From: Acidimicrobiales bacterium
GTDB taxonomy: Bacteria > Actinomycetota > Acidimicrobiia > Acidimicrobiales > AC-14
DNA length: 64,000 bases
Reading direction: 5' to 3'
NCBI GenBank assembly: GCA_025463925.1
Contig: JAODBK010000100.1
Location: 62,001-126,000 of the forward strand
Part shown: piece after piece, positions 1 through 64,000 of the stretch
Numbering within the stretch: the first letter of the stretch is position 1
Layout of the letters: the number at the start of each line of letters is the position of its first letter
Notes under the pieces: model-generated
Databases searched by the model: none
Seen by the model: only the letters and a program-made list of their open reading frames with translations
Told to the model about the DNA's origin: nothing
Position numbers and translations under genes: made by a program

Positions 1-2801
1 TCGGTCTCGTCACCGGACTGACGTACGCGTTGCTGGGTGCCGGGCTCACGCTCGTCTACCGCGCGACTCGCGTGATCAACTTTGCGCACGGCGAGCTGGG
101 TGCGTTGCCGGCCCTGCTCGTGCCGATCCTCGTGCTCAACCACGGGCTGAGCTACTGGGTGGCGGTGCCCCTGGCACTGGCGACCGGAGCGGTGGGGGGC
201 GGCCTCATCGAGGTCCTCGTCATTCGCCGCCTGGCGGCGGCCCCGCGGCTCCTGGTCATGGTCGCGACGATCGGCGTGGCCGAGGTGCTGTTGGTCGCCG
301 AGCTCGTCCTGCCTCGCAAGGGTCGCTTCGCGAGCTCGCCGTATCCGGTGCCGTTCCACGCCCGTGTCACTGCGGGAAATCTGCACCTTGGCGCGGGCGA
401 ACTCTTGATCCTCGCGATCGCCCCGGTACTCGTCCTCGGCCTGTCGGCGTTTCTGCGCCGCACGAACGTTGGCATGGCGACGCGCGCTGCGTCGGAGAAC
501 CGCGAGGCCGCTGAGCTCGCGGGGATACCCGTCAGCCGGGTGTCGCTCGTCGTGTGGACGCTGGCCGGCCTGTTCGCCGCGGCCTCGGCCATCCTCGCCG
601 GACCCACCAAGCCAAGCCTCAGCACCGAGGCACTCGGGCCTTCGATCATGGTTCGCGCCCTCGCGGCCGCGATGCTCGGCGGACTCACCAGTCTGCCCCA
701 AGTGCTCCTCGGCGGGCTCGCCATTGGCCTGGTCGAGCTCCTGGTCTTGTGGAACTACCCGACGGGTGGCGCATTCGAGCTCGTGTTGTTCGTGATCGTG
801 GTCGTGAGCCTGCTCATGCGGCGCGGCCTTGGTCAGCTTGCTCGCGGCACCGAGGAGAGCTCGTGGTCCCTCGCCGGCTCACTGCGCGCCCTCGCTCCTG
901 ACATCACCCGGATGCCGCGCGTCGTCGTCGGTCGCCGCGCCGGTCTCGTCGCGCTGGCCGGCGCCGCAATCTTCGTCCCGCTTGCTCTGGACAACTCCCA
1001 GCGGGTGCTGCTGTCGAGCGTCGTCGTGTTCGCGGTGATGGGCCTGTCCCTCGTGGTCCTCACTGGTTGGGCCGGCCAGGTGTCACTCGGGCAGTTCGCG
1101 TTCGTGGGCGTCGGTGCCGCGGTTGGTGGCCGCTTGGCGCAACTGGGCTACCCGCCGTGGGCGGGCGTCTTTTACGCGGCTGTGGCCGGCGGCCTCGCCG
1201 CCCTGGTGATCGGCGTCCCCGCGCTCCGCATCCGCGGCCTTTTCCTGGCCGTTACGACGCTGGCGTTCGCGGTCGCGTGCTCGAACTGGTTGTTCCGCCA
1301 AGACTGGCTCGTGCACGTGAACGGCGCCGACACATCCATGCAACTACCGCGGCCGCACTGGCTCGGAATCGATTTCGGCAGCGAGCTCAATTACTGCTGG
1401 CTGTGTCTCTTCGTCCTCCTGATCGTGGTCGGTGTCGTGCACCGGTTCCGCGTCAGCGGTGTCGGCCGCGCCGTCATGGCCGTGCGCGACAACGAGGCCG
1501 CCGCGGCCACGCTGTCCATCTCGCCCCGGCGGGCGAAACTCACGGCGTTCGTGCTTGCGGGAGCGATTGCCGCGGTGGCCGGCTACTTCTACGGCGGCCT
1601 GCTCGTGAGCTTTGGCGATCCCAAGACCTTCGCCCCATCGGAGTCGTTGGCCCTCGTCGCCATGGTGATCTTCGGCGGCGTCACGACGATCACCGGCGCG
1701 ATCCTCGGCGCCTTCTGGGTGCGCGGCATCCCGTACTTCTTCGGCGGGAACTGGGGCCTGCTGTCAACAGGCGCCGGGCTGCTCGTTGTGCTGCTCGTCT
1801 TCCCCGGCGGCCTGGCCAGCCTGGCCTTTCGTTTGCGCGACCGACTCGTCGCCCTCCTCACCCGACAACCCATTGATCGGCTGCGTTCCAGCGACCGGGC
1901 CGAAGGTGCCCCCCGCCCACGGCTTCGTGCCCGCGCCACTGGCAACGGCAACCTCAGTGAACCCCCGGTCACACTCGCGGGGCTGGCTCTCGAGGCGCGC
2001 GACGTGGTTGTGCAATACGGCGGCAATCGCGCCGTCGACGGGGTTTGCGTTCACGCGAACGTCGGAGAGGTGGTGGCGCTGGTCGGTCCGAACGGGGCCG
2101 GCAAGACGACGCTGTTCGACGTGCTGTCAGGCCAGCTGCGCCCTGACGGCGGCATGGTTCTCCTCGACGGCCGGGACATCACCCACTTGCGACCCCACGA
2201 GCGCGCGCTGCTCGGTCTCGGTCGCACGTTTCAGCAGGCCCGTCTGTTCGGCGACCTGACATTGGTCGACGCGCTGAAGGTGGCGCTCGAACGTGAGGAC
2301 CCAGCCGAGGTCGTGCCTTCTCTCCTCGGACTTCCGCCGGCGCGCGCGTCGGAGCGGCACAAGGATCTGCGGGCCCACGAGCTCGTCGACCTCCTGGGGC
2401 TCGGACCGTGGGCCGGGCGCCCGGTGTCCGAACTCTCCACTGGAACCCGTCGGGTCGCCGAGTTGGGGTGCATGGTGGCGCTGGGCGCGCGTGTGCTCTT
2501 GCTCGACGAGCCCATGGCCGGCATCGCTCAACGCGAGGTCGAGGCGTTCGCTCCCGTCCTCGGCGAGATCCGCGACCATCTGGGCGCGACCTTGCTCTTG
2601 ATCGACCACGACATCCCGATGGTGACGACGATCGCCGATCGCATCTACGTGCTGGCCACGGGACGAGTGATCGCTGAGGGCGAGCCGGCAGTCGTCAGGG
2701 AGGATCCGGTGGTCGTTGCTGCCTACCTGGGCACCGACGAGCGAGCGATCAGGCGGTCAGGACACGTGGCTGGCGCCACTGGAAGAGGGGAGCCACGATG
2801 A
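1..2801 (+). CDS. Branched-chain-type ABC importer, LivH-LivM-LivG fusion (5' end outside window)
   Basis: This is a single chain carrying two permease domains and one ATPase of the HAAT/branched-chain amino acid import family. The frame is open from the first bases and reads GLVTGLTYALLGAGLTLVYR, the usual LivH beginning, so the true start lies upstream; the TTG at 30 is internal. Counting from base 30, LivH spans about 1-265, LivM about 300-610 and LivG about 650-915. Walker A (GPNGAGKT) lies near residue 690 and Walker B is LLLDEP. The ABC signature reads LSTGTRR instead of LSGGQ. The binding protein follows with an ATGA overlap. LivF is not present downstream, so it may lie upstream or be shared. 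The substrate is unknown; the family takes up branched amino acids, amides, urea and small acids. Confidence 0.93.
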   Translation, partial: GLVTGLTYALLGAGLTLVYRATRVINFAHGELGALPALLVPILVLNHGLSYWVAVPLALATGAVGGGLIEVLVIRRLAAAPRLLVMVATIGVAEVLLVAELVLPRKGRFASSPYPVPFHARVTAGNLHLGAGELLILAIAPVLVLGLSAFLRRTNVGMATRAASENREAAELAGIPVSRVSLVVWTLAGLFAAASAILAGPTKPSLSTEALGPSIMVRALAAAMLGGLTSLPQVLLGGLAIGLVELLVLWNYPTGGAFELVLFVIVVVSLLMRRGLGQLARGTEESSWSLAGSLRALAPDITRMPRVVVGRRAGLVALAGAAIFVPLALDNSQRVLLSSVVVFAVMGLSLVVLTGWAGQVSLGQFAFVGVGAAVGGRLAQLGYPPWAGVFYAAVAGGLAALVIGVPALRIRGLFLAVTTLAFAVACSNWLFRQDWLVHVNGADTSMQLPRPHWLGIDFGSELNYCWLCLFVLLIVVGVVHRFRVSGVGRAVMAVRDNEAAAATLSISPRRAKLTAFVLAGAIAAVAGYFYGGLLVSFGDPKTFAPSESLALVAMVIFGGVTTITGAILGAFWVRGIPYFFGGNWGLLSTGAGLLVVLLVFPGGLASLAFRLRDRLVALLTRQPIDRLRSSDRAEGAPRPRLRARATGNGNLSEPPVTLAGLALEARDVVVQYGGNRAVDGVCVHANVGEVVALVGPNGAGKTTLFDVLSGQLRPDGGMVLLDGRDITHLRPHERALLGLGRTFQQARLFGDLTLVDALKVALEREDPAEVVPSLLGLPPARASERHKDLRAHELVDLLGLGPWAGRPVSELSTGTRRVAELGCMVALGARVLLLDEPMAGIAQREVEAFAPVLGEIRDHLGATLLLIDHDIPMVTTIADRIYVLATGRVIAEGEPAVVREDPVVVAAYLGTDERAIRRSGHVAGATGRGEPR

Positions 2802-4303
2802 CGACTGTTGAACGGGCCGCCCGCCCGGCTCGCCGGGCCGGGCCGGTCTTCGGGTGGGCGCTCGGGCTGTTGTTCGGTGTCGCGCTCACCGCGCTGCTCG
2901 TACCCAAGGCTCGGCACGTAACGACTGCCAATTCACTCGGTGGATCTCGTGCCGGGGTGGCTTCAGGGCCGGGCGCAGTCGAGGGAAGCGGAGGGTCGCC
3001 GAGCGTCGGCGCGCCTGGCGCGTCGTCGCCGGCGGGTGGCGGCACGTCCGGCGCGTCACCGTCTGCGAGCGGCGGGCTGACCGGTGGCCCGGCCGCGGTG
3101 GCCCCCGGCGCGACCGTGCGGGGCGTCACCGACAAGACCATCAAGATCGGGATCGCCGTCCCCGATCTCGGCGCGGTCGCCGCCCTCGGCCCCGGCTATG
3201 ACGACGGCGACCCGCAGAAGCACATGGCGTCGATTCTCGCGGCGTGGAAGCGGGCCGGGCTCGTGCCCGTGAACGGCCGGGACGTGCAGTTCGTCTACCG
3301 CAGGTTCAACATCCTCGACGACAGCGCCGCGCGCGCCGCTTGCACCGGACTCGTGAAGGACGAGAGCGTGTTCATGGTGATCGCGATACACAGTTTCGGG
3401 GGCACCGGCGGCGACTGCGTGACCAGCGAGCTCAAGACGCCGCTCGTCACCAGCGACCAGATCAGTGAAGGCGAGGCGACGCGCACTGCGCCCTGGTTCT
3501 TCACCTTGCAGACCTCGGAATCGCGCATGGAGCGCAACTGGGTGAACTGGGCCGACCGCAGAGGCCTCCTGCGGGGCAAACGCATCGGGCTCTACTACTT
3601 CACGAGCGAGCAAGGCGAGGTGTTCGCAAACATCAAGGCCCAGTTGGTGAAGCTCGGTTACGGCAAGATGATCGTCTCCGAGGTGGCGAGCGACACCGTG
3701 GGCGGCGGCCCGCAAGACGTGGTTGCCGTGCAGCGGTTCCGGGCCGCAAACGTCGACTTCGCTTGGCTGGTGGTCGATCAACTCTCTCAGACGAACTTCA
3801 TGAACAACGCGCAATCCCAGGCGTACAAACCGGCCTATGTCGAGTCCGACTACCGATTCAGCACCACCAATACCGCGACCATGACGTACCCGGCCGGACA
3901 GTTCGACCGGTCCTATGGGATGACGTTCATGCATTACGGGGAAGGGCCAGCCGGCATTCCGCCACCGCCCGAGGCGGCGCAATGTGTTCGCGATTACGCG
4001 CAGTACAGCGGCACAACTGTCGACCGCCAAAAGCGCGACGCCGAATACACGTCGTTGAACGAGGCGTGCGACGAAGGGCAAGTTGTCCTGACTGCGCTTC
4101 AGCGCGCCGGTCGGGCACTGACGCCAGCCACGTTCATTGCCGCCCTCGAGACGATCCAAGACATGCCGATGGGAATCCACGGCAACGTCACGTTCACCGC
4201 TTCGAAGCACGATGGCGTGGACACGCAGCGGACGATGCAGTGGCACGGCTCGTGCGGCTGCTGGCAGGCGCTCGGGACGTTCGAGCCGTTCTTCGTGCCG
4301 TAG
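2798..4303 (+). CDS. ABC importer substrate-binding protein, Peripla_BP_6 type
   Basis: This is the extracytoplasmic binding protein (501 aa) of importer cassette 1. Residues about 18-36 form a hydrophobic segment (FGWALGLLFGVALTALLV) after a basic N-terminus. There is no lipobox cysteine, so it looks like a signal anchor or an unusual signal peptide. Residues about 45-105 are a Gly/Ser/Ala/Pro-rich linker. The Leu/Ile/Val-binding-type fold starts at GVTDKTIKIGIAVPD. The ATG overlaps the transporter stop (ATGA), which implies translational coupling. Several Cys residues in the mature part (for example HGSCGCW near the C-terminus) could form disulfides. The ligand cannot be inferred. Confidence 0.9.
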   Translation: MTTVERAARPARRAGPVFGWALGLLFGVALTALLVPKARHVTTANSLGGSRAGVASGPGAVEGSGGSPSVGAPGASSPAGGGTSGASPSASGGLTGGPAAVAPGATVRGVTDKTIKIGIAVPDLGAVAALGPGYDDGDPQKHMASILAAWKRAGLVPVNGRDVQFVYRRFNILDDSAARAACTGLVKDESVFMVIAIHSFGGTGGDCVTSELKTPLVTSDQISEGEATRTAPWFFTLQTSESRMERNWVNWADRRGLLRGKRIGLYYFTSEQGEVFANIKAQLVKLGYGKMIVSEVASDTVGGGPQDVVAVQRFRAANVDFAWLVVDQLSQTNFMNNAQSQAYKPAYVESDYRFSTTNTATMTYPAGQFDRSYGMTFMHYGEGPAGIPPPPEAAQCVRDYAQYSGTTVDRQKRDAEYTSLNEACDEGQVVLTALQRAGRALTPATFIAALETIQDMPMGIHGNVTFTASKHDGVDTQRTMQWHGSCGCWQALGTFEPFFVP

Positions 4304-4363
4304 CTCGGGCGGCTCGGTCAGTTGGTTCGCGCCGTCCGATGATGGAAATGCGCCAAAGCCGGC

Positions 4364-5719
4364 TCAGCGGACGATGTCCAGGCCAGTGGCCGCGCCATCC
4401 GCGAACGGCGTGACTTCGCGCGCTCCGCGCGCCGAAACGGCGAGCGTGACGGCGGCCGCGACGGTCGCCGCGCCTGCGACACCGAGACCGGCGCGAGGGC
4501 TCCAGCGTTGGCATACCCAACCCATGAGTGGGCCGCCCACCACGGTGGTGCCAAGGGTGAGGAAGCTGTAGATGGCCATCACGCGGCCCCGGAAGTGAGA
4601 TGCGGAGCACATTTGCATGTGGGCATTCGAGGTCGATCCGAAAAAGACAGTGAGCGCGCCAACTGGGATGAGCGCGGCCATGATGAGCGCCCTCGATGGC
4701 AACAGCGCGGCGATCACCAACGACAGGCCGAGGGCGCAAGCCGCGCCGATGACGGTGCGAGAACTCTGCCCGGATCGGTGGGCGGCTGCGAGCGCTCCGG
4801 TAATCGTCCCTATACCGAGGAGTGCCATCAGAAGGCCCGCGAGTCCGGCACCGCCGTGAAACGTGTTCCGAGCGAGGAGGGTGAGGAACGTCGGGAAGTT
4901 GTAGACGAGCGTCCCCACCACGGCGACGAGGAAGATTGTGGATCTGATCTCAGCGATGCCCCAGGCGTAGGTGAGACCTTCGCGAACCCGTGGGCGATCG
5001 TGGGCGCGTGGTACTGACCCGAGCTCGTCACGCCGCATCGCGACCAGTGCCATGACTACCGCGAGAAACGACACCGCGTTGACGAAGAACACCCAAGCCG
5101 CTCCCACTGATGCGATCAACAGACCAGCAAGTGCTGGACCGGTGATCCGAGCCGAGTTCATCACGGCGCTGTTGAGGGCGACGGCATTCGACAGCCGATC
5201 GCGGCCCACCATCTGCTCGACGAAGCTGTGATGCGCTGGTTGATCGACGACCGTGACCAAACCCAATCCGACGGCCAGCGCGAACACCATCCAGACCTGC
5301 ACAGCTCCGGTCAGAACAACAATCCAGAGCGCGATCGCAAGGAGTGCAGAAAGTGACTGCGTGACGAGCAGTACCGTCCGCCGGTCATACCGGTCGGCGA
5401 TGACCCCGCCCCACAAGCCGAACGTCAGCACCGGCAGGAACCGAAAGGCAAAGGTGGCTCCCACGGCGGCTCCGCTATGGGTCAAGGTCAGGACGAGCCA
5501 CGCCTCGGCCATCGTCTGCATCCACGAGCCCGTGTGGGAGACAAGTTCGCCGGCAAAGAACAGTCGGTAGTTGCGCGAGTCGAGCGAGCCGAAGGTGCGC
5601 CTGACCAGGCCGCCGAAGCGTTGCTGGCTTGGAGAGCTCGAGGGAAGCATCGCGTGGTCCAGACCGTATCCGGTCGGTTGTCGGGTCTCAGCGAATTTCG
5701 ACCAAGCGCTCGCGACCAC
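4364..5719 (-). CDS. MFS transporter, EntS/MFS_3-like
   Basis: This is a major facilitator family exporter-like protein of 451 aa with about 12 hydrophobic segments. It begins its fold with SLDSRNYRLFFAGELVS and carries the MFS loop motif GGVIADRYDRRTVLL near residue 105, typical of the enterobactin-exporter-like MFS_3 group. The GTG at 5719 gives the longest form; an ATG at 5650 would drop 23 residues. Neither has a clear ribosome site. It lies 32 bases after the stop of the tandem CoA-transferase on the same strand, so it may be the last gene of the 9.7-4.4 kb operon. The transported compound is unknown. Confidence 0.85.
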   Translation of the reverse strand: MVASAWSKFAETRQPTGYGLDHAMLPSSSPSQQRFGGLVRRTFGSLDSRNYRLFFAGELVSHTGSWMQTMAEAWLVLTLTHSGAAVGATFAFRFLPVLTFGLWGGVIADRYDRRTVLLVTQSLSALLAIALWIVVLTGAVQVWMVFALAVGLGLVTVVDQPAHHSFVEQMVGRDRLSNAVALNSAVMNSARITGPALAGLLIASVGAAWVFFVNAVSFLAVVMALVAMRRDELGSVPRAHDRPRVREGLTYAWGIAEIRSTIFLVAVVGTLVYNFPTFLTLLARNTFHGGAGLAGLLMALLGIGTITGALAAAHRSGQSSRTVIGAACALGLSLVIAALLPSRALIMAALIPVGALTVFFGSTSNAHMQMCSASHFRGRVMAIYSFLTLGTTVVGGPLMGWVCQRWSPRAGLGVAGAATVAAAVTLAVSARGAREVTPFADGAATGLDIVR

Positions 5720-5751
5720 AAGGTCAATGCTGCAGGCTGGCGCCTAGCCGG

Positions 5752-8151
5752 TCATTCGACCCAGTGCTCTTCGAACACTGCCCTGGCCTCGACCAGCTTG
5801 TCGATCTCGGCGTCCTCGAAGCCGTACTCCTGCATGATCTCGCGGGTGTGTTGCCCGCACACGGGCGGTGGCCCCCAGATGCGTCCGGGCGTGTCCGAGA
5901 AGTGGATCGTCTTGCCGAAGTGCTCGAAGCTGCCGAGCTTCGGATGCTGCTGGTGTACGACGAGCTCATGGGCGTCCATCTCGGGATCGTCGAAGAGGCG
6001 TCGTCCGAAGTCGGAGTCGCAGAGCTCGACCGGGACGCCGGCGTCATTGAGCGTGGCGAAGGCGTCGGCGCCGGTGCGAGCACGGAACCATGGCTCGAGG
6101 TGCGAGGCGTGGAGGGCGTCAACGTCGATGCCAGTGGCGGCGGCGAGCGCGCCGCGGTGTGCGTCGGTCACCGCGGCGACGCAAGCCCAACCGTCGGCCG
6201 TCTGGTAGAGGCGGTAGCGCGGGCCGAGGCCGAGCTGCATGCGGTCGAGGTGCGGTCGCGGCAGCGCGGTGCCATCGGGCTCGAGCGCGGCCATCGACGC
6301 GACGAGCAGGCCGGCGTTCAGGATCGATGTGTCGACGCTCTGCGCCTCGCCGGTTCGGGCGCGGTGGTAGAGGGCCTGGATGACGCCGATGGCCGAGAGG
6401 AAGCCGTTGCCGGTGTCACCGAGCGAGGTGAGGCTCCAGAACGGCTTGCCGCCATCCCAGCAGCCGCCGTCCTCCCAGGTCACGCCGGCCAGCGAACACC
6501 CGGTCTGGTCGTTGCCCGGCGAGTCGGACCGAGGCCCGCGATCGAAGCCGCGCGTGTGGCAGTAGATGATGTCGGGATTGACGTCCCGCAGGGAGGCCTC
6601 ATCGCACTTCAGCCGCCGGAGTGCGTTGCGCCGCATGTTCGAGTGCACGACGTCAGCGGCGGCCACGAGCCGGTGGAACACGGTGCGTCCTTCGGGCGTC
6701 TTCAGGTCGATGCCGATGCTGCGCTTGCCGCGGTTGGCGCCGTAGGCGATGTGCTGTGCGTGCCACCACGGATCGCGCCAGGCGTTGACCTTGATGACGT
6801 TGGCGCCGAGATCGGCGAGCACCTGGGTGCCGAACGGGCCGGCGACGGCGAATCCGATGTCGAGAACGGTGATCCCTTCGAGCGGCGCTCGCTCGACGCG
6901 GGCCGGTACGGCGGGGGCGCCCCGCGCTCCGGCCGATGACGCGCCGAGCACGTCGTCGGTGTGCTGGCCGACGCGCGGTACGGGGCCGTGGACCGCGCCG
7001 GGCGTGCGGCTCAGGCCGTACAGGATGCCGGCTTGGCGCAGCGTTCCGTGCTCGGGGTGCTCGACGTCAACGACCGCGCCCTCGGCCAGCAGCGCCGGGT
7101 CCTGCAGCGCCTCTTCGGGGGTCCGGACCGGTTGGAGCGGAACGCCTGCTTCTGCTGCGGCGGTCACCCACTGATCGCTGGGGAACTTGGCGAAGGCCTC
7201 GACCATCTCGGGGAAGTAGTGGGCGAGGATGACGATGCTCTCCGGGTCCGGCGGAATGCGGTCGGGGTCGTCGAGCACGCGGTCGACGTCGCGCCGCACG
7301 TGGAGGGTGTCGCCGTCCGCGCTGCTGAGCGTGAAGCGCGGGTTCGGGACCCACTGCTGGATCCACCGGCCGTCGGCGCAACGGAAGAAGCCCTTCGGCG
7401 CGCGCCGGTCGTAGACCCATGACCGGTAGCCGACCGCGTCGGGCCGGCCGACGCGTTGCCACTTCGATGCGGTCGCGCTCAGCGCGGCCTGGAGCAGCGA
7501 GGTCTCGACGTGCTGGCCGCGCCCGGTGTGCTCTCGGGCGAACAACGCGGCGTTGATCCCGGTCGTCGCGAGGAATGCCGCGCCCATGCTGAGCCAGGGC
7601 GTGTAGGTGAAGATCGGTCCGTCGCGCGGCGCACCGGGCGCCATGCCCTCGGGGATCTCGAGGTCCGGAAGGAACGGTTCCTCGCCGTGGATGTGGGGGA
7701 CCGCGCCGCCGTACTCGCTGCGCTGGACGTCGAGGATCCCGAGCCGCGCCGCGACGAGCGCCTCGTATCCTGGCCGGTCCCGGTGGGCGGTGTGGGGCCC
7801 GTAGCCCGTGATCGAGCACACCACCACACGCGGGTTGCGCCCGAGCAGCGTCTCGGCGTCGAGGTCGAGGCCGGCCATCGTGCCGGGGGAGAACGACTCG
7901 AGGACGACGTCGGCGTCGTCGACCAGCGCCAGGAAGCGGTCGCGGTCGCCGGCCTGCTTGAGGTCGAGGACGACGCTGCGCCGGCCCCGCAGCCACACGT
8001 CGTAGCCGGGTGAGCGCCGGAACGGGTCGCCACCGGGCGGCTCGACCTTGACGACGTCGGCGCCGTGGTCGGCCAGCAGCATGCCGGTGATCGGGCCGGC
8101 GATGCCCCACGACAGATCGAGGACGCGCACGCCGTCGAGGACGCTGGCCAT
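5752..8151 (-). CDS. Tandem-domain CaiB/BaiF (class III) CoA-transferase
   Basis: Two class III CoA-transferase domains are fused in 799 aa, where the family norm is about 400. Domain 1 covers about 1-400 (VLDLSWGIAGPITGMLLADH) and domain 2 about 424-799 (VLDIGFAVAGPFGTQVLADL). In formyl-CoA transferase a catalytic Asp forms the acyl-anhydride. Domain 2 keeps it at D579 (SLGDTGNG), while domain 1 has TPWLSMGAAF (184-193) and no Asp there. One domain is therefore probably structural or binds the partner substrate. The start is the ATG at 8151 with AAAGGAG 6 bases upstream, which overlaps the stop of the thiolase-like gene. The likely role is CoA transfer onto an organic acid before degradation; the acid is unknown. 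See 59535-61953 for a split equivalent. Confidence 0.92.
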   Translation of the reverse strand: MASVLDGVRVLDLSWGIAGPITGMLLADHGADVVKVEPPGGDPFRRSPGYDVWLRGRRSVVLDLKQAGDRDRFLALVDDADVVLESFSPGTMAGLDLDAETLLGRNPRVVVCSITGYGPHTAHRDRPGYEALVAARLGILDVQRSEYGGAVPHIHGEEPFLPDLEIPEGMAPGAPRDGPIFTYTPWLSMGAAFLATTGINAALFAREHTGRGQHVETSLLQAALSATASKWQRVGRPDAVGYRSWVYDRRAPKGFFRCADGRWIQQWVPNPRFTLSSADGDTLHVRRDVDRVLDDPDRIPPDPESIVILAHYFPEMVEAFAKFPSDQWVTAAAEAGVPLQPVRTPEEALQDPALLAEGAVVDVEHPEHGTLRQAGILYGLSRTPGAVHGPVPRVGQHTDDVLGASSAGARGAPAVPARVERAPLEGITVLDIGFAVAGPFGTQVLADLGANVIKVNAWRDPWWHAQHIAYGANRGKRSIGIDLKTPEGRTVFHRLVAAADVVHSNMRRNALRRLKCDEASLRDVNPDIIYCHTRGFDRGPRSDSPGNDQTGCSLAGVTWEDGGCWDGGKPFWSLTSLGDTGNGFLSAIGVIQALYHRARTGEAQSVDTSILNAGLLVASMAALEPDGTALPRPHLDRMQLGLGPRYRLYQTADGWACVAAVTDAHRGALAAATGIDVDALHASHLEPWFRARTGADAFATLNDAGVPVELCDSDFGRRLFDDPEMDAHELVVHQQHPKLGSFEHFGKTIHFSDTPGRIWGPPPVCGQHTREIMQEYGFEDAEIDKLVEARAVFEEHWVE

Positions 8152-8160
8152 GGTGCTCCT

Positions 8161-9330
8161 TTACTCGGACGTCAGGATGGCGCCGGTGCGGCTGGCGGTC
8201 ACGAGGACCTGCCGGGCGTCGGGCACCTGGTTCACGGCGGTCCCGCGCAGCTGGCGCACCGCTTCGAGCACCAGGTTGAGGCCGTGGATGTAGCCCTCGC
8301 CGATGAGCCCGCCGTTGGTGTTGGTCGGCAACATGCCGTCGAGGGCGAGGTTGCCGTCGGCGACGAAGTCCTTGGCCTCGCCGAGTCCGCAGAAGCCGAG
8401 CGCCTCGAGCTGCATGAGCAGGAGCGGCGAGAAGGCGTCGTAGACCATGGCGGCGTCGAGCTCGTCACGACGGAACCCCGCGTCGTCGAACAGCCGCCGG
8501 GCCAGCGCGACCGAGCCGTCCATCACCGACAGGTCGGGCCGGTAGTGGTCCGAGGCGATCTCCTGCTCGAACAGGCCCGCGGTCGCCGCCGCGCCGATGT
8601 ATGCCGGCCGGTTCGGCAGGTCCGCAGCGCGTTCCCGGGACGTGATGACGAGTGCCACCGAGCCGTCGGTCTCCTGGCAGCAGTCGAGCAGGTGGATGCA
8701 CGGCTCTGCGATCCAACGCGACGCCTGGTGGTCCTCGAGCGTCATCGGCCGCTTGTAGCCCCACGCCTGCGGGTTGGTCTCGGCGTAGGCCCGCAGCTGC
8801 ACGACGGCGCGGCCGAAGTCGGGGCTCGTCACGCCGTAGGTGTGCATGTAGCGGGTGGCGTTGAGCGCCATCCACGACGCCGGCGTGAGCACGCCGTAGG
8901 GCATGCACCACTGCATCGCGGTCGTGCCTGCGTGGTTCGCCGTCGGCGACGCCGCCGTCTTCGCGGCGCCGAAGCGGGACGCACCCGAGCGCGCCCGGAT
9001 GGCGCGGTAGGCGACAACGACGTCGGCGGCGCCGCTGGCGTTCGCCGCGGCGGCGTGCAGCAGCGTGCCCATCGACCCGCCGCCGCCGTACGGGATCCGC
9101 GACGAGAACGCGATCTCCTGGAACCCGACCGATCGCACCAGCTCGGTCTCCTCGACCGGGTCGATCGTGTAACTCACGATGCCGTCGACGTCGGCCGCGG
9201 TCAGCCCGGCGTCAGCGAGGGCATCCCGGATCGCTTCGCACGCCAGCTGCAGCTCGGTCCGCCCGGCCTGGCGCGAGAACTCCGTCGCGCCGGCGCCGAC
9301 GATCGCGGTCTTGCCGCCGAAGCCGCTCAC
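8161..9330 (-). CDS. Thiolase-fold protein (lipid-transfer / Ltp2-like), no nucleophilic Cys
   Basis: This is a 389-aa thiolase-superfamily protein of the SCPx/Ltp type. It begins KTAIVGAGATEFS and ends with a thiolase-like QLRG segment. At the position of the usual nucleophilic cysteine it reads YGGGGSMGTL (residues 81-90), so Cys is absent. The C-terminal GHPxGA loop is EGYIHGLN. Known homologues of this kind (Ltp2) pair with a DUF35 protein and act as retro-aldolases on steroid side-chain thioesters, which is the best guess here. The GTG at 9330 was chosen because it overlaps the DUF35 stop as GTGA; the longer open frame upstream is only the shadow of that gene. Confidence 0.88.
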   Translation of the reverse strand: MSGFGGKTAIVGAGATEFSRQAGRTELQLACEAIRDALADAGLTAADVDGIVSYTIDPVEETELVRSVGFQEIAFSSRIPYGGGGSMGTLLHAAAANASGAADVVVAYRAIRARSGASRFGAAKTAASPTANHAGTTAMQWCMPYGVLTPASWMALNATRYMHTYGVTSPDFGRAVVQLRAYAETNPQAWGYKRPMTLEDHQASRWIAEPCIHLLDCCQETDGSVALVITSRERAADLPNRPAYIGAAATAGLFEQEIASDHYRPDLSVMDGSVALARRLFDDAGFRRDELDAAMVYDAFSPLLLMQLEALGFCGLGEAKDFVADGNLALDGMLPTNTNGGLIGEGYIHGLNLVLEAVRQLRGTAVNQVPDARQVLVTASRTGAILTSE

Positions 9331-9722
9331 GACGCCGGCCGGAACACCGGCACCGCCCGCTCCTCGGCCGTCGTCGGGGCGAACGTCGCTTCGACCCGCA
9401 TGCCGATCTCGATGCCCGCGGGATCGACGTCGACCAGGTTGGTGACCAGACGGATGCCCTCGTCGAGATCGACCAGCGCGGCGAGGACCGGGTAGTCGAA
9501 CGCGGGGTGCTGCGGGTGGTGCAGCACGGCATAGGAGTACAGCGTGCCCCGCCCCGACAGCTCGGCCGCCTCGACCTCGAGCGAGTGGCAGTGCGGGCAC
9601 ATCGGTCGAGGAGGGTGCCGGAGCACACCGCAGCCGGCGCAGCGCTGCGCCACGAGTCGGTGCTCTGCGGCCGCGTCCCAGAAGACAGCCGAGTCGTCCG
9701 TGACCACTGGGGCTTGCCTCAC
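9327..9722 (-). CDS. DUF35 zinc-ribbon / OB-fold protein, partner of the thiolase-like enzyme
   Basis: A 131-aa protein with an N-terminal rubredoxin-like zinc ribbon (CAGCGVLRHPPRPMCPHC, two CxxC knuckles near residues 28-45) followed by an OB fold (GRGTLYSYAVLHHP onward). Such proteins bind acyl-CoA and form complexes with thiolase-fold enzymes (ChsH2/Ltp2 family). It is the first gene of the minus-strand operon and overlaps the thiolase-like gene by GTGA, so a 1:1 complex is likely. The promoter must lie in the 52 bases to the divergent amidohydrolase, where an inverted repeat is present. Confidence 0.9.
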   Translation of the reverse strand: MRQAPVVTDDSAVFWDAAAEHRLVAQRCAGCGVLRHPPRPMCPHCHSLEVEAAELSGRGTLYSYAVLHHPQHPAFDYPVLAALVDLDEGIRLVTNLVDVDPAGIEIGMRVEATFAPTTAEERAVPVFRPAS

Positions 9723-9729
9723 CGGGATT

Positions 9730-9745
9730 AATAGTAGATGCTATT
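9730..9745. promoter_or_regulatory. Candidate operator between divergent DUF35 and amidohydrolase genes
   Basis: The inverted repeat AATAG-n6-CTATT lies in the 52-base gap between the two divergent operons, in a locally AT-rich patch. It sits where a repressor could control both directions; the TetR at 10824 is the nearest candidate. The arms are only 5 bases, so this is weak evidence. Confidence 0.4.
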
Positions 9746-9774
9746 GTTACGACGGGCAAGACTCAGGAGGGGCG

Positions 9775-10827
9775 ATGACCAAGCTGATCTCGGCGGACTC
9801 GCACGTGGCCGTCAGCCTCGACGCCATCCGTGAGCGGGTGCCGCGGTCGCTGCACGAGGCCTTCGACGATGCCATCGCCGCGCAGGCGAAGATCGACGAA
9901 GACCTCCGTGGCGGTCGAAAGCTCTCCCTCGATGACTGGGACATGGATGCGTTCCGCGATCCCGGCTACCGCGAGCCCGTGGCCCGGCTGGCCGCCATGG
10001 ATCGCGACGGAGTGGAGGCCGAGGTCCTCTATTGCGAGGTCAGCGCGTTCCGCGCCTTCGGCTTGGTGAAGGGCGATTGGAAGCCAATCAGTCGGGCGTT
10101 CACCGACCACCTCGTCGACTTCGCGTCACACGACCCCGGCCGCTTGGCGGTTTCCTACCAGGTCCCCGTCATCGACATCCCGTACGCAGTCGAGGAGGTC
10201 GAGCGGCTCGCGGCCCTCGGTGCGCGATCGGTGCACCTCCCGAACTTCCCGAGCGAGATCGGGTTGCCGGACTATCACGACCCGGTGTACGACCCACTGT
10301 GGGGTGTGCTGCAGGAGACGGGCATCTCGATCAGCCACCATCTCGGCGACCGCCACTGGCTGTACGACATCTGGCGCCGCGACCCGACACCGCAACTCGC
10401 GATCTTCACCTCGATGCCGGCCCTGGCACTTTCCGAGGTGGTCGCGTGGTGGATCCTCACGGGGACCCTCGAGCGGTTCCCCGGACTCAAGATCGTCTTC
10501 GTCGAGCCGAGCCTCTACTGGGTCCCCGGCTTCCTCGCCCAGTTGGACCGCAAGGCCGATGTCTACGACCTGCCTGGCGTGAAGCTGAAGCCGAGCGAGT
10601 ACTTCCGGCGGAACATGGCGCTGACGTTCATGGACGACGAGGTGGGGTTGCAGCTGCGCCACATGATCGGCATCGACAACATCTTGTGGTCGACGGACTT
10701 CCCGCACCCGGCGACGACGTGGCCGAACTCCCAGGCGGTCGTCGCTCGCCAGTTCGCCGAGGTGCCCGACCAGGAACGCGACCTGATCTGCAGCGGCAAC
10801 GCGGCCCGCATCTACGGCCTCGGGTGA
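9775..10827 (+). CDS. Amidohydrolase family 2 (ACMSD-like) metal-dependent hydrolase or decarboxylase
   Basis: A 350-aa TIM-barrel enzyme of the Amidohydro_2 group. It has an N-terminal metal motif in ISADSHVAV (DSH), barrel histidines in SHHLGDRH, and the C-terminal signature LWSTDFPHPATTW. Family members are ACMSD-type decarboxylases or hydrolases of ring-cleavage products. The start is the ATG at 9775 because AGGAGG ends 4 bases upstream; a longer open frame starting further left has no ribosome site. The stop overlaps the TetR start as GTGA. It is the first of three members of this family in the window (also 37305 and 45706). Confidence 0.9.
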   Translation: MTKLISADSHVAVSLDAIRERVPRSLHEAFDDAIAAQAKIDEDLRGGRKLSLDDWDMDAFRDPGYREPVARLAAMDRDGVEAEVLYCEVSAFRAFGLVKGDWKPISRAFTDHLVDFASHDPGRLAVSYQVPVIDIPYAVEEVERLAALGARSVHLPNFPSEIGLPDYHDPVYDPLWGVLQETGISISHHLGDRHWLYDIWRRDPTPQLAIFTSMPALALSEVVAWWILTGTLERFPGLKIVFVEPSLYWVPGFLAQLDRKADVYDLPGVKLKPSEYFRRNMALTFMDDEVGLQLRHMIGIDNILWSTDFPHPATTWPNSQAVVARQFAEVPDQERDLICSGNAARIYGLG

Positions 10828-11492
10828 CCGCGTCGTCGCGGCTCCCCGTCGACGGTCGGCGGCTCCGGTCGGACGGTGCTGCAACCAGGGTGCACATGCT
10901 CGACGCGGTCGTCTCGTGCATCCTCGAGAACGGCTACTACGAAGCCAGCTCGAACGCCATCGCTCGCCACGCCGGCGTCACCTGGGGCGCGATCCAACAC
11001 CAGTTCGGCACCCGGCAGGGACTGCTCCTCGCAGTGCTGGAGGACCGCTGGCACCGGCTCACCGAGCGCATCGAGGCCACCGTGGTGTCGGGCGACACCC
11101 TCGAGAAGCGCCTCGAGTGCGTCATGACGGCGCTCGAAGGGCACTACGGCGACCCGGAGCTCCTCGTCCTCCAGCAGATCATGCTCGACCTCGTCCAGTC
11201 GCCGATGACCAGCGACGTGACCAGACGCGCCGTCGTCGCGCACGGACGCGAGCTGGCGCGCGTCTGGCAACCTCTGTTCACCAACGCTCTGGGCGAGGCG
11301 GCCACCGACCAGGTGCTCGTCCGGTACGCCTTCTTGACGATCCGCGGTTACCTGAGCGCCAACACCATGGCCGGCCGCCTGGTGCCGCAGCGCCCCGACT
11401 CCACCATCCGCGCGCTGTTGCTGCGCGGAATCGCGTGTGCCATCCGCGACCGAGCGGCCGAGTCCGGCCTCGAGATCGGAGATCCGACATGA
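10824..11492 (+). CDS. TetR/AcrR family regulator
   Basis: A 222-aa protein with an N-terminal helix-turn-helix at about residues 25-70 (ASSNAIARHAGVTWGAIQHQF) and a C-terminal ligand domain. The GTG at 10824 overlaps the amidohydrolase stop (GTGA), so the two are translated together. Its stop overlaps the ATG of a truncated VOC gene (ATGA). It probably controls its own operon and the divergent DUF35/thiolase operon through the region near 9730; this is inferred from position only. Confidence 0.88.
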   Translation: MTASSRLPVDGRRLRSDGAATRVHMLDAVVSCILENGYYEASSNAIARHAGVTWGAIQHQFGTRQGLLLAVLEDRWHRLTERIEATVVSGDTLEKRLECVMTALEGHYGDPELLVLQQIMLDLVQSPMTSDVTRRAVVAHGRELARVWQPLFTNALGEAATDQVLVRYAFLTIRGYLSANTMAGRLVPQRPDSTIRALLLRGIACAIRDRAAESGLEIGDPT

Positions 11493-11635
11493 ACATCATC
11501 GGCTTCAACCGCGTCGAGCTCATCGTCGCCGAGGATCAGATAGTTCGGCTTCACCTTCACGCTGATGAGGCGGACGGCGCCGGAACGCTGACGGCGGTCG
11601 GAGGCCTCGGAGGCCACATTGGGCCGGGCGACTAG
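11489..11635 (+). pseudogene. Truncated VOC (glyoxalase-fold) gene remnant
   Basis: The ATG overlaps the TetR stop (ATGA), as for a normal third gene of the operon. The first 17 residues (MNIIGFNRVELIVAEDQ) look like the start of vicinal-oxygen-chelate proteins. After about base 11541 the frame continues for only 31 unrelated residues and stops at 11635, whereas the family normally has 120-160 residues. The stop nearly coincides with the end of the convergent ParA gene. This suggests a deletion or insertion breakpoint that joined unrelated DNA. The short product is probably not functional. Confidence 0.6.
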
Positions 11636-12231
11636 GACTCCCGAGCCGCCCGCAGTGCGCGACGCCACACCCCGCGGTAGGCATCGAGGCCGTCCACTGA
11701 CAGCCAAGCCTCAGGCCCGGCCGCGATGGCGACCCGCTCAGGAACGCTGCCCCACACCGAGACGTCGGCTTCGGTCCACCCGGCGATCATGTCTTGGTAG
11801 TCGCGGGTGTATGTCCGAGCCGAGCAGATGACCAGGCCGACCGGCACCTTGCGGGGCACCATCTCCAGCACCGCTTCGACCCTGGGGGTCTCGACGCCAC
11901 CCACGCGAGTCGGCACCACCACCGCGTCGGCACTTTCCAGTGCTTTCGCCAAGAGTCGCTCATGTCCTGGCGGTGTATCGACGATGGCGACGTCGTCACG
12001 TCCGATGCCACCGAGCGCCTTCGCCAAGAGCCGCTCGGTGGGTGCTTCGACAACCGTCACCCGTTCGAAGGTGTCGTCGTCGGCACCGTCGAGCCACTCG
12101 GCCGCGCTGGCCTGGGCATCGGCATCGACCAGCGTGGCCGCCCTCCGGCCCTGAGCCGCCAGCGCGGCCAAGTACACCGACGTCGTCGTCTTGCCGACCC
12201 CGCCCTTGAGTGCCGCGACCACCACGATCAT
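11632..12231 (-). CDS. ParA/MinD-like P-loop ATPase (orphan)
   Basis: A 199-aa ParA-type ATPase. The deviant Walker A motif KGGVGKTT lies at residues 9-16, the ParA DADAQ motif follows (LVDADAQASAAEW), and Walker A-prime/B appears as AIVDTPPG. The start is the ATG at 12231, directly before MIVVVAALKGG; the longer open frame upstream is Arg/Pro-rich and looks non-coding. No ParB or centromere-like repeats are adjacent. The role could be plasmid-type partitioning or positioning of another cargo. An inverted repeat (12237-12249) lies just before the start. Confidence 0.85.
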   Translation of the reverse strand: MIVVVAALKGGVGKTTTSVYLAALAAQGRRAATLVDADAQASAAEWLDGADDDTFERVTVVEAPTERLLAKALGGIGRDDVAIVDTPPGHERLLAKALESADAVVVPTRVGGVETPRVEAVLEMVPRKVPVGLVICSARTYTRDYQDMIAGWTEADVSVWGSVPERVAIAAGPEAWLSVDGLDAYRGVWRRALRAARES

Positions 12232-12236
12232 GACCC

Positions 12237-12249
12237 GACCGTAGCGGTC
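12237..12249. promoter_or_regulatory. Short inverted repeat before the parA-like start
   Basis: GACCG-TAG-CGGTC forms a perfect 5-base-arm inverted repeat ending 6 bases from the ParA start codon. ParA proteins often bind their own promoters, so it may be an operator. In GC-rich DNA such a short repeat can also occur by chance. Confidence 0.25.
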
Positions 12250-12401
12250 CAAGCCCTCGAGGCCATCAGTGACTGGACCGCTCGGCCGTGAACGTCGCCC
12301 TGTCCGCCAGGCTCCGCTGCTCCGGCCCGTGTCGGGCGGACAGCGCGGTCGGCACCGACCTGCAAGCGCCGAGAGCCAGCGGTAAGGACGTTCGACAGGG
12401 T

Positions 12402-13082
12402 TCAGTGGCGGGGTGCGCGGGTGTTGTCTTGCGGGGGGAGGAGGGCGGCGATCATGGCGTCGGCGATGAAGGTGGTGTAGCGCTGGAGGGGCCAGCGGCG
12501 AGTCACGACGAGCAGTTCGTAGAGTTGCGGGGAGCTGTAGGTCCACATGATCTCGCCGGCGTGTCTGACGGTGAGGTCGGCGCGGAGATGGCCGGCGGTG
12601 GCGAGGTTGCGAGCGTTGTGGGTCATCCGCTGGAGGCGTTGGCGGTCCATTTCGGCCTGGAGGCTGGCCATGTCGGGATCGGCCGCGGCCGCGTCCCTGA
12701 TGAGCAGCATGATCGGCGCGATCCGGGGCGAGACCTCTGCGGTGAGTGCGCCCCAGCCGCGGATGATGGCGCGGGGATCGTGTTCGCGGGATTGCAGCGC
12801 GTCGGAGCGGGTCTCGGCCGGGACGGGTCCCTGGCCGGCGAGCGCCTGCTGACAGATGGCTCGCACAAGACCGGGTTTGCCGCCGAAGGCCTTGTAGATC
12901 GTGTCGACGGACACGCCGACATCGGCGGCGATGACGGCGATGGTGGTCGGCGCGAACCCGTCGGCCAGGAACCGCCGGCGGGCGACCTCGAGGATCGCGT
13001 CGCGCGTTTGGCGGGCTTGTTCTTGCCGGCGCGCGGAGTCGTACGAGCGCTTCGTCTTGACCGGAGCTGAGTTTCGTTCCAT
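12402..13082 (-). CDS. TetR family regulator
   Basis: A 226-aa TetR regulator. The basic N-terminus leads into an HTH at about residues 28-70 (TIAVIAADVGVSVDTIYKAF); the C-terminal domain is typical. It is divergent from the SnoaL/NmrA operon at 13143, with a 25-base imperfect palindrome that touches its start codon. No ribosome site fits the ATG at 13082, so the mRNA may be leaderless, as is common in actinobacteria, or a later start may be used. It probably represses itself and 13143-14461. Confidence 0.88.
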   Translation of the reverse strand: MERNSAPVKTKRSYDSARRQEQARQTRDAILEVARRRFLADGFAPTTIAVIAADVGVSVDTIYKAFGGKPGLVRAICQQALAGQGPVPAETRSDALQSREHDPRAIIRGWGALTAEVSPRIAPIMLLIRDAAAADPDMASLQAEMDRQRLQRMTHNARNLATAGHLRADLTVRHAGEIMWTYSSPQLYELLVVTRRWPLQRYTTFIADAMIAALLPPQDNTRAPRH

Positions 13083-13107
13083 AGTGCTATATCAGTTATA
13101 TCCTACT
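13083..13107. promoter_or_regulatory. Palindromic operator of the divergent TetR/SnoaL pair
   Basis: This is an imperfect 25-base palindrome. The outer arms AGT/ACT and inner arms ATAT/ATAT are symmetric around base 13095. It lies directly against the ATG of the TetR gene and 36 bases before the divergent SnoaL start. The AT-rich core can also contain the -10 elements of both genes, so binding would block both promoters. Confidence 0.6.
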
Positions 13108-13142
13108 GGAACGAACTGGTGGGGTCGAGGACGGAGAATGCA

Positions 13143-13574
13143 ATGGACATCCAGGGCAGCGGTCCGGCGGCGGTGGTCGAGCGGTTGTGCCGAGCGACCA
13201 ACGACCACGACCTCGACGCGCTCGTCGCCTGCTTCGCGCCGGACTATCGCAACGAGACCCCGGTGCACCCCGAGCGAGGCTTCACCGGGCGCGAGCAGGT
13301 CCGCAAGAACTGGACGCAGATCTTCGCAGCGATCCCCGACGTGTACGCCGAGGTGCTGCGTTGCGCGGTCGACGGTGACACCGTCTGGACCGAGTGGGAG
13401 CACCGCGGCACTCGCCCTGACGGCTCGCCCCACCTCATGCGGGGCGCGATCATCTTCGGCGTCATCGACGGTCTCGCCAGCTGGGCCCGCTTCTACCTCG
13501 AGCCTGTCCAAGATGGCGGCGGGGGCGTGGACGATGCCGTCCGCCGGCAGGTCTCGTCGGGCGGCCCGGCGTGA
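13143..13574 (+). CDS. SnoaL/NTF2-like protein
   Basis: A 143-aa NTF2-fold protein: MDIQGSGPAAVVERLCRATN, then CFAPDYRNETPVHP and a closing beta-sheet segment. Family members are polyketide cyclases, ester or hydroxynitrile-type isomerases, or binding proteins, and no catalytic assignment is possible here. The start is the ATG at 13143, with GGAG 6 bases upstream (13133-13136). The stop overlaps the next gene (GTGA), so the two probably act in one pathway under the divergent TetR. Confidence 0.8.
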   Translation: MDIQGSGPAAVVERLCRATNDHDLDALVACFAPDYRNETPVHPERGFTGREQVRKNWTQIFAAIPDVYAEVLRCAVDGDTVWTEWEHRGTRPDGSPHLMRGAIIFGVIDGLASWARFYLEPVQDGGGGVDDAVRRQVSSGGPA

Positions 13575-14461
13575 TCCTGGTCGCGGGCGGAACCGGCCGG
13601 CTCGGCACCATCGTCGTGCGGGGCCTGGTCGACCGGGGCCTCGATGTTCGCGTGGTCACCCGCGACCCGAAGCGCGGCGCGCACCTCGCCGCCGATCACG
13701 TCGAGGTGGTGACCGGCGACGTACGCGACCGCGTCAGCCTGGAGCGGGCCACCGCCGGCATCGACGTCGTGCTCTCCGCGGTGCACGGCTTCCTCGGACC
13801 GCGAGGGACGTCGCCCGCCACCGTCGACCGCGACGGCAACGCCAACCTCATCGACGCGACCCGTGCCTCGGGCGCGGACTTGGTGCTGATGTCGACCGTC
13901 GGCGCCTCCGCGCACAGCCCGATGGAACTGTTCCGCATGAAATACGCCGCCGAGCAACACGCCGCCGGCAGTGGCCCCCGCACAACTGTGGTGCGGGCCA
14001 CCGCCTTCCTGGAGCTGTGGATCGAGCTCCTCGAGCAGACCGCCAGTCGCTCGGGGCGTCCACTCGTGTTCGGTGGCGGCGACAACTCCATCAACTTCGT
14101 CTCGGTCATCGACGTCGCCGCTGTCGTCGAGCGGGCCATCACCGACCCGACGACCCGCGGCCAGATCCTCGAGATCGGCGGACCCGGCAACCACACGTTC
14201 AACGAGCTTGCTCACGCCGTGCAGACCGCCGCCGGGCGCACCAGCGCGGCCCGACACGTCCCCCGACCGGTGCTGCACCTCATGGCCCACTCCATCGGAC
14301 GGGCAAAGCCCGAACTCGGCCGTCAAGCCCGCGCCGCGCTCGTGATGGACCGCCTCGACCTCACCTTCGACCCGACACCCATCCACTGCCGCTACCCCGA
14401 CCTCCCGACCACTTCGCTGGCCGACGTGCTCGCACGCCCCCCGGTGGCGCATCCGTGCTGA
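13571..14461 (+). CDS. NmrA/atypical SDR-type NAD(P)-binding protein
   Basis: A 296-aa Rossmann protein starting MILVAGGTGRLGTIVVRGL, with the glycine-rich GGTGRLG cofactor loop at residues 6-12 and Arg at the end of beta-2 (VVTRDPKRG), which favours NADP. It belongs to the NmrA-like/NAD(P)H-binding group (redox sensors, quinone or ketone reductases). The GTG start overlaps the SnoaL stop by four bases. A catalytic YxxxK is not evident, so it may be a sensor-type or non-classical reductase. Confidence 0.82.
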   Translation: MILVAGGTGRLGTIVVRGLVDRGLDVRVVTRDPKRGAHLAADHVEVVTGDVRDRVSLERATAGIDVVLSAVHGFLGPRGTSPATVDRDGNANLIDATRASGADLVLMSTVGASAHSPMELFRMKYAAEQHAAGSGPRTTVVRATAFLELWIELLEQTASRSGRPLVFGGGDNSINFVSVIDVAAVVERAITDPTTRGQILEIGGPGNHTFNELAHAVQTAAGRTSAARHVPRPVLHLMAHSIGRAKPELGRQARAALVMDRLDLTFDPTPIHCRYPDLPTTSLADVLARPPVAHPC

Positions 14462-14542
14462 ACGCCGAATACGCCACGCTCGAGCGGATCCACCGACTCT
14501 GGCACGCGCCCTCGACTCCAGATCACCCGGTGCCCGGGTCGC

Positions 14543-14905
14543 TCAGTAGCTGAAGGTCGTGGCGCCGTCGCCGATCCACTCCCACAGCTGCACGCTGCCG
14601 CCCAGCTCGGCGTTCGCCACGAGCGCGGTGGCGTCGAGCTGCTTGGCGTTGAAGCAGATCGGGCACACGAGCAGCCGGCCGCCTGCCGCCGTGTAGCGAG
14701 CCACGAGGTCGGGGATGCTCGGGCAACCTTCGCACGCGGTGCCGACGGCGATGCCGGCGAGCGCCAGCCGGACCGCTTCCTTGGTGAGGAACATGACGGT
14801 GGGCCGACCGGATTCGGCGGCACCGACTGCGACCAACAACGCCACGGTGACCTTTTCGGCGTCCTCGAGCCCGGTGGTGAGACTGATTGCCGCCTTGTTG
14901 GCCAC
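14543..14905 (-). CDS. DsrE-family protein
   Basis: A 120-aa DsrE/DsrF-like protein (MANKAAISLTTGLEDAEKVT). It has cysteines in CEGCPSI and CPICF near residues 60-85, positions often used in sulfur relay or disulfide chemistry. The start is a GTG three bases after the stop of the DUF4242 gene, so both are in one minus-strand operon. The usual role is small-molecule or sulfur handling as homo-oligomers; the specific function is unknown. Confidence 0.8.
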   Translation of the reverse strand: MANKAAISLTTGLEDAEKVTVALLVAVGAAESGRPTVMFLTKEAVRLALAGIAVGTACEGCPSIPDLVARYTAAGGRLLVCPICFNAKQLDATALVANAELGGSVQLWEWIGDGATTFSY

Positions 14906-14908
14906 CGC

Positions 14909-15184
14909 TCAACCCTCGGCGGTCGTGGGATCGATGATGGTACCGACCTGCGCGACGACGTCGGCCGGGAACCCGCCGCAGCGGGCGTGCTCGCGCACGA
15001 CGTCGGCATCCTTGGCGTTGTAGATGCAGTAGATCTTGTCGTCGGTGACGTAGCTGTGGACCCACTGCACATCGGTCCCGAGCGCTTCGATCACTCCGAC
15101 GGACTTGGCGGAGATCCCCTGGAGCTCCGCCGGGGTGAGCTGGCCGGCGCCCGGGATGGCGCGTTCGATCACGTACTTGGGCAT
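14909..15184 (-). CDS. DUF4242-family small protein
   Basis: A 91-aa protein starting MPKYVIERAIPGAGQLTPAE, typical of DUF4242 (SCO4226-like, nickel-binding in the characterised Streptomyces member). The core has VQWVHSYVTDDKIYCIYNA followed by an acidic/histidine stretch (VREHARCGG). It lies directly upstream of the DsrE gene and 45 bases downstream of a SnoaL gene on the same strand. Metal binding is known for one relative only, so it is inferred here. Confidence 0.78.
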   Translation of the reverse strand: MPKYVIERAIPGAGQLTPAELQGISAKSVGVIEALGTDVQWVHSYVTDDKIYCIYNAKDADVVREHARCGGFPADVVAQVGTIIDPTTAEG

Positions 15185-15229
15185 GTTGGCTTCTTTCTCT
15201 GATGTCTAGGTTTTGGCAGGCGGGGGTGG

Positions 15230-15673
15230 TCAGCGGTCGCCGTCGGGCTGGAACCCCGAGCACAGGAGATCGATGGCGTCGATGCGCTCGGCCGCCTGCA
15301 GATAGGCCTGTTGCTCGATGACGTGCCAGGCGTCGTCGCCCCTCGGCGTCGGGTGGAGGCGGAGGCGCCACGCGACGTGCAGCCGACCGCCGATCTCGCC
15401 GACGGTTCCGTCGAGGACCTCGAACTCCTCGGCGCCGCCGAACCAACCCCGGATGTGCTCGACGATCTGTGTCGCGCCGTGGCACTCCATCAGCCCAGGC
15501 GGAAGGAGCGCCCGCATCGTGGCCTCGGGCTCGAAGCAGTCGGACATGCTCGCGAAGTCGCGGGCGGCGAGCGCTTCGAGGAGAAGGCCGCCAACCGACC
15601 ATCTCGCGGTCGACGTCGACGTGGTGTCGGTCAAGGGGGTGTCGGTCGAGGGGGACTGGAGCGCATCGGTCAT
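15230..15673 (-). CDS. SnoaL/NTF2-like protein
   Basis: A 147-aa NTF2-fold protein from the ATG at 15673 (MTDALQSPSTDTPL); an in-frame start at 15709 would add 12 residues. It has a Ser/Thr-rich N-terminal tail, then a cone-shaped fold region (ALAARDFASMSDCFEPEATM ... HVAWRLRLHPTPRGDDAW). It is first in the minus-strand run SnoaL-DUF4242-DsrE. The function is unknown. It is only distantly similar to the SnoaL protein at 13143. Confidence 0.75.
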   Translation of the reverse strand: MTDALQSPSTDTPLTDTTSTSTARWSVGGLLLEALAARDFASMSDCFEPEATMRALLPPGLMECHGATQIVEHIRGWFGGAEEFEVLDGTVGEIGGRLHVAWRLRLHPTPRGDDAWHVIEQQAYLQAAERIDAIDLLCSGFQPDGDR

Positions 15674-15734
15674 GCAGCCGTTGTACGGCGCGACCGTCCC
15701 GCGCCGCATCGGGTGCGCGCCCTATTTCGGGGAT

Positions 15735-17300
15735 CTAGGCCACGACTTCGCCGACTGCCATCAGCCCGTGCCTCATCGCGAACATCGCGGCCGCGCCCCG
15801 GCTTCTCACACCGAGCTTGGCGTACACGTGCTCGAGGTGAGCGTTGACCGTCTTGGCCGAAATGGTCAGCTCCTGTGCGATCTGCTTCTTGGTCAGTCCC
15901 CGGCAGAACAGCACCAGCACCTCGACCTCGCGGGCGCTGAGCCCGCCGGCGTGGCCGGCAGGCCCGCGCACCCGATGCCCGGCCGCGTCCAGCACGGCCT
16001 GGACGGCGTCGCCGTCCAGGCGACCGGCGGTCACCTCGGCGGTGAGCACCTGGCGCGCCTGGTCCTGAGCGCATGCCGCGCGGTGAGGTCGCGGTTCGAG
16101 CAGCGCGTGGTAGACGTCGGCCGCGGCGATGACCCGGGCGCTCATCGGGAGCCCGTCGGCTCTGAGGCCCGATGGGTAGCCCGAACCGTCCATCCGCTCG
16201 TGGTGCAGCGCGGCAAGCTGGCCGATCGCGCCCAGGACGGCGGGCTTCGAGAACGTGCGCGCCGTGAGATAGGGATGGGTGCGTATCCGCTCGCGCTCGG
16301 CCTCGGTCAGCCGGCCGGTCTTGGCCAAGATCCCAGAGGACACGCCGATGGTGCCGACGTCGTGCACAAGAGCGGCTCTGCGTACCAGCAAGACGTCGTC
16401 GCTCGGCAGCCCGACGGAGGTGGCAGCAGCCGCGGCCAGCTGCGCGACCCCACGTGAGTGTCCGAGCGTGAACGGTGACTTGACATCGGCGTAGTCGGCG
16501 AAGGCCTCCAGCGCCATGTCGAGCTCCTCGCCATGCAGCTCGCGGGCAAGCGTGGGGTGCCCGCCGATCAGCGTCTCCCACTCGTCGACCTCGTCGAGGG
16601 AGCCGAGCAGTTCGCCGGCGTGTGCGCAGAAGCGGTCGACGAGCTCGGGATCGAATTCGGTGGCCCGCCGCGATCGGAGCATCTCCACCGCCGCGTCCAC
16701 CCCACCGATCCGATGCAACGCCTCGACGTCATTCGCGACATGGACGATCCGCATGATGCGGGCGATCTCGCCGCCCGCCAACCGGGATGGAGAGCCCTTG
16801 CCGTCCCAACGCTCGAACGCCTGTTGGAGTGGGTCGCGCACGTCGGGTCCGAGTCCGAGGCGCAGCGACAGGTCGCCCGAGGTCTCGCAGTGCGAGGCCA
16901 TCGACCGCTCGATCTCCTTGGACCCGCCCGCCAGGAACCGACCGATCATCGTGAGGCGCCGGACCGGGGAGGAGCCGCTGGCGACGTGGCCGATCATGAA
17001 ACGCATCATCGGCAGCCCGGTCAGGTCGACCAGGTAGCTGTCGGCGCGCACCGCCATGTCGTCGCCAAACCACTTGCCCATCTCGTGCGCGTCAGCGACA
17101 CACCCGACCCACGCCAGCAGCGACACGTAGAAGATCGCCGCCCGCTCGTCGTCGGACGAGCCGTCGAGCTCTGCCATCCGCAGCGCGATGACCGTCTGGC
17201 GGATGATGTGCTGCTGCGGCTGACCCAATCCCAGATCGGTCGCCAGTGACAGCGCGGCCACCAACTCAGCCAGTCGAACTCCGTCCTGCGCGCCGGTCAC
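15735..17300 (-). CDS. HD-GYP domain protein with C-terminal LuxR helix-turn-helix
   Basis: A 521-aa fusion. The N-terminal third (about 1-270) is helical and may be a degenerate HD region. A full HD-GYP domain lies at about 280-430: HDVGTIGV, LHHERMDGSGYPSGL and AAADVYHAL retain the metal and GYP residues of cyclic-di-GMP or linear-dinucleotide phosphodiesterases. A GerE/LuxR DNA-binding domain follows at about 455-515 (LSAREVEVLVLFCRGLTKKQ ... TVNAHLEHVYAKLG). No receiver domain is present, so DNA binding may respond directly to a nucleotide. The start is the GTG at 17300 after GGAG. Confidence 0.9.
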   Translation of the reverse strand: MTGAQDGVRLAELVAALSLATDLGLGQPQQHIIRQTVIALRMAELDGSSDDERAAIFYVSLLAWVGCVADAHEMGKWFGDDMAVRADSYLVDLTGLPMMRFMIGHVASGSSPVRRLTMIGRFLAGGSKEIERSMASHCETSGDLSLRLGLGPDVRDPLQQAFERWDGKGSPSRLAGGEIARIMRIVHVANDVEALHRIGGVDAAVEMLRSRRATEFDPELVDRFCAHAGELLGSLDEVDEWETLIGGHPTLARELHGEELDMALEAFADYADVKSPFTLGHSRGVAQLAAAAATSVGLPSDDVLLVRRAALVHDVGTIGVSSGILAKTGRLTEAERERIRTHPYLTARTFSKPAVLGAIGQLAALHHERMDGSGYPSGLRADGLPMSARVIAAADVYHALLEPRPHRAACAQDQARQVLTAEVTAGRLDGDAVQAVLDAAGHRVRGPAGHAGGLSAREVEVLVLFCRGLTKKQIAQELTISAKTVNAHLEHVYAKLGVRSRGAAAMFAMRHGLMAVGEVVA

Positions 17301-17345
17301 GTCTCCAGCGTACGAATGTGCTCGACCTGGCGTCGCGGTCGCGGA

Positions 17346-17606
17346 TCAGATGGCGCGGAAGATCGCCGCGTTGCTCCACAACGGCCACGACGTTGCGCGC
17401 TTGTCGGCCGTGGCGGCCAGCTCGGCCTGGAGTTCGACGATCTCAGCGCGGAGACGGTCTGCGTCGCTGTCCCGCCCTTGATCCTGCGCCCACTCGAGCT
17501 GATCGACCAGTTCACCGAGTTGCAGCTCCAGCCCGAGGGCATGGTTCTCGATTCGCGGGTCCGCCATGGGTGGAGGTCCAACGCGTTGCGGCTCTGACTC
17601 TCGCAT
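17346..17606 (-). CDS. Small coiled-coil protein of unknown function
   Basis: An 86-aa protein. The ATG at 17606 is preceded by GGGAG (17614-17618) at 7 bases; a second Met is at 17567. The centre is strongly helical and heptad-like (LGLELQLGELVDQLEWAQDQ, then LRAEIVELQAELAATADK), which suggests a coiled coil. It has no recognised domain. It lies between the RsbW-like and HD-GYP/LuxR genes on the same strand and may act with them. Confidence 0.55.
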   Translation of the reverse strand: MRESEPQRVGPPPMADPRIENHALGLELQLGELVDQLEWAQDQGRDSDADRLRAEIVELQAELAATADKRATSWPLWSNAAIFRAI

Positions 17607-17774
17607 CGAAAGGCTCCCAGTCGTCCAACATTCGGAGCCGCTACCGAGGTCCGGAGCAACGGTCGCTTGCAGTTCGACCCTACGCCCGTCCACGTCTCGA
17701 AAGAAGACCGAGCCATGCGTTCCCTCGGTCGGCAGCTCTCGGACGGAGCGAGCCCCGGGCCGGCGCCTCGCGGC

Positions 17775-18179
17775 CTACGCCGCGTCCAACTCGAACCACA
17801 CCGCCTTGGTCGTGTCGCACGTCGAAAAGCCCCAGCCCGTCGCGAGTGCCTGGACCAACAGCATCCCCCACCCGCCCTCTTCGCCGGGCGGTTTTGGGCT
17901 TGGCCACTGGGCCGGAGAGCCATCCTCCACCGTGACGCGGACGTGATCGCTGGCGATGGCAACCATGAGCACGGCCGGGCCGACCGCGTGGCGGAACGCG
18001 TTCGTGACGACCTCCGACGTCAACAGCTCGACGACGCCACACCGCTCCTCTGTCCAGCCGCGATCGCGGAGTGATCCTCCGACATAGCGGCGCGCCGCAT
18101 GTGGCATCCACGGGTCCGGCGCCAGCGCGATCCTCCACGTTCGGTCGCGTTCGTCAATTGCTTGATCCAGCACCCGCAT
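17775..18179 (-). CDS. RsbW-like anti-sigma factor / HATPase_c_2 protein
   Basis: A 134-aa GHKL ATPase-fold protein of the anti-sigma type. The N box is LLTSEVVTNAFRHA (residues about 52-65), the D box VEDGSP, and the glycine motif GGWGMLLVQALATGWG. The start is the ATG at 18179, with GGAGG 6 bases upstream. Such proteins bind sigma factors or phosphorylate STAS antagonists. Neither a sigma factor nor an antagonist gene is adjacent, so the partner is elsewhere. Confidence 0.85.
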   Translation of the reverse strand: MRVLDQAIDERDRTWRIALAPDPWMPHAARRYVGGSLRDRGWTEERCGVVELLTSEVVTNAFRHAVGPAVLMVAIASDHVRVTVEDGSPAQWPSPKPPGEEGGWGMLLVQALATGWGFSTCDTTKAVWFELDAA

Positions 18180-18405
18180 AGGCCCTCCACTCTCTGTGGC
18201 TCATCATTTGCGCCACCAGGGACTGGAGCAGCGGTTCCCAGCTTCGTGTGAACGATCCTGGGCAGGATGGTTCCATCCGGACCAGTCGAGACGTACCCCG
18301 GCGCCCACCCGACGAACCGTCGATCGAGGATGGTCGCCTGGTCGCAGTGACCCTCGGGCGACGGCATCGCTTGGCCCAGGTACGTCACGATCGTGAACCG
18401 TTTCT

Positions 18406-18675
18406 CTACTCCTTCGGGACCTCGGGTCCGAGACGGTCCCGGACAAGTGCGGCGATCTCCCTCGGCTCCGCGTGACGCCCGAGCGCCGCTTTGGAGTAGA
18501 TCAACTCCCCGTCGAGGACGACCTCGAATCGACCGTTGGACGACGGGATCAGGTCGATGGAGGCGACGATGGGAGCCCACCCGTTCAGCAGCTCGTCCGC
18601 CAGACCGACGGCCCTCGGGACATAGTTTCAGGGGACACAGAACTCGATGCTGAAGTGGTGGCGCGGGTCCATCAT
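18406..18675 (-). CDS. Probable selenoprotein of the SelT/SelW/SelH (Rdx) family with in-frame TGA
   Basis: Read through one TGA (18628-18630), this 89-residue frame gives MMDPRHHFSIEFCVPU, then NYVPRAVGLADELLNGWAP and a thioredoxin-like tail (RFEVVLDGELIYSK ... EIAALVRDRL), ending with TAG at 18406. This matches Rdx/SelW proteins: an N-terminal beta strand with the CxxC/CxxU redox motif, an AxxLAxELL helix and an FEVxxDGxLI hairpin. Here C13-V-P-U16 would be the redox pair. Two adjacent ATGs (18675, 18672) follow GAAGG. A hairpin just after the TGA could serve as a bacterial SECIS. The alternatives are a TGA nonsense mutation in a CxxC ancestor or a sequencing error. The sel machinery is not in the window. 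Confidence 0.6.
18595..18627 (-). promoter_or_regulatory. Candidate bacterial SECIS hairpin
   Basis: In the mRNA, six bases after the UGA, GUCC (18618-18621) can pair with GGAC (18595-18598). An upper stem GCC/GGC then presents the loop GUCGGUCU, which contains GGUCU as in the E. coli fdhF SECIS loop. An alternative upper stem of 5 pairs with a GUC loop is possible. The distance from the UGA fits bacterial SECIS elements. The fold was drawn by hand and not scored. Confidence 0.4.
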
Positions 18676-18773
18676 CGCCTTCAGCCTAAGCGTGTCGATG
18701 GGTTGTGATGGTCTCGCTCACCACGATGGAACGGCACGACCCGGACCGAACGGTGCCACCCGTGTGCCCATCG

Positions 18774-18803
18774 TTGACGGGCACCATTTAGCAGAGTGCT
18801 AGA
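18774..18803 (+). promoter_or_regulatory. Promoter with embedded TetR operator
   Basis: TTGACG (18774-18779) and TGCTAG (18797-18802) are spaced by 17 bases, as a -35/-10 pair. The -10 lies inside the palindrome TTTAGCA-GAG-TGCTAGA (18787-18803). The same palindrome occurs twice before the SDR and LivF genes (21758-21774 and 21782-21798). This implies autoregulation by the TetR that starts at 18813. Confidence 0.6.
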
Positions 18804-18812
18804 GTGCCGTCC

Positions 18813-19406
18813 ATGGCGGCGACCGACGTCCGGCCGATGGACCGCGCGAAGACAGAGCAGGCTCTGAAGTCGGCGGCGCTCGCGCAGCTTGGGCGAGAGG
18901 GCGTGCTCGCGGGCCTGAATCTGCGCAAGGTTGCCGACGAGGCCGGCGTGAACCGTGGGCTCGTCTACCACTACTTCGGTTCGCGTCGTGACCTACTCCG
19001 ATCGGCGCTGCGCGACGAGCTGCGCGAGCAGCAGGCGTCGATCAGTCCGGCCTACCGCCTCCCCCTCAAGGAGCGGGTGAAGGCGTTCTTGCGCATCATG
19101 AGTGGGCATGATCGGCTCGTCCGGCTGACGACCCTCCTCCTGCTCGACGGCAGCCAGGACCGCACCGTGCTTCTGGCCCAGGCCGCCCGCGACGCGTACG
19201 AGAGCGACCGCGAGGACGGGGTCCTCGCCGACGACGTCGACGTCGACGCGCTTCATGTTGCCCTGGTGGCCGCAGTGTTCGGCTACACGCTCCACCGACG
19301 GTCCTTTGCTCGCGAACTGGGCGTCCCGCCCAAGGAACTCGACGAGCGGATGGGCAAGATGCTCGAGCGCCTCGTCGGTGGGCTTGAAGGCTCCTTGGCG
19401 TCGTGA
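18813..19406 (+). CDS. TetR family regulator of importer cassette 2
   Basis: A 197-aa TetR protein from the ATG at 18813 (MAATDVRPMDRAKTEQALK); an in-frame GTG at 18804 would add three residues. The HTH is at about residues 30-55 (NLRKVADEAGVNRGLVYHYF). The promoter carries a TTTAGCA/TGCTAAA palindrome that recurs in the control region of the SDR and LivF-LivHMG operons 3 kb away. It is probably the repressor of the whole 18.8-30.4 kb cassette. The ABC1 kinase gene starts 16 bases after its stop, so the two are likely co-transcribed. Confidence 0.9.
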   Translation: MAATDVRPMDRAKTEQALKSAALAQLGREGVLAGLNLRKVADEAGVNRGLVYHYFGSRRDLLRSALRDELREQQASISPAYRLPLKERVKAFLRIMSGHDRLVRLTTLLLLDGSQDRTVLLAQAARDAYESDREDGVLADDVDVDALHVALVAAVFGYTLHRRSFARELGVPPKELDERMGKMLERLVGGLEGSLAS

Positions 19407-19422
19407 GCCGGGCCGCCCGCGG

Positions 19423-20883
19423 ATGATCGCATCGCCGCTCAGCTATCCGGTACCGGTCCCGGTCGAGCTGCCGACGCCGAGCACCGGCGACCTGACCCGG
19501 CGGGCGCTGAGGACGGTTGGGGCGTTCGGCGCGCACCTCAGCCCTCCCGTGTTCCGACGCCTGGCCAAGCAAGACCAAACCGGATCGATGGCGCTGGCGA
19601 CGGCGATGCGTTCGGCGTTCGACGACCTGGGCGCCACCTACTTGAAGGTGGGCCAGGTGGTCGCGTCGTCGGCGGGCATCGTTGGCGAGGAGACCGCGAG
19701 CGTGTTCCGCTCCTGCCTCGACACTGGCCCGGTCGTCCCGTTCTCCGTGGTGCGAGCGGCGGTCGAGCGCGACCTCGGCCGTCCGCTCGACGAGGTGTTC
19801 GCGTCGTTCGAGCCCGAGCCCGTCGGTCGGGCCTCCTTGGCGGTCGTCCATCGGGCCGCGCTGCGCGACGGGCGAGACGTCGCCGTCAAGGTGCTCCGGC
19901 CGGGAATCGAGGCAACCGTGGCCGCCGACCTTGCCCTGATGCACCCCCTGCTGGGGTTCCTGTCGAACTCGCTGGCCATCGAGGCTGCCGGATCCATCCA
20001 CACCGTGGTCGACGGGCTGCGGCAGCAACTCCTGGAAGAGCTCGACCTTCGTAACGAGCTGCTGACGATGGAGCACCACCGCCAGCTCCTGGCTCGCGAC
20101 GGCGTCGCCGAGATCGTGATCCCGCGGCCGTGGCCGGAGGCATCTTCCCGTCGGGTCCTCACGATGGAGTTCCTCGACGGTGTCGCGGTCGACCATCAGT
20201 CAGTGGTGGACGGACGTGGCGCGGAGGTGGCGTCGGCCATGGCCGCGCTGGTGCGGTGGTGGTTCACGAGTGCGGTGCGAGACGGGACGTTCCACGGCGA
20301 CGTTCATGCCGGCAACGTGCTGGCTCTGCCGAACGGCCGGCTCGGCCTGCTCGACTGGGGCATCGTGGGCCGACTCGACGGCGACGCGCACGCGTTCTTC
20401 CGGAACGTGGTCGAGGCATCGCTCGGCAACGAAGGCGCCTGGGACGCCATCGCCGCGTTCGTCGTCAGGGTGTACGGCCCGCAGGTCAGCGATTCGATGG
20501 GCGTCACGCCCGATCAGTTGCCCGATGTGTTCCGCGCCGCGTTCCGTCCGCTCCTGACGGCGCCTTTCAGCAGCTTCCGGCTGGCTGACCTCATGCAGAC
20601 CATGGGAAGCCAGATGAACACCGCGGCCACCCGAGATCGGCCGAAGCCGTCGCTGGCGGACAGCTTCCGTCACTGGCTCGAACTCCGCCGGCAACGGCAA
20701 GTTGCTGTCGACCACGGCGGCCTCGACACCGACCTCAACCGGGCGATGATGCTCTTGGTCAAGCAGCTGGTGTACTTCGACCGCTACGGCCATTTGCTGC
20801 TGAACGACCAGGCACTGCTGGACGACCCGTCGTTCTACGCCGCGCTCCTCGCCGAGGCGCCGCTGGTCGTCAGGGGTTCTTGA
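19423..20883 (+). CDS. ABC1/UbiB (AarF) family atypical kinase
   Basis: A 486-aa UbiB-family protein. The family motif KxGQ is present (K75-V-G-Q78 in LGATYLKVGQVV), the nucleotide-binding lysine lies in VAVKVLRP, the catalytic loop is FHGDVHAGNV, and the DFG equivalent is DWG in LGLLDWGIVGRL. These motifs mark an ATPase or kinase-like protein acting on isoprenoid-lipid or membrane metabolism. The ATG at 19423 lies 16 bases after the TetR stop, so it should follow TetR control. A second, divergent member is encoded at 28378 in the same cassette. Confidence 0.9.
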   Translation: MIASPLSYPVPVPVELPTPSTGDLTRRALRTVGAFGAHLSPPVFRRLAKQDQTGSMALATAMRSAFDDLGATYLKVGQVVASSAGIVGEETASVFRSCLDTGPVVPFSVVRAAVERDLGRPLDEVFASFEPEPVGRASLAVVHRAALRDGRDVAVKVLRPGIEATVAADLALMHPLLGFLSNSLAIEAAGSIHTVVDGLRQQLLEELDLRNELLTMEHHRQLLARDGVAEIVIPRPWPEASSRRVLTMEFLDGVAVDHQSVVDGRGAEVASAMAALVRWWFTSAVRDGTFHGDVHAGNVLALPNGRLGLLDWGIVGRLDGDAHAFFRNVVEASLGNEGAWDAIAAFVVRVYGPQVSDSMGVTPDQLPDVFRAAFRPLLTAPFSSFRLADLMQTMGSQMNTAATRDRPKPSLADSFRHWLELRRQRQVAVDHGGLDTDLNRAMMLLVKQLVYFDRYGHLLLNDQALLDDPSFYAALLAEAPLVVRGS

Positions 20884-20893
20884 GAAGACGCGA

Positions 20894-21715
20894 TCAGGCG
20901 GGGATCTGGATGCCCGTCAGCCCGCTGATCATCTTCTGGGTGAAGCCAGCGGTGGCGCCGCCGTCGAGCGCGACGTCGGCACCGGTCATGAACTCGCTCT
21001 GGTCCGAGGCCAGGAAGACGCACATCTTCGCGACATCGGTCAGCTGACCGTGCCGGCCGATCGGCGGCGTGGGGTACTGGTCGGCGTAGTTGCTCGTGTC
21101 GACGCCCGCAAAGGCTTCCCTGATCTCGGGCGGCATGGCATCGAAGACCATCTCCGGATTGCCGGCCGCCGGGCAGATGGTGTTGACCCGGATGCCGAAC
21201 TCGCCGAGCTCCACCGCGGCCGACTTTCCCAGTCCGCGGATGTGAAACTTCGACGCTGCGTACGCCGCCGTGAACGGGGACACGAAGACACCGTCCACCG
21301 AAGAGATGTTGATGATGGAGCCGCTGCCGCGATCCTTCATCGGCCCGGCCACCGTCTTGATGCCGAGGAACGGGCCGATCTCGTTGACTTTCACCACGCG
21401 GAGGTAGTCCTCGACAGTGGTGTCGACCAAGTTGGCGAGGTGCAGTATCGCGGCGTTGTTGACGAGGGTGTCGACGCTGCCGAACTGCCGAAGGGCCGTG
21501 GCGACCGCGTCCTGCCATTCGCTCTCGTTCGTCACGTCACAGTGCACGTAGACCGCGGCTTCGCCAAGGTCGTCTGCCACCGTCTTGCCGCGGTCGTCGA
21601 GGATGTCGAGGAGTACGACATTGGCACCCTCGGCGACGAAGGCCCGGGAGATGGTTTCGCCGCCGCCCCTGGCCGCCCCCGTCACGATCGCCGTCTTTCC
21701 CCCAAGCTGTCCCAT
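20894..21715 (-). CDS. Short-chain dehydrogenase/reductase, classical type
   Basis: A 273-aa classical SDR. The cofactor loop is TGAARGGGE (residues 12-20), and the Asp after beta-2 (LLDI) favours NAD. It has the NNAA motif, a catalytic Ser in INISSVDG and Y-A-A-S-K. GGAGG lies 6 bases before the ATG at 21715. It is divergent from the LivF operon, and two copies of the TetR palindrome lie in the shared region, so it is induced together with the importer. It may oxidise an alcohol or hydroxyacyl intermediate of the imported compound. Confidence 0.9.
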   Translation of the reverse strand: MGQLGGKTAIVTGAARGGGETISRAFVAEGANVVLLDILDDRGKTVADDLGEAAVYVHCDVTNESEWQDAVATALRQFGSVDTLVNNAAILHLANLVDTTVEDYLRVVKVNEIGPFLGIKTVAGPMKDRGSGSIINISSVDGVFVSPFTAAYAASKFHIRGLGKSAAVELGEFGIRVNTICPAAGNPEMVFDAMPPEIREAFAGVDTSNYADQYPTPPIGRHGQLTDVAKMCVFLASDQSEFMTGADVALDGGATAGFTQKMISGLTGIQIPA

Positions 21716-21757
21716 CGCTCCTCCTCTGTCGTGAAATCAACCCCGAACAGGTCGAAC

Positions 21758-21774
21758 CCTAGCATTCTGCTAAA
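21758..21774. promoter_or_regulatory. TetR operator copy 1 (SDR/LivF control region)
   Basis: CCTAGCA-TTC-TGCTAAA shares the TAGCA-n3-TGCTA core with the site before the TetR gene at 18787. It lies 43 bases upstream of the SDR start. Confidence 0.65.
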
Positions 21775-21781
21775 CGGTCGT

Positions 21782-21798
21782 GCTAGCATTTTGCTAAA
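21782..21798. promoter_or_regulatory. TetR operator copy 2 (SDR/LivF control region)
   Basis: GCTAGCA-TTT-TGCTAAA, centred 24 bases (about two helical turns) from copy 1 and 46 bases before the LivF start. Two in-phase sites suggest cooperative binding of two dimers. Confidence 0.65.
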
Positions 21799-21843
21799 TA
21801 CTTCATACCGGGCTAAATAGGACATGCCGGTGGGCGACATCGG

Positions 21844-22689
21844 ATGCCCACCGGCGCCACAGGGATGGGGGATCCCGATGAGGTCGTGAAAGGGTCGGCA
21901 GCTGACACGGCTCTGGCGGCTACAGCCAACGGCGCCGCGCCGACCGGCCCCGACGCTGCTGGCGCGGTGATCTTGGACGTGCGGGGCGTGGATTTTGGCT
22001 ACAGCCAGGTCCAGGTCCTGTTCGACGTCAGCCTCCGCGTTGCACCGGGCGAAGTGCTCGCGCTGCTCGGCACCAATGGCGCCGGAAAGTCGACGTTGCT
22101 CCGCGTCATCAGCGGGCTCGGACGACCGAGCCGAGGACGGGTGGTGTTCCGGGGGCGCGACATCACTGACGTGGCGCCGGAGGCGCGGGTCACGCTGGGC
22201 ATCGTGCAGGTGGCCGGAGGCCGGGGTGTCTTCCCGTCGCTCCCGGTCCGCGACAACCTGATCGCCGGCGGCTTCCTGTTGCGGCACGACCAACGCGAGC
22301 TGCGCCGGCGCATCGACGAGGTGCTGTCCCTGTTCCCGGTGCTGGCTCAACGGATCGGGCAACCGGCGGCGACGCTCTCCGGTGGCGAGCGGCAGATGCT
22401 GGCGCTGGCGATGGGCCTGCTGCTCGATCCGTCGGTGTTGTTGCTCGACGAGCTCTCGCTCGGACTGGCCCCCGTGGTGGTGGCCGAGCTGATGGCGGTG
22501 GTGGCCGGGCTCAAGGGCCGTGGCGTGACGATGATCGTCGTCGAGCAGTCCGTGAACGTGGCGCTGTCGATGGCCGACCGAGCCATCTTCCTGGAGAAGG
22601 GTGAGGTCCGCTTCGAAGGCCGGGCCGACGACCTGCTCGAGCGAGACGACCTCGTTCGAGCGGTCTTCTTGGGCCAGAACGGCAACTGA
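21844..22689 (+). CDS. LivF-type ABC importer ATPase
   Basis: A 281-aa ATPase of the LivF branch. Walker A is GTNGAGKS, the signature LSGGERQM, Walker B LLLDEL, and the LivF-typical GIVQVAGGRGVFPSLPV follows the first third. It supplies the second ATPase for the LivHMG chain encoded 9 bases downstream. The start is uncertain: the ATG at 21844 has a poor ribosome site, and an ATG at 21865 or GTG at 21886 is also possible, because the first 40 residues are an unconserved tail. A 21-codon frame at 21823-21888 overlaps this start and could be a leader. Confidence 0.92.
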   Translation: MPTGATGMGDPDEVVKGSAADTALAATANGAAPTGPDAAGAVILDVRGVDFGYSQVQVLFDVSLRVAPGEVLALLGTNGAGKSTLLRVISGLGRPSRGRVVFRGRDITDVAPEARVTLGIVQVAGGRGVFPSLPVRDNLIAGGFLLRHDQRELRRRIDEVLSLFPVLAQRIGQPAATLSGGERQMLALAMGLLLDPSVLLLDELSLGLAPVVVAELMAVVAGLKGRGVTMIVVEQSVNVALSMADRAIFLEKGEVRFEGRADDLLERDDLVRAVFLGQNGN

Positions 22690-22698
22690 GCGCCGCTC

Positions 22699-25482
22699 AT
22701 GACCGTGTCTGTCGAGATCATCGTCATCGGGATGATCACCGGGCTCTGCTACGCAGTCCTGGCCGCCGGTCTGGTGCTCGTCCATCGGGCCACCAAGGTC
22801 ATCAACTTCGCCCACGGTGAGATCGGCGCGTTCGGCGCGATGTTGCTCGCCGAGCTGGTCGTCGACGAGCACTGGAACTTCTTCGCCGCGTTCGCGGTCG
22901 TCCTGGTCGTTGGTGCCGCGATCGGCGCGCTCATCGAGCTCACCGTGATCCGGCGACTCTTCCACGCGTCGCGCGTGGTGGTTCTGGTTGCCACCATCGG
23001 ACTCGCCGAGGTGCTCTTCTTCGCCCAGGCCGCGCTGACGCACATCCACACCGTGGGCGCCCGCTACCCGACACCCATCCACCACAGCGTGCGAGTGGGT
23101 GACGTGTTGCTCCGCGGCGAGCACCTGGCGGTGATCGTGGCGGTGCCGCTCGTGATCCTGGCCCTCAGCTGGTTCCTGAACCGGACGACCTACGGTGTGG
23201 CGGTTCGCGCCGTTGCCGACGACGCCGAACGGGCCCAACTGGCGGGCATCAGCGTGCGCCGCGTCTCGACCCTGGTGTGGGTGTTGGCAGCGGTGTTGTC
23301 CACGGCGACCGCGGTGCTCATCAACCCGGTCCGGGGCGTCGTGCTCGGCAATCTCTCCGTCGCCATCGGCCCGGGCCTGCTGCTCCGGGCCCTCGTCGCC
23401 GCGCTCATCGGCCGATTCCGGTCGTTGCCGATGACGTTGCTGGGCGGCGTCGTCACCGGCGTGGTGGAGGCCCTGCTCTTCGTCAACATCTCGCGGCCGG
23501 GCTTCGTGGATTTCGTGCTCTTCCTGGTCGTACTGGTGCTCGTGTTCACCCGAGGCCGCGACGTCGTGACCGATGACGGCGGCTCGTGGTCGCTCGCGCC
23601 CAAGCCGCGCCCGCTCCCCGAGCGGGTCCGCTCACTCCCGTGGGCCAGACGCCTGCCGACGGCTGCCGCGCTCCTCGGCTTCGCGGTGGCTGCCGTGTTG
23701 CCGTTGTTCATCACGCGGGCATCGCAGCTGTTCCTCGTCAGCCGCGTGTCGCTGTTCGCCATCGTGGCGCTGTCGGTGACTGTGCTCACCGGCTGGGCCG
23801 GGCAACTGTCGCTCGGCCAATTCGCATTCGTCGGGATCGGCTCGATGGTCACCGCCTCGCTCCACCAGCGCGGCATGCCGTTCGCGGCGGCGGTCGGTTT
23901 CGCCACAGTGGCCGGGATCGTCGCTGCCCTGGCCGTCGGCCTTCCGGCGCTCCGCATCCGCGGCCTGTTCCTGTCGGTGACCACGCTGGCGTTCGCCATC
24001 GCGGCCCACGGGTACTTGCTCTCCCAACACCCCCTGACCGACACGAACCTCGTCTACCTGCCGCGGGGCAGGTGGTGGCTGATCGACCTGCGCTCGCATC
24101 GCGTCTACTACTACCTCTGCCTGCTCGCCCTCGTGGCCGCCGCGGTGGTGGTCGGACGGTTCCGCCGTGGTGGCTTGGGCCGCGCGGTGATCGCGGTGCG
24201 TGACAACGAGACGGCGGCGGCCGCATTCACGGTCTCGCCCGCCCGGGCCAAGCTCGCCGCGTTCGCGGTGTCGGGTGCGCTGGCCGCGCTCGCCGGTGCC
24301 CTCTTCGCCGGCCTGCGGGTGCAGTTCGGAGCCGACTCGTTCGGGCCGGAGGAGTCGCTGCGCGTCGTGGCCATGGCGATCATCGGCGGCCTCGGCTCGG
24401 TGCCGGGTGCGATCCTCGGTGCGGTCTATGTCATCGGCCTGCCGGCGCTCATTGGCGACTCACTCGAAGTCCGGCTCCTCACCAGCGGCGTCGGGCTGCT
24501 GCTCTTGGTGTTGTATCTGCCGGGCGGCTTGCTCGACATCGTCTACCGCGTGCGCGACCGGCTGCTCGGTGCCTGGATCAGTCGGTTCCCGGCGGCGCCG
24601 CCTGAGGTCGCCGGTGTCGCGCCCGCGGCTGTCGACGTTCGGCGGGACCGGCCCGTCGTACGGCTCGATTCGGCCGCCGAAGCACCGAGTCTGCGCGCCC
24701 GTGCGGTCTCGGTCCGGTTCGGTGGACTCGAGGCGCTCACCGACGTGAGCATCGACGTCGAGCCGGGCGAGGTCGTCGGGCTCATCGGCACGAACGGCGC
24801 CGGCAAGTCGACGTTGATGAACGTGCTCAGCGGCTTCCTCGTGCCGCAGCGCGGCACCGTCGAGCTGGCCGACCGCGACATCACCGGATGGAGCCCTCCT
24901 GCGCGCGCACGGGCCGGGCTCGGACGGGTCTTCCAGGACGCCCGCCTTTTCGGCGACCTCACCGTGACGCAGTGCATATCGGTGGCCCTCGAGGCCCGCG
25001 AGGAGAGCGAGCTGGTGCCGTCGGTGCTCGGGTTGGCGCCGGCGCTCGATGCCGAGCGCCGCAAAGGAGCAGAAGCGGCCGAGCTGATCGACTTGCTCGG
25101 CCTCGGGGCCTACGCCCACGCGTTGGCTGCGGACCTGTCCACGGGCACCCGCCGTGTCGCCGAGCTGGCTTGCCTGTTCGCGCTCCAATCCCGAGTCCTG
25201 CTGCTCGACGAGCCCACTGCCGGACTGGCGCAGCGGGAGGCCGAGGCGTTCGCTCCCCTCATCTCGCAGGTGCAGCGCGAGCTGTGCGCGTCGGCCCTGA
25301 TCATCGAACACGACATGCCGCTCATCATGTCGCTGAGCGATCGCGTGTACTGCCTCGAAGCGGGGCGCGTGATCGCCCACGGGCAGCCCGACGAGATCCG
25401 CGCCGACGCCATCGTGATCGCGTCGTACCTCGGCACCGACCAGCGCGCCATCCAACGCTCGGGCTCACTGGCGGTCGGCTGA
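22699..25482 (+). CDS. ABC importer LivH-LivM-LivG fusion
   Basis: A 927-aa single chain. LivH covers about 1-285 (start MTVSVEIIVIGMITGLCYAV, then HRATKVINFAHGEIGAFGA), LivM about 310-625 (VTVLTGWAGQLSLGQFAFVG) and LivG about 665-920. Walker A GTNGAGKS lies near residue 696, and the signature is LSTGTRRVAEL rather than LSGGQ. It provides a pair of permeases, with LivG fused and LivF separate. The stop and next start overlap as TGATG. It is closest in layout to the chain at 1-2801. Confidence 0.94.
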   Translation: MTVSVEIIVIGMITGLCYAVLAAGLVLVHRATKVINFAHGEIGAFGAMLLAELVVDEHWNFFAAFAVVLVVGAAIGALIELTVIRRLFHASRVVVLVATIGLAEVLFFAQAALTHIHTVGARYPTPIHHSVRVGDVLLRGEHLAVIVAVPLVILALSWFLNRTTYGVAVRAVADDAERAQLAGISVRRVSTLVWVLAAVLSTATAVLINPVRGVVLGNLSVAIGPGLLLRALVAALIGRFRSLPMTLLGGVVTGVVEALLFVNISRPGFVDFVLFLVVLVLVFTRGRDVVTDDGGSWSLAPKPRPLPERVRSLPWARRLPTAAALLGFAVAAVLPLFITRASQLFLVSRVSLFAIVALSVTVLTGWAGQLSLGQFAFVGIGSMVTASLHQRGMPFAAAVGFATVAGIVAALAVGLPALRIRGLFLSVTTLAFAIAAHGYLLSQHPLTDTNLVYLPRGRWWLIDLRSHRVYYYLCLLALVAAAVVVGRFRRGGLGRAVIAVRDNETAAAAFTVSPARAKLAAFAVSGALAALAGALFAGLRVQFGADSFGPEESLRVVAMAIIGGLGSVPGAILGAVYVIGLPALIGDSLEVRLLTSGVGLLLLVLYLPGGLLDIVYRVRDRLLGAWISRFPAAPPEVAGVAPAAVDVRRDRPVVRLDSAAEAPSLRARAVSVRFGGLEALTDVSIDVEPGEVVGLIGTNGAGKSTLMNVLSGFLVPQRGTVELADRDITGWSPPARARAGLGRVFQDARLFGDLTVTQCISVALEAREESELVPSVLGLAPALDAERRKGAEAAELIDLLGLGAYAHALAADLSTGTRRVAELACLFALQSRVLLLDEPTAGLAQREAEAFAPLISQVQRELCASALIIEHDMPLIMSLSDRVYCLEAGRVIAHGQPDEIRADAIVIASYLGTDQRAIQRSGSLAVG

Positions 25483-26819
25483 TGGCCGCGCCTCGGTGGT
25501 TGGGACTGCGGGGACCGGCCGGGTTCGTCGCGGCGCGAACCGGATGGAGTGTGGGGCAGGCGTACACCGCGCTCCTCGGCTTCACGGTCGTCGTCTTCCT
25601 CGTCGGGGTCGGCATACCGCCGGTGCTCCGCCACGGCGACTTCGTCATCCCGCGCCCGCTCTCGTTCCCAAGCGCGCGTCGTGCCGCGGTGGCGCCGGTC
25701 CACCAGCCGGCCGCGCCCGCCTTCAGTGCGACGCGGGTCGCGGCGTCGGCGCCGGCACCGTTTGCGGACGAGGGCGCCAGCGTCGCTGTCGGATCGGAGG
25801 TCGCGCCCGATGTCGTCAGCTCGGCAGCACCGGCCTACGACGACGGCGGGTCGTTCGGCACCATGGTGGTGCTGGCCCACGTGCCTTCTCCAGGATCACC
25901 GGAAGGCGTGGTCTCGGCTCCCGACGGCTCGTTCTGGGTCGTCACGAACGACCGCGCCGCGTCGGGTGGCGGACCGTCGCTGATCCTGCACTTCGACGCG
26001 TCCGGGCACCTGGCCCGGTCGTACCCCGTCGAGGGCCAGCAGCGGGGGCGCACCTCGGGGCTCACCGGGGTCACCCTCGGCCCGGACGGCGCCGTCTATG
26101 CCCTCAACGTCGCACCGCCGATCGTCATCCGACTCGACCCCGTCACTGGCCGGCAGGTCGAGTACAGCCATCTGCCCGACCTGCCGTCGTGCGTGACGGC
26201 CGTCGCGCTGACCGGGTGCGAGCCGTCGCCCGTCGACCACCAGCCCGTGCCGCGCGGCGCCGCCTTCGACCGAAGCGGCCGCTTGCTGGTCACCGACGGC
26301 GGCCAAGCCACGGTATGGCGGGTTCCTGCCGGCGGTGGCAACCCGAGCATCTGGCACCAGTCGACCGACTACGCAGGTGACCGTGGCCTGGCCGGCGTGG
26401 CCCTCGACGGCGCCGGCAGTGTCGTCCTCTCGGTCACCACGTCGCTGTTGGCCGTCGACGGCACGGGCGCCGTGTATCTCGTGCACACCAAGGGCGACGG
26501 TGGCGCCGGCGACCGCATGCAGTTGGCAAAGACCCCGGCCGGCGGGCAGCCCGTCGGCCTCGCGATCGGCGCCAGCGGTTCCGTCTACGTGGCGCTGCAG
26601 GGAGCCAACCGCGTGCTGGTACTGGCGCCGAACGGGACCCGCCGCGACGAGCTGCCGCACAGCAGCAGCCCGTCCGAGCCTCGATTCGACGGACCAGTCG
26701 GGTTGGCGTTCCGGGGCCAATCGTTGCTGGTCACGAACCAGTCGCCGTCGGCCCACGATCCGGCGGCGTGGACGGTCATGCGTCTCGCGGTCGGCGAAAC
26801 GACGGTCTCGGTGGCGTGA
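25482..26819 (+). CDS. Membrane-anchored beta-propeller (SMP-30/NHL-like) protein
   Basis: A 445-aa protein with an N-terminal transmembrane segment at about 24-45 (AYTALLGFTVVVFLVGVGIP) and a Pro/Ala-rich linker. From about residue 125 it has a repeat-rich region like SMP-30/NHL six-bladed propellers: PEGVVSAPDGSFWVV, LTGVTLGPDGAVYAL, PRGAAFDRSGRLLVTDGG, LAGVALDGAGSVVLS and PVGLAIGASGSVYVA. The propeller should lie outside the membrane. It sits between the transporter and the binding protein, joined to the former by TGATG. It may bind or hydrolyse the substrate (lactonase type) before uptake, which is inferred. Confidence 0.85.
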   Translation: MAAPRWLGLRGPAGFVAARTGWSVGQAYTALLGFTVVVFLVGVGIPPVLRHGDFVIPRPLSFPSARRAAVAPVHQPAAPAFSATRVAASAPAPFADEGASVAVGSEVAPDVVSSAAPAYDDGGSFGTMVVLAHVPSPGSPEGVVSAPDGSFWVVTNDRAASGGGPSLILHFDASGHLARSYPVEGQQRGRTSGLTGVTLGPDGAVYALNVAPPIVIRLDPVTGRQVEYSHLPDLPSCVTAVALTGCEPSPVDHQPVPRGAAFDRSGRLLVTDGGQATVWRVPAGGGNPSIWHQSTDYAGDRGLAGVALDGAGSVVLSVTTSLLAVDGTGAVYLVHTKGDGGAGDRMQLAKTPAGGQPVGLAIGASGSVYVALQGANRVLVLAPNGTRRDELPHSSSPSEPRFDGPVGLAFRGQSLLVTNQSPSAHDPAAWTVMRLAVGETTVSVA

Positions 26820-26839
26820 ACGGATGAGGAGATGAAGCG

Positions 26840-28378
26840 GTGGTGATTGGTGAATCGTCGATGCGACGGCGGGAGCGGAGCTACGGCATCGTCATCGGCG
26901 CCGTTCTCGGGGCGCTGCTGACCGGGTTGCTGCTGCCGTACCTGGTTGCGTCTTCCGGCAGCGAGAAGTCCCTGGCAGCGGGTCGTGGGGCCAGCGGCGC
27001 CGATGTGAACGGCGGGGCCGGCGCCGCTCAGGCACTCGGCGAGGGTGGTGCCTCACCCTCGGCCGCGGCGAACGGCGGGAACCCGTCGGGGGCTTCGGTG
27101 ACGGGCGCCGGTGCCACGCTGGCCGGCGGCGCTGCCGGGTCGGCGACGTCGGGCCTCATCGCCACCGACCGGGGTGTGACCGCGACCACCATCAAGGTCG
27201 GAGTGCTCATTCTCGACCTCGGCGGTGCCGGGAAGTACGGATTCAACATCCCAGGCTTCTCGACCGAACAGCAGCGCGCCGCGTGGACCGCCTACATCAA
27301 CGAGCTCAACACCAACGGTGGCATCAAGGGTCGCCGCGTCGTCCCGGTGTTCCAGAACTTCGACATCACCAATCGAGACAGCATGCGCGCCGCCTGTCTG
27401 GCCCTCACGCAGGACGCCCGGGTGTTCATCGTGTTCGAGGCGTCGGCGTTCGACGGTCCCGCGGTCCTCTGCATCACCGAAGAGAACCGCACGCCGATGT
27501 TCATGGTCGGATCGCTCGGGACGCCGGAAGAGTGGTACCAGCGATCGCGCGGCTACCTGTTCACCATGTTCCAGTCAGGCGATCGCACCATGCGGAACTT
27601 CGCTTGGGAGTTCGACCAGATGGGCGAGCTGAAGGGCAAGCGGATCGGCATCCTCGGTGGCGATGACCCGGGTCACCACGCGCAAATCGACGTCCTGCAA
27701 AAGTCGCTCGAAGACCTTGGCCACCGCGTCGTCCACCGGTCGAACCTTTCCTATGACCTCGGCACTGGATCGTCGCAGATCCCGCTCGAGGTCCAGCAGA
27801 TGCGAAGCGCCGGTGTGAACGCGATCATGCTGGCGGCCAACACCGTCTACACCGCGCAGTTCGTGCGGGCCGCTGACGCGCAGGGCTACACACCCCGCTA
27901 CTACATGTCCGATTGGCAGTCGCTTTCGAACGCCCAGGGCCTGCCGGACAGCTTCGACGGCAGCCTGGCGGTGACTTCTTCCAACCAAGGTGACCGGGAT
28001 CGCAAGATCCCGGGCTACGAGCAGCCGTATGACGCCAGTTGCGCGGCCCGCATGGTGCGCGCCACCGGCAAGCAGTACGACGACACCGGCGTCCCGTACA
28101 ACAACGACATCCGCACCTGCACGCTGCTCGACCTGTTCACGGCCGCGGCCCGGTCGCTGGATCCCAACGGCTTGACCCGCGACGCGTTCAGCGCCGCCAT
28201 GCAGCGACTCGGGAAGGTGCAGATGGCGGCCTTCCCGCCGGAGGCCTCGTTCAGCCCGGGCAAGTTCAGTGGCGCAGACTATGTGCGGATTCAGCGGTAC
28301 GAGAAGAGCCGGCCGTGCTTCGGCGGGACCCGCGGCTGCATGTATCCGATCACGGGCTTCCACAAGAGCCGGTACTGA
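26840..28378 (+). CDS. ABC importer substrate-binding protein, Peripla_BP_6 type
   Basis: A 512-aa binding protein. The GTG at 26840 follows AGGAG by 9 bases; an ATG at 26861 (MRRRERSYGIVIGAVLG) is the alternative. The basic N-terminus precedes a hydrophobic segment (IVIGAVLGALLTGLLLPYLV) without a lipobox. A Gly/Ala-rich linker extends to about residue 110, and the ligand fold begins at DRGVTATTIKVGVLILD. CIT, CAA and CTLL cysteines lie in the fold. The product probably delivers ligand to the LivHMG chain encoded upstream. The stop overlaps the ABC1-like gene (TGATG). Confidence 0.92.
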   Translation: MVIGESSMRRRERSYGIVIGAVLGALLTGLLLPYLVASSGSEKSLAAGRGASGADVNGGAGAAQALGEGGASPSAAANGGNPSGASVTGAGATLAGGAAGSATSGLIATDRGVTATTIKVGVLILDLGGAGKYGFNIPGFSTEQQRAAWTAYINELNTNGGIKGRRVVPVFQNFDITNRDSMRAACLALTQDARVFIVFEASAFDGPAVLCITEENRTPMFMVGSLGTPEEWYQRSRGYLFTMFQSGDRTMRNFAWEFDQMGELKGKRIGILGGDDPGHHAQIDVLQKSLEDLGHRVVHRSNLSYDLGTGSSQIPLEVQQMRSAGVNAIMLAANTVYTAQFVRAADAQGYTPRYYMSDWQSLSNAQGLPDSFDGSLAVTSSNQGDRDRKIPGYEQPYDASCAARMVRATGKQYDDTGVPYNNDIRTCTLLDLFTAAARSLDPNGLTRDAFSAAMQRLGKVQMAAFPPEASFSPGKFSGADYVRIQRYEKSRPCFGGTRGCMYPITGFHKSRY

Positions 28379-30423
28379 TGCGCGTCGAAGTCAGAGAGCG
28401 ACAGGCAACGAAGGCGCCAGCGGCGCGTCGCGTTGCCGGCCGCGTGCCGACGACCTGGGCGGTGCTGCGGCTGCTGGGCGCATTCGCTTCCTTCTTCGCC
28501 CGGTTCGCGACGGTCGACGCTGTGGCCGCGCTCACCAGACGACGGCCACTGGCGGTGTCGGTGGCCCGGCGTCTCGAACGCACCCTTGCCCGCCTGGGGC
28601 CGAGCTACGTACGTCTGGCCGGGCTGCTCCGATCCCACGCCGCGGTCCGACCGAGCGCGGCCTTGAGGGGTTTCGGTTCGTCCGGTGACGCCGCGCCGCG
28701 CCGGGCCCAACCTCCTCCCGTCCCGCCGCAGGTGGTGGAAGACGTCGTCACGCGTTCGCTGGGGCCGATTGGCATCATCTTCGCCACTTTCGATCCGTCC
28801 CCAATGGTGGTGACTGCCATGGCGCAGCTCCACGCCGCCGTTCTTGCTGACGGACGCGAAGTGCTGGTCAAGGTGCGCCGTCCGCGGCGCCTCGGCCGGT
28901 CAGCCGACGATCGGCTTGGCTCTGAACTGTGCGCCCAGGTCATGACTCGCCTGCTGCCGCGAGGCGTCACCGTCGACCGGTCTCGGTTGGCCCGCCACCT
29001 CGACGAGGTGCTCGAGACCGAGCTCGACCTCCGGGTCGAGGCGGCCGAGCAGGAATGTATCGCCGAGGAACTGTCCATGTGGACCGAGGATGTCGTGGTG
29101 CCGCGGCCGTTGCCCGGCATGGTGACCGCCGATGTGCTCGTCATGACGCGACTCGACGGCGTTGCCATCGCCGACGCGCGCGATGGCCAGACGGCGGCTC
29201 GTCTCGATCACGTGGTCGACGCCCTCCTGTGGCAGGCCACCCGGACGGGCGTGTTCCACGCCGACCTTCGCGCCGCCAACCTGGTCGCGCTCCCCGACGG
29301 TCGTGTTGGCCTTCTCGATTTCAGCCACTGCGGTCGCCTCGCCGAGGACCAGCGATGTGGGCTGGCCGATCTGTTCGAGGGCATCGCCGGGGGAGAGGTT
29401 CACCGGCAACTCCGGGCATTCGACCAGCTCGGATTGCTCGATGCGGGTGTCGACCGGAGGGCGCTTTTGGCCGACATGGCCTGGGCCGATCGTCTACCCG
29501 GCGGGTCCTGGGCCATCGATGTTCTCCGAGAGTTGCCGCGGCTGTGCGCCGTGATGGCCGACCGTGGCGTTCAGCTCCCAGTGCCACTGTTCCTGTTTGC
29601 TGCCGACCTCGTCCATCTTCGAGCGGCCGCGCTCGACCTCGGGGTGCCACTCGATGTCGGTCGCGGCATCGCGCGGCGGTCGTCGCGTGCGTCCCTCCCG
29701 GACGCAGTGCCGAGCGACGGACCTCCACTCAACGCGGCGGAGCTCGCCGCAGCTTTTCCGCGCCAGACGCTGGAGACTCGCCCGTCGCTCAAGGACGTGC
29801 TTCCCGTGCTGGGCCGCGTGAGTCGCTCGATGAGCCCCGAGGGCGCGAGCCCAGTGATCACGTTCGCGCCGTTCGCAATCTTCCTGGCTCTCAGTCGCAG
29901 CGCCGGGACGGTGCCGGCTGTACTTACCGCGACGCTGAGCACGCTGGCCATCAGCGGCTATCGGAAGGTGAGGACCGGCGCCACCGACGCGACGATGAAG
30001 GTCGTCACCGGTCTGATCCTGGTCCAAGGCATCTTCGGCCTGGTGTTCCGTTCGGGCAAGGCGTTCTTCGCGCCACTGCTGATCTTCCCGACGCTGACAG
30101 GCATTGTGCTCTGCCTTTCCGTGATGGTTGGCTGGCCACTGTTCGGGGTGGTAGCCGACGCGATATGGCCACTGCCCCCCGCCGTTCGTCACGATCCGGC
30201 CGTAGCCCGGCCGTACGCGACGCTCACTGTGGTTGTCGCCCTCTTCAACTTCGCGATCGTGGCCGTGAACCTGTGGCTCATGCTGACCGTTTCCGCAGAG
30301 GTCTTTGCCGGGCTGAGCTTCGTCATCATGCAAGTCCAGGGGCCGATGCTTCTCGTTCCTCTGTGGGCGGCCTGCCGGATCGCCGCTCGAGGCGCCGCCA
30401 TCGAGCGCCGTCTGCTCTCATGA
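28378..30423 (+). CDS. Divergent ABC1/UbiB-like protein fused to a C-terminal membrane domain
   Basis: A 681-aa protein. Residues about 60-430 follow the UbiB layout, but key motifs are altered. The KxGQ site reads RLAG (79-82, in LGPSYVRLAGLL), the catalytic loop is FHADLRAANL (about 294-302), and the DFG site is DFS (LLDFSHCG). The lysine of VLVKVRRP is kept. Residues about 490-600 and 610-660 add five or so membrane helices resembling VC0807/DUF3159-type proteins. It may be a degenerate kinase that has become a scaffold or regulator. The ATG overlaps the binding-protein stop (TGATG), which ties it to the importer operon. The longer upstream frame is a shadow of that gene. Confidence 0.82.
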   Translation: MRVEVRERQATKAPAARRVAGRVPTTWAVLRLLGAFASFFARFATVDAVAALTRRRPLAVSVARRLERTLARLGPSYVRLAGLLRSHAAVRPSAALRGFGSSGDAAPRRAQPPPVPPQVVEDVVTRSLGPIGIIFATFDPSPMVVTAMAQLHAAVLADGREVLVKVRRPRRLGRSADDRLGSELCAQVMTRLLPRGVTVDRSRLARHLDEVLETELDLRVEAAEQECIAEELSMWTEDVVVPRPLPGMVTADVLVMTRLDGVAIADARDGQTAARLDHVVDALLWQATRTGVFHADLRAANLVALPDGRVGLLDFSHCGRLAEDQRCGLADLFEGIAGGEVHRQLRAFDQLGLLDAGVDRRALLADMAWADRLPGGSWAIDVLRELPRLCAVMADRGVQLPVPLFLFAADLVHLRAAALDLGVPLDVGRGIARRSSRASLPDAVPSDGPPLNAAELAAAFPRQTLETRPSLKDVLPVLGRVSRSMSPEGASPVITFAPFAIFLALSRSAGTVPAVLTATLSTLAISGYRKVRTGATDATMKVVTGLILVQGIFGLVFRSGKAFFAPLLIFPTLTGIVLCLSVMVGWPLFGVVADAIWPLPPAVRHDPAVARPYATLTVVVALFNFAIVAVNLWLMLTVSAEVFAGLSFVIMQVQGPMLLVPLWAACRIAARGAAIERRLLS

Positions 30424-30564
30424 CCAAGTCCTGACAGCGGTTCGTGCGGTGCCTTCGAAGTGGCTGAAGGGTGCCACCAGCAACGCACGCTGCTGACCCG
30501 CACCTTCGCATCGTGCGACTCATTCAGAGCGCTCGCGTGCCTTGACGCCGACAAATGGGCCATG

Positions 30565-30580
30565 TTAGGCATTCGCCTAA
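30565..30580. promoter_or_regulatory. Palindromic operator, cassette 3
   Basis: TTAGGCATTCGCCTAA has 6-base arms TTAGGC/GCCTAA. A near copy, TTAGGCATATGCCCAA, lies at 45632-45647, beside a TetR gene (44867-45478). One regulator may control both the cassette 3 importer operon and the 45.7 kb amidohydrolase. Confidence 0.55.
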
Positions 30581-30597
30581 ACATTCGGGAGGCGGCC

Positions 30598-30720
30598 ATG
30601 ACTGGGGGTCGGTTGGGTATGGCGATCGCGTTGCTGGTGAGGCCTCGCGCCGGCGGCGCGAGGTGCGCGTCGCGTGCGTCGGGGCCGGCTGATTCGTCAC
30701 GAGGAGCCGGGCGGCGCTAG
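30598..30720 (+). CDS. Possible 40-aa leader peptide
   Basis: The ATG at 30598 follows GGGAGG by 5 bases, one of the best ribosome sites in the region. The product (MTGGRLGMAIALLVRP, then an Arg/Ala/Ser-rich tail) matches nothing I know. It ends 38 bases before the importer start, which lacks a ribosome site. It could be a leader that couples translation, or a decayed gene start. Confidence 0.3.
   Translation: MTGGRLGMAIALLVRPRAGGARCASRASGPADSSRGAGRR
30643..30663. repeat. Perfect 9-base inverted repeat
   Basis: CCTCGCGCC and GGCGCGAGG are separated by GGC, giving a very stable RNA hairpin in the leader of cassette 3. No T-run follows, so a simple intrinsic terminator is unlikely. It could act in attenuation together with the short frame that spans it. 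Confidence 0.4.
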
Positions 30721-30758
30721 CGGCGGGAGTTTCCGTCCGCAACGGCAGCTACGCGATC

Positions 30759-33700
30759 GTGACTTCGACATTGGTTGGCTCATCCGGCGGCCGGTGGTGG
30801 CCATGGTTGATCTGGGTGATCGCATTTGCCCTTGCCTTGATCTCTTCGGCGCCCGCCAGCCGCAGGACTTTCCGGCATTGGTTCGCTGCGGCGCGACGAC
30901 GTGATGCTCAGCTTCGTGATCTGATCGGTCGGGACGGCTTTCGGAGAGCGGGGCCAACGTTCCTCACCGCAGCCGTGTTGGGTCTGGCCTGGGCCGGCAT
31001 GCGAGTGTTGCTACCGAAGGGTCTACCGAACGGAATCCTCCTCCTCGGCGTCATCCTCGGCTCGCTCACAGGACTCACCGCTGTCGGGCTGGTGCTCGTC
31101 TACAGGGTCGTTCGCGCCATCAATCTCGCACAGGCGGAGATCGGTGGCCTGGCGGCCGCGACTGCTCTCGTTCTCATCATCGGCCGGCATGTCCCATACC
31201 TGATCGCAGTGCCCTGCGGGCTTGTGGTCGCGGCCGCTGCTGGTCTGGTGGTCGAGGCGATCATGTACCGGCTCCGCGATGCCCCACGGCTCATTGTGAC
31301 GGTCGCGACCATTGGGATAGCCCAGATCGTGGCCGGCTTCGAGATCCTGCTGCCGCACCTTGCATCCCATCTCGGGCCCTCCACGCAGTTCACCACGCCG
31401 TTCCATTTTCGTTTTGGGGTGTCACCAGTCACGTTCACCGGCGATTCGCTCGCGGTTGTTGTGGTGGTGCCCGTCGTAGTGGCGGCGACCGGGCTGTTGG
31501 TCATGCGCACGGATTCTGGCCGCGCATTGCGGGCGGTGGCGGACTCGGACGAAAGGGCGTTGCTGGTTGGCATCCCGATCCGTCGCATATTGAGGATTGC
31601 GTGGGTTTCGGCGGCGGTGCTGTCGGCCATCGGAGCGCTGCTCACCGTTCCGATTCTTGGATCCCGACCTGGTGAGGCTGTCGGACCAGCGGCACTCCTG
31701 GCTCCCTTGGCCGCGGCGGCGATCGGCCGTATGGAGAGCTTGAAGGTGACGTTCGTTGCGGCGATTGCGCTGGGGATCCTGCAGCAGGCGATCTATTGGT
31801 CCTATCCGTCGTTCGTATCAGTCTCGGATCTGGTCATGTTCGGCGTCATCGCGATCAGCTTGTTGTTGTCGCGCCGCTCGATGTCGAGAGTCCGCGATCT
31901 GGGATTGGGTCGCTTCTCCGCAACTCGTGAGCCGCGTCCCGTTGCGCCAGAGCTGGCTCAGCGCCCTCGTATCCGGACCATGCGAGCCGGTGGTCGGGTC
32001 CTGGTGATCGCTGTCGCGCTCGCCCTGCCGCTAGTGCTCTCGCCCGCAAATGTGACCGTGGCGACCTACATGGCCATCTTCGCGATGGTCACCCTGTCGC
32101 TGGTCGTCTTGTCCGGGTGGGCGGGCCAGGTCAGCTTGGGTCACTTCGCCTTCGTTGGCCTCGGTGCCGCGATCACGGCCGAGTTGATGACCGTGCACGG
32201 CCTCGACCTCTTTGCCGCGCTTGCCCTTGCCGGGCTGGTCGCAGCGCTCGCGTCGGTTGTCGTGGGACTGCCGGTGCTCAGGCTCTCCGGGCAGTTCGCC
32301 GCAGTGACCACACTGGCCTTTGCAATACCGGTTTCGAGCATCCTCTTGAACGCTGTCCACTTCCGGTCGTTCAATCCCGTCAGCCTGGGCCGCCCGGTTC
32401 TCTTGGAGCGCTTTCCGCTGGACAGCACTCGCAGCTTCTATTACTTCTGCATTGGGGCGCTCGTCGTTACCTATGTGCTGGTGCGCAACGTCCGTGCCAG
32501 CCGGCTGGGCCGGACGCTGATAGCGGTACGGGACAACGAGCTGGCGGCGGCGAGCTGGAGCATCAGCCCGGCGCGCGCCAAGACGATTGCCTACGCCACA
32601 GCGGGAGCGATAGCGGGTGTCGCTGGCGGCCTCTACGCAATCGGTCTGCGCGGGATGCCCTCGCAGGGGTTCTCGCCGCTCCTGAGCTTGCAGGTGTTCA
32701 CGATGGTGGTCATCGGTGGGCTTGGCTCAGTGCAAGGCGCGATCGTCGGCGCGATCTACGTGGTTGCCGTGCAGTCACTCTTCGGCGGCGTGACGTCGTA
32801 TGTCGTAGGCGTCGCACGCTCGTTGTCATTCCTACTGACGGGCGGCGGACTGTTGCTCATCCTGGTGCAGTACCCGGACGGCTTGGGCGGAATGCTGTTC
32901 CGTGCTCGCGACTGGTTGTACGCACGGATCTCGGGCGCTCCGCAGTCAAGGTTGGGGCTCGATGCTCCTTCGGACGGGACAGCCGCGGGTGCCGGCACGG
33001 CGGAGCCAGGGGAGGAGCAGGCAGGGAGGGTGCCACTTCTCACATGGGCCGGCATCGACGCGGGCTACGACAAGGTCCAGGTGCTCTTCGATGCGCAAGG
33101 GAGCATTGGAGGGGGCGAGGTTTTGGCGTTGTTGGGCACGAACGGGGCTGGGAAGTCGACGGTGCTGCGCGTGCTCTCAGGCATCTGCACGCCGAGCGGC
33201 GGACGAGTGCAGTTCGACGGAGTCGACATCACGTCCGCCACGCCCGGCCGTCGACTTGGCCTCGGAATCGTCACCGTTCAAGGGGGCCACGGTGTCTTTC
33301 CATCCTTGACCGTCGACGAGAATCTTCGGCTCATGGGCTGGACCGTGCGCAAGGACCACGGTCGCCTGTCCGCGGCCATTGGCCGCGTGTACGAGACATT
33401 CCCTCGACTGGCCGAGCGGCGCGGTGAGCTGGCTGGACAGCTCTCAGGGGGTGAGCAGCAGATGCTGGCGACGTCGCAAGCCCTGATTTGTCCGACGAGG
33501 GTGTTGCTGATCGACGAGCTCACCCTCGGACTGGCACCGGCGGCGGTCACTGCTCTGTTTGGCGCCATCGGACTGCTGGTCGCTGAGGGGACGACGGTGC
33601 TTCTCGTCGAGCAGTCGCTGAACACGGCAGCCTTGATTGCCGAGCGGTGCCTGTTCATGGAACGCGGTCAGACGCGGTACTCGGGCTCGATCGCCGGCCT

Positions 33701-34775
33701 GCTGGAACGAGATGATTTGGCGAGGTCCGTGTTCTTGCGGGAGTCGAGTCGTGCGGTACGCGACAAGATTCAGGTCTCGACAGCCCGGACGACCGCAGCC
33801 GGGCAGGCGTCCGCGACGGCCCTCCAAGCCGTCGGCCTCGCGAAGTGTTTTGGCGGGATCAATGCGCTTCAGGATGTTTCGCTCGACGTCACCAGCGGCG
33901 AGATCACCGGACTCATCGGCGCGAATGGAGCCGGCAAGACGACGCTCCTCGACGTCTGCTCGGGATTCGTCGTGCCTGACTCAGGAAGCGTCTCCTTCGC
34001 GGGTCACGACATCACCGAACTCCCCGCTCATGATCGCGCGGAGCTTGGACTGGGACGCCTGTTTCAGGACGCCCGGTTGGTCCCTGCGATGACAGTGAGG
34101 GAGTCCGTGGTGACCGCCCAGGAGCGGCACCTCGCCGTTCGTGAGCCTCTGGCGTGCATCTTGGGACTGTCGGCCGCTGGCGAATCCGAGAGGGTGGCGC
34201 TGGCGCACGCAGAGGACCTGATCGAGCTGTTCGGGCTCGGCGAGTACGCCAACTCCTTTGTGCGAGAGCTTTCGACCGGAACCCGGAGGATTGTCGAACT
34301 GGCGTGCGCGGTGGCTCACGAACCGTCGGTCCTGTTGCTTGACGAACCCACCGCGGGGATTGCCCAACGGGAAGTCGAGGCGCTGGCACAGCTGCTCAGC
34401 GATCTTCGGTCGAGTCTCGGCCTCACGTTGCTGATCGTCGAGCACGATCTCAACTTCATCCATGGCATTGCCGACCGGCTGGTCTGCATGGACCTTGGCC
34501 GCGAGCTCGTGACAGGTGAACCCGACGCGGTGCTGAGCGATCCCGAGGTGCTGCATGCCTATTTCGGGATCGACAACGACCGTCGCGGCCGGAGGAAATC
34601 GACGCAATCGACGAAGTCGCAGACGGGCGAAAGGGCGATGGCAGGGACCGCTTCGGCCACGCGTGATCGGTCCCGCAAGGTGGCGGGGGCACGGCCGGGA
34701 ACGGCACGCACGGCTCGCGAGCGAACGGCGAAACCTGAACCCGCTCACCGTCCCAAGGAGGAGGGACAACCATGA
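30759..34775 (+). CDS. All-in-one ABC importer: LivH-LivM-LivF-LivG fusion
   Basis: A 1338-aa chain with every cytoplasmic and membrane part of a Liv importer. Order: extra N-terminal hydrophobic region (about 1-90), LivH (about 90-365, VLVYRVVRAINLAQAEIGG), LivM (about 410-720), LivF-type ATPase (about 765-1000, Walker A GTNGAGKS near 792, GIVTVQGGHGVFPSLTV, LSGGEQQM) and LivG-type ATPase (about 1020-1270, Walker A GANGAGKT near 1053, LSTGTRRIVEL), then a basic Lys/Arg/Thr tail. The GTG at 30759 is the only upstream start after an in-frame stop, and it lacks a ribosome site; a shorter form is possible. The stop overlaps the binding protein (ATGA). Liv systems normally use four separate proteins. 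Confidence 0.92.
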   Translation: MTSTLVGSSGGRWWPWLIWVIAFALALISSAPASRRTFRHWFAAARRRDAQLRDLIGRDGFRRAGPTFLTAAVLGLAWAGMRVLLPKGLPNGILLLGVILGSLTGLTAVGLVLVYRVVRAINLAQAEIGGLAAATALVLIIGRHVPYLIAVPCGLVVAAAAGLVVEAIMYRLRDAPRLIVTVATIGIAQIVAGFEILLPHLASHLGPSTQFTTPFHFRFGVSPVTFTGDSLAVVVVVPVVVAATGLLVMRTDSGRALRAVADSDERALLVGIPIRRILRIAWVSAAVLSAIGALLTVPILGSRPGEAVGPAALLAPLAAAAIGRMESLKVTFVAAIALGILQQAIYWSYPSFVSVSDLVMFGVIAISLLLSRRSMSRVRDLGLGRFSATREPRPVAPELAQRPRIRTMRAGGRVLVIAVALALPLVLSPANVTVATYMAIFAMVTLSLVVLSGWAGQVSLGHFAFVGLGAAITAELMTVHGLDLFAALALAGLVAALASVVVGLPVLRLSGQFAAVTTLAFAIPVSSILLNAVHFRSFNPVSLGRPVLLERFPLDSTRSFYYFCIGALVVTYVLVRNVRASRLGRTLIAVRDNELAAASWSISPARAKTIAYATAGAIAGVAGGLYAIGLRGMPSQGFSPLLSLQVFTMVVIGGLGSVQGAIVGAIYVVAVQSLFGGVTSYVVGVARSLSFLLTGGGLLLILVQYPDGLGGMLFRARDWLYARISGAPQSRLGLDAPSDGTAAGAGTAEPGEEQAGRVPLLTWAGIDAGYDKVQVLFDAQGSIGGGEVLALLGTNGAGKSTVLRVLSGICTPSGGRVQFDGVDITSATPGRRLGLGIVTVQGGHGVFPSLTVDENLRLMGWTVRKDHGRLSAAIGRVYETFPRLAERRGELAGQLSGGEQQMLATSQALICPTRVLLIDELTLGLAPAAVTALFGAIGLLVAEGTTVLLVEQSLNTAALIAERCLFMERGQTRYSGSIAGLLERDDLARSVFLRESSRAVRDKIQVSTARTTAAGQASATALQAVGLAKCFGGINALQDVSLDVTSGEITGLIGANGAGKTTLLDVCSGFVVPDSGSVSFAGHDITELPAHDRAELGLGRLFQDARLVPAMTVRESVVTAQERHLAVREPLACILGLSAAGESERVALAHAEDLIELFGLGEYANSFVRELSTGTRRIVELACAVAHEPSVLLLDEPTAGIAQREVEALAQLLSDLRSSLGLTLLIVEHDLNFIHGIADRLVCMDLGRELVTGEPDAVLSDPEVLHAYFGIDNDRRGRRKSTQSTKSQTGERAMAGTASATRDRSRKVAGARPGTARTARERTAKPEPAHRPKEEGQP

Positions 34776-36526
34776 TGCCGCGTACAGACGACGCTGAGGA
34801 AGCGGTTCGGCGGTACCTGACAAAGGTCGGCCGCCGCTATCTGCCCGCTGTCCTCTTCTTTACCGCGATCGCTCTGATCATCGCCTATGTGCCCACGAAG
34901 GCGGCGACGTCCACCACCATCGGCGGTAGCGCAGGAGCCGCGCAGGGACGGGGAGTCGCGGGCGGCACGAACGCGGGCTCGGCGTCGGCTGGTACGAGCG
35001 GGGCCGTTGGTGCCTCCGACGCAGCGAGCACGTCGGGCGTCCCCCAGGCCGGCAGTGGCGGCTCGGGCGGGATCGCAGGCAACGGGTCGGGGACCCCGTC
35101 TGGTGCGGCACTCGGCGGGAAGCCGGGCGTGACGGTGAGCGGCGTCCAATGTGGGCCCGGGGTGCGACAGGTGACGTGGTCGAAGTACGCACCGGAGTGC
35201 GTGCCGGCCTGGCACGGCGACAACCGTGGCACGACGTCGCCGGGAGTCACGGCGACCACGATCACGCTTGCCTACCGCGAGACCGGTGCGGCGGAACAGG
35301 CCGCCATCGACCAGGCCGAGCCGGGCGCCGTTCCGTCGAACGCCGAGACGATCAGTGACCTCCAGACCTACCTCGGCCTGTTCAACCAGTCGTTCGAGCT
35401 CTATGGCCGGAAGGTCGTGCTGAAGGTTTTCCAGGGACAAGGGGACTGGTTCTCCGAAGACGAGGGCCAGAACCTGCAGGGGGCGCAGGCTGATGCCGCC
35501 ACCGAGCAGCGGATGCCGGCCTTCGGCGACATCACTGGAGAAATCTTCACGTCAATACCGTTCGTTCAGTACCTCGCCCAAGACCATGTCGTCTCCTTCG
35601 ACAACAGCGGAGCGGCAGCGAGCTTCTACAAGCAGTTCGCGCCGTACGTCTACAACACCGTGCCAACGGCAGACCAGTATGGGATGTGGGCTGGGAATCT
35701 CGCCTGTGCTCGGTTGACGGGTATGCCGGCGGTCTTTGCCGGAGATTCGGTCTACCAACACACCAAGCGCGTGTTCGGCCTCGTCGTCAACGACTCTCCG
35801 ATCACCGTTGCTGCTGGAGACGCGTTGGAGCGAACGATGCGATCAGCGTGCGGCGCGACGCTCGCGCGGCGAGTCAACTATGACTTCAACCTCGCCACCG
35901 AGAACCAGCAGACCCCTTCGATCATTGCCCAGATGCATGCCGCTGGGGTCACGACACTGTTCTGCTGGCAATGCGATCCCGCGATGCAGCAAGCATTGAC
36001 GCAGCAGGCCGATCTTCAGACGTACAACCCAGAGTGGGTCATGAATCAGGCGGGCCCGGTGGACGCCCGAAACAACTCACAGACCCAAATGGCTCACTCG
36101 TTGTCGCTCGACGACATGTTCTCTGAATCAGGCGTGCCCACTCAGCAGTCCGAGGCCTACCAGGCGTTCAAGCTCGGGTCCCACGGAGGTACCCCAGCCG
36201 ATCTTGCATATCCGTCGATCTACTACAACCTGATGCACGTCTTCGACGCGATTCAGGGCGCTGGGCCCAACCTCACCCCAGCCACTCTGCAGCAGGCGAT
36301 GTTGTCCATCCCGCCGTCGTTGCCAGGTGGAGGTGACGGGACATGGCGCGCCGGGGCGGGTGCCTTTACGCCGCGCGTCGACTCACCAGTGACCCGTTGG
36401 GATCCGAACAGCACAAGCTATTACGACGGAAAGAAGGGCGCGTATGTCTTCTGCGACGGGGGGGCCCTGTACGGCTTCGAGGATCAAGCGTCGTGGGGCA
36501 GTCGGAGACAAGTCACCTGCCCCTAG
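34772..36526 (+). CDS. ABC importer substrate-binding protein, Peripla_BP_6 type (long form)
   Basis: A 584-aa binding protein, longer than the other two in the window. The ATG at 34772 has GGAGGAGGG upstream and overlaps the transporter stop. Residues about 23-41 are hydrophobic (YLPAVLFFTAIALIIAYV) with no lipobox, followed by a Gly/Ser/Ala linker to about residue 115. A Cys-containing insert (VQCGPGVRQVTW ... PECVPAWHGD) precedes the ligand fold (GVTATTITLAYRETG). CWQC in the fold and CDGG near the end may form disulfides. The ligand is unknown. It opens the catabolic part of the 30.8-40.8 kb operon. Confidence 0.9.
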   Translation: MMPRTDDAEEAVRRYLTKVGRRYLPAVLFFTAIALIIAYVPTKAATSTTIGGSAGAAQGRGVAGGTNAGSASAGTSGAVGASDAASTSGVPQAGSGGSGGIAGNGSGTPSGAALGGKPGVTVSGVQCGPGVRQVTWSKYAPECVPAWHGDNRGTTSPGVTATTITLAYRETGAAEQAAIDQAEPGAVPSNAETISDLQTYLGLFNQSFELYGRKVVLKVFQGQGDWFSEDEGQNLQGAQADAATEQRMPAFGDITGEIFTSIPFVQYLAQDHVVSFDNSGAAASFYKQFAPYVYNTVPTADQYGMWAGNLACARLTGMPAVFAGDSVYQHTKRVFGLVVNDSPITVAAGDALERTMRSACGATLARRVNYDFNLATENQQTPSIIAQMHAAGVTTLFCWQCDPAMQQALTQQADLQTYNPEWVMNQAGPVDARNNSQTQMAHSLSLDDMFSESGVPTQQSEAYQAFKLGSHGGTPADLAYPSIYYNLMHVFDAIQGAGPNLTPATLQQAMLSIPPSLPGGGDGTWRAGAGAFTPRVDSPVTRWDPNSTSYYDGKKGAYVFCDGGALYGFEDQASWGSRRQVTCP

Positions 36527-36552
36527 GGCCGATGCGACGGGGAGGTAATGGC

Positions 36553-37296
36553 ATGACGACAACCGCGGTGCAGTTCGAAGAGGGGGTCGAGCCCGCCGGA
36601 CTCACTGATCGACAGGCGTTGGCGCTCCTTCATCGAATGCTGTGGTCGGAGGGGTTCGACGATCGGATTGCTGGTCACATCACGGCACGACAGTCAGACG
36701 GCTCGCTGCTTTGCACGCCGTATGGCTTGCGATGGGACGAGGTTCGCGCCTCCGACATCATCCGCATCGACCGTGACGGCCGAATACTCGAGGGCCGTTG
36801 GCCGGTCACCACCGCCATCACCTTGCACCTGGTCGTGCACAAGATGCGATCTGACGCCGTCGTCGCCGTTCACCACCATCCGGAGTGGGCGACGGTCTGG
36901 GCGGCCACTCGCAAGGTTCCACCGATCTACGACCAGCTCTCCGCTTTTGTCGAGGACGACCTCGTCATTTACGACGACTACTCGGGCGGCGTCAACGAGT
37001 GGGACCTGGCCGAGGCGAACGTCAAGAGCATGGGCGGGTCGGGCCAAGCACTCCTGGCCAATCACGGTGTATTGGTCGTCGCTACCTCGATCGCGGAAGC
37101 CCACCTGCGCTGCGTCTCTCTCGAACACCGGGCGAAGCTGGCATGGCGCGTCGAGTCCCTGGGCGGCGGCATTCCATTGCGCTCCGAGGTGGCAGCAAAG
37201 CTGGCAAGGACGATGCGCGACAAGGGTGGCTGGCCGCAGTTCTTCGCCTCCATGGCGCGAGCCGAAATGCGCCGAGATCCCAGCGTTCTCGACTAG
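36553..37296 (+). CDS. Class II aldolase/adducin family protein
   Basis: A 247-aa class II aldolase-fold enzyme. The Zn-binding histidines are in VHHHPEW (about residues 99-104) and LANHGVL (about 168), the positions of the FucA/AraD metal site. The ATG at 36553 was chosen because GGAGG (36541-36545) lies 7 bases upstream; an ATG at 36548 is followed by a stop. Family reactions are retro-aldol cleavage, epimerisation or decarboxylation of hydroxy-acids and sugars. The gene is 26 bases after the binding protein and 8 before an amidohydrolase, so it belongs to the same catabolic operon. Confidence 0.88.
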   Translation: MTTTAVQFEEGVEPAGLTDRQALALLHRMLWSEGFDDRIAGHITARQSDGSLLCTPYGLRWDEVRASDIIRIDRDGRILEGRWPVTTAITLHLVVHKMRSDAVVAVHHHPEWATVWAATRKVPPIYDQLSAFVEDDLVIYDDYSGGVNEWDLAEANVKSMGGSGQALLANHGVLVVATSIAEAHLRCVSLEHRAKLAWRVESLGGGIPLRSEVAAKLARTMRDKGGWPQFFASMARAEMRRDPSVLD

Positions 37297-37304
37297 CCGA
37301 GCCC

Positions 37305-38549
37305 ATGGAGAACCGTTCGTTGCCCGGCCTTCCGCAACTGATCTCGGTCGATGACCACGTGCTCGAGCCGCCTGAGCTATGGACCACGCGCCTCCCTCGA
37401 CGCCTGAAAGACCAGGGCCCGCACGTTCGCCGGGAGCGCGGAGTCCTTCGTTGGGATGGCCTCAGGCCCAAATGGGTCGCAGGTGATGCCGATGGGCAAT
37501 GGGCCGATGTTTGGTACTACGACGATTGGGTCTGGCCCCTTCAACGGGGGTTCGCCCAGTCCGGTTTCTCGCAAGAAAACCCACACCGAGCGATCACCTA
37601 CGAAGAGGTATTGCCGGGAACGTATCAACGCGACCAACGCCTTCGCGCCATGGAACTCAACCACACCGAGGCGTCGATCTGCTTCCCCAACATCATTCGC
37701 TTCTGCGGACAACTCTTCCTCGATCGAAATGACAAGCGCGTCGCGCTGGCCGCCTTGCAGGCCTACAACGACTGGATGGTCGAAGAGTGGAGCGGTACCG
37801 ATGTGCCTCGTCGCCTCATTCCGCTCACGCTGGTCCCACTCTGGGATGCGGAGCTGGCGGCCCGGGAGGTGTTGCGTTGCGCTGCTCTCGGCTCTCACGC
37901 CGTCACCTTCCCTGAGTCGCCGGCGGCGCTAGGTCTTCCGAGCATCTTCTCGGGCTACTGGGACGCGTTCTTCGGCGCTTGTGACGAGACCGATACCGTT
38001 GTGAACCTGCACGTCGGCTCGTCCTCGACGTCGGTCACCACCGCGGCTGACGCGCCGCGTGACATGGCGCAGTGCTTTCTTTTCATCAACTCGCAGCTCG
38101 CCTTCAGCGACTGGCTCTACTCGGGCCTCCTCGAGGACTTCACGCGCTTGCGGGTTGTGCTGTCGGAGGGTCAGGTGGGATGGATGCCGTTCGTGATGCA
38201 ACGAATCGACAACACCTGGAAGAAGAGCCCGGGCGGTTGGGAGACGCGAGCCAGACGCGCCACGCGGCTGCCCAGCAGCAGCGTTCCCGGGCGGATCTTC
38301 GGCTGCATCTTCGACGATTTGCAGGGTCTCCTGTCTCGAGATGCAGTCGGGATGAGCCAGATCATGGTCGAGACCGACTTTCCCCACAACGACTCGACGT
38401 TTCCGGACTCGGCGGCCGTCATCACTGAGTTGGTCGAGACCGCCGGGTTGACGGAGATAGAGATCCATCAGCTCGTGCGGGGGAACGCCGTGGCCGTCTA
38501 TGGCCTCGACCGTTACTTCGGCGTATCGAACGACCGGGATTGTCGATGA
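37305..38549 (+). CDS. Amidohydrolase family 2 metal-dependent enzyme
   Basis: A 414-aa Amidohydro_2 protein from the ATG at 37305 (MENRSLPGLPQLISVDDHVL). Metal ligands are suggested by DDH near residue 17, VNLHVGS in the barrel, and TDFPHNDS near residue 363. A Trp/Tyr-rich insert (WADVWYYDDWVWPLQ) after about residue 60 is shared with larger members that act on aromatic or heterocyclic acids. It starts 8 bases after the aldolase gene and ends 10 bases before E1 alpha. It is only distantly similar to the enzymes at 9775 and 45706. Confidence 0.88.
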   Translation: MENRSLPGLPQLISVDDHVLEPPELWTTRLPRRLKDQGPHVRRERGVLRWDGLRPKWVAGDADGQWADVWYYDDWVWPLQRGFAQSGFSQENPHRAITYEEVLPGTYQRDQRLRAMELNHTEASICFPNIIRFCGQLFLDRNDKRVALAALQAYNDWMVEEWSGTDVPRRLIPLTLVPLWDAELAAREVLRCAALGSHAVTFPESPAALGLPSIFSGYWDAFFGACDETDTVVNLHVGSSSTSVTTAADAPRDMAQCFLFINSQLAFSDWLYSGLLEDFTRLRVVLSEGQVGWMPFVMQRIDNTWKKSPGGWETRARRATRLPSSSVPGRIFGCIFDDLQGLLSRDAVGMSQIMVETDFPHNDSTFPDSAAVITELVETAGLTEIEIHQLVRGNAVAVYGLDRYFGVSNDRDCR

Positions 38550-38559
38550 AGGGAGCCGG

Positions 38560-39543
38560 ATGGACAAAAGCGTGGGCCGCCAGCCTGAGAACGAGAACGA
38601 GATCCTTCTCCGCATCTATGAGACTGCCGAGAAGATCCGCTACAGCGACGAGCGCTTGCGCACGATGCTGATGTCAGGTCAAGTCCGCTTCAATTACTAC
38701 TCGGTGCGCGGCCAGGAGATCATCCCTTCGGCGACCGCGCTGTGGTTGTCGTCGGAGGACTACGTCATCACCACATACCGCGGGCTGCATGATCAGATCG
38801 CCAAGGGTGTCCCGCTTGACGTGCTGTTTGCCGAGTACATGGGCAAGGCGACGGGAGCGTGCAAGGGAAAGGGCGGTCCGATGCACGTCACCCACGCCGC
38901 GAGTGGTCTTTTGGTGACCACCGGAATCGTGGGTGGCGGGCTACCGATCGCCAACGGTGTGGCCTTGGCCGCGAAACTCCGAAACGAGGATCGCGTCACC
39001 GTCGTCAACTTCGGAGACGGCGCGTCGAACATCGGCGCCTTTCACGAGGCTCTGAATCTCGCGGCGGTGTGGGAGCTCCCGGTGGTGTTCTTGTGCCAGA
39101 ACAACCTCTATGGGGAGCACACCGCCGTCGAGCTCAGCATGGCAATTCCCTCGATCTCCGAGCGTGCGCTGGCGTATGGCATGCCGGGCGTCACCGTTGA
39201 CGGCAACGACCCGCTCGCGATGCACACAGCCGCCGGCACCGCGATCTCGCGAGCTCGTGACGGTTCCGGTCCCACGCTCCTCGAGGCCAGGACGTTTCGC
39301 TTCTTCGGCCACTCCTTCGGCGACGACGATGCGTACATGCCAGGCGAGCAAAAGGCTAGGGCGATGGCCGATGACCCGGTGCCCAAACTCAGGACGCGTC
39401 TCGTCGCTGACGGCGGCATCGGCCATGAGCGCGTGGAGCAACTGGAGGAATGCATCCGGGCGGAGGTCGATGACGCGCTCGCGTTCGCCCTGGCCAGTGA
39501 CTATCCGGAACCGACCGAACTGGCTGCCGATGTCTACGCCTGA
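38560..39543 (+). CDS. 2-oxoacid/acetoin dehydrogenase E1 component, alpha subunit
   Basis: A 327-aa thiamine-diphosphate E1 alpha subunit. The ThDP motif starts GDGASNIGAFHEALN and ends QNN, about 30 residues apart. It also has the family helix KGKGGPMHVTH and a phosphorylation-loop-like FFGHSFGDDD. GGGAG lies 5 bases before the ATG at 38560. The beta subunit gene overlaps its end by 14 bases. The sequence style is nearer to acetoin dehydrogenases than to pyruvate dehydrogenase. The substrate is probably a 2-oxo or acyloin product of the upstream aldolase and amidohydrolase. Confidence 0.9.
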   Translation: MDKSVGRQPENENEILLRIYETAEKIRYSDERLRTMLMSGQVRFNYYSVRGQEIIPSATALWLSSEDYVITTYRGLHDQIAKGVPLDVLFAEYMGKATGACKGKGGPMHVTHAASGLLVTTGIVGGGLPIANGVALAAKLRNEDRVTVVNFGDGASNIGAFHEALNLAAVWELPVVFLCQNNLYGEHTAVELSMAIPSISERALAYGMPGVTVDGNDPLAMHTAAGTAISRARDGSGPTLLEARTFRFFGHSFGDDDAYMPGEQKARAMADDPVPKLRTRLVADGGIGHERVEQLEECIRAEVDDALAFALASDYPEPTELAADVYA

Positions 39544-40543
39544 GCTGACCGGGGACGTCAGCCCCCAACAGAACTTCGCGACGGCCATCAACATGGCTCT
39601 CGACGAGGCCCTCGCCGAAGACCCAGCCGTCATCGTCTTTGGGGAGGATGTGGCCGACCCCCAGGGCGGCGGCGTCACGAAGTGTACTCAGGGGCTCTCG
39701 ACCAAATACGGGCCTCGAGTGCGCTCCACGCCGATATCGGAACAAGCCATCGTCGGTGCCGCAGTCGGCGCAGCCATCGTCGGCATGCGACCTGTGGCCG
39801 AGATCATGCTGATGAACTTCATGGCTGTCGCGATGGACCAAATCGTGAACCATGCCGCCAAATTGCGGTTCATGTCGGGGGGCCAGACGGGAGTTCCGCT
39901 GACGATTCGAACCATGGCTGGCGTCGTCGGGGGCAACGGTGCTCAGCACTCGGACATGGTGGAGGCTTGGTTCGCGCACAGTCCGGGACTCAAGGTCGTG
40001 GTTCCCTCCCGGCCCGACGACGCCAAAGGCCTGCTCTTGTCGTGCATCTTCGACGACGATCCGTGCATCTTCGTCGAGACACTCTCCCTCTATTTCGGCA
40101 CCAAGGGGTCGGTGGGCGAGAGCGGCCAGCGGATCCCAATCGGTCGAGCCCGCATCCTCAAGTCCGGTACCGACTTGACCGTCGTGGGGTACGGCAAGCC
40201 CATCGTCGAAGCTCTGTCGGTTGCCGAGCGCCTCGAGCGGGAGGAAGGCTGCAGCATCGAGGTCATCGACCTCCGAACGGTGTCCCCGTGGGACGAAGGT
40301 GTCGTCCTCGATTCGGTGGGCCGGAGCAAGCGTGCGGTGTTGGTCCACGAGGCAGTTCAGCGCTTCGGCGTGGGTGCCGAGGTGGCAGCCCGGATCCACG
40401 AGGAGCTGTTCGGAGAGCTGGAGGCACCCGTCGCCCGGGTCGGCTCTGCGTTCACCCCCGTCCCATACGCGCCAACCCTGGAAGCCGCCTATGTCGCGGG
40501 CACGCCAGGCATCGAGGCGGCCATACGCAACACGCTCGGTTGA
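39530..40543 (+). CDS. 2-oxoacid/acetoin dehydrogenase E1 component, beta subunit
   Basis: A 337-aa transketolase-like beta subunit (INMALDEALAEDPAVIVFGE, catalytic Glu in STPISEQAIVGAAVG). The C-terminal transketolase domain runs from about residue 200 (GRARILKSGTDLTVVGYG). The ATG at 39530 overlaps the end of the alpha gene by 14 bases in another frame, so the subunits are made together and should form an alpha2-beta2 E1. The much longer frame to the left is a shadow of the alpha gene. Confidence 0.92.
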   Translation: MSTPELTGDVSPQQNFATAINMALDEALAEDPAVIVFGEDVADPQGGGVTKCTQGLSTKYGPRVRSTPISEQAIVGAAVGAAIVGMRPVAEIMLMNFMAVAMDQIVNHAAKLRFMSGGQTGVPLTIRTMAGVVGGNGAQHSDMVEAWFAHSPGLKVVVPSRPDDAKGLLLSCIFDDDPCIFVETLSLYFGTKGSVGESGQRIPIGRARILKSGTDLTVVGYGKPIVEALSVAERLEREEGCSIEVIDLRTVSPWDEGVVLDSVGRSKRAVLVHEAVQRFGVGAEVAARIHEELFGELEAPVARVGSAFTPVPYAPTLEAAYVAGTPGIEAAIRNTLG

Positions 40544-40557
40544 GGATCAGGAGCGCC

Positions 40558-40785
40558 GTGCACGTCTACCTGCCGAAGCTCGGGATGGCGATGGAAGAAG
40601 GAACGATCGTCGAGTGGCTCGTAGCCAATGGAGATCGAGTCGAAGTGGGCCAGCCGCTCTACACCGTCAACAACGACAAGGTCGACACGGAAATCGAGTG
40701 CCCGTGTGCCGGGACTGTTCGGCTCCTGGTCTCGGTCGGTGAGACCCATCCGATCGGCACTCCGGTCGCGGAGGTCGAGCCATAG
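40558..40785 (+). CDS. Free-standing lipoyl/biotinyl domain protein
   Basis: A 75-aa single lipoyl domain: VYLPKLGMAMEEGTIVEWL, then the swinging-arm turn VNNDKVDTEIECPC with the modifiable Lys of DKV at about residue 42. The GTG at 40558 has AGGAG 4 bases upstream. A normal E2 would continue into a subunit-binding domain and an acyltransferase core; both are absent, and no E3 follows. It could shuttle acyl groups as a glycine-cleavage H-protein does, or the E2 core is encoded elsewhere. It is the last gene of the operon. Confidence 0.88.
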   Translation: MHVYLPKLGMAMEEGTIVEWLVANGDRVEVGQPLYTVNNDKVDTEIECPCAGTVRLLVSVGETHPIGTPVAEVEP

Positions 40786-40866
40786 CATTTCGGCAGCGCG
40801 CCATCGGCAGTCCCCGTTTCCGCACGTGCGTCGCGCTGGTGCTCGGGGCCAGACGCGTTGAGGCCG

Positions 40867-40896
40867 TTGACACCACGGGCGCGGCTCTGTTTATGT
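40867..40896 (+). promoter_or_regulatory. Candidate promoter of the Rieske oxygenase operon
   Basis: TTGACA at 40867-40872 and TTATGT at 40891-40896 are spaced by 18 bases. The -35 is a perfect consensus match and the -10 is fair. An extended palindrome begins 9 bases downstream, near the expected transcription start. Confidence 0.5.
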
Positions 40897-40904
40897 AATG
40901 AGGA

Positions 40905-40924
40905 TTTTAAGCACTTGCTCAAAA
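40905..40924. promoter_or_regulatory. 20-base palindromic operator before the Rieske oxygenase
   Basis: TTTTAAGCACTTGCTCAAAA is symmetric except for one base pair. It lies just after the candidate promoter, where bound protein would block transcription. The AGCA/TGCT core recalls the TAGCA/TGCTA sites of cassette 2, but the spacing differs. The nearby TetR (44867) is a candidate binder. Confidence 0.6.
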
Positions 40925-40941
40925 ATCGATACCCTGGGGGT

Positions 40942-41022
40942 GTGAGCGTGCACGACCCGATGTCCCGGAAGCGGTTCTCTGCGGGCGCGAGCTGGGTGAC
41001 CGCGCCGAGACGGGACCGATGA
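40942..41022 (+). CDS. Possible 26-aa leader peptide
   Basis: The GTG at 40942 opens 26 codons (MSVHDPMSRKRF ...) that end in TGA overlapping the ATG of the Rieske gene (ATGA). GGGGG stands just before it, close to the start. The Rieske gene itself lacks a clear ribosome site, so translation coupling through this leader is possible. No known function. Confidence 0.3.
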   Translation: MSVHDPMSRKRFSAGASWVTAPRRDR

Positions 41023-42440
41023 ACAGGCGGACTCTTAACCTGCGAGCGCTCCCTGTGCCGCACCCCATGACGCGCGCCGATCGAGTCCCGGCGCAGCGCT
41101 ATTACGACTCGGAATTCTACGCCGCCGAGAACGAGCTCCTTTGGCCCCGGGTGTGGCAGATGGCGTGCTTCTTGGCTGAGATCCCGCATCCGGGCGACTA
41201 CATCACCTACAACATTCTCGACAAGGCAGTGGTCGTCGTCCGCGGCGACGACGGGTCGGTCCGGGCCTTTCACAACGCGTGCCGGCATCGCGGCGTCGAA
41301 CTCGTTCGGGGTCGCGGAAACCTGCGAAGCGGATTCATCTGTCCCTTCCACGGCTGGTGCTACGGGCTCGACGGCGTCAACACGTTCGTCTACCAGCCCG
41401 ACCTGTTCGAGGAATCGAATCGTCGACCGGAGGACTTGAATCTCGTTCCATGCAGAGTTGAGACGTGGGGTGGATCTGCGTTCATCAACTTCGATCCAAA
41501 CGCACGGCCCCTGCACGACTGCCTGAAGACGGCGGCGCGCTATTGCGACCCGATGAAGGTCGAGGGCCTCTGGCCAGAATGGTGGCTGTCCTGCCGCTTA
41601 CCAACCAACTGGAAGCTGGCAATGGACGCCTTCATGGAGGGCTATCACGTGATGCAGACGCATCCCCAGCTCTTCCCTTCCGGCGCGAGCCGTCAGGTCT
41701 ATCGAGACGTGAGTGAGTCGGTTGCGTCCATGGAACGGCTGTCGGCCCAGTTGGCGGTCGGGCACGTGAAGAAGGTGGACCCCCGAATGTTCGTCGACCA
41801 GCAGCTTCACATGATGCGGTCCGTGAGTGTCGGCATGGCTGGACTGATCCATGAAAAGGATGTGCGGATCGCCGAAGGGCTCCGCAACATCGAACTGCCC
41901 GACGACTTCGGCGGGGCAATTGCCGGCTGGACCCGTGCGCTGCACGACGCCATCCTCACGTGGAATTCGAACCAGGGAATCGACATGCCCGACTTGCACG
42001 CCGTCGACGCGCAGGGCCTGACTGGGATCACGTTCTGTTTCCCGAACTACTTCCTCCTGCCTTATCTCTCCAGCGGAGCCGCCTACCGAGTTCGTCCGCT
42101 GGGACCGGAGGAGTGCCTGTTCGAGATCTGGTCCCTGACGCGCTATCCGCCCGGCGAGGCGCCACCGGCCCCGCTGGAACCAGAGCCGATGCTGGCAGAT
42201 GATCCTCGGTGGTCACTCATACCGAGCCAAGACTTCTCGAACTTGCCGAGTCAACAGCGCGGTCTCCACGCCGACGGGTTTGAGTACATGAGGCTCTCGG
42301 ATCGCATCGAGGGCATGATCGGCAACTACCAGCGGCTGATCGACGGTTACCTGGCCGGTTTGCCTCATGAGCACCTCGTCGCGGCCATGCAGCAGGTCTG
42401 TGGTCATACGGAGTGCGAGAGCCGGGACATCGGGTTTTGA
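41019..42440 (+). CDS. Rieske non-heme iron oxygenase, alpha subunit type
   Basis: A 473-aa ring-hydroxylating-type oxygenase. The [2Fe-2S] Rieske ligands are C88, H90, C108 and H111 (CRHRG ... CPFHGWCYG). The catalytic iron ligands H210 and H215 are in MEGYHVMQTH, with the bridging Asp203 before them (LAMDAFMEG). No beta subunit, ferredoxin or reductase is adjacent, so electron donors must come from elsewhere. The FAD dehydrogenase, an EthD-like protein and an amidohydrolase follow, suggesting oxidative degradation of a ring or terpenoid compound. Confidence 0.93.
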   Translation: MNRRTLNLRALPVPHPMTRADRVPAQRYYDSEFYAAENELLWPRVWQMACFLAEIPHPGDYITYNILDKAVVVVRGDDGSVRAFHNACRHRGVELVRGRGNLRSGFICPFHGWCYGLDGVNTFVYQPDLFEESNRRPEDLNLVPCRVETWGGSAFINFDPNARPLHDCLKTAARYCDPMKVEGLWPEWWLSCRLPTNWKLAMDAFMEGYHVMQTHPQLFPSGASRQVYRDVSESVASMERLSAQLAVGHVKKVDPRMFVDQQLHMMRSVSVGMAGLIHEKDVRIAEGLRNIELPDDFGGAIAGWTRALHDAILTWNSNQGIDMPDLHAVDAQGLTGITFCFPNYFLLPYLSSGAAYRVRPLGPEECLFEIWSLTRYPPGEAPPAPLEPEPMLADDPRWSLIPSQDFSNLPSQQRGLHADGFEYMRLSDRIEGMIGNYQRLIDGYLAGLPHEHLVAAMQQVCGHTECESRDIGF

Positions 42441-42454
42441 CCGGGAGGCCCTGA

Positions 42455-44116
42455 ATGCAGACCTGGGACGTCGTCACGGACTTCATCTCGATCGGAAGTG
42501 GCGGCGGTGGGATGGTCGGGGCCCTCGCGGCACGAGCTCACGGCCTCGATTCAATGGTGCTCGAGAAGCGTGAGGTGATCGGAGGAAGCACCGCCAAGTC
42601 GGGTGGCGTGATGTGGATTCCGAACAATCCATTGATGGGTCCCGCCGGCGTTCACGATTCGTACGAGGACGCCATGGCGTACTTCGACGATGTGGTCGGC
42701 GACGTCGGTCCGGCCTCCTCGTACGAGCGGCGACACGCGTTCGTGACCCACGGACCCCAGATGGTCTCCTTCCTCCAGCAAGAGGGGGTCCGCTTCGTTC
42801 GCTGTGAGGGCTGGTCGGACTACTACCCGGATGCGAAGGGCGGCTGCGTCCGGGGCCGTTCGATAGAAGGACGGCTCTGGAACGGCAAGGTCCTTGGTCC
42901 GTGGCTGGACAAGGTCCAGCACGGCAACATGTGGGACCGCACCCACTTGGCGGCGTACGCCGGCGAGATCGCGACGTTGCAGAACCAGGATCGGAGTTTG
43001 CGGAACCGGCTCATCGCCGCCCGGGCCCGGGCTCGCACCAAGCTGGCCTTGCGTCGGGGGCGGCTTCCCGTGACCACGGGTTGGTCGTTCATCGGCCAAA
43101 TGCTCTTCCGAGCCATCCAGAGGGACATCCCGGCGTGGACGGACAGCCCTCTGCGCGACCTCGTCGTCGAGGGCGATCGGGTCGCAGGTGTCGTGGTGGA
43201 ACGCGAGGGCCGAGATGTTCGCGTCAGGGCCCGCAAGGGTGTGTTGTTTGCCGCGGGAGGGTTCGCTCACAACCTCGAGATGCGCACGAAGTATTTGGAC
43301 CCAATGGCAGTCACCGACTACTCGATGGCGAATCCGGGAGACACGGGCGAGGTCATCGAGCTTGCCATCAGGTGCGGCGCAGCGATCGATCTCATCGACG
43401 AAGCCGTCTGGACGCCTACCAGCGTCGTTGATGGAACCCCGCTGGGCGACTGGAACCGCCAACGCCCCGGAACGATCATCGTGGCCGCAGATGGTCAGCG
43501 GTTCTGCAATGAGGCGAACTCCTATGTGGAGGTCGTCAAGGCGATGCTCGACCGGAACCGTGTCACTCGGGCCGTCCCGTCGTGGTTGATCTTCGACGAC
43601 GGCTTCAGGCGCCGAAACGTGGCACCCGGAATCATCCCGGCACAATCGTCGGCCGGCTCGGCCATGTATCAGGCTGAGAACTTGGACGACCTGGCGGAGC
43701 TGTGCGATATCGATCCGGAGGGGCTGCGAGCCCAAGTGGATCGGTTCAACCAGAACGCGAGAGTGGGCCGCGACCCGGAGTTCGGCAAGGGCGAGAACGC
43801 ATACAACCGCTATCTCGGCGACCCAAAGGTCAAGCCCAACAACTGCCTCGCGCCCATCGAGGCCCCCCCGTTCTACGCCGCACCGCTGTATCCCGGGGAC
43901 GTCGGCACGTGTGGGGGAATCCTGACGGACGAGCACGCGCGAGTGTTGAACACCGCGGGGGAAGTCATGGAGGGGCTCTATGCCACCGGCAATTGCACGG
44001 CCAGCGTCATGGGCCGCAAGTACTTGGGTGCTGGAGCGAGCATTGCGAACAGTTCCGTGTTCGGATACGTGGCCGCGCGGCACGCATCGGGCGCGGGCGA
44101 GCCACAACAGGGCTAA
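42455..44116 (+). CDS. FAD-dependent oxidoreductase (FAD_binding_2; 3-ketosteroid dehydrogenase-like)
   Basis: A 553-aa flavoprotein. The dinucleotide fold starts VTDFISIGSGGGGMVGALAA (GSGGGG at about 14-19), followed by the acidic ribose contact (VLEK) and GGSTAKSGGVMWIPNN, typical of the fumarate-reductase/KstD family. The C-terminal flavin segment is NCTASVMGRKYLGAGASI. It may introduce a 1,2-double bond next to a ketone. The gene lies 14 bases after the Rieske gene and directly abuts the EthD-like gene. Confidence 0.9.
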   Translation: MQTWDVVTDFISIGSGGGGMVGALAARAHGLDSMVLEKREVIGGSTAKSGGVMWIPNNPLMGPAGVHDSYEDAMAYFDDVVGDVGPASSYERRHAFVTHGPQMVSFLQQEGVRFVRCEGWSDYYPDAKGGCVRGRSIEGRLWNGKVLGPWLDKVQHGNMWDRTHLAAYAGEIATLQNQDRSLRNRLIAARARARTKLALRRGRLPVTTGWSFIGQMLFRAIQRDIPAWTDSPLRDLVVEGDRVAGVVVEREGRDVRVRARKGVLFAAGGFAHNLEMRTKYLDPMAVTDYSMANPGDTGEVIELAIRCGAAIDLIDEAVWTPTSVVDGTPLGDWNRQRPGTIIVAADGQRFCNEANSYVEVVKAMLDRNRVTRAVPSWLIFDDGFRRRNVAPGIIPAQSSAGSAMYQAENLDDLAELCDIDPEGLRAQVDRFNQNARVGRDPEFGKGENAYNRYLGDPKVKPNNCLAPIEAPPFYAAPLYPGDVGTCGGILTDEHARVLNTAGEVMEGLYATGNCTASVMGRKYLGAGASIANSSVFGYVAARHASGAGEPQQG

Positions 44117-44878
44117 ATGATCCGTCTGTCGTTCCTGCTCGAGCCGACGCAAGGGATGACGACGGCAACCTTTGCGGACGGATTGCGAGACGCGTCGAAA
44201 GCGTTGGCGACACTCACTGAGAACGTCGGCGAACTCCGAGTCGGCGTACGGCATCCGGAAGACCCCCTTGCTGGAATCGCCGAGGAGACCATCGACCAGC
44301 CGTTCGGGACGGTCGAGGGGGCGATCGAGCTCAGCGTCGGTGACGAGTCGGTGGATCAGCTGTGTGCCCACGCCAGTGAGGTCGCCCGGGTGGTCGATGG
44401 CCTGTTCGATCGTGATCGGTCAGCGCTGGCCGTCGGGAGGGTTCATCCCGTGGTGGCGAAGTCAGAGGGGCAGGTGTTTCTGAGCTTGGCCTTCGCACGA
44501 TTCCCGGGCACGTCAGTCGATGAGTTTCGATCCTGGTGGCTGGATCAGCATTCCGCAGTGGCGGTTCGGCTGTTGGGCCCAGAGCTTCTCGGCTACGAAC
44601 AGGTGCACGTCGATCGACACGCGTCACAGCGGGCGTGCTCGAGTGCGGCGATCGCGTACCGGCCCTTCGACGCCTACGACAGTCTCACGTGGGGATCCGT
44701 ACAGAGCTTCCTTGCCTCCGTGGCAAAACCCGGAGGCAGGGAGGAGATGTACGCGGATGAGATGGGTCACATCGACCATTCGACATACCGCGGCGCGCTG
44801 ATGGGGTTGGTCGGTTCGCCCAGCGCGGTCTCTCGTATCGTTCCGAGTGACGCGGCCGACCGACCGTCAGGTCAATAG
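44117..44878 (+). CDS. EthD-like (dimeric alpha/beta barrel) protein
   Basis: A 253-aa protein whose ATG follows the preceding stop with no gap. The second half resembles EthD domains (LSLAFARFPGTSVDEFRSWW, then DQHSAVAVRLLGPELLGYEQ and a closing EEMYADEMGHID). The first half (MIRLSFLLEPTQGMTT) has the beginning of a similar strand, so it may be a two-domain DABB protein. EthD proteins are small helpers of oxygenase systems whose chemistry is poorly known. Its end overlaps the convergent TetR gene by 12 bases. Confidence 0.75.
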   Translation: MIRLSFLLEPTQGMTTATFADGLRDASKALATLTENVGELRVGVRHPEDPLAGIAEETIDQPFGTVEGAIELSVGDESVDQLCAHASEVARVVDGLFDRDRSALAVGRVHPVVAKSEGQVFLSLAFARFPGTSVDEFRSWWLDQHSAVAVRLLGPELLGYEQVHVDRHASQRACSSAAIAYRPFDAYDSLTWGSVQSFLASVAKPGGREEMYADEMGHIDHSTYRGALMGLVGSPSAVSRIVPSDAADRPSGQ

Positions 44879-45478
44879 CTCCGACGCGGCGGGCTTCTCC
44901 ACCTGATCCCACAGGCGACGAAGAAGGAGCAGCAGTTCTTGGTGTCCCGTCCGGATGCCGACGAGCCGATCGAGAATGATCTTCGATGTGACGGCGTCGA
45001 GGAGCGTGACAATCGCCTGAGGCGGGAACTCCGTAGGGTCGATCCCGAGGCGGGCGAGCATCTCGGCCACCTGACGCTCGTGCAGCTTCCGCACCATGCT
45101 CGACGCCTTGCCGTACTGCTTGGCGATCTTTGGCCGATTTGCCGCGAGGGTCAGGTTCTCCAACCAGATCTTGCCCCAACCACGCTCGAAGTCGGTGGTG
45201 GTCATGGCCTGCATCTCCGTGAACCATCCGTCGAGGAAGAGGCCGTCCTCATCTTCATAGATGCGTGTGGCACGTTCCTTCACGGATTGCGAGACCCGTT
45301 CGAGTACGGCGATCAGCAGTTCTTCGATGGTGCCGAAGTGGTAGTGGATGAGCGCCTGGTTGACGCCGGCCTTGTCGGCAACCTTGCGAGTGGTGATGTC
45401 GGACACGCCCTTCGAGATCAGCAACTCCTCGGCAGCGTCGAGCACTGCCTCACGTGTCGCCTCGCCAGCTGCGGACAT
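44867..45478 (-). CDS. TetR family regulator
   Basis: A 203-aa TetR regulator with its HTH at about residues 25-50 (DITTRKVADKAGVNQALIHYHF). It is divergent from the amidohydrolase at 45706; the 227-base gap holds the TTAGGCAT palindrome. A near copy of that palindrome lies before importer cassette 3 (30565), so this protein may control both. It also stands tail-to-tail with the Rieske operon, whose promoter has another palindrome. Confidence 0.88.
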   Translation of the reverse strand: MSAAGEATREAVLDAAEELLISKGVSDITTRKVADKAGVNQALIHYHFGTIEELLIAVLERVSQSVKERATRIYEDEDGLFLDGWFTEMQAMTTTDFERGWGKIWLENLTLAANRPKIAKQYGKASSMVRKLHERQVAEMLARLGIDPTEFPPQAIVTLLDAVTSKIILDRLVGIRTGHQELLLLLRRLWDQVEKPAASELLT

Positions 45479-45631
45479 TCTCCGGCTCCTGCGGTCTCGA
45501 GCGTTTGCGTCCGCTCAGACTAATCACGCGGGACAGCGGGATGGAGCTGCCTTCGCGTCGAATACCCGAGCCATGGCTCGCGAGCTTGCCGTCTCACGAT
45601 CCGCACACTTGATGGCGACCGATCCGCTGTG

Positions 45632-45647
45632 TTAGGCATATGCCCAA
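45632..45647. promoter_or_regulatory. Palindromic operator before the 45.7 kb amidohydrolase
   Basis: TTAGGCATATGCCCAA differs from TTAGGCATTCGCCTAA (30565-30580) at three positions, two of them in the spacer. It contains an ATG (45640) that opens the amidohydrolase frame, but this is unlikely to be the real start because it lies within the operator. Confidence 0.5.
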
Positions 45648-45705
45648 GTCTTTGGTGGATCATGCCGCGTCGCGATACGAGGCCAGCAACCCGAAGGAGA
45701 GACCG

Positions 45706-46923
45706 GTGACCGAGGAGTATGTCTCGGATGCGTTCGTCTACATGCGCGAGCGGCGCCTCCCTTATCTCGTATTCGACGCCGACAACCACATGTACGAGAA
45801 CCGGGATGCCCTGACGAAGTTCATCCCGGCCGAGTACGACGGAATCGTCAAGTACGTCGACGTGCACAATCGGACGAAGATCGCAATCAAGGACATGATC
45901 AGCGACTTCATTCCCAATCCGACCTTCGCACGGGTGGCGCCCCCTGGGGGTTCGGAGGCTGACCCGCAAAGTCGACGCGCCATTCCATCAGTGGATGCTT
46001 TCTTCGACCCCGAGCCGCGACTCGCGCTGATGAAAGACATGGGTATCGACAAGTCGATCATCTGGCCGACCCTCGCAACGGGTGTCGAAGAACGCTTGGC
46101 TTCCGATCCCGACGCGATCCAGATCGTCCTGCGTGCGTTCAACCGGTGGATGCTCGAGCACTGGACGTACAACTACGCGGACGCCATGTACCCGACTCCG
46201 ATGATCAGCCTGTCGGTGCTCGACGACGCGCTCGCGGAGCTGGAGTTCGTCGTCGCGAATGGCGCCAAGGCGTTCCTGCTCCACACCGCGCCCGTCCCCA
46301 CGTGGAAGGGTCGCATGTCCTTCGCGCTTCCTGTGTTCGATCCGTTCTGGGAGGCCGTCCAGGAGGCGGACATCTTGGTCGGCATGCACCAGACGGACAG
46401 CGGCTACCAGCGGTACACGAATGAGTGGGAAGGCGGCGGCGACAAGGAGTTCCGGCCGTTCGCAGCCGGCATTCCCGGGCTGAACGGGTCACCGGCGTTC
46501 CTCGCGATGGCGTCGGAGAAGTCGGCCATCGTCGATGGCGTCGCGTCGATCATCGGCCACGGCGTGGCGACGCGGTTCCCACGGCTGCGATTCGCGCCGG
46601 TTGAGTGGGGCACCGAGTGGGTGCGCCCGTTCATCCGCCGCATTGCCGAGCTGTTCGAGAAGTCACCGGAGAACTTCCAAGAAGACCCGGTCGAGGTGTT
46701 CAAGCGCAACATCTTCGTCCACGCCTTCCAGGAGCCCGACCCCGCCGGCCTGGCCGAGCTCATCGGCGTCGACAACGTCATGTTCGGGTCGGACTTCCCC
46801 CATCGAGAAGGACTGGCCGATCCGGTCGGCTATTCCGAGGTGGTCGAGAAGCAGATGTCGCCGGCCGACGCGGCCAAGGTCATGGGCGGAAACCTTGCCC
46901 GGATCATGAAGGTGTCAGCCTGA
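45706..46923 (+). CDS. Amidohydrolase family 2 metal-dependent enzyme
   Basis: A 405-aa Amidohydro_2 protein. The GTG at 45706 is preferred because AAGGAG ends 6 bases upstream; the ATG at 45640 would add 22 residues but sits inside an operator palindrome. The N-terminal metal motif is VFDADNHMYEN, a barrel His lies in GMHQTDSG, and the C-terminal motif is MFGSDFPHREG. Large relatives act on aromatic carboxylates or cyclic amides. It lies just upstream of importer cassette 4 and may process that importer's substrate. Confidence 0.9.
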   Translation: MTEEYVSDAFVYMRERRLPYLVFDADNHMYENRDALTKFIPAEYDGIVKYVDVHNRTKIAIKDMISDFIPNPTFARVAPPGGSEADPQSRRAIPSVDAFFDPEPRLALMKDMGIDKSIIWPTLATGVEERLASDPDAIQIVLRAFNRWMLEHWTYNYADAMYPTPMISLSVLDDALAELEFVVANGAKAFLLHTAPVPTWKGRMSFALPVFDPFWEAVQEADILVGMHQTDSGYQRYTNEWEGGGDKEFRPFAAGIPGLNGSPAFLAMASEKSAIVDGVASIIGHGVATRFPRLRFAPVEWGTEWVRPFIRRIAELFEKSPENFQEDPVEVFKRNIFVHAFQEPDPAGLAELIGVDNVMFGSDFPHREGLADPVGYSEVVEKQMSPADAAKVMGGNLARIMKVSA

Positions 46924-46966
46924 GTGAAGTTCGGCTGAAGTTGTTCATGCGTCTGGGGGAATTGCA

Positions 46967-47017
46967 GTGAACGTCATGGTGAAGCAGGTCGGCCTGGCCG
47001 CCCTCGAGGGCCGGTAG
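46967..47017 (+). CDS. Possible 16-aa leader peptide before importer 4
   Basis: GTG at 46967 with GGGGGA 6 bases upstream opens 16 codons (MNVMVKQVGLAALEGR) ending TAG 6 bases before the importer GTG. The importer lacks its own good ribosome site, so reinitiation from this leader is plausible. Similar short leaders precede cassette 3 and the Rieske gene. Confidence 0.35.
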   Translation: MNVMVKQVGLAALEGR

Positions 47018-47023
47018 ATCATC

Positions 47024-49909
47024 GTGGGTCTCGGTATCACGGTCCCGATCGCCCACTTTCAGATCCCGCTCGAGATCGTCGTCCTCGGTGCCATCACCGG
47101 GACCGCCTATTCGCTGTTCGGCATGGGCTTGAGCCTGACGTATCAGTCGGCGCGCGTCGTCAACTTCGCCCAAGGATCGATGGGTGCGGTTCCCGCGCTT
47201 TTCGTCGCGTCGCGCGTCGTCGATCACGGCTGGAGTTATTGGGTTGCCGTGCCGATGGCGCTGATCCTGGCGACGGCCACCGGCGCACTCATGGAGCTCC
47301 TCATCATGCGTCGGCTTGCCAACTCTCCCCGCCTCGTCATCCTCGTCGCGACGATCGCCGTCGCGCAGCTCCTGCTCATTCCCGGCCAGTTCATGGTCCA
47401 TTTGAATCACACGAAGTTGGGCACGACACCGTTTCCCGTGCCGATCCATCACACGTTCAGACTGCTCGGCGCGCACTTGACCGGAGGCGACATCCTCACC
47501 GTGATCGTGGTGCCGCTCCTCACGGTGGCGTTGTCCTTGTTCATGCGACGGACGAATGTCGGCCTGGCGAGTCGAGCCATCGCGGAGAACGCGGAAGCGG
47601 CCGAGGCCGCAGGCGTCCCCATCAGGACGATCTCGCTCGCCGTCTGGTCGATCGCCGGGCTGCTCGCAGGCGTCGCCGCGATACTGCTCGGGCCGACCCA
47701 ACCCGTGCTCGGCGGGTTGTTCGGGGCGGGCGGGACGGGCGCCATCTCGAACAACAGCGATCTCCTCCTGCGTGGCCTCGGCGCGGCGATGATGGGGGGA
47801 CTCGTCTATCTCCCGCAAGTGTTCGCGGCCGGCATCGCCCTCGGAATCGTCGAGGCGCTCTTCCACTGGAACTACCCCACCCACGGGACCGTCGACCTCG
47901 TGATCGTCGTGTTGATCGGCGGGAGTTTGCTCGTGCGTCGGGATCTTCGACAGCTCGCGCGTGGGACTGAAGAATCCAGCTGGTCGCTGTCCGGCTCAGT
48001 GCGCCCACTCGCCGAGCGGTTCCGCCGCATGCCCAACGTCCGTGCCGCCCACGGCGCCGTCGTCGCGGTCGGCCTCGGCGCCGCGGTGCTCATTCCCTAC
48101 CTCGCAGCACCGTCGCAGCGCGTGCTCTATTCGGCCATCACCTTGTTCACGCTCATGTCGCTCTCGCTCGTCATCCTGACCGGCTGGGCGGGCCAGGTCT
48201 CGCTCGGGCAGGCTGCCTTTGTGGGGCTCGGTGCCCTCGTCGGGGGACGTGTGGAGCAACTCGGCTACCCGTTCTTCGGCGCAATGATGTTCGTGGTTGC
48301 CGCCGGGGTGGTGACGGCGGCCGTCGTCGGCCTTCCGGCTCTGCGATTGCGGGGCCTCTTCCTGGCGGTGACAACGCTCGCATTCGCCGTATTGGTGGAT
48401 CGCTACCTCACGCAGGCGCACTGGCTGGTGAACAATGGGGCCAGTTCTACGGGATCAGAGTCGTTGCGACGGCCGGTGGCCCACGGCGTCAACTTCAACA
48501 ACGAACTCACCTACTACTACCTGATGTTGGCGATCACCGTCCTCGCCATGGTCGGGGTTCGGCAACTCGCGCGCTCTGGCGTCGCGCGCCGGCTCATCGC
48601 GGTCCGCGACAACGAGACGATGGCCGCTGCGCTCTCGGTGAGTCCAGCCGGGACGAAGCTCACTGCGTTCATGCTGTCGGGTGCGGTGGCCAGCCTGGCT
48701 GGGTTCTTCTACGGGATGCTGCTGATCAACTTCGGTTCGGTTGGCCTCACCAGTCCACAGCTCTCCTTGAGTCTGATGGCGATGGTGATCGTCGGTGGCG
48801 CGACATCGATTACCGGAGCGATCTTGGGCGCTCTCTACATACGCGGCATCCCGTACTTCGTCACCGCCAACTGGGTACTGCTGCTTACGTCCGGCGGTGG
48901 CCTCTTGCTCGTGATCTTGGCCGTTCCGGGCGGTCTCGCCTCGCTCGCCTTCCGGGTCCGGAACTGGGCGATCCGCCACCTCACTGGCGAAGATCCCACG
49001 TCGCATGACGCGACCGACCAGGCGCGGCAGCCGCTCCGGCTCGAGCCGCGGGCACGTCGAGTCGCAGGCGCGGACGACCCGCCCGACATCGAGGTTTGCG
49101 CTGCCACGGTGTCCTTCGGCGGCTTGCAGGCGCTCGACAACGTCTCGTTGCACGCTGCCCATGGCGAGATCGTCGGCCTGATCGGGCCCAACGGTGCTGG
49201 GAAGACGACGCTCTTCGATGTCCTGAGCGGGCTCGTCGAGCCGGATTCCGGAAGTGTCCTGCTCCAGGGGGAGGACATCACCGGCTTGCCGCCGGAAGAG
49301 CGTGCCATGCTCGGGCTGGCTCGTTCGTTCCAGTTGGCCAGGTTGTTCGATGACCTGACCGTCAGCGATGTCCTCAAGGTTGCCCTCGAGCGGGACGAGC
49401 CGACCGAGTTGGTTCCGTCGTTGCTCGCGCTGCCGCCGGCGCGGGCCGCCGAGCGTCGCAAAGAGCTGCGTGCCCGCGACCTGATGGATCTCCTCGGCCT
49501 CGGCCCGTTCGCCGAACGCAAGGCGCGCGAGCTCTCAACCGGTACGCGGCGGATCGTCGAGCTTGGCTGCACCATCGCCCTCGGGGCTGCCGTCATCCTG
49601 CTGGACGAGCCGACCGGCGGGATCGCACAGCGGGAAGTCGAAGCCTTCTCGCCCGTGCTGTGCCAAATCCGCGACCATCTGGACGCGACCATGATCGTCG
49701 TCGCCCATGACCTTCCCATGATTCTCGGGCTCGCCGATCGGATGTACGTGATGGCATCGGGCGCCGTGATCGCCGAAGGAGCGCCGAATGTGTTGTTGCG
49801 CGACCCGGACGTCATCGCCGCGTACATTGGAACGCGGTCGGGCGTCGGCCTTCCGCCGGTGGGCGAAGCGGGGCGCCGGCCGTCAATCACGACCGCGACA
49901 GGCGGGTGA
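47024..49909 (+). CDS. ABC importer LivH-LivM-LivG fusion
   Basis: A 961-aa chain. LivH covers about 1-290 (LTYQSARVVNFAQGSMGAVP), LivM about 330-650 (VILTGWAGQVSLGQAAFVG) and LivG about 685-945. Walker A GPNGAGKT lies near residue 720, and the signature is LSTGTRRIVELG. An in-frame TAG at 47015 fixes the GTG at 47024 as the start. The interdomain linkers resemble those of the chain at 1-2801 (RGTEESSWSLSGSVRPLA against RGTEESSWSLAGSLRALA), so the two are close paralogues. A small membrane protein, not a binding protein, follows with a GTGA overlap. Confidence 0.94.
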   Translation: MGLGITVPIAHFQIPLEIVVLGAITGTAYSLFGMGLSLTYQSARVVNFAQGSMGAVPALFVASRVVDHGWSYWVAVPMALILATATGALMELLIMRRLANSPRLVILVATIAVAQLLLIPGQFMVHLNHTKLGTTPFPVPIHHTFRLLGAHLTGGDILTVIVVPLLTVALSLFMRRTNVGLASRAIAENAEAAEAAGVPIRTISLAVWSIAGLLAGVAAILLGPTQPVLGGLFGAGGTGAISNNSDLLLRGLGAAMMGGLVYLPQVFAAGIALGIVEALFHWNYPTHGTVDLVIVVLIGGSLLVRRDLRQLARGTEESSWSLSGSVRPLAERFRRMPNVRAAHGAVVAVGLGAAVLIPYLAAPSQRVLYSAITLFTLMSLSLVILTGWAGQVSLGQAAFVGLGALVGGRVEQLGYPFFGAMMFVVAAGVVTAAVVGLPALRLRGLFLAVTTLAFAVLVDRYLTQAHWLVNNGASSTGSESLRRPVAHGVNFNNELTYYYLMLAITVLAMVGVRQLARSGVARRLIAVRDNETMAAALSVSPAGTKLTAFMLSGAVASLAGFFYGMLLINFGSVGLTSPQLSLSLMAMVIVGGATSITGAILGALYIRGIPYFVTANWVLLLTSGGGLLLVILAVPGGLASLAFRVRNWAIRHLTGEDPTSHDATDQARQPLRLEPRARRVAGADDPPDIEVCAATVSFGGLQALDNVSLHAAHGEIVGLIGPNGAGKTTLFDVLSGLVEPDSGSVLLQGEDITGLPPEERAMLGLARSFQLARLFDDLTVSDVLKVALERDEPTELVPSLLALPPARAAERRKELRARDLMDLLGLGPFAERKARELSTGTRRIVELGCTIALGAAVILLDEPTGGIAQREVEAFSPVLCQIRDHLDATMIVVAHDLPMILGLADRMYVMASGAVIAEGAPNVLLRDPDVIAAYIGTRSGVGLPPVGEAGRRPSITTATGG

Positions 49910-50376
49910 TGGTGGATCAACGGCCGCGAGCTGGCGGTACCCGCAGCACCGCGAGGAGCTGGTTCGAAGACCCTCACCTCAGCCTCCGCGGGCTCACGCC
50001 GGGGCAGCGATACACGGCCGTCCTCGTGGCGGTGCTTACGATCCTCGTGCTGAAAATCGGGCTGCCCCACGCCGCCTCGTCGCAGGCCGTCTCTCAGACC
50101 ACTGTGAAGACGGCACGTTCGGCTGCTGACGTCGCGGCGACGTCGACGACGGTGGTCCATCCCGACGTCGCGACATCGCCGACTGACCCCGGCCTCGTCG
50201 TGGTCACGCCGCCGCTCGGCGATCCGTCGGTGATGGCGCCAGTCCCATCTCTCGACACGACGACCTCGATCGCCGGTCCGGCGACCACCGCGCCCACGAC
50301 TACGACGACACCGTCTTCCTGCTCGACGTCCGGCCTCCCGTCCCCAGTGTCCTCAGTCCTGTGCCGGTTTCCGTGA
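49906..50376 (+). CDS. Small single-pass membrane protein with Thr/Pro-rich tail
   Basis: A 156-aa protein whose GTG overlaps the transporter stop (GTGA). A transmembrane helix lies at about 38-56 (AVLVAVLTILVLKIGLPHAA). The outer part is low-complexity, rich in Thr, Ser, Pro and Val, with a run of Thr near the C-terminus and two Cys (SSCSTSGL, SVLCRFP). It occupies the operon slot held by the beta-propeller in cassette 2 and resembles the anchor-plus-linker of that protein or of the binding proteins without the folded domain. It may be an accessory anchor or a shortened relic. Confidence 0.65.
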   Translation: MMVDQRPRAGGTRSTARSWFEDPHLSLRGLTPGQRYTAVLVAVLTILVLKIGLPHAASSQAVSQTTVKTARSAADVAATSTTVVHPDVATSPTDPGLVVVTPPLGDPSVMAPVPSLDTTTSIAGPATTAPTTTTTPSSCSTSGLPSPVSSVLCRFP

Positions 50377-50390
50377 CTGGGGGAGACGTC

Positions 50391-51185
50391 ATGAGTGACC
50401 AGGGCGCGGGCGACTTCCTTGTCGTCGAAGATGTCGAAGGCGGCTATGGCGATCTCCAAGTGTTGTTCGGCGCGTCCTTGCGAGTGGGGCGCGGGGAGCC
50501 GGTCGCGATGCTTGGCACGAACGGTGCCGGGAAGTCCACGCTCCTTCGCATGATCTGCGGCTTGATGAAGCCGACCGCCGGCAGAATCTGGTTCAAGGGC
50601 GAGGATGTCACCGGCATGCGACCGGCGCGTCTTGTCGACATGGGCTTGATCTACATCGCGGGCGGTCGCGCCATCTTCCCGTCGCTCACCGTGCGCGAAA
50701 ACCTCAAGATGAGCGCGTTTCCCGCGCGTCACCGCAGAGATGAAGTGGCCGCGAGGATGGACGAGGCATTCGAACTCTTTCCGCGCTTGCGCGAGCGCGA
50801 AGGTCAGCCGGCGGGGACCCTGTCAGGTGGCGAGCAACAGATGGTGGCAATCGGCCGTGCGCTGGTATCGAAGCCCGAGCTCCTCATGATCGACGAGCTC
50901 AGCCTCGGCTTGGCGCCGATCATGCTCGACGTCATCCAAGACATGATCGCGAGGCTGGTCGAGCGTCGGATAACACTCCTGATCGTCGAGCAGTCACTCA
51001 ACACCGCGGCCACGATCGCGCAGCGGGCCTACTTCATGGAGAAGGGCGCTATCCGGTTCGATGGCCGCATCGACGAACTGATCTCGCGTGGCGACCTCGC
51101 CCGCGCCGTATTCCTCGGTGCCGATCCCAACGGCAACGGTTCGGGCGCTCGTCACTCGAAGGCGGGCAACCCTCGCAGCACCTGA
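50391..51185 (+). CDS. LivF-type ABC importer ATPase
   Basis: A 264-aa LivF ATPase. Walker A is GTNGAGKS, the LivF mark GLIYIAGGRAIFPSLTV, the signature LSGGEQQM, and Walker B LLMIDEL. The ATG at 50391 was chosen for GGGGGAG 6 bases upstream; a start at 50361 is possible. It completes importer 4 with the LivHMG chain. Its 3' end overlaps the convergent acyl-CoA dehydrogenase gene by 34 bases. No binding-protein gene is next to it. Confidence 0.92.
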   Translation: MSDQGAGDFLVVEDVEGGYGDLQVLFGASLRVGRGEPVAMLGTNGAGKSTLLRMICGLMKPTAGRIWFKGEDVTGMRPARLVDMGLIYIAGGRAIFPSLTVRENLKMSAFPARHRRDEVAARMDEAFELFPRLREREGQPAGTLSGGEQQMVAIGRALVSKPELLMIDELSLGLAPIMLDVIQDMIARLVERRITLLIVEQSLNTAATIAQRAYFMEKGAIRFDGRIDELISRGDLARAVFLGADPNGNGSGARHSKAGNPRST

Positions 51186-52414
51186 TTGAACGGCACGTCG
51201 CGGTCAAGGGACGGCTCGCGCGGAAGACCCAGGAGCCGCTCGCTCACGATGTTGCGTTGCATCTCGTTGCTGCCGCCTGCGAGGGTCCCGCCGCGTGACC
51301 CGAGCCAGACCGTTCCCGCGTTGTCGAGGCGCACGTCCGCACCATCCCAGATGACGCCCTCTGCGCCGAGCGCGGCCAACGAGGTGCGAATGCACTCGTG
51401 TTTGGCCACCGAGGCTTGGAGCTTGGACACCGATCCCCACCCGCCTCGGTGGGTGCCGACGCGAAGCCCGGCCATGATGCGGGCGCTCGTGAGCGCGCCG
51501 ACGACCGATTCGATGTAGGCGTTGGCGAGCTTCGTGGCAACGGCGCCGTTGGTCCGCCTGTGACGCAAGGCCGCGAGGAGGGCCGAGGGACCAAGGAGCC
51601 CATCGGAGGCCGTCGGGTCCTCGCCCGACAGACGGGGGCCGAGGTGGCCGTAGCCGATGCTGCCGGCGGCGTTGCGCTCGTGCAGCAGCAGCGTTTGCGC
51701 CACCGCCCAGCCGGTTCCCTCCTCGCCGATGAGGTTCTCCGTCGGGAGGACGACGTCGTCGAAGAACTCCTGGCAGAAGTCGCCGGCCTCTCCGCTGGCG
51801 GCCCGAATCCGCTCGATCGTCAGGCCGGGTGTACCTCTGAGCGGAACGGCGACCGTGGACAGCCCGCGATGCTTTGGCACGTCCCAGTCGGAGCGACACA
51901 GACACAATCCGTAGTCGGCGACGTGGGCACCGGTGCTCCACATCTTTGCGCCGTTGAGCACGTACACATGCCCGTCGCGCGTGAGCCGGGTCGTCGCGCC
52001 GGCCATGTCCGAGCCACCGCGAGGCTCGGACAAGAGCTGGATCCACACGTCGTCCCCGCGGAGCAACGCCGGCAGGAACCGCAACTTTGCTTCGTGGGAC
52101 CCGTGTTCGAGGATGGTCGGCCCGAGCATGCCAACCGACACCAGGTGGTCATAGCCCGCAGGCACCTGCCGCAGGAGATCAGCGGCGCAATCGAAGAACG
52201 CCTTCTGGTGCTCCAGCGTGAGGCCCGCACCCCCGTACTCGCGGGGAAAGGCTATCCCGGCAAAACGGTTGTCGAACAACAGCCGTTGAAGTGCGTGGCT
52301 GTCGAGGGGTGGGTCCTCCACCGACGGCAACGCGGAGGCCATCCATGCTCGAGTCCGCGTGCGGAAGGCCTCAACCGACTCCATGGTCATCTCGTCGCTC
52401 AGCCCCGCAACCAC
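51152..52414 (-). CDS. Acyl-CoA dehydrogenase (FadE, catalytic-type subunit)
   Basis: A 420-aa acyl-CoA dehydrogenase with the flavin-binding middle region (LLSEPRGGSDMAGATT) and C-terminal GGSNEMQRNIVSERLLGLPR. The MCAD-type catalytic Glu site (YEGT) reads LAGGSN, but E246 in LLLHERNAAG matches the alternative helix-G Glu used by isovaleryl-CoA and several mycobacterial FadE enzymes. It overlaps the upstream dehydrogenase gene by 16 bases if the GTG at 52414 is used; an ATG at 52390 would follow that stop by 8 bases. The two probably form a heteromeric alpha2-beta2 enzyme. Confidence 0.9.
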   Translation of the reverse strand: MVAGLSDEMTMESVEAFRTRTRAWMASALPSVEDPPLDSHALQRLLFDNRFAGIAFPREYGGAGLTLEHQKAFFDCAADLLRQVPAGYDHLVSVGMLGPTILEHGSHEAKLRFLPALLRGDDVWIQLLSEPRGGSDMAGATTRLTRDGHVYVLNGAKMWSTGAHVADYGLCLCRSDWDVPKHRGLSTVAVPLRGTPGLTIERIRAASGEAGDFCQEFFDDVVLPTENLIGEEGTGWAVAQTLLLHERNAAGSIGYGHLGPRLSGEDPTASDGLLGPSALLAALRHRRTNGAVATKLANAYIESVVGALTSARIMAGLRVGTHRGGWGSVSKLQASVAKHECIRTSLAALGAEGVIWDGADVRLDNAGTVWLGSRGGTLAGGSNEMQRNIVSERLLGLPREPSLDRDVPFNQVLRGLPAFE

Positions 52415-53523
52415 GTGATGACCTGCTCCTTGTGATCCTCGGGTGTCCCGTAGAGCGCTCGGTCGAGTGTCGCGCGCCGGTTGTAGAGATGGATGTCGTG
52501 TTCCCAGGTGACGCCGATGCCGCCCGTGATCTGGACGCAGTCGTCCACGACATCCGGGCAGTGCTCGCCGACGTATGCCTTGGCGATCCGAGCGAGGTGA
52601 AGGGACTCGGGGTCCTCGTCGTCTATCGCTTGGGCCAGCGCGTCAGTCACCGCCTTGGAACCCTCGAGCCACACCGTCATGTCCGCGATGCGGTGCTTGA
52701 GTGCCTGAAACGACACAATCGGGCGACCGAACGCATGGCGACTACTGCCGTACTCCAGCGTGAACTCGAGGGTTCGCTGGGCGACACCGACCAGTTCGGC
52801 GCACTGGAGCGCGATCGCGAGCTGGACCTGTCGCTCGACGGCAGGGCCTGCGCCCGCGACGGTGCCGAGGACGGCAGAAGTCGGGACCCGTGTTCCGTCG
52901 AAAGTGACCAGACCGAAGCGACGCGTCATGTCGATGCTGCGGCCGGGCGTGACCGTGACACCGTCGGCGTTGGCTGCGACGAGCGCTTGGGTGAGGCCGT
53001 CGTCAGTGCGCGCCGTTACGAGAAAGTGATCAGACGTGGTTGCCGCCTCGACGTAAGCCTTGGTGCCGGTCAGCACCATGATGTCGCCGTCGAGGACGGC
53101 TCTCGTCATGAACGAGGCTGGGTCCCACACGTCACCGGGCTCGGCGAGCGCCCAGGACGCGATCGAATCGCCGCTTGCGAGCGCTGGCAACAGGTCGGCG
53201 CGCTGGGTTGCTGTGCCCTCCCACAGGAGCGCCGCGGCAACGACGCTCACCGGTAGGAACGGACCCGGCGCGACCATCCGGCCCATCTCCTCGGCGACGA
53301 TCACGGCGTCACGCGTCGGGATCGGTGATATTCCGCCACCGCCAACTTCCGGTCCGAAGAGCGAGGTCCATCCGAGCTCAGCCGCCTCGCGCCACCACGA
53401 GCGCTCGAAGCCGTCGTGGGATTCGTAGAGCTGCCTGACAACCAGGAGCGGCACCCGGGCCTCGAGGAATCGTCGCGTGGTGTTGCGAAACGCCTCCTGC
53501 TCCTGGCTGAGCTCGACGTTCAC
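52399..53523 (-). CDS. Acyl-CoA dehydrogenase (FadE, partner subunit)
   Basis: A 374-aa acyl-CoA dehydrogenase-fold protein. Its N-terminal domain has VELSQEQEAFRNTTRRFLE and its C-terminal helices GRPIVSFQALKHRIADM. It lacks both the Glu of the helix-G HER motif and the GGT/QRN flavin segment of its partner, so it is probably the non-catalytic half of a heterotetramer. The GTG at 53523 follows GAGG, 6 bases after the TetR stop. The order TetR - FadE - FadE suggests regulator and enzyme are co-transcribed. Confidence 0.88.
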   Translation of the reverse strand: MNVELSQEQEAFRNTTRRFLEARVPLLVVRQLYESHDGFERSWWREAAELGWTSLFGPEVGGGGISPIPTRDAVIVAEEMGRMVAPGPFLPVSVVAAALLWEGTATQRADLLPALASGDSIASWALAEPGDVWDPASFMTRAVLDGDIMVLTGTKAYVEAATTSDHFLVTARTDDGLTQALVAANADGVTVTPGRSIDMTRRFGLVTFDGTRVPTSAVLGTVAGAGPAVERQVQLAIALQCAELVGVAQRTLEFTLEYGSSRHAFGRPIVSFQALKHRIADMTVWLEGSKAVTDALAQAIDDEDPESLHLARIAKAYVGEHCPDVVDDCVQITGGIGVTWEHDIHLYNRRATLDRALYGTPEDHKEQVITWLRG

Positions 53524-53529
53524 GCGACC

Positions 53530-54168
53530 TCAATCAGCAGGCCGGCCCGGCGCGCTCAAGCCGCGAAGGATGAACGTCTGGTACCAGTCGATCATCGCGT
53601 CGTAGGACAGCCGCCCAGCTGGCCGGTACCACCGGTGGGTGTTGTTCAAGAGGAAGAAGATGTTGTGCAGGGCGACGCTCGGATCAAGGGATCCGTCGAA
53701 GGAACCCTCCGCGATTCCCTGCTCGATGACAGCTCGGACGAACGCGTTGCACGCGTCCCTGAGCGGACGCACGGCGTCCAGCTGGCTGGGTTCGAGTGAA
53801 CGAAATTCGCGTTCGAGCACCGCGAGTGGGTTGTTGCTGAGCACCATCTTGTCGATCCAGCGCACAATGAACGCGGCAAGACGTGTGGGTCCGTCGGATG
53901 CTGCAACGGCGTCGTCCTCCTCGAGCGTCGCGACCGCTTGGGTGTAGGCGCGCTCGATGAGGGCCAGGAGCAGATCTTCCTTCGACTTGATGTAGTAGTA
54001 GAGGCTGCCCTGGTTCAAGAGCCCAGCTCGCTTTGCGATCTCCCGAACCGTCGCGGCCTCGTAGCCCTTCTGGAAGAAGACCTCCGCCGCAATGGTGAGG
54101 ATCTCGTTCCACCTGGTCTCGTTCAATGTCCCGCGCGGGGCGAACGCCGCGGTCGTGGCCCGCTTCAT
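53530..54168 (-). CDS. TetR family regulator
   Basis: A 212-aa regulator from the ATG at 54168 (MKRATTAAFAPRGTLNE). A longer TTG start at 54273 would begin inside an inverted repeat, so it is less likely. The HTH is at about residues 30-55 (TVREIAKRAGLLNQGSLYYY), and the C-terminal TetR_C region resembles fatty-acid-degradation repressors. It leads the FadE pair and is divergent from the StrR-like gene; two inverted repeats lie between them. Confidence 0.87.
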   Translation of the reverse strand: MKRATTAAFAPRGTLNETRWNEILTIAAEVFFQKGYEAATVREIAKRAGLLNQGSLYYYIKSKEDLLLALIERAYTQAVATLEEDDAVAASDGPTRLAAFIVRWIDKMVLSNNPLAVLEREFRSLEPSQLDAVRPLRDACNAFVRAVIEQGIAEGSFDGSLDPSVALHNIFFLLNNTHRWYRPAGRLSYDAMIDWYQTFILRGLSAPGRPAD

Positions 54169-54267
54169 CTCCCCCGACTCGAGTCCGGGTGCGGACTCGG
54201 ACGCGCTGGCGTCGGATGTCACCTCGACCGGCCGTCGTTCGTCGCGCGGATCGCCTTGACAGTCACG

Positions 54268-54284
54268 GTTCAATCATAGTGAAC
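54268..54284. promoter_or_regulatory. Inverted repeat upstream of TetR (site 1)
   Basis: GTTCA-n7-TGAAC, perfect 5-base arms, next to site 2. It may be part of the TetR control region. Confidence 0.4.
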
Positions 54285-54287
54285 TCT

Positions 54288-54305
54288 GAATCAAACGGTT
54301 GTTTC
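54288..54305. promoter_or_regulatory. Palindromic operator between TetR and StrR-like gene (site 2)
   Basis: GAATCAAACGGTTGTTTC is an 18-base imperfect palindrome (GAA-n-CAA-n-CG-n-TTG-n-TTC). Its place in the divergent gap suggests control of both the TetR-FadE operon and the StrR-like gene. Confidence 0.6.
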
Positions 54306-54385
54306 ATACACGATATTGCCCCCCCGGAGGCCGCTCGACCGGCCGGATTCCGAGGGTGCGTCGTCGGTTGTTGCCGGGGGTAGCC

Positions 54386-55432
54386 ATGACGCTGGTCGAA
54401 GAGTCACCGTCGTCCCAGGGGTCGCTCGCCCGACTCGGCGGAGGTCAGTCCGCAACGGAGACCGGCCCGGCCGGCACCGCCCAGATCGGTCTCGACGAGT
54501 TGCGACTCAGCCCCTCGCTGCGGGCCGGTGGCATCGACACCGGGCACGTCGAGGCGCTCAAGGAGCTGGAGGGGCGCTGGCCGCCGATCGTGGTCTCGAG
54601 CTCCGATCGAACCGTGGTGGACGGACTTCACCGAGTCCATGCCGCGCTCGGCCTCGGCTTGCGGCGGGTGACGTGCACGTACTTCACCGGCGACGAGGAC
54701 GAGATCTATGTGGAGTTCGTGCAGCGCAACACCGCGCACGGGCTTCCGCTTTCGTTCGCAGAGCGTGAGGCGGCGGCTGGTCGCCTGCTTCGTCGCCATG
54801 CCGATTGGTCCGACCGGCGGATCGCGTCCACCTGCGCGCTCGCACCGGCGACCGTTGCCCGGTTGCGCAGGGCGCCGGCGACCACGGGGCTCCCTGCCAA
54901 GCCGTGTTCAACTGCCTGCCGTGAACAGCTGGCCACCCGGGTCGGGCGAGACGGTCGGATCCGTCCTGTCGACCCTGGGGCCGTCCGGATCCGCATCGCG
55001 GAAGCACTCCGCAGCGATCCTGAGGCCTCCCTACGTCAGATCGCGTCCCGGATCGGGACATCGCCGGCGACCGTCCGCAGCGTGCGATTCCAGCTCGCAG
55101 CCGAAAACGTGGTCCGTGATCACGACGATGCGACGGGGGCGACTGGACTGCATCAAACGGACCCCCGCGCTTCATCCGCTGAGGACACGCTCGTCGACCG
55201 ATCGCTCGCGACGCGCAGCGGCTGGGCCCCTGACCGTGCCGTCTTGTCCACCGACGAGGGGAGCGACTTCGCAGCTTGGTTCACTCGAACCGCGGTTGAC
55301 GACAGCTGGTGGTCGCTCGTCGGCGCGGTGCCGGTCAGCCGCATCTACGAGATCGCCGACGAGGCTCGGATGCGAGCCGGTCGCTGGCACGATTTTGCCC
55401 GTGCCCTCGAGGCGCGTGCGAAGCCCAGGTAA
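54386..55432 (+). CDS. StrR-like ParB-fold transcriptional regulator
   Basis: A 348-aa protein from the ATG at 54386. The ParB/sulfiredoxin-like N-terminal domain (LDELRLSPSLRAGGIDTGHV, VVDGLHRVHAALGLG, FVQRNTAHGLPLSFAERE) is followed by an HTH (WSDRRIASTCALAPATVARL). This order matches the StrR family of pathway-specific activators in antibiotic clusters and related ParB-like regulators. A second HTH-like region follows near residue 220 (SLRQIASRIGTSPATVRSV). No antibiotic genes are adjacent; acyl-CoA genes and a P450 follow. Which genes it controls is unknown. Confidence 0.8.
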   Translation: MTLVEESPSSQGSLARLGGGQSATETGPAGTAQIGLDELRLSPSLRAGGIDTGHVEALKELEGRWPPIVVSSSDRTVVDGLHRVHAALGLGLRRVTCTYFTGDEDEIYVEFVQRNTAHGLPLSFAEREAAAGRLLRRHADWSDRRIASTCALAPATVARLRRAPATTGLPAKPCSTACREQLATRVGRDGRIRPVDPGAVRIRIAEALRSDPEASLRQIASRIGTSPATVRSVRFQLAAENVVRDHDDATGATGLHQTDPRASSAEDTLVDRSLATRSGWAPDRAVLSTDEGSDFAAWFTRTAVDDSWWSLVGAVPVSRIYEIADEARMRAGRWHDFARALEARAKPR

Positions 55433-55477
55433 GGGGCTTGCGACTCGCGGTCTGCTTCGCATCGCGACGGCTTGACC

Positions 55478-57178
55478 ATGACGACATCACGCTCCACGAT
55501 CGCCCCGATGGCTGACAGATCCGAGGCAGCGGAGTCGCTGTTTCCGCCGTACGCGCCGACGTTGCCCGCCCTGTTGGCGCAGGCGTTGACAGACTTCCGC
55601 GATCAGGAGTTTCTCATCGGTGCCGACCGGAGGCTCACCTATCGGCAAGCCGATGACGAGTCAGCGCGCGTGGCGCTCGGGTTGCTCGCGCTCGGCGTCG
55701 GCAAGGGGACCAGGGTCGGCATCATGATGCCGAACTCGCCCGACTGGGTGATCTGCTTCCTCGCCGTGGCCCGGATCGGCGCGCTGGCCGTGCCGATCAG
55801 CACCCTCTACCAGGCGCCGGAACTCGCGTGGGTGCTTGCGCACGCCGACGTACAGATCCTGCTCATGGTCGATCGCTACCTCAACCACGATTATGTCGAG
55901 CGGTTGCAGGCGATCCCCGGTTTCCCCGACCAGCAATCCCCCGAGTTGGTGCTTCGCCGACTTCCCTTCCTCCGACGAGTCGTGGTGTGGGGGACTGCGG
56001 AGCAGCCGTGGGCGCAACGCGGACCCGACTTTCTCGTGTCGCGCGGCCTGTCGGACACGCGGTTCGACCGCGAGTTCCTCGACTCGGTGGAAGCAACAGT
56101 GGCGCCCGCCGACGACCTCATGATCATCTACACCTCGGGCAGCACCGTGGAGCCGAAGGCGGTCGTCCACACCCACGCCGCCGCCATCCGACTCAGCTAT
56201 GCCCTGCAAGCCTCGGGCTGGGGCGACGTGCGTCTGGGCGATCGCCTCTACAGCACCGCACCGTTCTTCTGGGTCGGCGGGCACAACTCCTATCTCTTGC
56301 CAGCGCTCTTCACCGGGGCATGTCTCGTGCTTCCGACATCACCCGACCTGGACGACGTCCTCGATGCCTGCGAACGAGAGCAGGTGACGATCGTGCTGGC
56401 TGGGATGCCACAATTGAAGGCGCTCGGCGAGCGCGCCGCGAGTCGAGGCGTCAGGACGCGGTTCCGCACGCTGCAGGATCAGGTTGACGCAAACGGTGCA
56501 CCGATCCCTCACGAACTCGTCCCGAACGTGCTCGGCATGACCGAGACGTTCGGGCCCCACGGGCTCGAGCGGCGGGGCACGCGCCTCCCCCCGGAGAAGG
56601 CTGGTGCCTTCGGGCGTTCCCTCCCCGGCCTGGAGCGCAAGGTGGTCGACCCGACCACCGGCGAGGAGTGTGGTCCCGGCGAGTCAGGCGAGCTGTACGT
56701 GCGTGGCTACTCCGTCATGCGGGGCTTCTACAAGCGCTTGCCCGAGGAGACGTTCCAGGCCGACGGCTACTACGCAACCGGCGACCGGTGCCGCATCGAC
56801 GCCGACGGCTTCCTCTACTTCGAGGGCCGCTTCGGCGAGATGATCAAGACGAGCGGCGCCAACGTCTCGCCACGAGAAGTCGAGGTGGCGTTGGAGCGCG
56901 AGGTGGCGATTCGCGAAGCAGCGGTCTTCGGCGTCCCCGATCCTGGTCGTGGGGAAGCCGTGGTCGCCGTCGTCGTCCCGATGACAGGAGCGAGCATCGA
57001 TCGCGATCAGCTTCTCGATCGACTCAAGGACCAACTGTCCCATTACAAGGTTCCGCGCTTCGTGTTCACGATGGACTACGACGACATCCCGCGTACCAAC
57101 ACCTCCAAGGTGCGGAAGCAGATGCTCAGGGACTTGGTCATCGACCGTTGGGAGCAGCTCACCGGGCCCGCCCACTAG
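55478..57178 (+). CDS. Acyl-CoA synthetase (class I adenylate-forming)
   Basis: A 566-aa AMP-forming ligase. The ATP loop is IIYTSGSTVEPKAVVHTH, the A5 motif GMTETFGPHG, the A7 motif YYATGDRCRIDADGFLYFEG, the hinge GRFGEMIKTSGANVSPREVE, and the catalytic Lys region IPRTNTSKVRKQ (the usual Gly before Lys is missing). The start is uncertain: ATG at 55478 is used, while ATG 55508 (MADRSEAAE) and TTG 55472 are possible. The likely reaction is activation of a carboxylic acid to its CoA thioester, feeding the enoyl-CoA hydratase and FadE enzymes around it. Confidence 0.9.
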   Translation: MTTSRSTIAPMADRSEAAESLFPPYAPTLPALLAQALTDFRDQEFLIGADRRLTYRQADDESARVALGLLALGVGKGTRVGIMMPNSPDWVICFLAVARIGALAVPISTLYQAPELAWVLAHADVQILLMVDRYLNHDYVERLQAIPGFPDQQSPELVLRRLPFLRRVVVWGTAEQPWAQRGPDFLVSRGLSDTRFDREFLDSVEATVAPADDLMIIYTSGSTVEPKAVVHTHAAAIRLSYALQASGWGDVRLGDRLYSTAPFFWVGGHNSYLLPALFTGACLVLPTSPDLDDVLDACEREQVTIVLAGMPQLKALGERAASRGVRTRFRTLQDQVDANGAPIPHELVPNVLGMTETFGPHGLERRGTRLPPEKAGAFGRSLPGLERKVVDPTTGEECGPGESGELYVRGYSVMRGFYKRLPEETFQADGYYATGDRCRIDADGFLYFEGRFGEMIKTSGANVSPREVEVALEREVAIREAAVFGVPDPGRGEAVVAVVVPMTGASIDRDQLLDRLKDQLSHYKVPRFVFTMDYDDIPRTNTSKVRKQMLRDLVIDRWEQLTGPAH

Positions 57179-57186
57179 GCCGGTGA

Positions 57187-57219
57187 TTGTGGCGTGAGGG
57201 CGAACTCTCGACGTCACAA
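57187..57219. terminator. Hairpin after the acyl-CoA synthetase gene
   Basis: TTGTGGCGT (57187-57195) pairs with ACGTCACAA (57211-57219) with one G-U pair. Inside it, GAG can pair with CTC, giving about 12 pairs around an 8-base loop. It begins 9 bases after the stop. No T-run follows, so it may be an inefficient terminator, a processing site or an operator for the next gene. Confidence 0.35.
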
Positions 57220-57306
57220 CAGGTCTTGCGCACGAGCTCGCGCGAATGCAGTCGGAAGTAACGTGGCCGTGACCGGAGCGAGATCGACAAGATGAGGAGT
57301 TCGATC

Positions 57307-58161
57307 GTGCAGTTCGTTCAGTACCAGGTCGTCGACAAGGTCGGCGTGATCACGCTCGATCGCGGCGACAAAGCGAACGCGCAGACAACCGCACTGCTCA
57401 CCGAACTCGACAGTTGCTGGGACCGAGCTGTCGCCGACACCGGCGTCAACGTCATCCTGCTGCAAGCAAACGGCCGCCATTTCTCGGCTGGCATGGACCT
57501 GAGTCGCAACGACGGCCTTGGAAGCGAGGCATCATCTCCACCGGGGAGCGGGTATTACAACGCCGCCTCGCTGCACTTCTTTGGCAACACCCTGGCGTGG
57601 CGCAACGCACCGAAACCGTCGATTGCTGCCGTTCAGGGCAAGTGCGTGGCCGCAGGCCTGATGCTGTGCTGGCCGTGCGACCTGATCATTGCCGCCGACA
57701 ACGCTGAATTCTCCGATCCGACCATGCGGATGGGGCTCGCCGGGATTCAATACATGGCGCATGCATGGGAGCTCGGGCCGCGCAAGGCCAAGGAAATGTT
57801 GCTTCGCAGCACCCCGATCTCGGCGCAAGAGGCGGAGGACCTCGGGATGGTGAACAAGGTCGTGCCCCTCGCCGATCTCCGCGATGAGGCCATGAGCTGG
57901 GCTCGCGACATCGCGTGCCTCGATCCCACGATGGCGGCGCTCATCAAGCGCGGGATCAACGCAGCCATCGACGGCCAAGGGTTCTCGGCGTCATTGACGC
58001 AGGGGTTCGACCTCCAAGAGCTTGGCTACGCCTTGCAAGCCGCGACGCGCGCCAGCGCGGACGGCGATGGGGCGACGGACCTGTTGGAGCACATGCGGGA
58101 GACGAACGCGGACATCGCTCGGCGCGAGACGAGCGACACGCAGGCCCTGCCGCGTCCCTGA
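57307..58161 (+). CDS. Enoyl-CoA hydratase/isomerase (crotonase family)
   Basis: A 284-aa crotonase-fold enzyme. The oxyanion-hole segments are FSAGMDLS and GKCVAAGLMLCWPCDL, and a second acidic segment is FSDPTMRMG. Start GTG at 57307 is favoured because GAGGAG ends 7 bases upstream; an ATG at 57292 would place the ribosome site inside the gene. The usual Glu of hydratases in the first active-site helix is not clear, so an isomerase or other crotonase reaction is possible. It lies downstream of the acyl-CoA synthetase on the same strand. Confidence 0.88.
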   Translation: MQFVQYQVVDKVGVITLDRGDKANAQTTALLTELDSCWDRAVADTGVNVILLQANGRHFSAGMDLSRNDGLGSEASSPPGSGYYNAASLHFFGNTLAWRNAPKPSIAAVQGKCVAAGLMLCWPCDLIIAADNAEFSDPTMRMGLAGIQYMAHAWELGPRKAKEMLLRSTPISAQEAEDLGMVNKVVPLADLRDEAMSWARDIACLDPTMAALIKRGINAAIDGQGFSASLTQGFDLQELGYALQAATRASADGDGATDLLEHMRETNADIARRETSDTQALPRP

Positions 58162-58189
58162 CGTCGCACGACGGCGGTCTCGCCTTCGC

Positions 58190-59410
58190 TCACCAAACCA
58201 GCATCAGGTCCTTCACCGAGCGGAGGCCTGGCGGGTACACGAGGTCTTCGCACCCCGGTTTCAGACCGTAATCCGGAATGCGGCGATGCCATTCGCGGAG
58301 CGTGACGCGCAATTCGCGTCGAGCGAGATGTCGTCCCAGGCAGCGGTGGACGCCCGCCCCGAAAGCTATGTGGTTGTTGGCATCGCGGTCGAACCGCACG
58401 TCGAACGGGTCGTCGAACACCGACGGGTCGACGTTCGCGGCCCCGTAACTGACTTGCACGATGGCGCCTGCGGGGACGCGGTGATCTTGAACGAGAGTGT
58501 CTTCGGTGGCGATGCGGGGTGCGCCGGATGGCACGGGTGACTCCCATCGCAGCATCTCCTCGACCGCCCCCGGGATGACGGCGGGGTTCGCGACGATCTG
58601 GCGTTGATGGTCCGGGTGTCGAGCGAGGAACGCGTAGAAGCAGCTCAGCGTGTCGCTCACGGTGTCCAGCCCGGCCATGACGAACAAGAAGCAGATGTCG
58701 AGGATCTCCTCCCGGCTCAGACGCTCACCGTCGATCTCGGTCGTCAGGAACCCCGTCAACATGTCGGCCTGAGGTCTTGCGCTTCGATCCTCGAGGATCT
58801 CGTCGAAGTAGTCGTAGATCCGTGCCCCGGTCTGCCGTTGGATCGCGAGCCGCTTGTCGGGGTCGAGCTCGACGGCGTCGTCAGCAGCACCCGGACGCAT
58901 GATCCCGTCGCGCATCTCGAGGATTGAGTCGAGCTCCTCCCACGGCAGGCCGAACAAGCCGAGGAACACCGAGGCCGGGAACACCTCGGCGTACTCCTTG
59001 GAGAAGTTGCACTCTCGACGGCCGATGAAACCGTCGATGAACCGGTTCGCCCGCTCGCTGAGGTCGTCCTCGATGGCGTCCATCCGCCGCGGTGCGAAGA
59101 GGGGGTCGAGGATCTTGCGGTACTTCGTGTGCTGCGGCGGATCGACGTTGAGCGGGATCAGGGGTCGCACGTTTCCGAGGTCCAGCGGGGCGGCGTTCGA
59201 GAACAGGTCGTGACGCCGCAGGATGTAGCTCGTCGTCTCGCGTCGGGCCGAGTGGAAGAAGCCCGGCATCACCTCGAAGAACCCGCCCTGCTCGATCCGC
59301 TGGGCGTATCCGTGCTGCGGAGCAGCGAGGTCGAGCAGGTCCTCGACGGAAACGGTCGCGGCCATCGCCGCGGCCCGCTTGGTTTCCTCGGTCAAGGGCT
59401 CTTGTGACAT
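58190..59410 (-). CDS. Cytochrome P450
   Basis: A 406-aa soluble bacterial P450. The heme loop FGAGVHRCLGRHLA has the thiolate ligand C357, the I-helix is AGLDTVSDT (246-254), the ExxR pair is E285/R288 in EEMLR, and DPPQHTKYRK is the helix C region. In the I helix the usual Thr of AGxDT is kept (T250). GGGGAC lies upstream of the ATG at 59410. Electron partners are not encoded nearby. Its place beside CoA-transferases and a synthetase suggests hydroxylation of a terpenoid, steroid or fatty-acid type substrate. Confidence 0.93.
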   Translation of the reverse strand: MSQEPLTEETKRAAAMAATVSVEDLLDLAAPQHGYAQRIEQGGFFEVMPGFFHSARRETTSYILRRHDLFSNAAPLDLGNVRPLIPLNVDPPQHTKYRKILDPLFAPRRMDAIEDDLSERANRFIDGFIGRRECNFSKEYAEVFPASVFLGLFGLPWEELDSILEMRDGIMRPGAADDAVELDPDKRLAIQRQTGARIYDYFDEILEDRSARPQADMLTGFLTTEIDGERLSREEILDICFLFVMAGLDTVSDTLSCFYAFLARHPDHQRQIVANPAVIPGAVEEMLRWESPVPSGAPRIATEDTLVQDHRVPAGAIVQVSYGAANVDPSVFDDPFDVRFDRDANNHIAFGAGVHRCLGRHLARRELRVTLREWHRRIPDYGLKPGCEDLVYPPGLRSVKDLMLVW

Positions 59411-59534
59411 GTCGTCCCCGTTCGCGGCGTGTACGCCGACGATAACGGTCGAGTCGCCTCGACGGATCGCTCGCGCGCTGCGGTCGCGACCGATCAGGCG
59501 ATCGTCGTGCCCAGGTGGCCGGCTGGAGCGTGCC

Positions 59535-60737
59535 TCATACCACCCACGGGTAGTCGTCCGCGGGTTCGTAGACGATCCCCCGTGCCAGCAGGTCGTCGAT
59601 CACCTCTCCCGAGTACCCGATGCGCTCCATCACCTCACGGGTGTGCTCGCCGACGAGCGGCGGGGGACCGAAGGGCCCGGTCGGCGCGTCGGAGAAGTCG
59701 ATCAGGGTCCCGAACTGCCTGATCAGCCCGAGCGTCGGGTGGGTGTACTCGGTGACCAGGCCAAGGCGCTCGTTGTCGCCGTCGTGGAGTGCCAGCTCGC
59801 CGTCGTTCGTGTCGATCGAAACCGCGCATGGGATCCCGGCGTCCCGGAAGAGGTCACGCCAACTGACGGCGGTACGCGTGAGAAACGCGCGCTCGAGATC
59901 CAGTTCGATCTCGGTCCGTGCGGCGATTCGTGTCGCGCGGTCCTCGTAGCGCGGCCCGAGGTGTTCCACACCGAGCAGCCGGCACATCGAGCTCCAGTGG
60001 CCGGTGCCGTGGGCGACGACCTGGATCCAGCTGTGCTGCGTCTCGTACAGACGGTGACACGGCGACACGCCCGTCTGGGCGCGATCGAGCGACGGTCGGG
60101 TCGGCCCAGGGTTCCCGTCGACGAGGAACACGTCAGATCCGAAGACGGCGGCCCCGTTGAGCAGCGATGTCCACAGGTCCTGACCTTCTCCCGTCCGGCG
60201 TTGATGGAAGAGTGCGGCCAGGACGCCGATCACCGACACCATGGCGTTCGCCGTGTCAGTCATCCCGAACCGCAGATACAGCGGTGCGTTGTCGGCGGCG
60301 ACAGGACCCGCTTCGTACTCGAGGCCACTCGCCGCCTGAAAGAGCGGGTCCAGCCCACCGAAGTCCGAAAGCGGGCCGTCAGCACCGTAGGCATAGGTGT
60401 TGCAGTGGACGAGCCGAGGATTCCGCGCCCGCAGCACCTCGTAGTCGATGCCGAGTCGCGCCGCTGTGCCCTTGGTCATGTTGTGGTGGACGACGTCGGC
60501 GATCTCGGCGAGCCGCAGGACGATCTCGCGACCTTCAGAAGTCTTGAGATCGACGGCAACATCCTTCTTGCCCCGCTGGCAACCGATGAACGGCATGCCC
60601 GCCATCCGCATGGCGTCGCCCCGTACCGGCTCCACCTTGATGACCTCTGCGCCGAGGTCGCCGAGCAACATGGCGCCGTACGGTCCGGCCAGGTACTGAC
60701 CGAGGTCGAGAACGACGACGCCGCTCAGCGGGCCCAC
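59535..60737 (-). CDS. CaiB/BaiF (class III) CoA-transferase, catalytic-Asp subunit
   Basis: A 400-aa class III CoA-transferase (VVVLDLGQYLAGPYGAMLLG). The catalytic Asp is kept at D161 (FGMTDTANAM). The GTG at 60737 has GAAGG 7 bases upstream and lies 10 bases after the stop of the next CoA-transferase gene, which lacks this Asp. The pair mirrors the two halves of the fused protein at 5752-8151, so a heterodimer is likely. The acyl acceptor is unknown. Confidence 0.92.
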   Translation of the reverse strand: MGPLSGVVVLDLGQYLAGPYGAMLLGDLGAEVIKVEPVRGDAMRMAGMPFIGCQRGKKDVAVDLKTSEGREIVLRLAEIADVVHHNMTKGTAARLGIDYEVLRARNPRLVHCNTYAYGADGPLSDFGGLDPLFQAASGLEYEAGPVAADNAPLYLRFGMTDTANAMVSVIGVLAALFHQRRTGEGQDLWTSLLNGAAVFGSDVFLVDGNPGPTRPSLDRAQTGVSPCHRLYETQHSWIQVVAHGTGHWSSMCRLLGVEHLGPRYEDRATRIAARTEIELDLERAFLTRTAVSWRDLFRDAGIPCAVSIDTNDGELALHDGDNERLGLVTEYTHPTLGLIRQFGTLIDFSDAPTGPFGPPPLVGEHTREVMERIGYSGEVIDDLLARGIVYEPADDYPWVV

Positions 60738-60747
60738 GGGCTCGCCT

Positions 60748-61953
60748 TCACTGGACGCCGTTCTGGACGATTCCGGCCGCGATCAACGCGTCGACGTCGG
60801 CGTCGGACATCCCGCTCTCGGTGAGTACCTCTCGACTGTGCTCACCGATTCGCGGTTGGCCGCCGCGGACGGCGCCCGGAGTCCTGGTGAGCACCGCTGG
60901 GACGCCGACCTGGGTGGTCGCACCGAGGTCGGCGTCATCCACCTCGACCGCCATGCCGTTCGCCAGGAACTGCGGGTGTCGGAACAGTTCCGTCATCGGA
61001 ACGATGGCCTCTGCGCCGAGCTTGGCATTGCGAAATGCGTCGATCAGCTCCTTCCGGTCCCAGTTGCGGTAGGCATCGCGGAGTCGGGCCTCGTGTCGGG
61101 CGCGCGCGGCAGGGTCCCGCATCAGTTCGGCGACATCGACCGGCTGGATGCCGAGGACATCTTCGACGGTGCGCGTCGGTGTGAGCCCCGAGATCGTCGC
61201 TGCGTGGACCCATTCACCATGCGCGCATTCAAAGATCGAACCCTGGTGGATTCCAGGTGGATACGACTTCTGCATGACGCTCCGCAGGCTCGCGTCACTT
61301 CGCTCCTGCTCCTGCCAGATCTGCGTCGTGTAGGCCAAGACGCCCTGGTAAAGGGATGTCTGCACGTGCTCGCCCCGGCCGGTCGACTCGCGTCGGACCA
61401 GCGCGGCAAGCACACCGGCTGCGACGAGGAAGCACGTGGCCATGCTTGGCGCCGGGAAGTGCAAGAACACGGGACCCCGCCGCCATCCGGGCTGTTCGTG
61501 CTGCATCCCCGAGCACGCTTGCACGAGCGAGTCCCAACCCGGCTGGTTCGCAAAGCGATGGCCTGGCGGGTACGCCGGCGCCGAGCAGTACACGAGTCGC
61601 GGGCGTGTGGGGAAGATGTCGTCGTAGGCCAACCCGAGGCGGCCCATCGTTCCCGGGCTGAAGGTTTCGACCAGTACGTCGCTGCTGTCGCAGAGGCGAA
61701 GGAACGTCTCTTGGCCGGCTTCCTGTTTGAGGTCCAAGACGATCGAACGCCGGCCGCGATTCCACACGCGGTAGCCGGGGTGCGCGCGGAAGGGATCTCC
61801 GCCAGGTGGCTCGACCTTGATCACGTCAGCGCCGAGGTCGGCGAGCAGCATGACGCCGACCGGGCCGGCGATGCCCCAACTCAGGTCGAGCACGCGTACG
61901 CCCCGGAGCGGACCGTCGGCCTGGTTCACCGATCGACTACCTGGGCAACGCAT
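60748..61953 (-). CDS. CaiB/BaiF (class III) CoA-transferase, subunit without catalytic Asp
   Basis: A 401-aa CoA-transferase-fold protein. Its start (VLDLSWGIAGPVGVMLLADL, later GGDPFRAHPGYRVW) is very close to domain 1 of the fused protein at 5752-8151. At the catalytic position it reads FPAPSMATCF (166-175) with no Asp, as does that domain 1. It is probably the non-catalytic partner of the subunit encoded downstream at 59535. The start is uncertain: ATG 61953 or GTG 61929, neither with a clear ribosome site. Confidence 0.9.
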   Translation of the reverse strand: MRCPGSRSVNQADGPLRGVRVLDLSWGIAGPVGVMLLADLGADVIKVEPPGGDPFRAHPGYRVWNRGRRSIVLDLKQEAGQETFLRLCDSSDVLVETFSPGTMGRLGLAYDDIFPTRPRLVYCSAPAYPPGHRFANQPGWDSLVQACSGMQHEQPGWRRGPVFLHFPAPSMATCFLVAAGVLAALVRRESTGRGEHVQTSLYQGVLAYTTQIWQEQERSDASLRSVMQKSYPPGIHQGSIFECAHGEWVHAATISGLTPTRTVEDVLGIQPVDVAELMRDPAARARHEARLRDAYRNWDRKELIDAFRNAKLGAEAIVPMTELFRHPQFLANGMAVEVDDADLGATTQVGVPAVLTRTPGAVRGGQPRIGEHSREVLTESGMSDADVDALIAAGIVQNGVQ

Positions 61954-62086
61954 CGCGCGGTGAGCATCCGTGGGCCTTCGATGCGGGCGAACCTACCAAC
62001 ACCGCTCCGCCGTGCACTCGCGCGTCCGGCAGGTGCGCGCCCATGCCGGATGAAGGCGATGAGTCGGCCGCGCATACTGTCGATTC

Positions 62087-62956
62087 GTGTTCGTCTCCAA
62101 GAAGATGCCCGACGTCCTGCGGCTCGTGCCCATCGGCGCTGGGACATACTCGGCGCCGTCCGAGGACCGTCCCCAGGCGGCGCGCGACGTTGTGTTCGGC
62201 GGCCAGATCCTTGCTCAGATGATCATCGCTTCCGCGATGGCGCGTGACTTCACCAAAGAGGTGAAGTCGATCCACACGATATTTGCCCGCCCGGGAAGCC
62301 TTTCAGAGCCCCTCATCTATGAGGTCGAATCGATGCAGGACGGGCGGACGTTCGGCAGCGACACCGTGACGTGTCGCCAAGCCGGCAAGATCGTGGCTCG
62401 GGGTTTGATCCTGCTCAACGTGGACGAGCCGAACGTCATCTCCCACGTGACCGTGCGGCCGCCCGACGTACCGCGTCCGGGTCCTGGCGTTGCGGTTGCC
62501 GATGCTCGCGTTGTCCCAGGCGCCGAAGCCGTCATCTGTGGTCGCATCGACTCGGCCGACCAGGACGCCGCGTCAGCCGCGCTCGCGGTGTGGACCCGAT
62601 ACCCCAAGGGCGCGGAATCGGTGTTGGTCCACCAGGCGGTGTTGTCGTGGGCGAGCGACGGATACCTGATCGGCGCCGCGATGGCGCCGCACCCCGAGTA
62701 CCGCGAAGACATGGCCCATCACACGGTGTCGACGGGCGTCGTGAGTCACACGGTCAACTTCCACGACCGCTTCGATGTCGCTGAGTGGCTGCTCCTCGCG
62801 CACGAGGGCGTCTGGGCCGGGCGCGGGAGGGCGTTCGGTCGCGGCAACGTGTTCGCTGGCGATGGGCGGCTCGTGGCCACATTTACGCAAGACAGCATGA
62901 TCCGCGCCTTTGCCGACGGAAGCCACGACCACATCGCGTCGAACCGTCGTCTATGA
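62087..62956 (+). CDS. Acyl-CoA thioesterase, TesB-like double hotdog
   Basis: A 289-aa protein with two hotdog domains, the first beginning VVFGGQILAQMIIASAM and the second VWTRYPKGAESVLVHQAVLSW. The region LIGAAMAPHP and the closing FHDRFDVAEWLLLAHEG ... AGRGRAFGRGNVF follow acyl-CoA thioesterase II. The GTG at 62087 gives the longest form; an ATG at 62105 is possible. It would hydrolyse acyl-CoA to free CoA, and could act as a release valve for the CoA-transferase or FadE pathway. It is divergent from the CoA-transferase pair. Confidence 0.88.
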   Translation: MFVSKKMPDVLRLVPIGAGTYSAPSEDRPQAARDVVFGGQILAQMIIASAMARDFTKEVKSIHTIFARPGSLSEPLIYEVESMQDGRTFGSDTVTCRQAGKIVARGLILLNVDEPNVISHVTVRPPDVPRPGPGVAVADARVVPGAEAVICGRIDSADQDAASAALAVWTRYPKGAESVLVHQAVLSWASDGYLIGAAMAPHPEYREDMAHHTVSTGVVSHTVNFHDRFDVAEWLLLAHEGVWAGRGRAFGRGNVFAGDGRLVATFTQDSMIRAFADGSHDHIASNRRL

Positions 62957-62967
62957 CGCGGCACACG

Positions 62968-64000
62968 CTAGGTGGCGTTGTGCATCGTCCGGTTCCAGGG
63001 CATTCCCCGATCGAGGGCAGGCTCACGGGGGAGCCCGAGCACCCGATCGCCGATGATGTTGCGCTGGATCTGATCGGTACCGCCAGCAATCGCGAGCGCA
63101 GGACTCCGGACGCAGGCCAGGGCCAGCGGCTCGTCGACTCCCCACGGGTGTGGTTCGTCTTCGCCGTATCCATCGAGGAGCCCGCCATGGCCCTCGAGCA
63201 GCGCAGGCGCCCACTCGGCGAGGCGGCGACTGGTCACCGACATCGCAAGCTTTGCGAGCGAACCCTCCGGCCCGGAGCGACCTTCGGCGCGAAGTGCGTC
63301 GGCACGCAATTGCAAGAGGCGGACGACTTCGACCGCCGCCCAGTGGCGCATCAACTCTGCCTTGAGGACGCGCGCCGTCGTCGAATCCTTGTCCCGTCGC
63401 GCCTGCCAGGCCGCCACGACAGTCGCAATTGCCCCGCCGCCTCGACCCTCGGCCTTGGGGATGTTGTAGCGCTCATATCCGAGCGTCTGTTGGGAGACCG
63501 CCCATCCTTCGTTGACCGGGCCGAGGCGCTCGGTATCCGGGATGTGAACATCGGTGAGAAAGACCTCACAGAAGTGCTTGCCGCCGTCCATCTGCCGAAG
63601 AGGACGCACCTCGACGCCGCTGGTCCGCATGTCGAGTACGAACTCGGTCAGCCCACCGTGCTTGGGCGCGTCGGGGTCGGTACGGGCGAGCAAGATGGCG
63701 ATGTCGGCAGACTGCGCGCCCGACGTCCACACCTTCTGGCCGTTGACCACCCACTCGTCTCCATCTCGAACCGCGCGGGTGGCCAACGACGCGAGGTCGG
63801 ACCCCGATGCCGGCTCGCTGAAAAGCTGGCAACCGAGCAGCTCAGCGGTGAACAAGGGTCGCAGGTACCACCGCTTCTGTAGCTCGGTACCGAAGGTGAC
63901 GATCGTTGCTGCGCCCTGGCCTGCTGCGATGGCGTTGGTGATTCGGCCGCTCGGGGGCGCGCCGGCCGCGGCCAGCCGTTCGTCGACCAATGTCTGGAGC
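62968..64000 (-). CDS. Acyl-CoA dehydrogenase (FadE), 5' end outside window
   Basis: A partial acyl-CoA dehydrogenase whose reading frame runs through the right edge (LQTLVDERLAAAG); about 344 residues are visible. The flavin-binding region is LFSEPASGSDLASLAT, a candidate catalytic Glu lies in LGYERYNIPK, and the C-terminus is AGGTDQIQRNIIGDRVLGLP. It resembles the FadE at 51152 in the GLPREP tail. It is convergent with the thioesterase gene, 11 bases apart. A partner subunit may follow outside the window. Confidence 0.9.
   Translation of the reverse strand, partial: LQTLVDERLAAAGAPPSGRITNAIAAGQGAATIVTFGTELQKRWYLRPLFTAELLGCQLFSEPASGSDLASLATRAVRDGDEWVVNGQKVWTSGAQSADIAILLARTDPDAPKHGGLTEFVLDMRTSGVEVRPLRQMDGGKHFCEVFLTDVHIPDTERLGPVNEGWAVSQQTLGYERYNIPKAEGRGGGAIATVVAAWQARRDKDSTTARVLKAELMRHWAAVEVVRLLQLRADALRAEGRSGPEGSLAKLAMSVTSRRLAEWAPALLEGHGGLLDGYGEDEPHPWGVDEPLALACVRSPALAIAGGTDQIQRNIIGDRVLGLPREPALDRGMPWNRTMHNAT

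Follow-up and report, generated by a model that had tools for sequence, protein, structure and literature searches.

The window analysed here is a stretch of 64,000 nucleotides of Acidimicrobiales DNA whose minus strand carries, at 18406 to 18675, a small gene of the Rdx family with a TGA inside its reading frame. The gene, its internal features and its neighbours are as follows, with the evidence for each call in brackets:

18406..18675, minus strand: predicted SELENOW-like (Rdx family) selenoprotein coding sequence, 89 residues from an ATG start to a TAG stop (translation, Pfam Rdx, relatives)
18628..18639, minus strand: redox motif C-V-P-U, from Cys13 to the predicted Sec16 (translation, alignment with relatives)
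18628..18630, minus strand: in-frame TGA, the predicted selenocysteine codon (TGA conservation in homologues, Sec machinery in the genome)
18597..18611, minus strand: putative bacterial SECIS upper stem-loop, CCGUC-GGUCU-GGCGG (third-position invariance, fdhA loop)
18804..19406, plus strand: divergently transcribed TetR-family regulator (Pfam TetR_N, E 6.4e-10; context only)
15735..17300, minus strand: HD domain and LuxR-type regulator (downstream of the selenoprotein gene)
17775..18179, minus strand: HATPase_c_2 (anti-sigma-like) protein (downstream of the selenoprotein gene)

Between the stop codon of the selenoprotein gene and the HATPase gene, the minus strand (18180-18405) is open in one frame. 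When the ORFs around the Rdx gene were compared by eye in 11 relatives, no conserved neighbours were obvious.

The Rdx gene and its in-frame TGA

Read with the TGA as a residue, 18675-18406 (minus strand) translates as MMDPRHHFSIEFCVP-U16-NYVPRAVGLADELLNGWAPIVASIDLIPSSNGRFEVVLDGELIYSKAALGRHAEPREIAALVRDRLGPEVPKE, followed by TAG. The TGA (18630-18628) is codon 16 and the sole in-frame TGA of the frame, and 73 sense codons and the TAG follow it. The initial annotation had held that the minus strand gives a complete Rdx protein only if the TGA is decoded, and this is borne out: the 89-residue product matches Pfam Rdx (PF10262; E 6.8e-19; 68.3 bits, cut-off 22.6; profile positions 3-74 of 74) and TIGR02174 (47.9 bits against a cut-off of 34.2). 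Against the NCBIfam equivalog NF041051 (SelTWH_Campy) the protein scores below the curated cut-off (80.1 versus 88 bits). The TGA does fall on the redox position (C-V-P-U), as had been claimed, and aligns with the second Cys of the CxxC of the solved structures 2fa8 and 3dex. The further statement that no start lies after the TGA needs correction, as one in-frame TTG was found at codon 58, which would yield only 32 residues. The genome has no Rdx gene other than this TGA-bearing copy.

Relatives can be aligned with the gene across its full length and have the same Met start, with reading frame and start codon kept. The codons past the TGA are, by this comparison, under purifying selection (dN/dS of 0.15-0.29 across 69 post-TGA codons in 10 comparisons with relatives). 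At the level of sequence, membership of the Rdx family, the position of the UGA, the presence of the machinery genes, conservation and purifying selection are all established.

Sec machinery in the same genome

The genome is 4.08 Mb in 119 contigs, and the search for sel genes that had been proposed for it returned selB, selD, tRNA-Sec and selA. SelB is a 705-residue ORF scoring 286 bits against TIGR00475 (cut-off 242), selD scores 320.6 bits, and a tRNA-Sec with anticodon UCA scores 68 bits, a call with which ARAGORN agrees. The selA gene is split between contigs C29 (L017) and C95 (L018), with one piece at an end of each, and is incomplete because of the contig breaks. The piece on C95 adjoins selB. 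The arrangement suggests that selA and selB form a cluster which the assembly has broken.

The selenoprotein genes checked in the genome were Rdx, fdhA and selD. The formate dehydrogenase alpha-type gene fdhA (L083, C104:12665-13411) has an in-frame TGA at ARIUHSS; the piece as cut gave no match in the NCBIfam search. TGA also serves as an ordinary stop, ending 9 of the 12 window ORFs checked. Judged by its gene content, the organism is equipped to read UGA as Sec.

TGA conservation across relatives

The initial annotation had suggested asking whether homologues have Cys or Sec at this codon, and had named a genome lacking selB and selC, with TGC in close relatives, as pointing to mutation or error. 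The opposite was found, all close relatives having TGA. The retention of this TGA in homologues also rules out a frame that is open by chance. A homologue occurs in 110 of 397 sampled genomes of the order, with at least one TGA in every one among the matches listed, and across the class Rdx occurs in 155 of 395 sampled genomes, with TGA in 149 of the 150 matches listed. The sole TGA-free Rdx among the class matches listed (L023, in genome G004) reads CxxC by way of TGC, and a search of that genome for tRNA-Sec and selA gave no match for either. The Pfam score of this Rdx is far above those of the other class matches. It could stem from transfer or contamination. In the wider phylum, it is mainly other lineages that have TGA-free Rdx, and several of these have large genomes. 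Within the class, tRNA-Sec or selA is present in 152 of the 155 genomes with Rdx versus 126 of the 240 without it (Fisher p 6e-27), and this figure, like the permutation figure given below, disregards shared ancestry, related genomes not being independent.

The Rdx of an Acidimicrobiaceae MAG (L053) is 70% identical to the window copy and, over the stretch compared, the same in sequence as L099 from the same order. This match points to Acidimicrobiales as the order of the window. Three Chloroflexi MAGs (L054, L055 and L057) have a similar CxxUNY Rdx with TGA. Transfer between phyla might account for their likeness to the window clade.

The candidate SECIS hairpin

A published model of the bacterial SECIS (PMC13188914, Fig. 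2) specifies a loop of 3-9 nt with a G within its first two positions, a stem of 4-16 bp, a distance of 16-37 nt from the UGA and an MFE of at most -7.5 kcal/mol. The hairpin with a GGUCU-containing loop that the initial annotation had described is present at 18611-18597 and fits the geometry of this model (5-nt loop, 5 bp, 21 nt from the UGA), but it is not the predicted minimum-energy fold of the window copy: the energy is -7.1 kcal/mol with the GGUCU hairpin enforced versus -12.3 kcal/mol unconstrained, with another loop, and the hairpin makes up about 0.03% of the predicted ensemble. The corresponding hairpin energies are -10.8 in L091 and -12.2 in L053, and both of these relatives favour the GGUCU hairpin, as does the fdhA of the window's own genome, where a strong hairpin with the same pentaloop lies 18 nt past the UGA. 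Local fold z-scores in the window copy are near zero (0.33, 0.98 and -0.10), so that single-sequence folding offers no proof of a SECIS. Conservation across relatives was therefore used instead, and it is this, rather than folding, that speaks for the SECIS suggested earlier.

Over 11 divergent relatives, none of the six consecutive codons of the hairpin, +6 to +11, varies at its third position, as against only 13 of 83 invariant third positions gene-wide (hypergeometric p 4.5e-6; run-permutation p 3.6e-4 for the +6 to +11 run), although the test was devised after the alignment had been inspected and these p-values are optimistic. A rank test of codon identity in amino-acid-invariant columns gave a p of only 0.054. 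A hairpin at +14 to +30 in another 56 sequences is preserved in 321 of 336 cells, where shuffling reached at most 308. Distant members have another hairpin, mostly with a CGUGN loop, 4 nt closer to the UGA and kept with paired changes. The class-wide RNAalifold consensus is weak (-3.1), since the window clade has its hairpin 4 nt further from the UGA than the rest, and splitting the sequences into window clade and rest resolved this. On the conservation data, the exact GGUCU hairpin is likely to be the SECIS of the window gene.

Interpretation

Here, we propose with very high confidence that the window gene encodes a SELENOW-like Rdx selenoprotein in which UGA-16 is decoded as Sec through SelB and a SECIS hairpin within the reading frame, directly past the UGA. 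Going by gene content and conservation, SelB with GTP and Sec-tRNA would act on the hairpin to decode the UGA at codon 16. Going by its family, the product would be a small thioredoxin-like thiol/selenol oxidoreductase with a Cys13-x-x-Sec16 redox pair. We infer the Sec insertion itself, the binding of the hairpin by SelB and the redox role from such sequence comparisons, and the thioredoxin-like fold from the solved structures of homologues identified through their sequence.

Might the gene instead be a Cys-type Rdx gene whose codon 16 has been turned into a stop by nonsense mutation or by faulty sequencing? The assembly is fragmented, at 119 contigs, and Cys forms of Rdx do occur in the phylum, but purifying selection on the post-TGA codons and the presence of Sec machinery in the genome make such an origin hardly credible; it is ruled out by the TGA being shared by independent genomes of many families. 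We give next to no weight to a UGA reassigned (for example to Trp) or read through without selenium. The Rdx frame would be open under such a code as well, but codon 16 is the redox Cys/Sec position of the family and not a Trp, and a tRNA-Sec with a UCA anticodon is present along with SelB. A reassigned code is ruled out, with at least 9 neighbouring ORFs ending in TGA.

A different matter is whether Sec is inserted but SelB binds another fold of the same stretch. The GUC loop of the minimum-energy fold in the window copy, where little of the predicted ensemble takes the GGUCU form, lends this some appeal, but we consider it unlikely given that synonymous sites in the GGUCU loop and its arms do not vary within the clade and that L053, L091 and the organism's own fdhA favour the GGUCU fold.

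A UxxU variant in a related genus

Outside the window, a second TGA replaces the first redox Cys in 16 of the 20 Rdx-bearing species of genus g33, in the same order, turning CxxU into UxxU (L115-L126, L136, L137, L147 and L149). The sequence is TGAGTTCCTTGA in 15 of these and TGAGTCCCTTGA in one. The other four species have one TGA only, and two of them (G181 and G242) read as CVPU. For the 16 UxxU genes, mean dN over mean dS past the motif is 0.23, and among the 12 UxxU genes listed the residues ahead of the first TGA are conserved, together with the ATG. UxxU genomes in the class sample have tRNA-Sec and selA (G320, G322 and G383) or selA (G252). It seems probable that in this one genus UxxU (TGAGTTCCTTGA) arose from the CxxU that sister species retain, a single downstream hairpin serving the two UGAs.

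Two reviews give the prokaryotic SELENOW-like family as CxxU only, one of them with a single Sec, and list UxxU for other families only. A UxxU variant of SELENOW-like proteins, rarer than the CxxU form, may thus be undescribed. If true, this would be a diselenide variant that neither of these reviews lists for the family, one found in relatives only and not in the window copy, and the step from CxxU to UxxU within one genus would offer a natural comparison for the effect of a second selenium on a redox motif.

Comparison with known systems

Prokaryotic SELENOW-like selenoproteins are well described and, in marine samples, count among the most widespread of selenoprotein families (PMC1794560, PMC2398784). 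The window gene shares with them the Rdx family (PF10262, CxxU) and a UGA at the second redox position (PMC1794560, PMC2398784, PMC13188914), as well as a putative SECIS region directly downstream and an occurrence tied to Sec machinery. The window gene differs from those described in its host lineage, Acidimicrobiales, where the copies make up a group with the motif CVPU(N/D)Y and a hairpin whose loop is GGUCU. We found no literature linking Acidimicrobiia with a SELENOW-like selenoprotein, in a limited collection that makes this weak evidence of novelty.

The nearest solved structures by sequence are the Cys-form Rdx proteins 2fa8 (Atu0228), 3dex (SAV_2001) and 2p0g, with a nearly full-length match; in the alignments shown, 2fa8 and 3dex have the second redox Cys where the window gene has UGA. 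The bacterial FdhA selenoprotein (L083) belongs to a protein family unrelated to Rdx but would use the same decoding system, with a GGUCU pentaloop 18 nt from its UGA versus 21 nt in the Rdx gene.

Thus, the window gene is a further predicted SELENOW-like selenoprotein, of an already known type, in Acidimicrobiia. SELENOW-like proteins of this class are almost always Sec forms that accompany the Sec machinery. Standard annotation cuts genes of this kind short or omits them, and a widespread actinobacterial selenoprotein may be absent from annotations.
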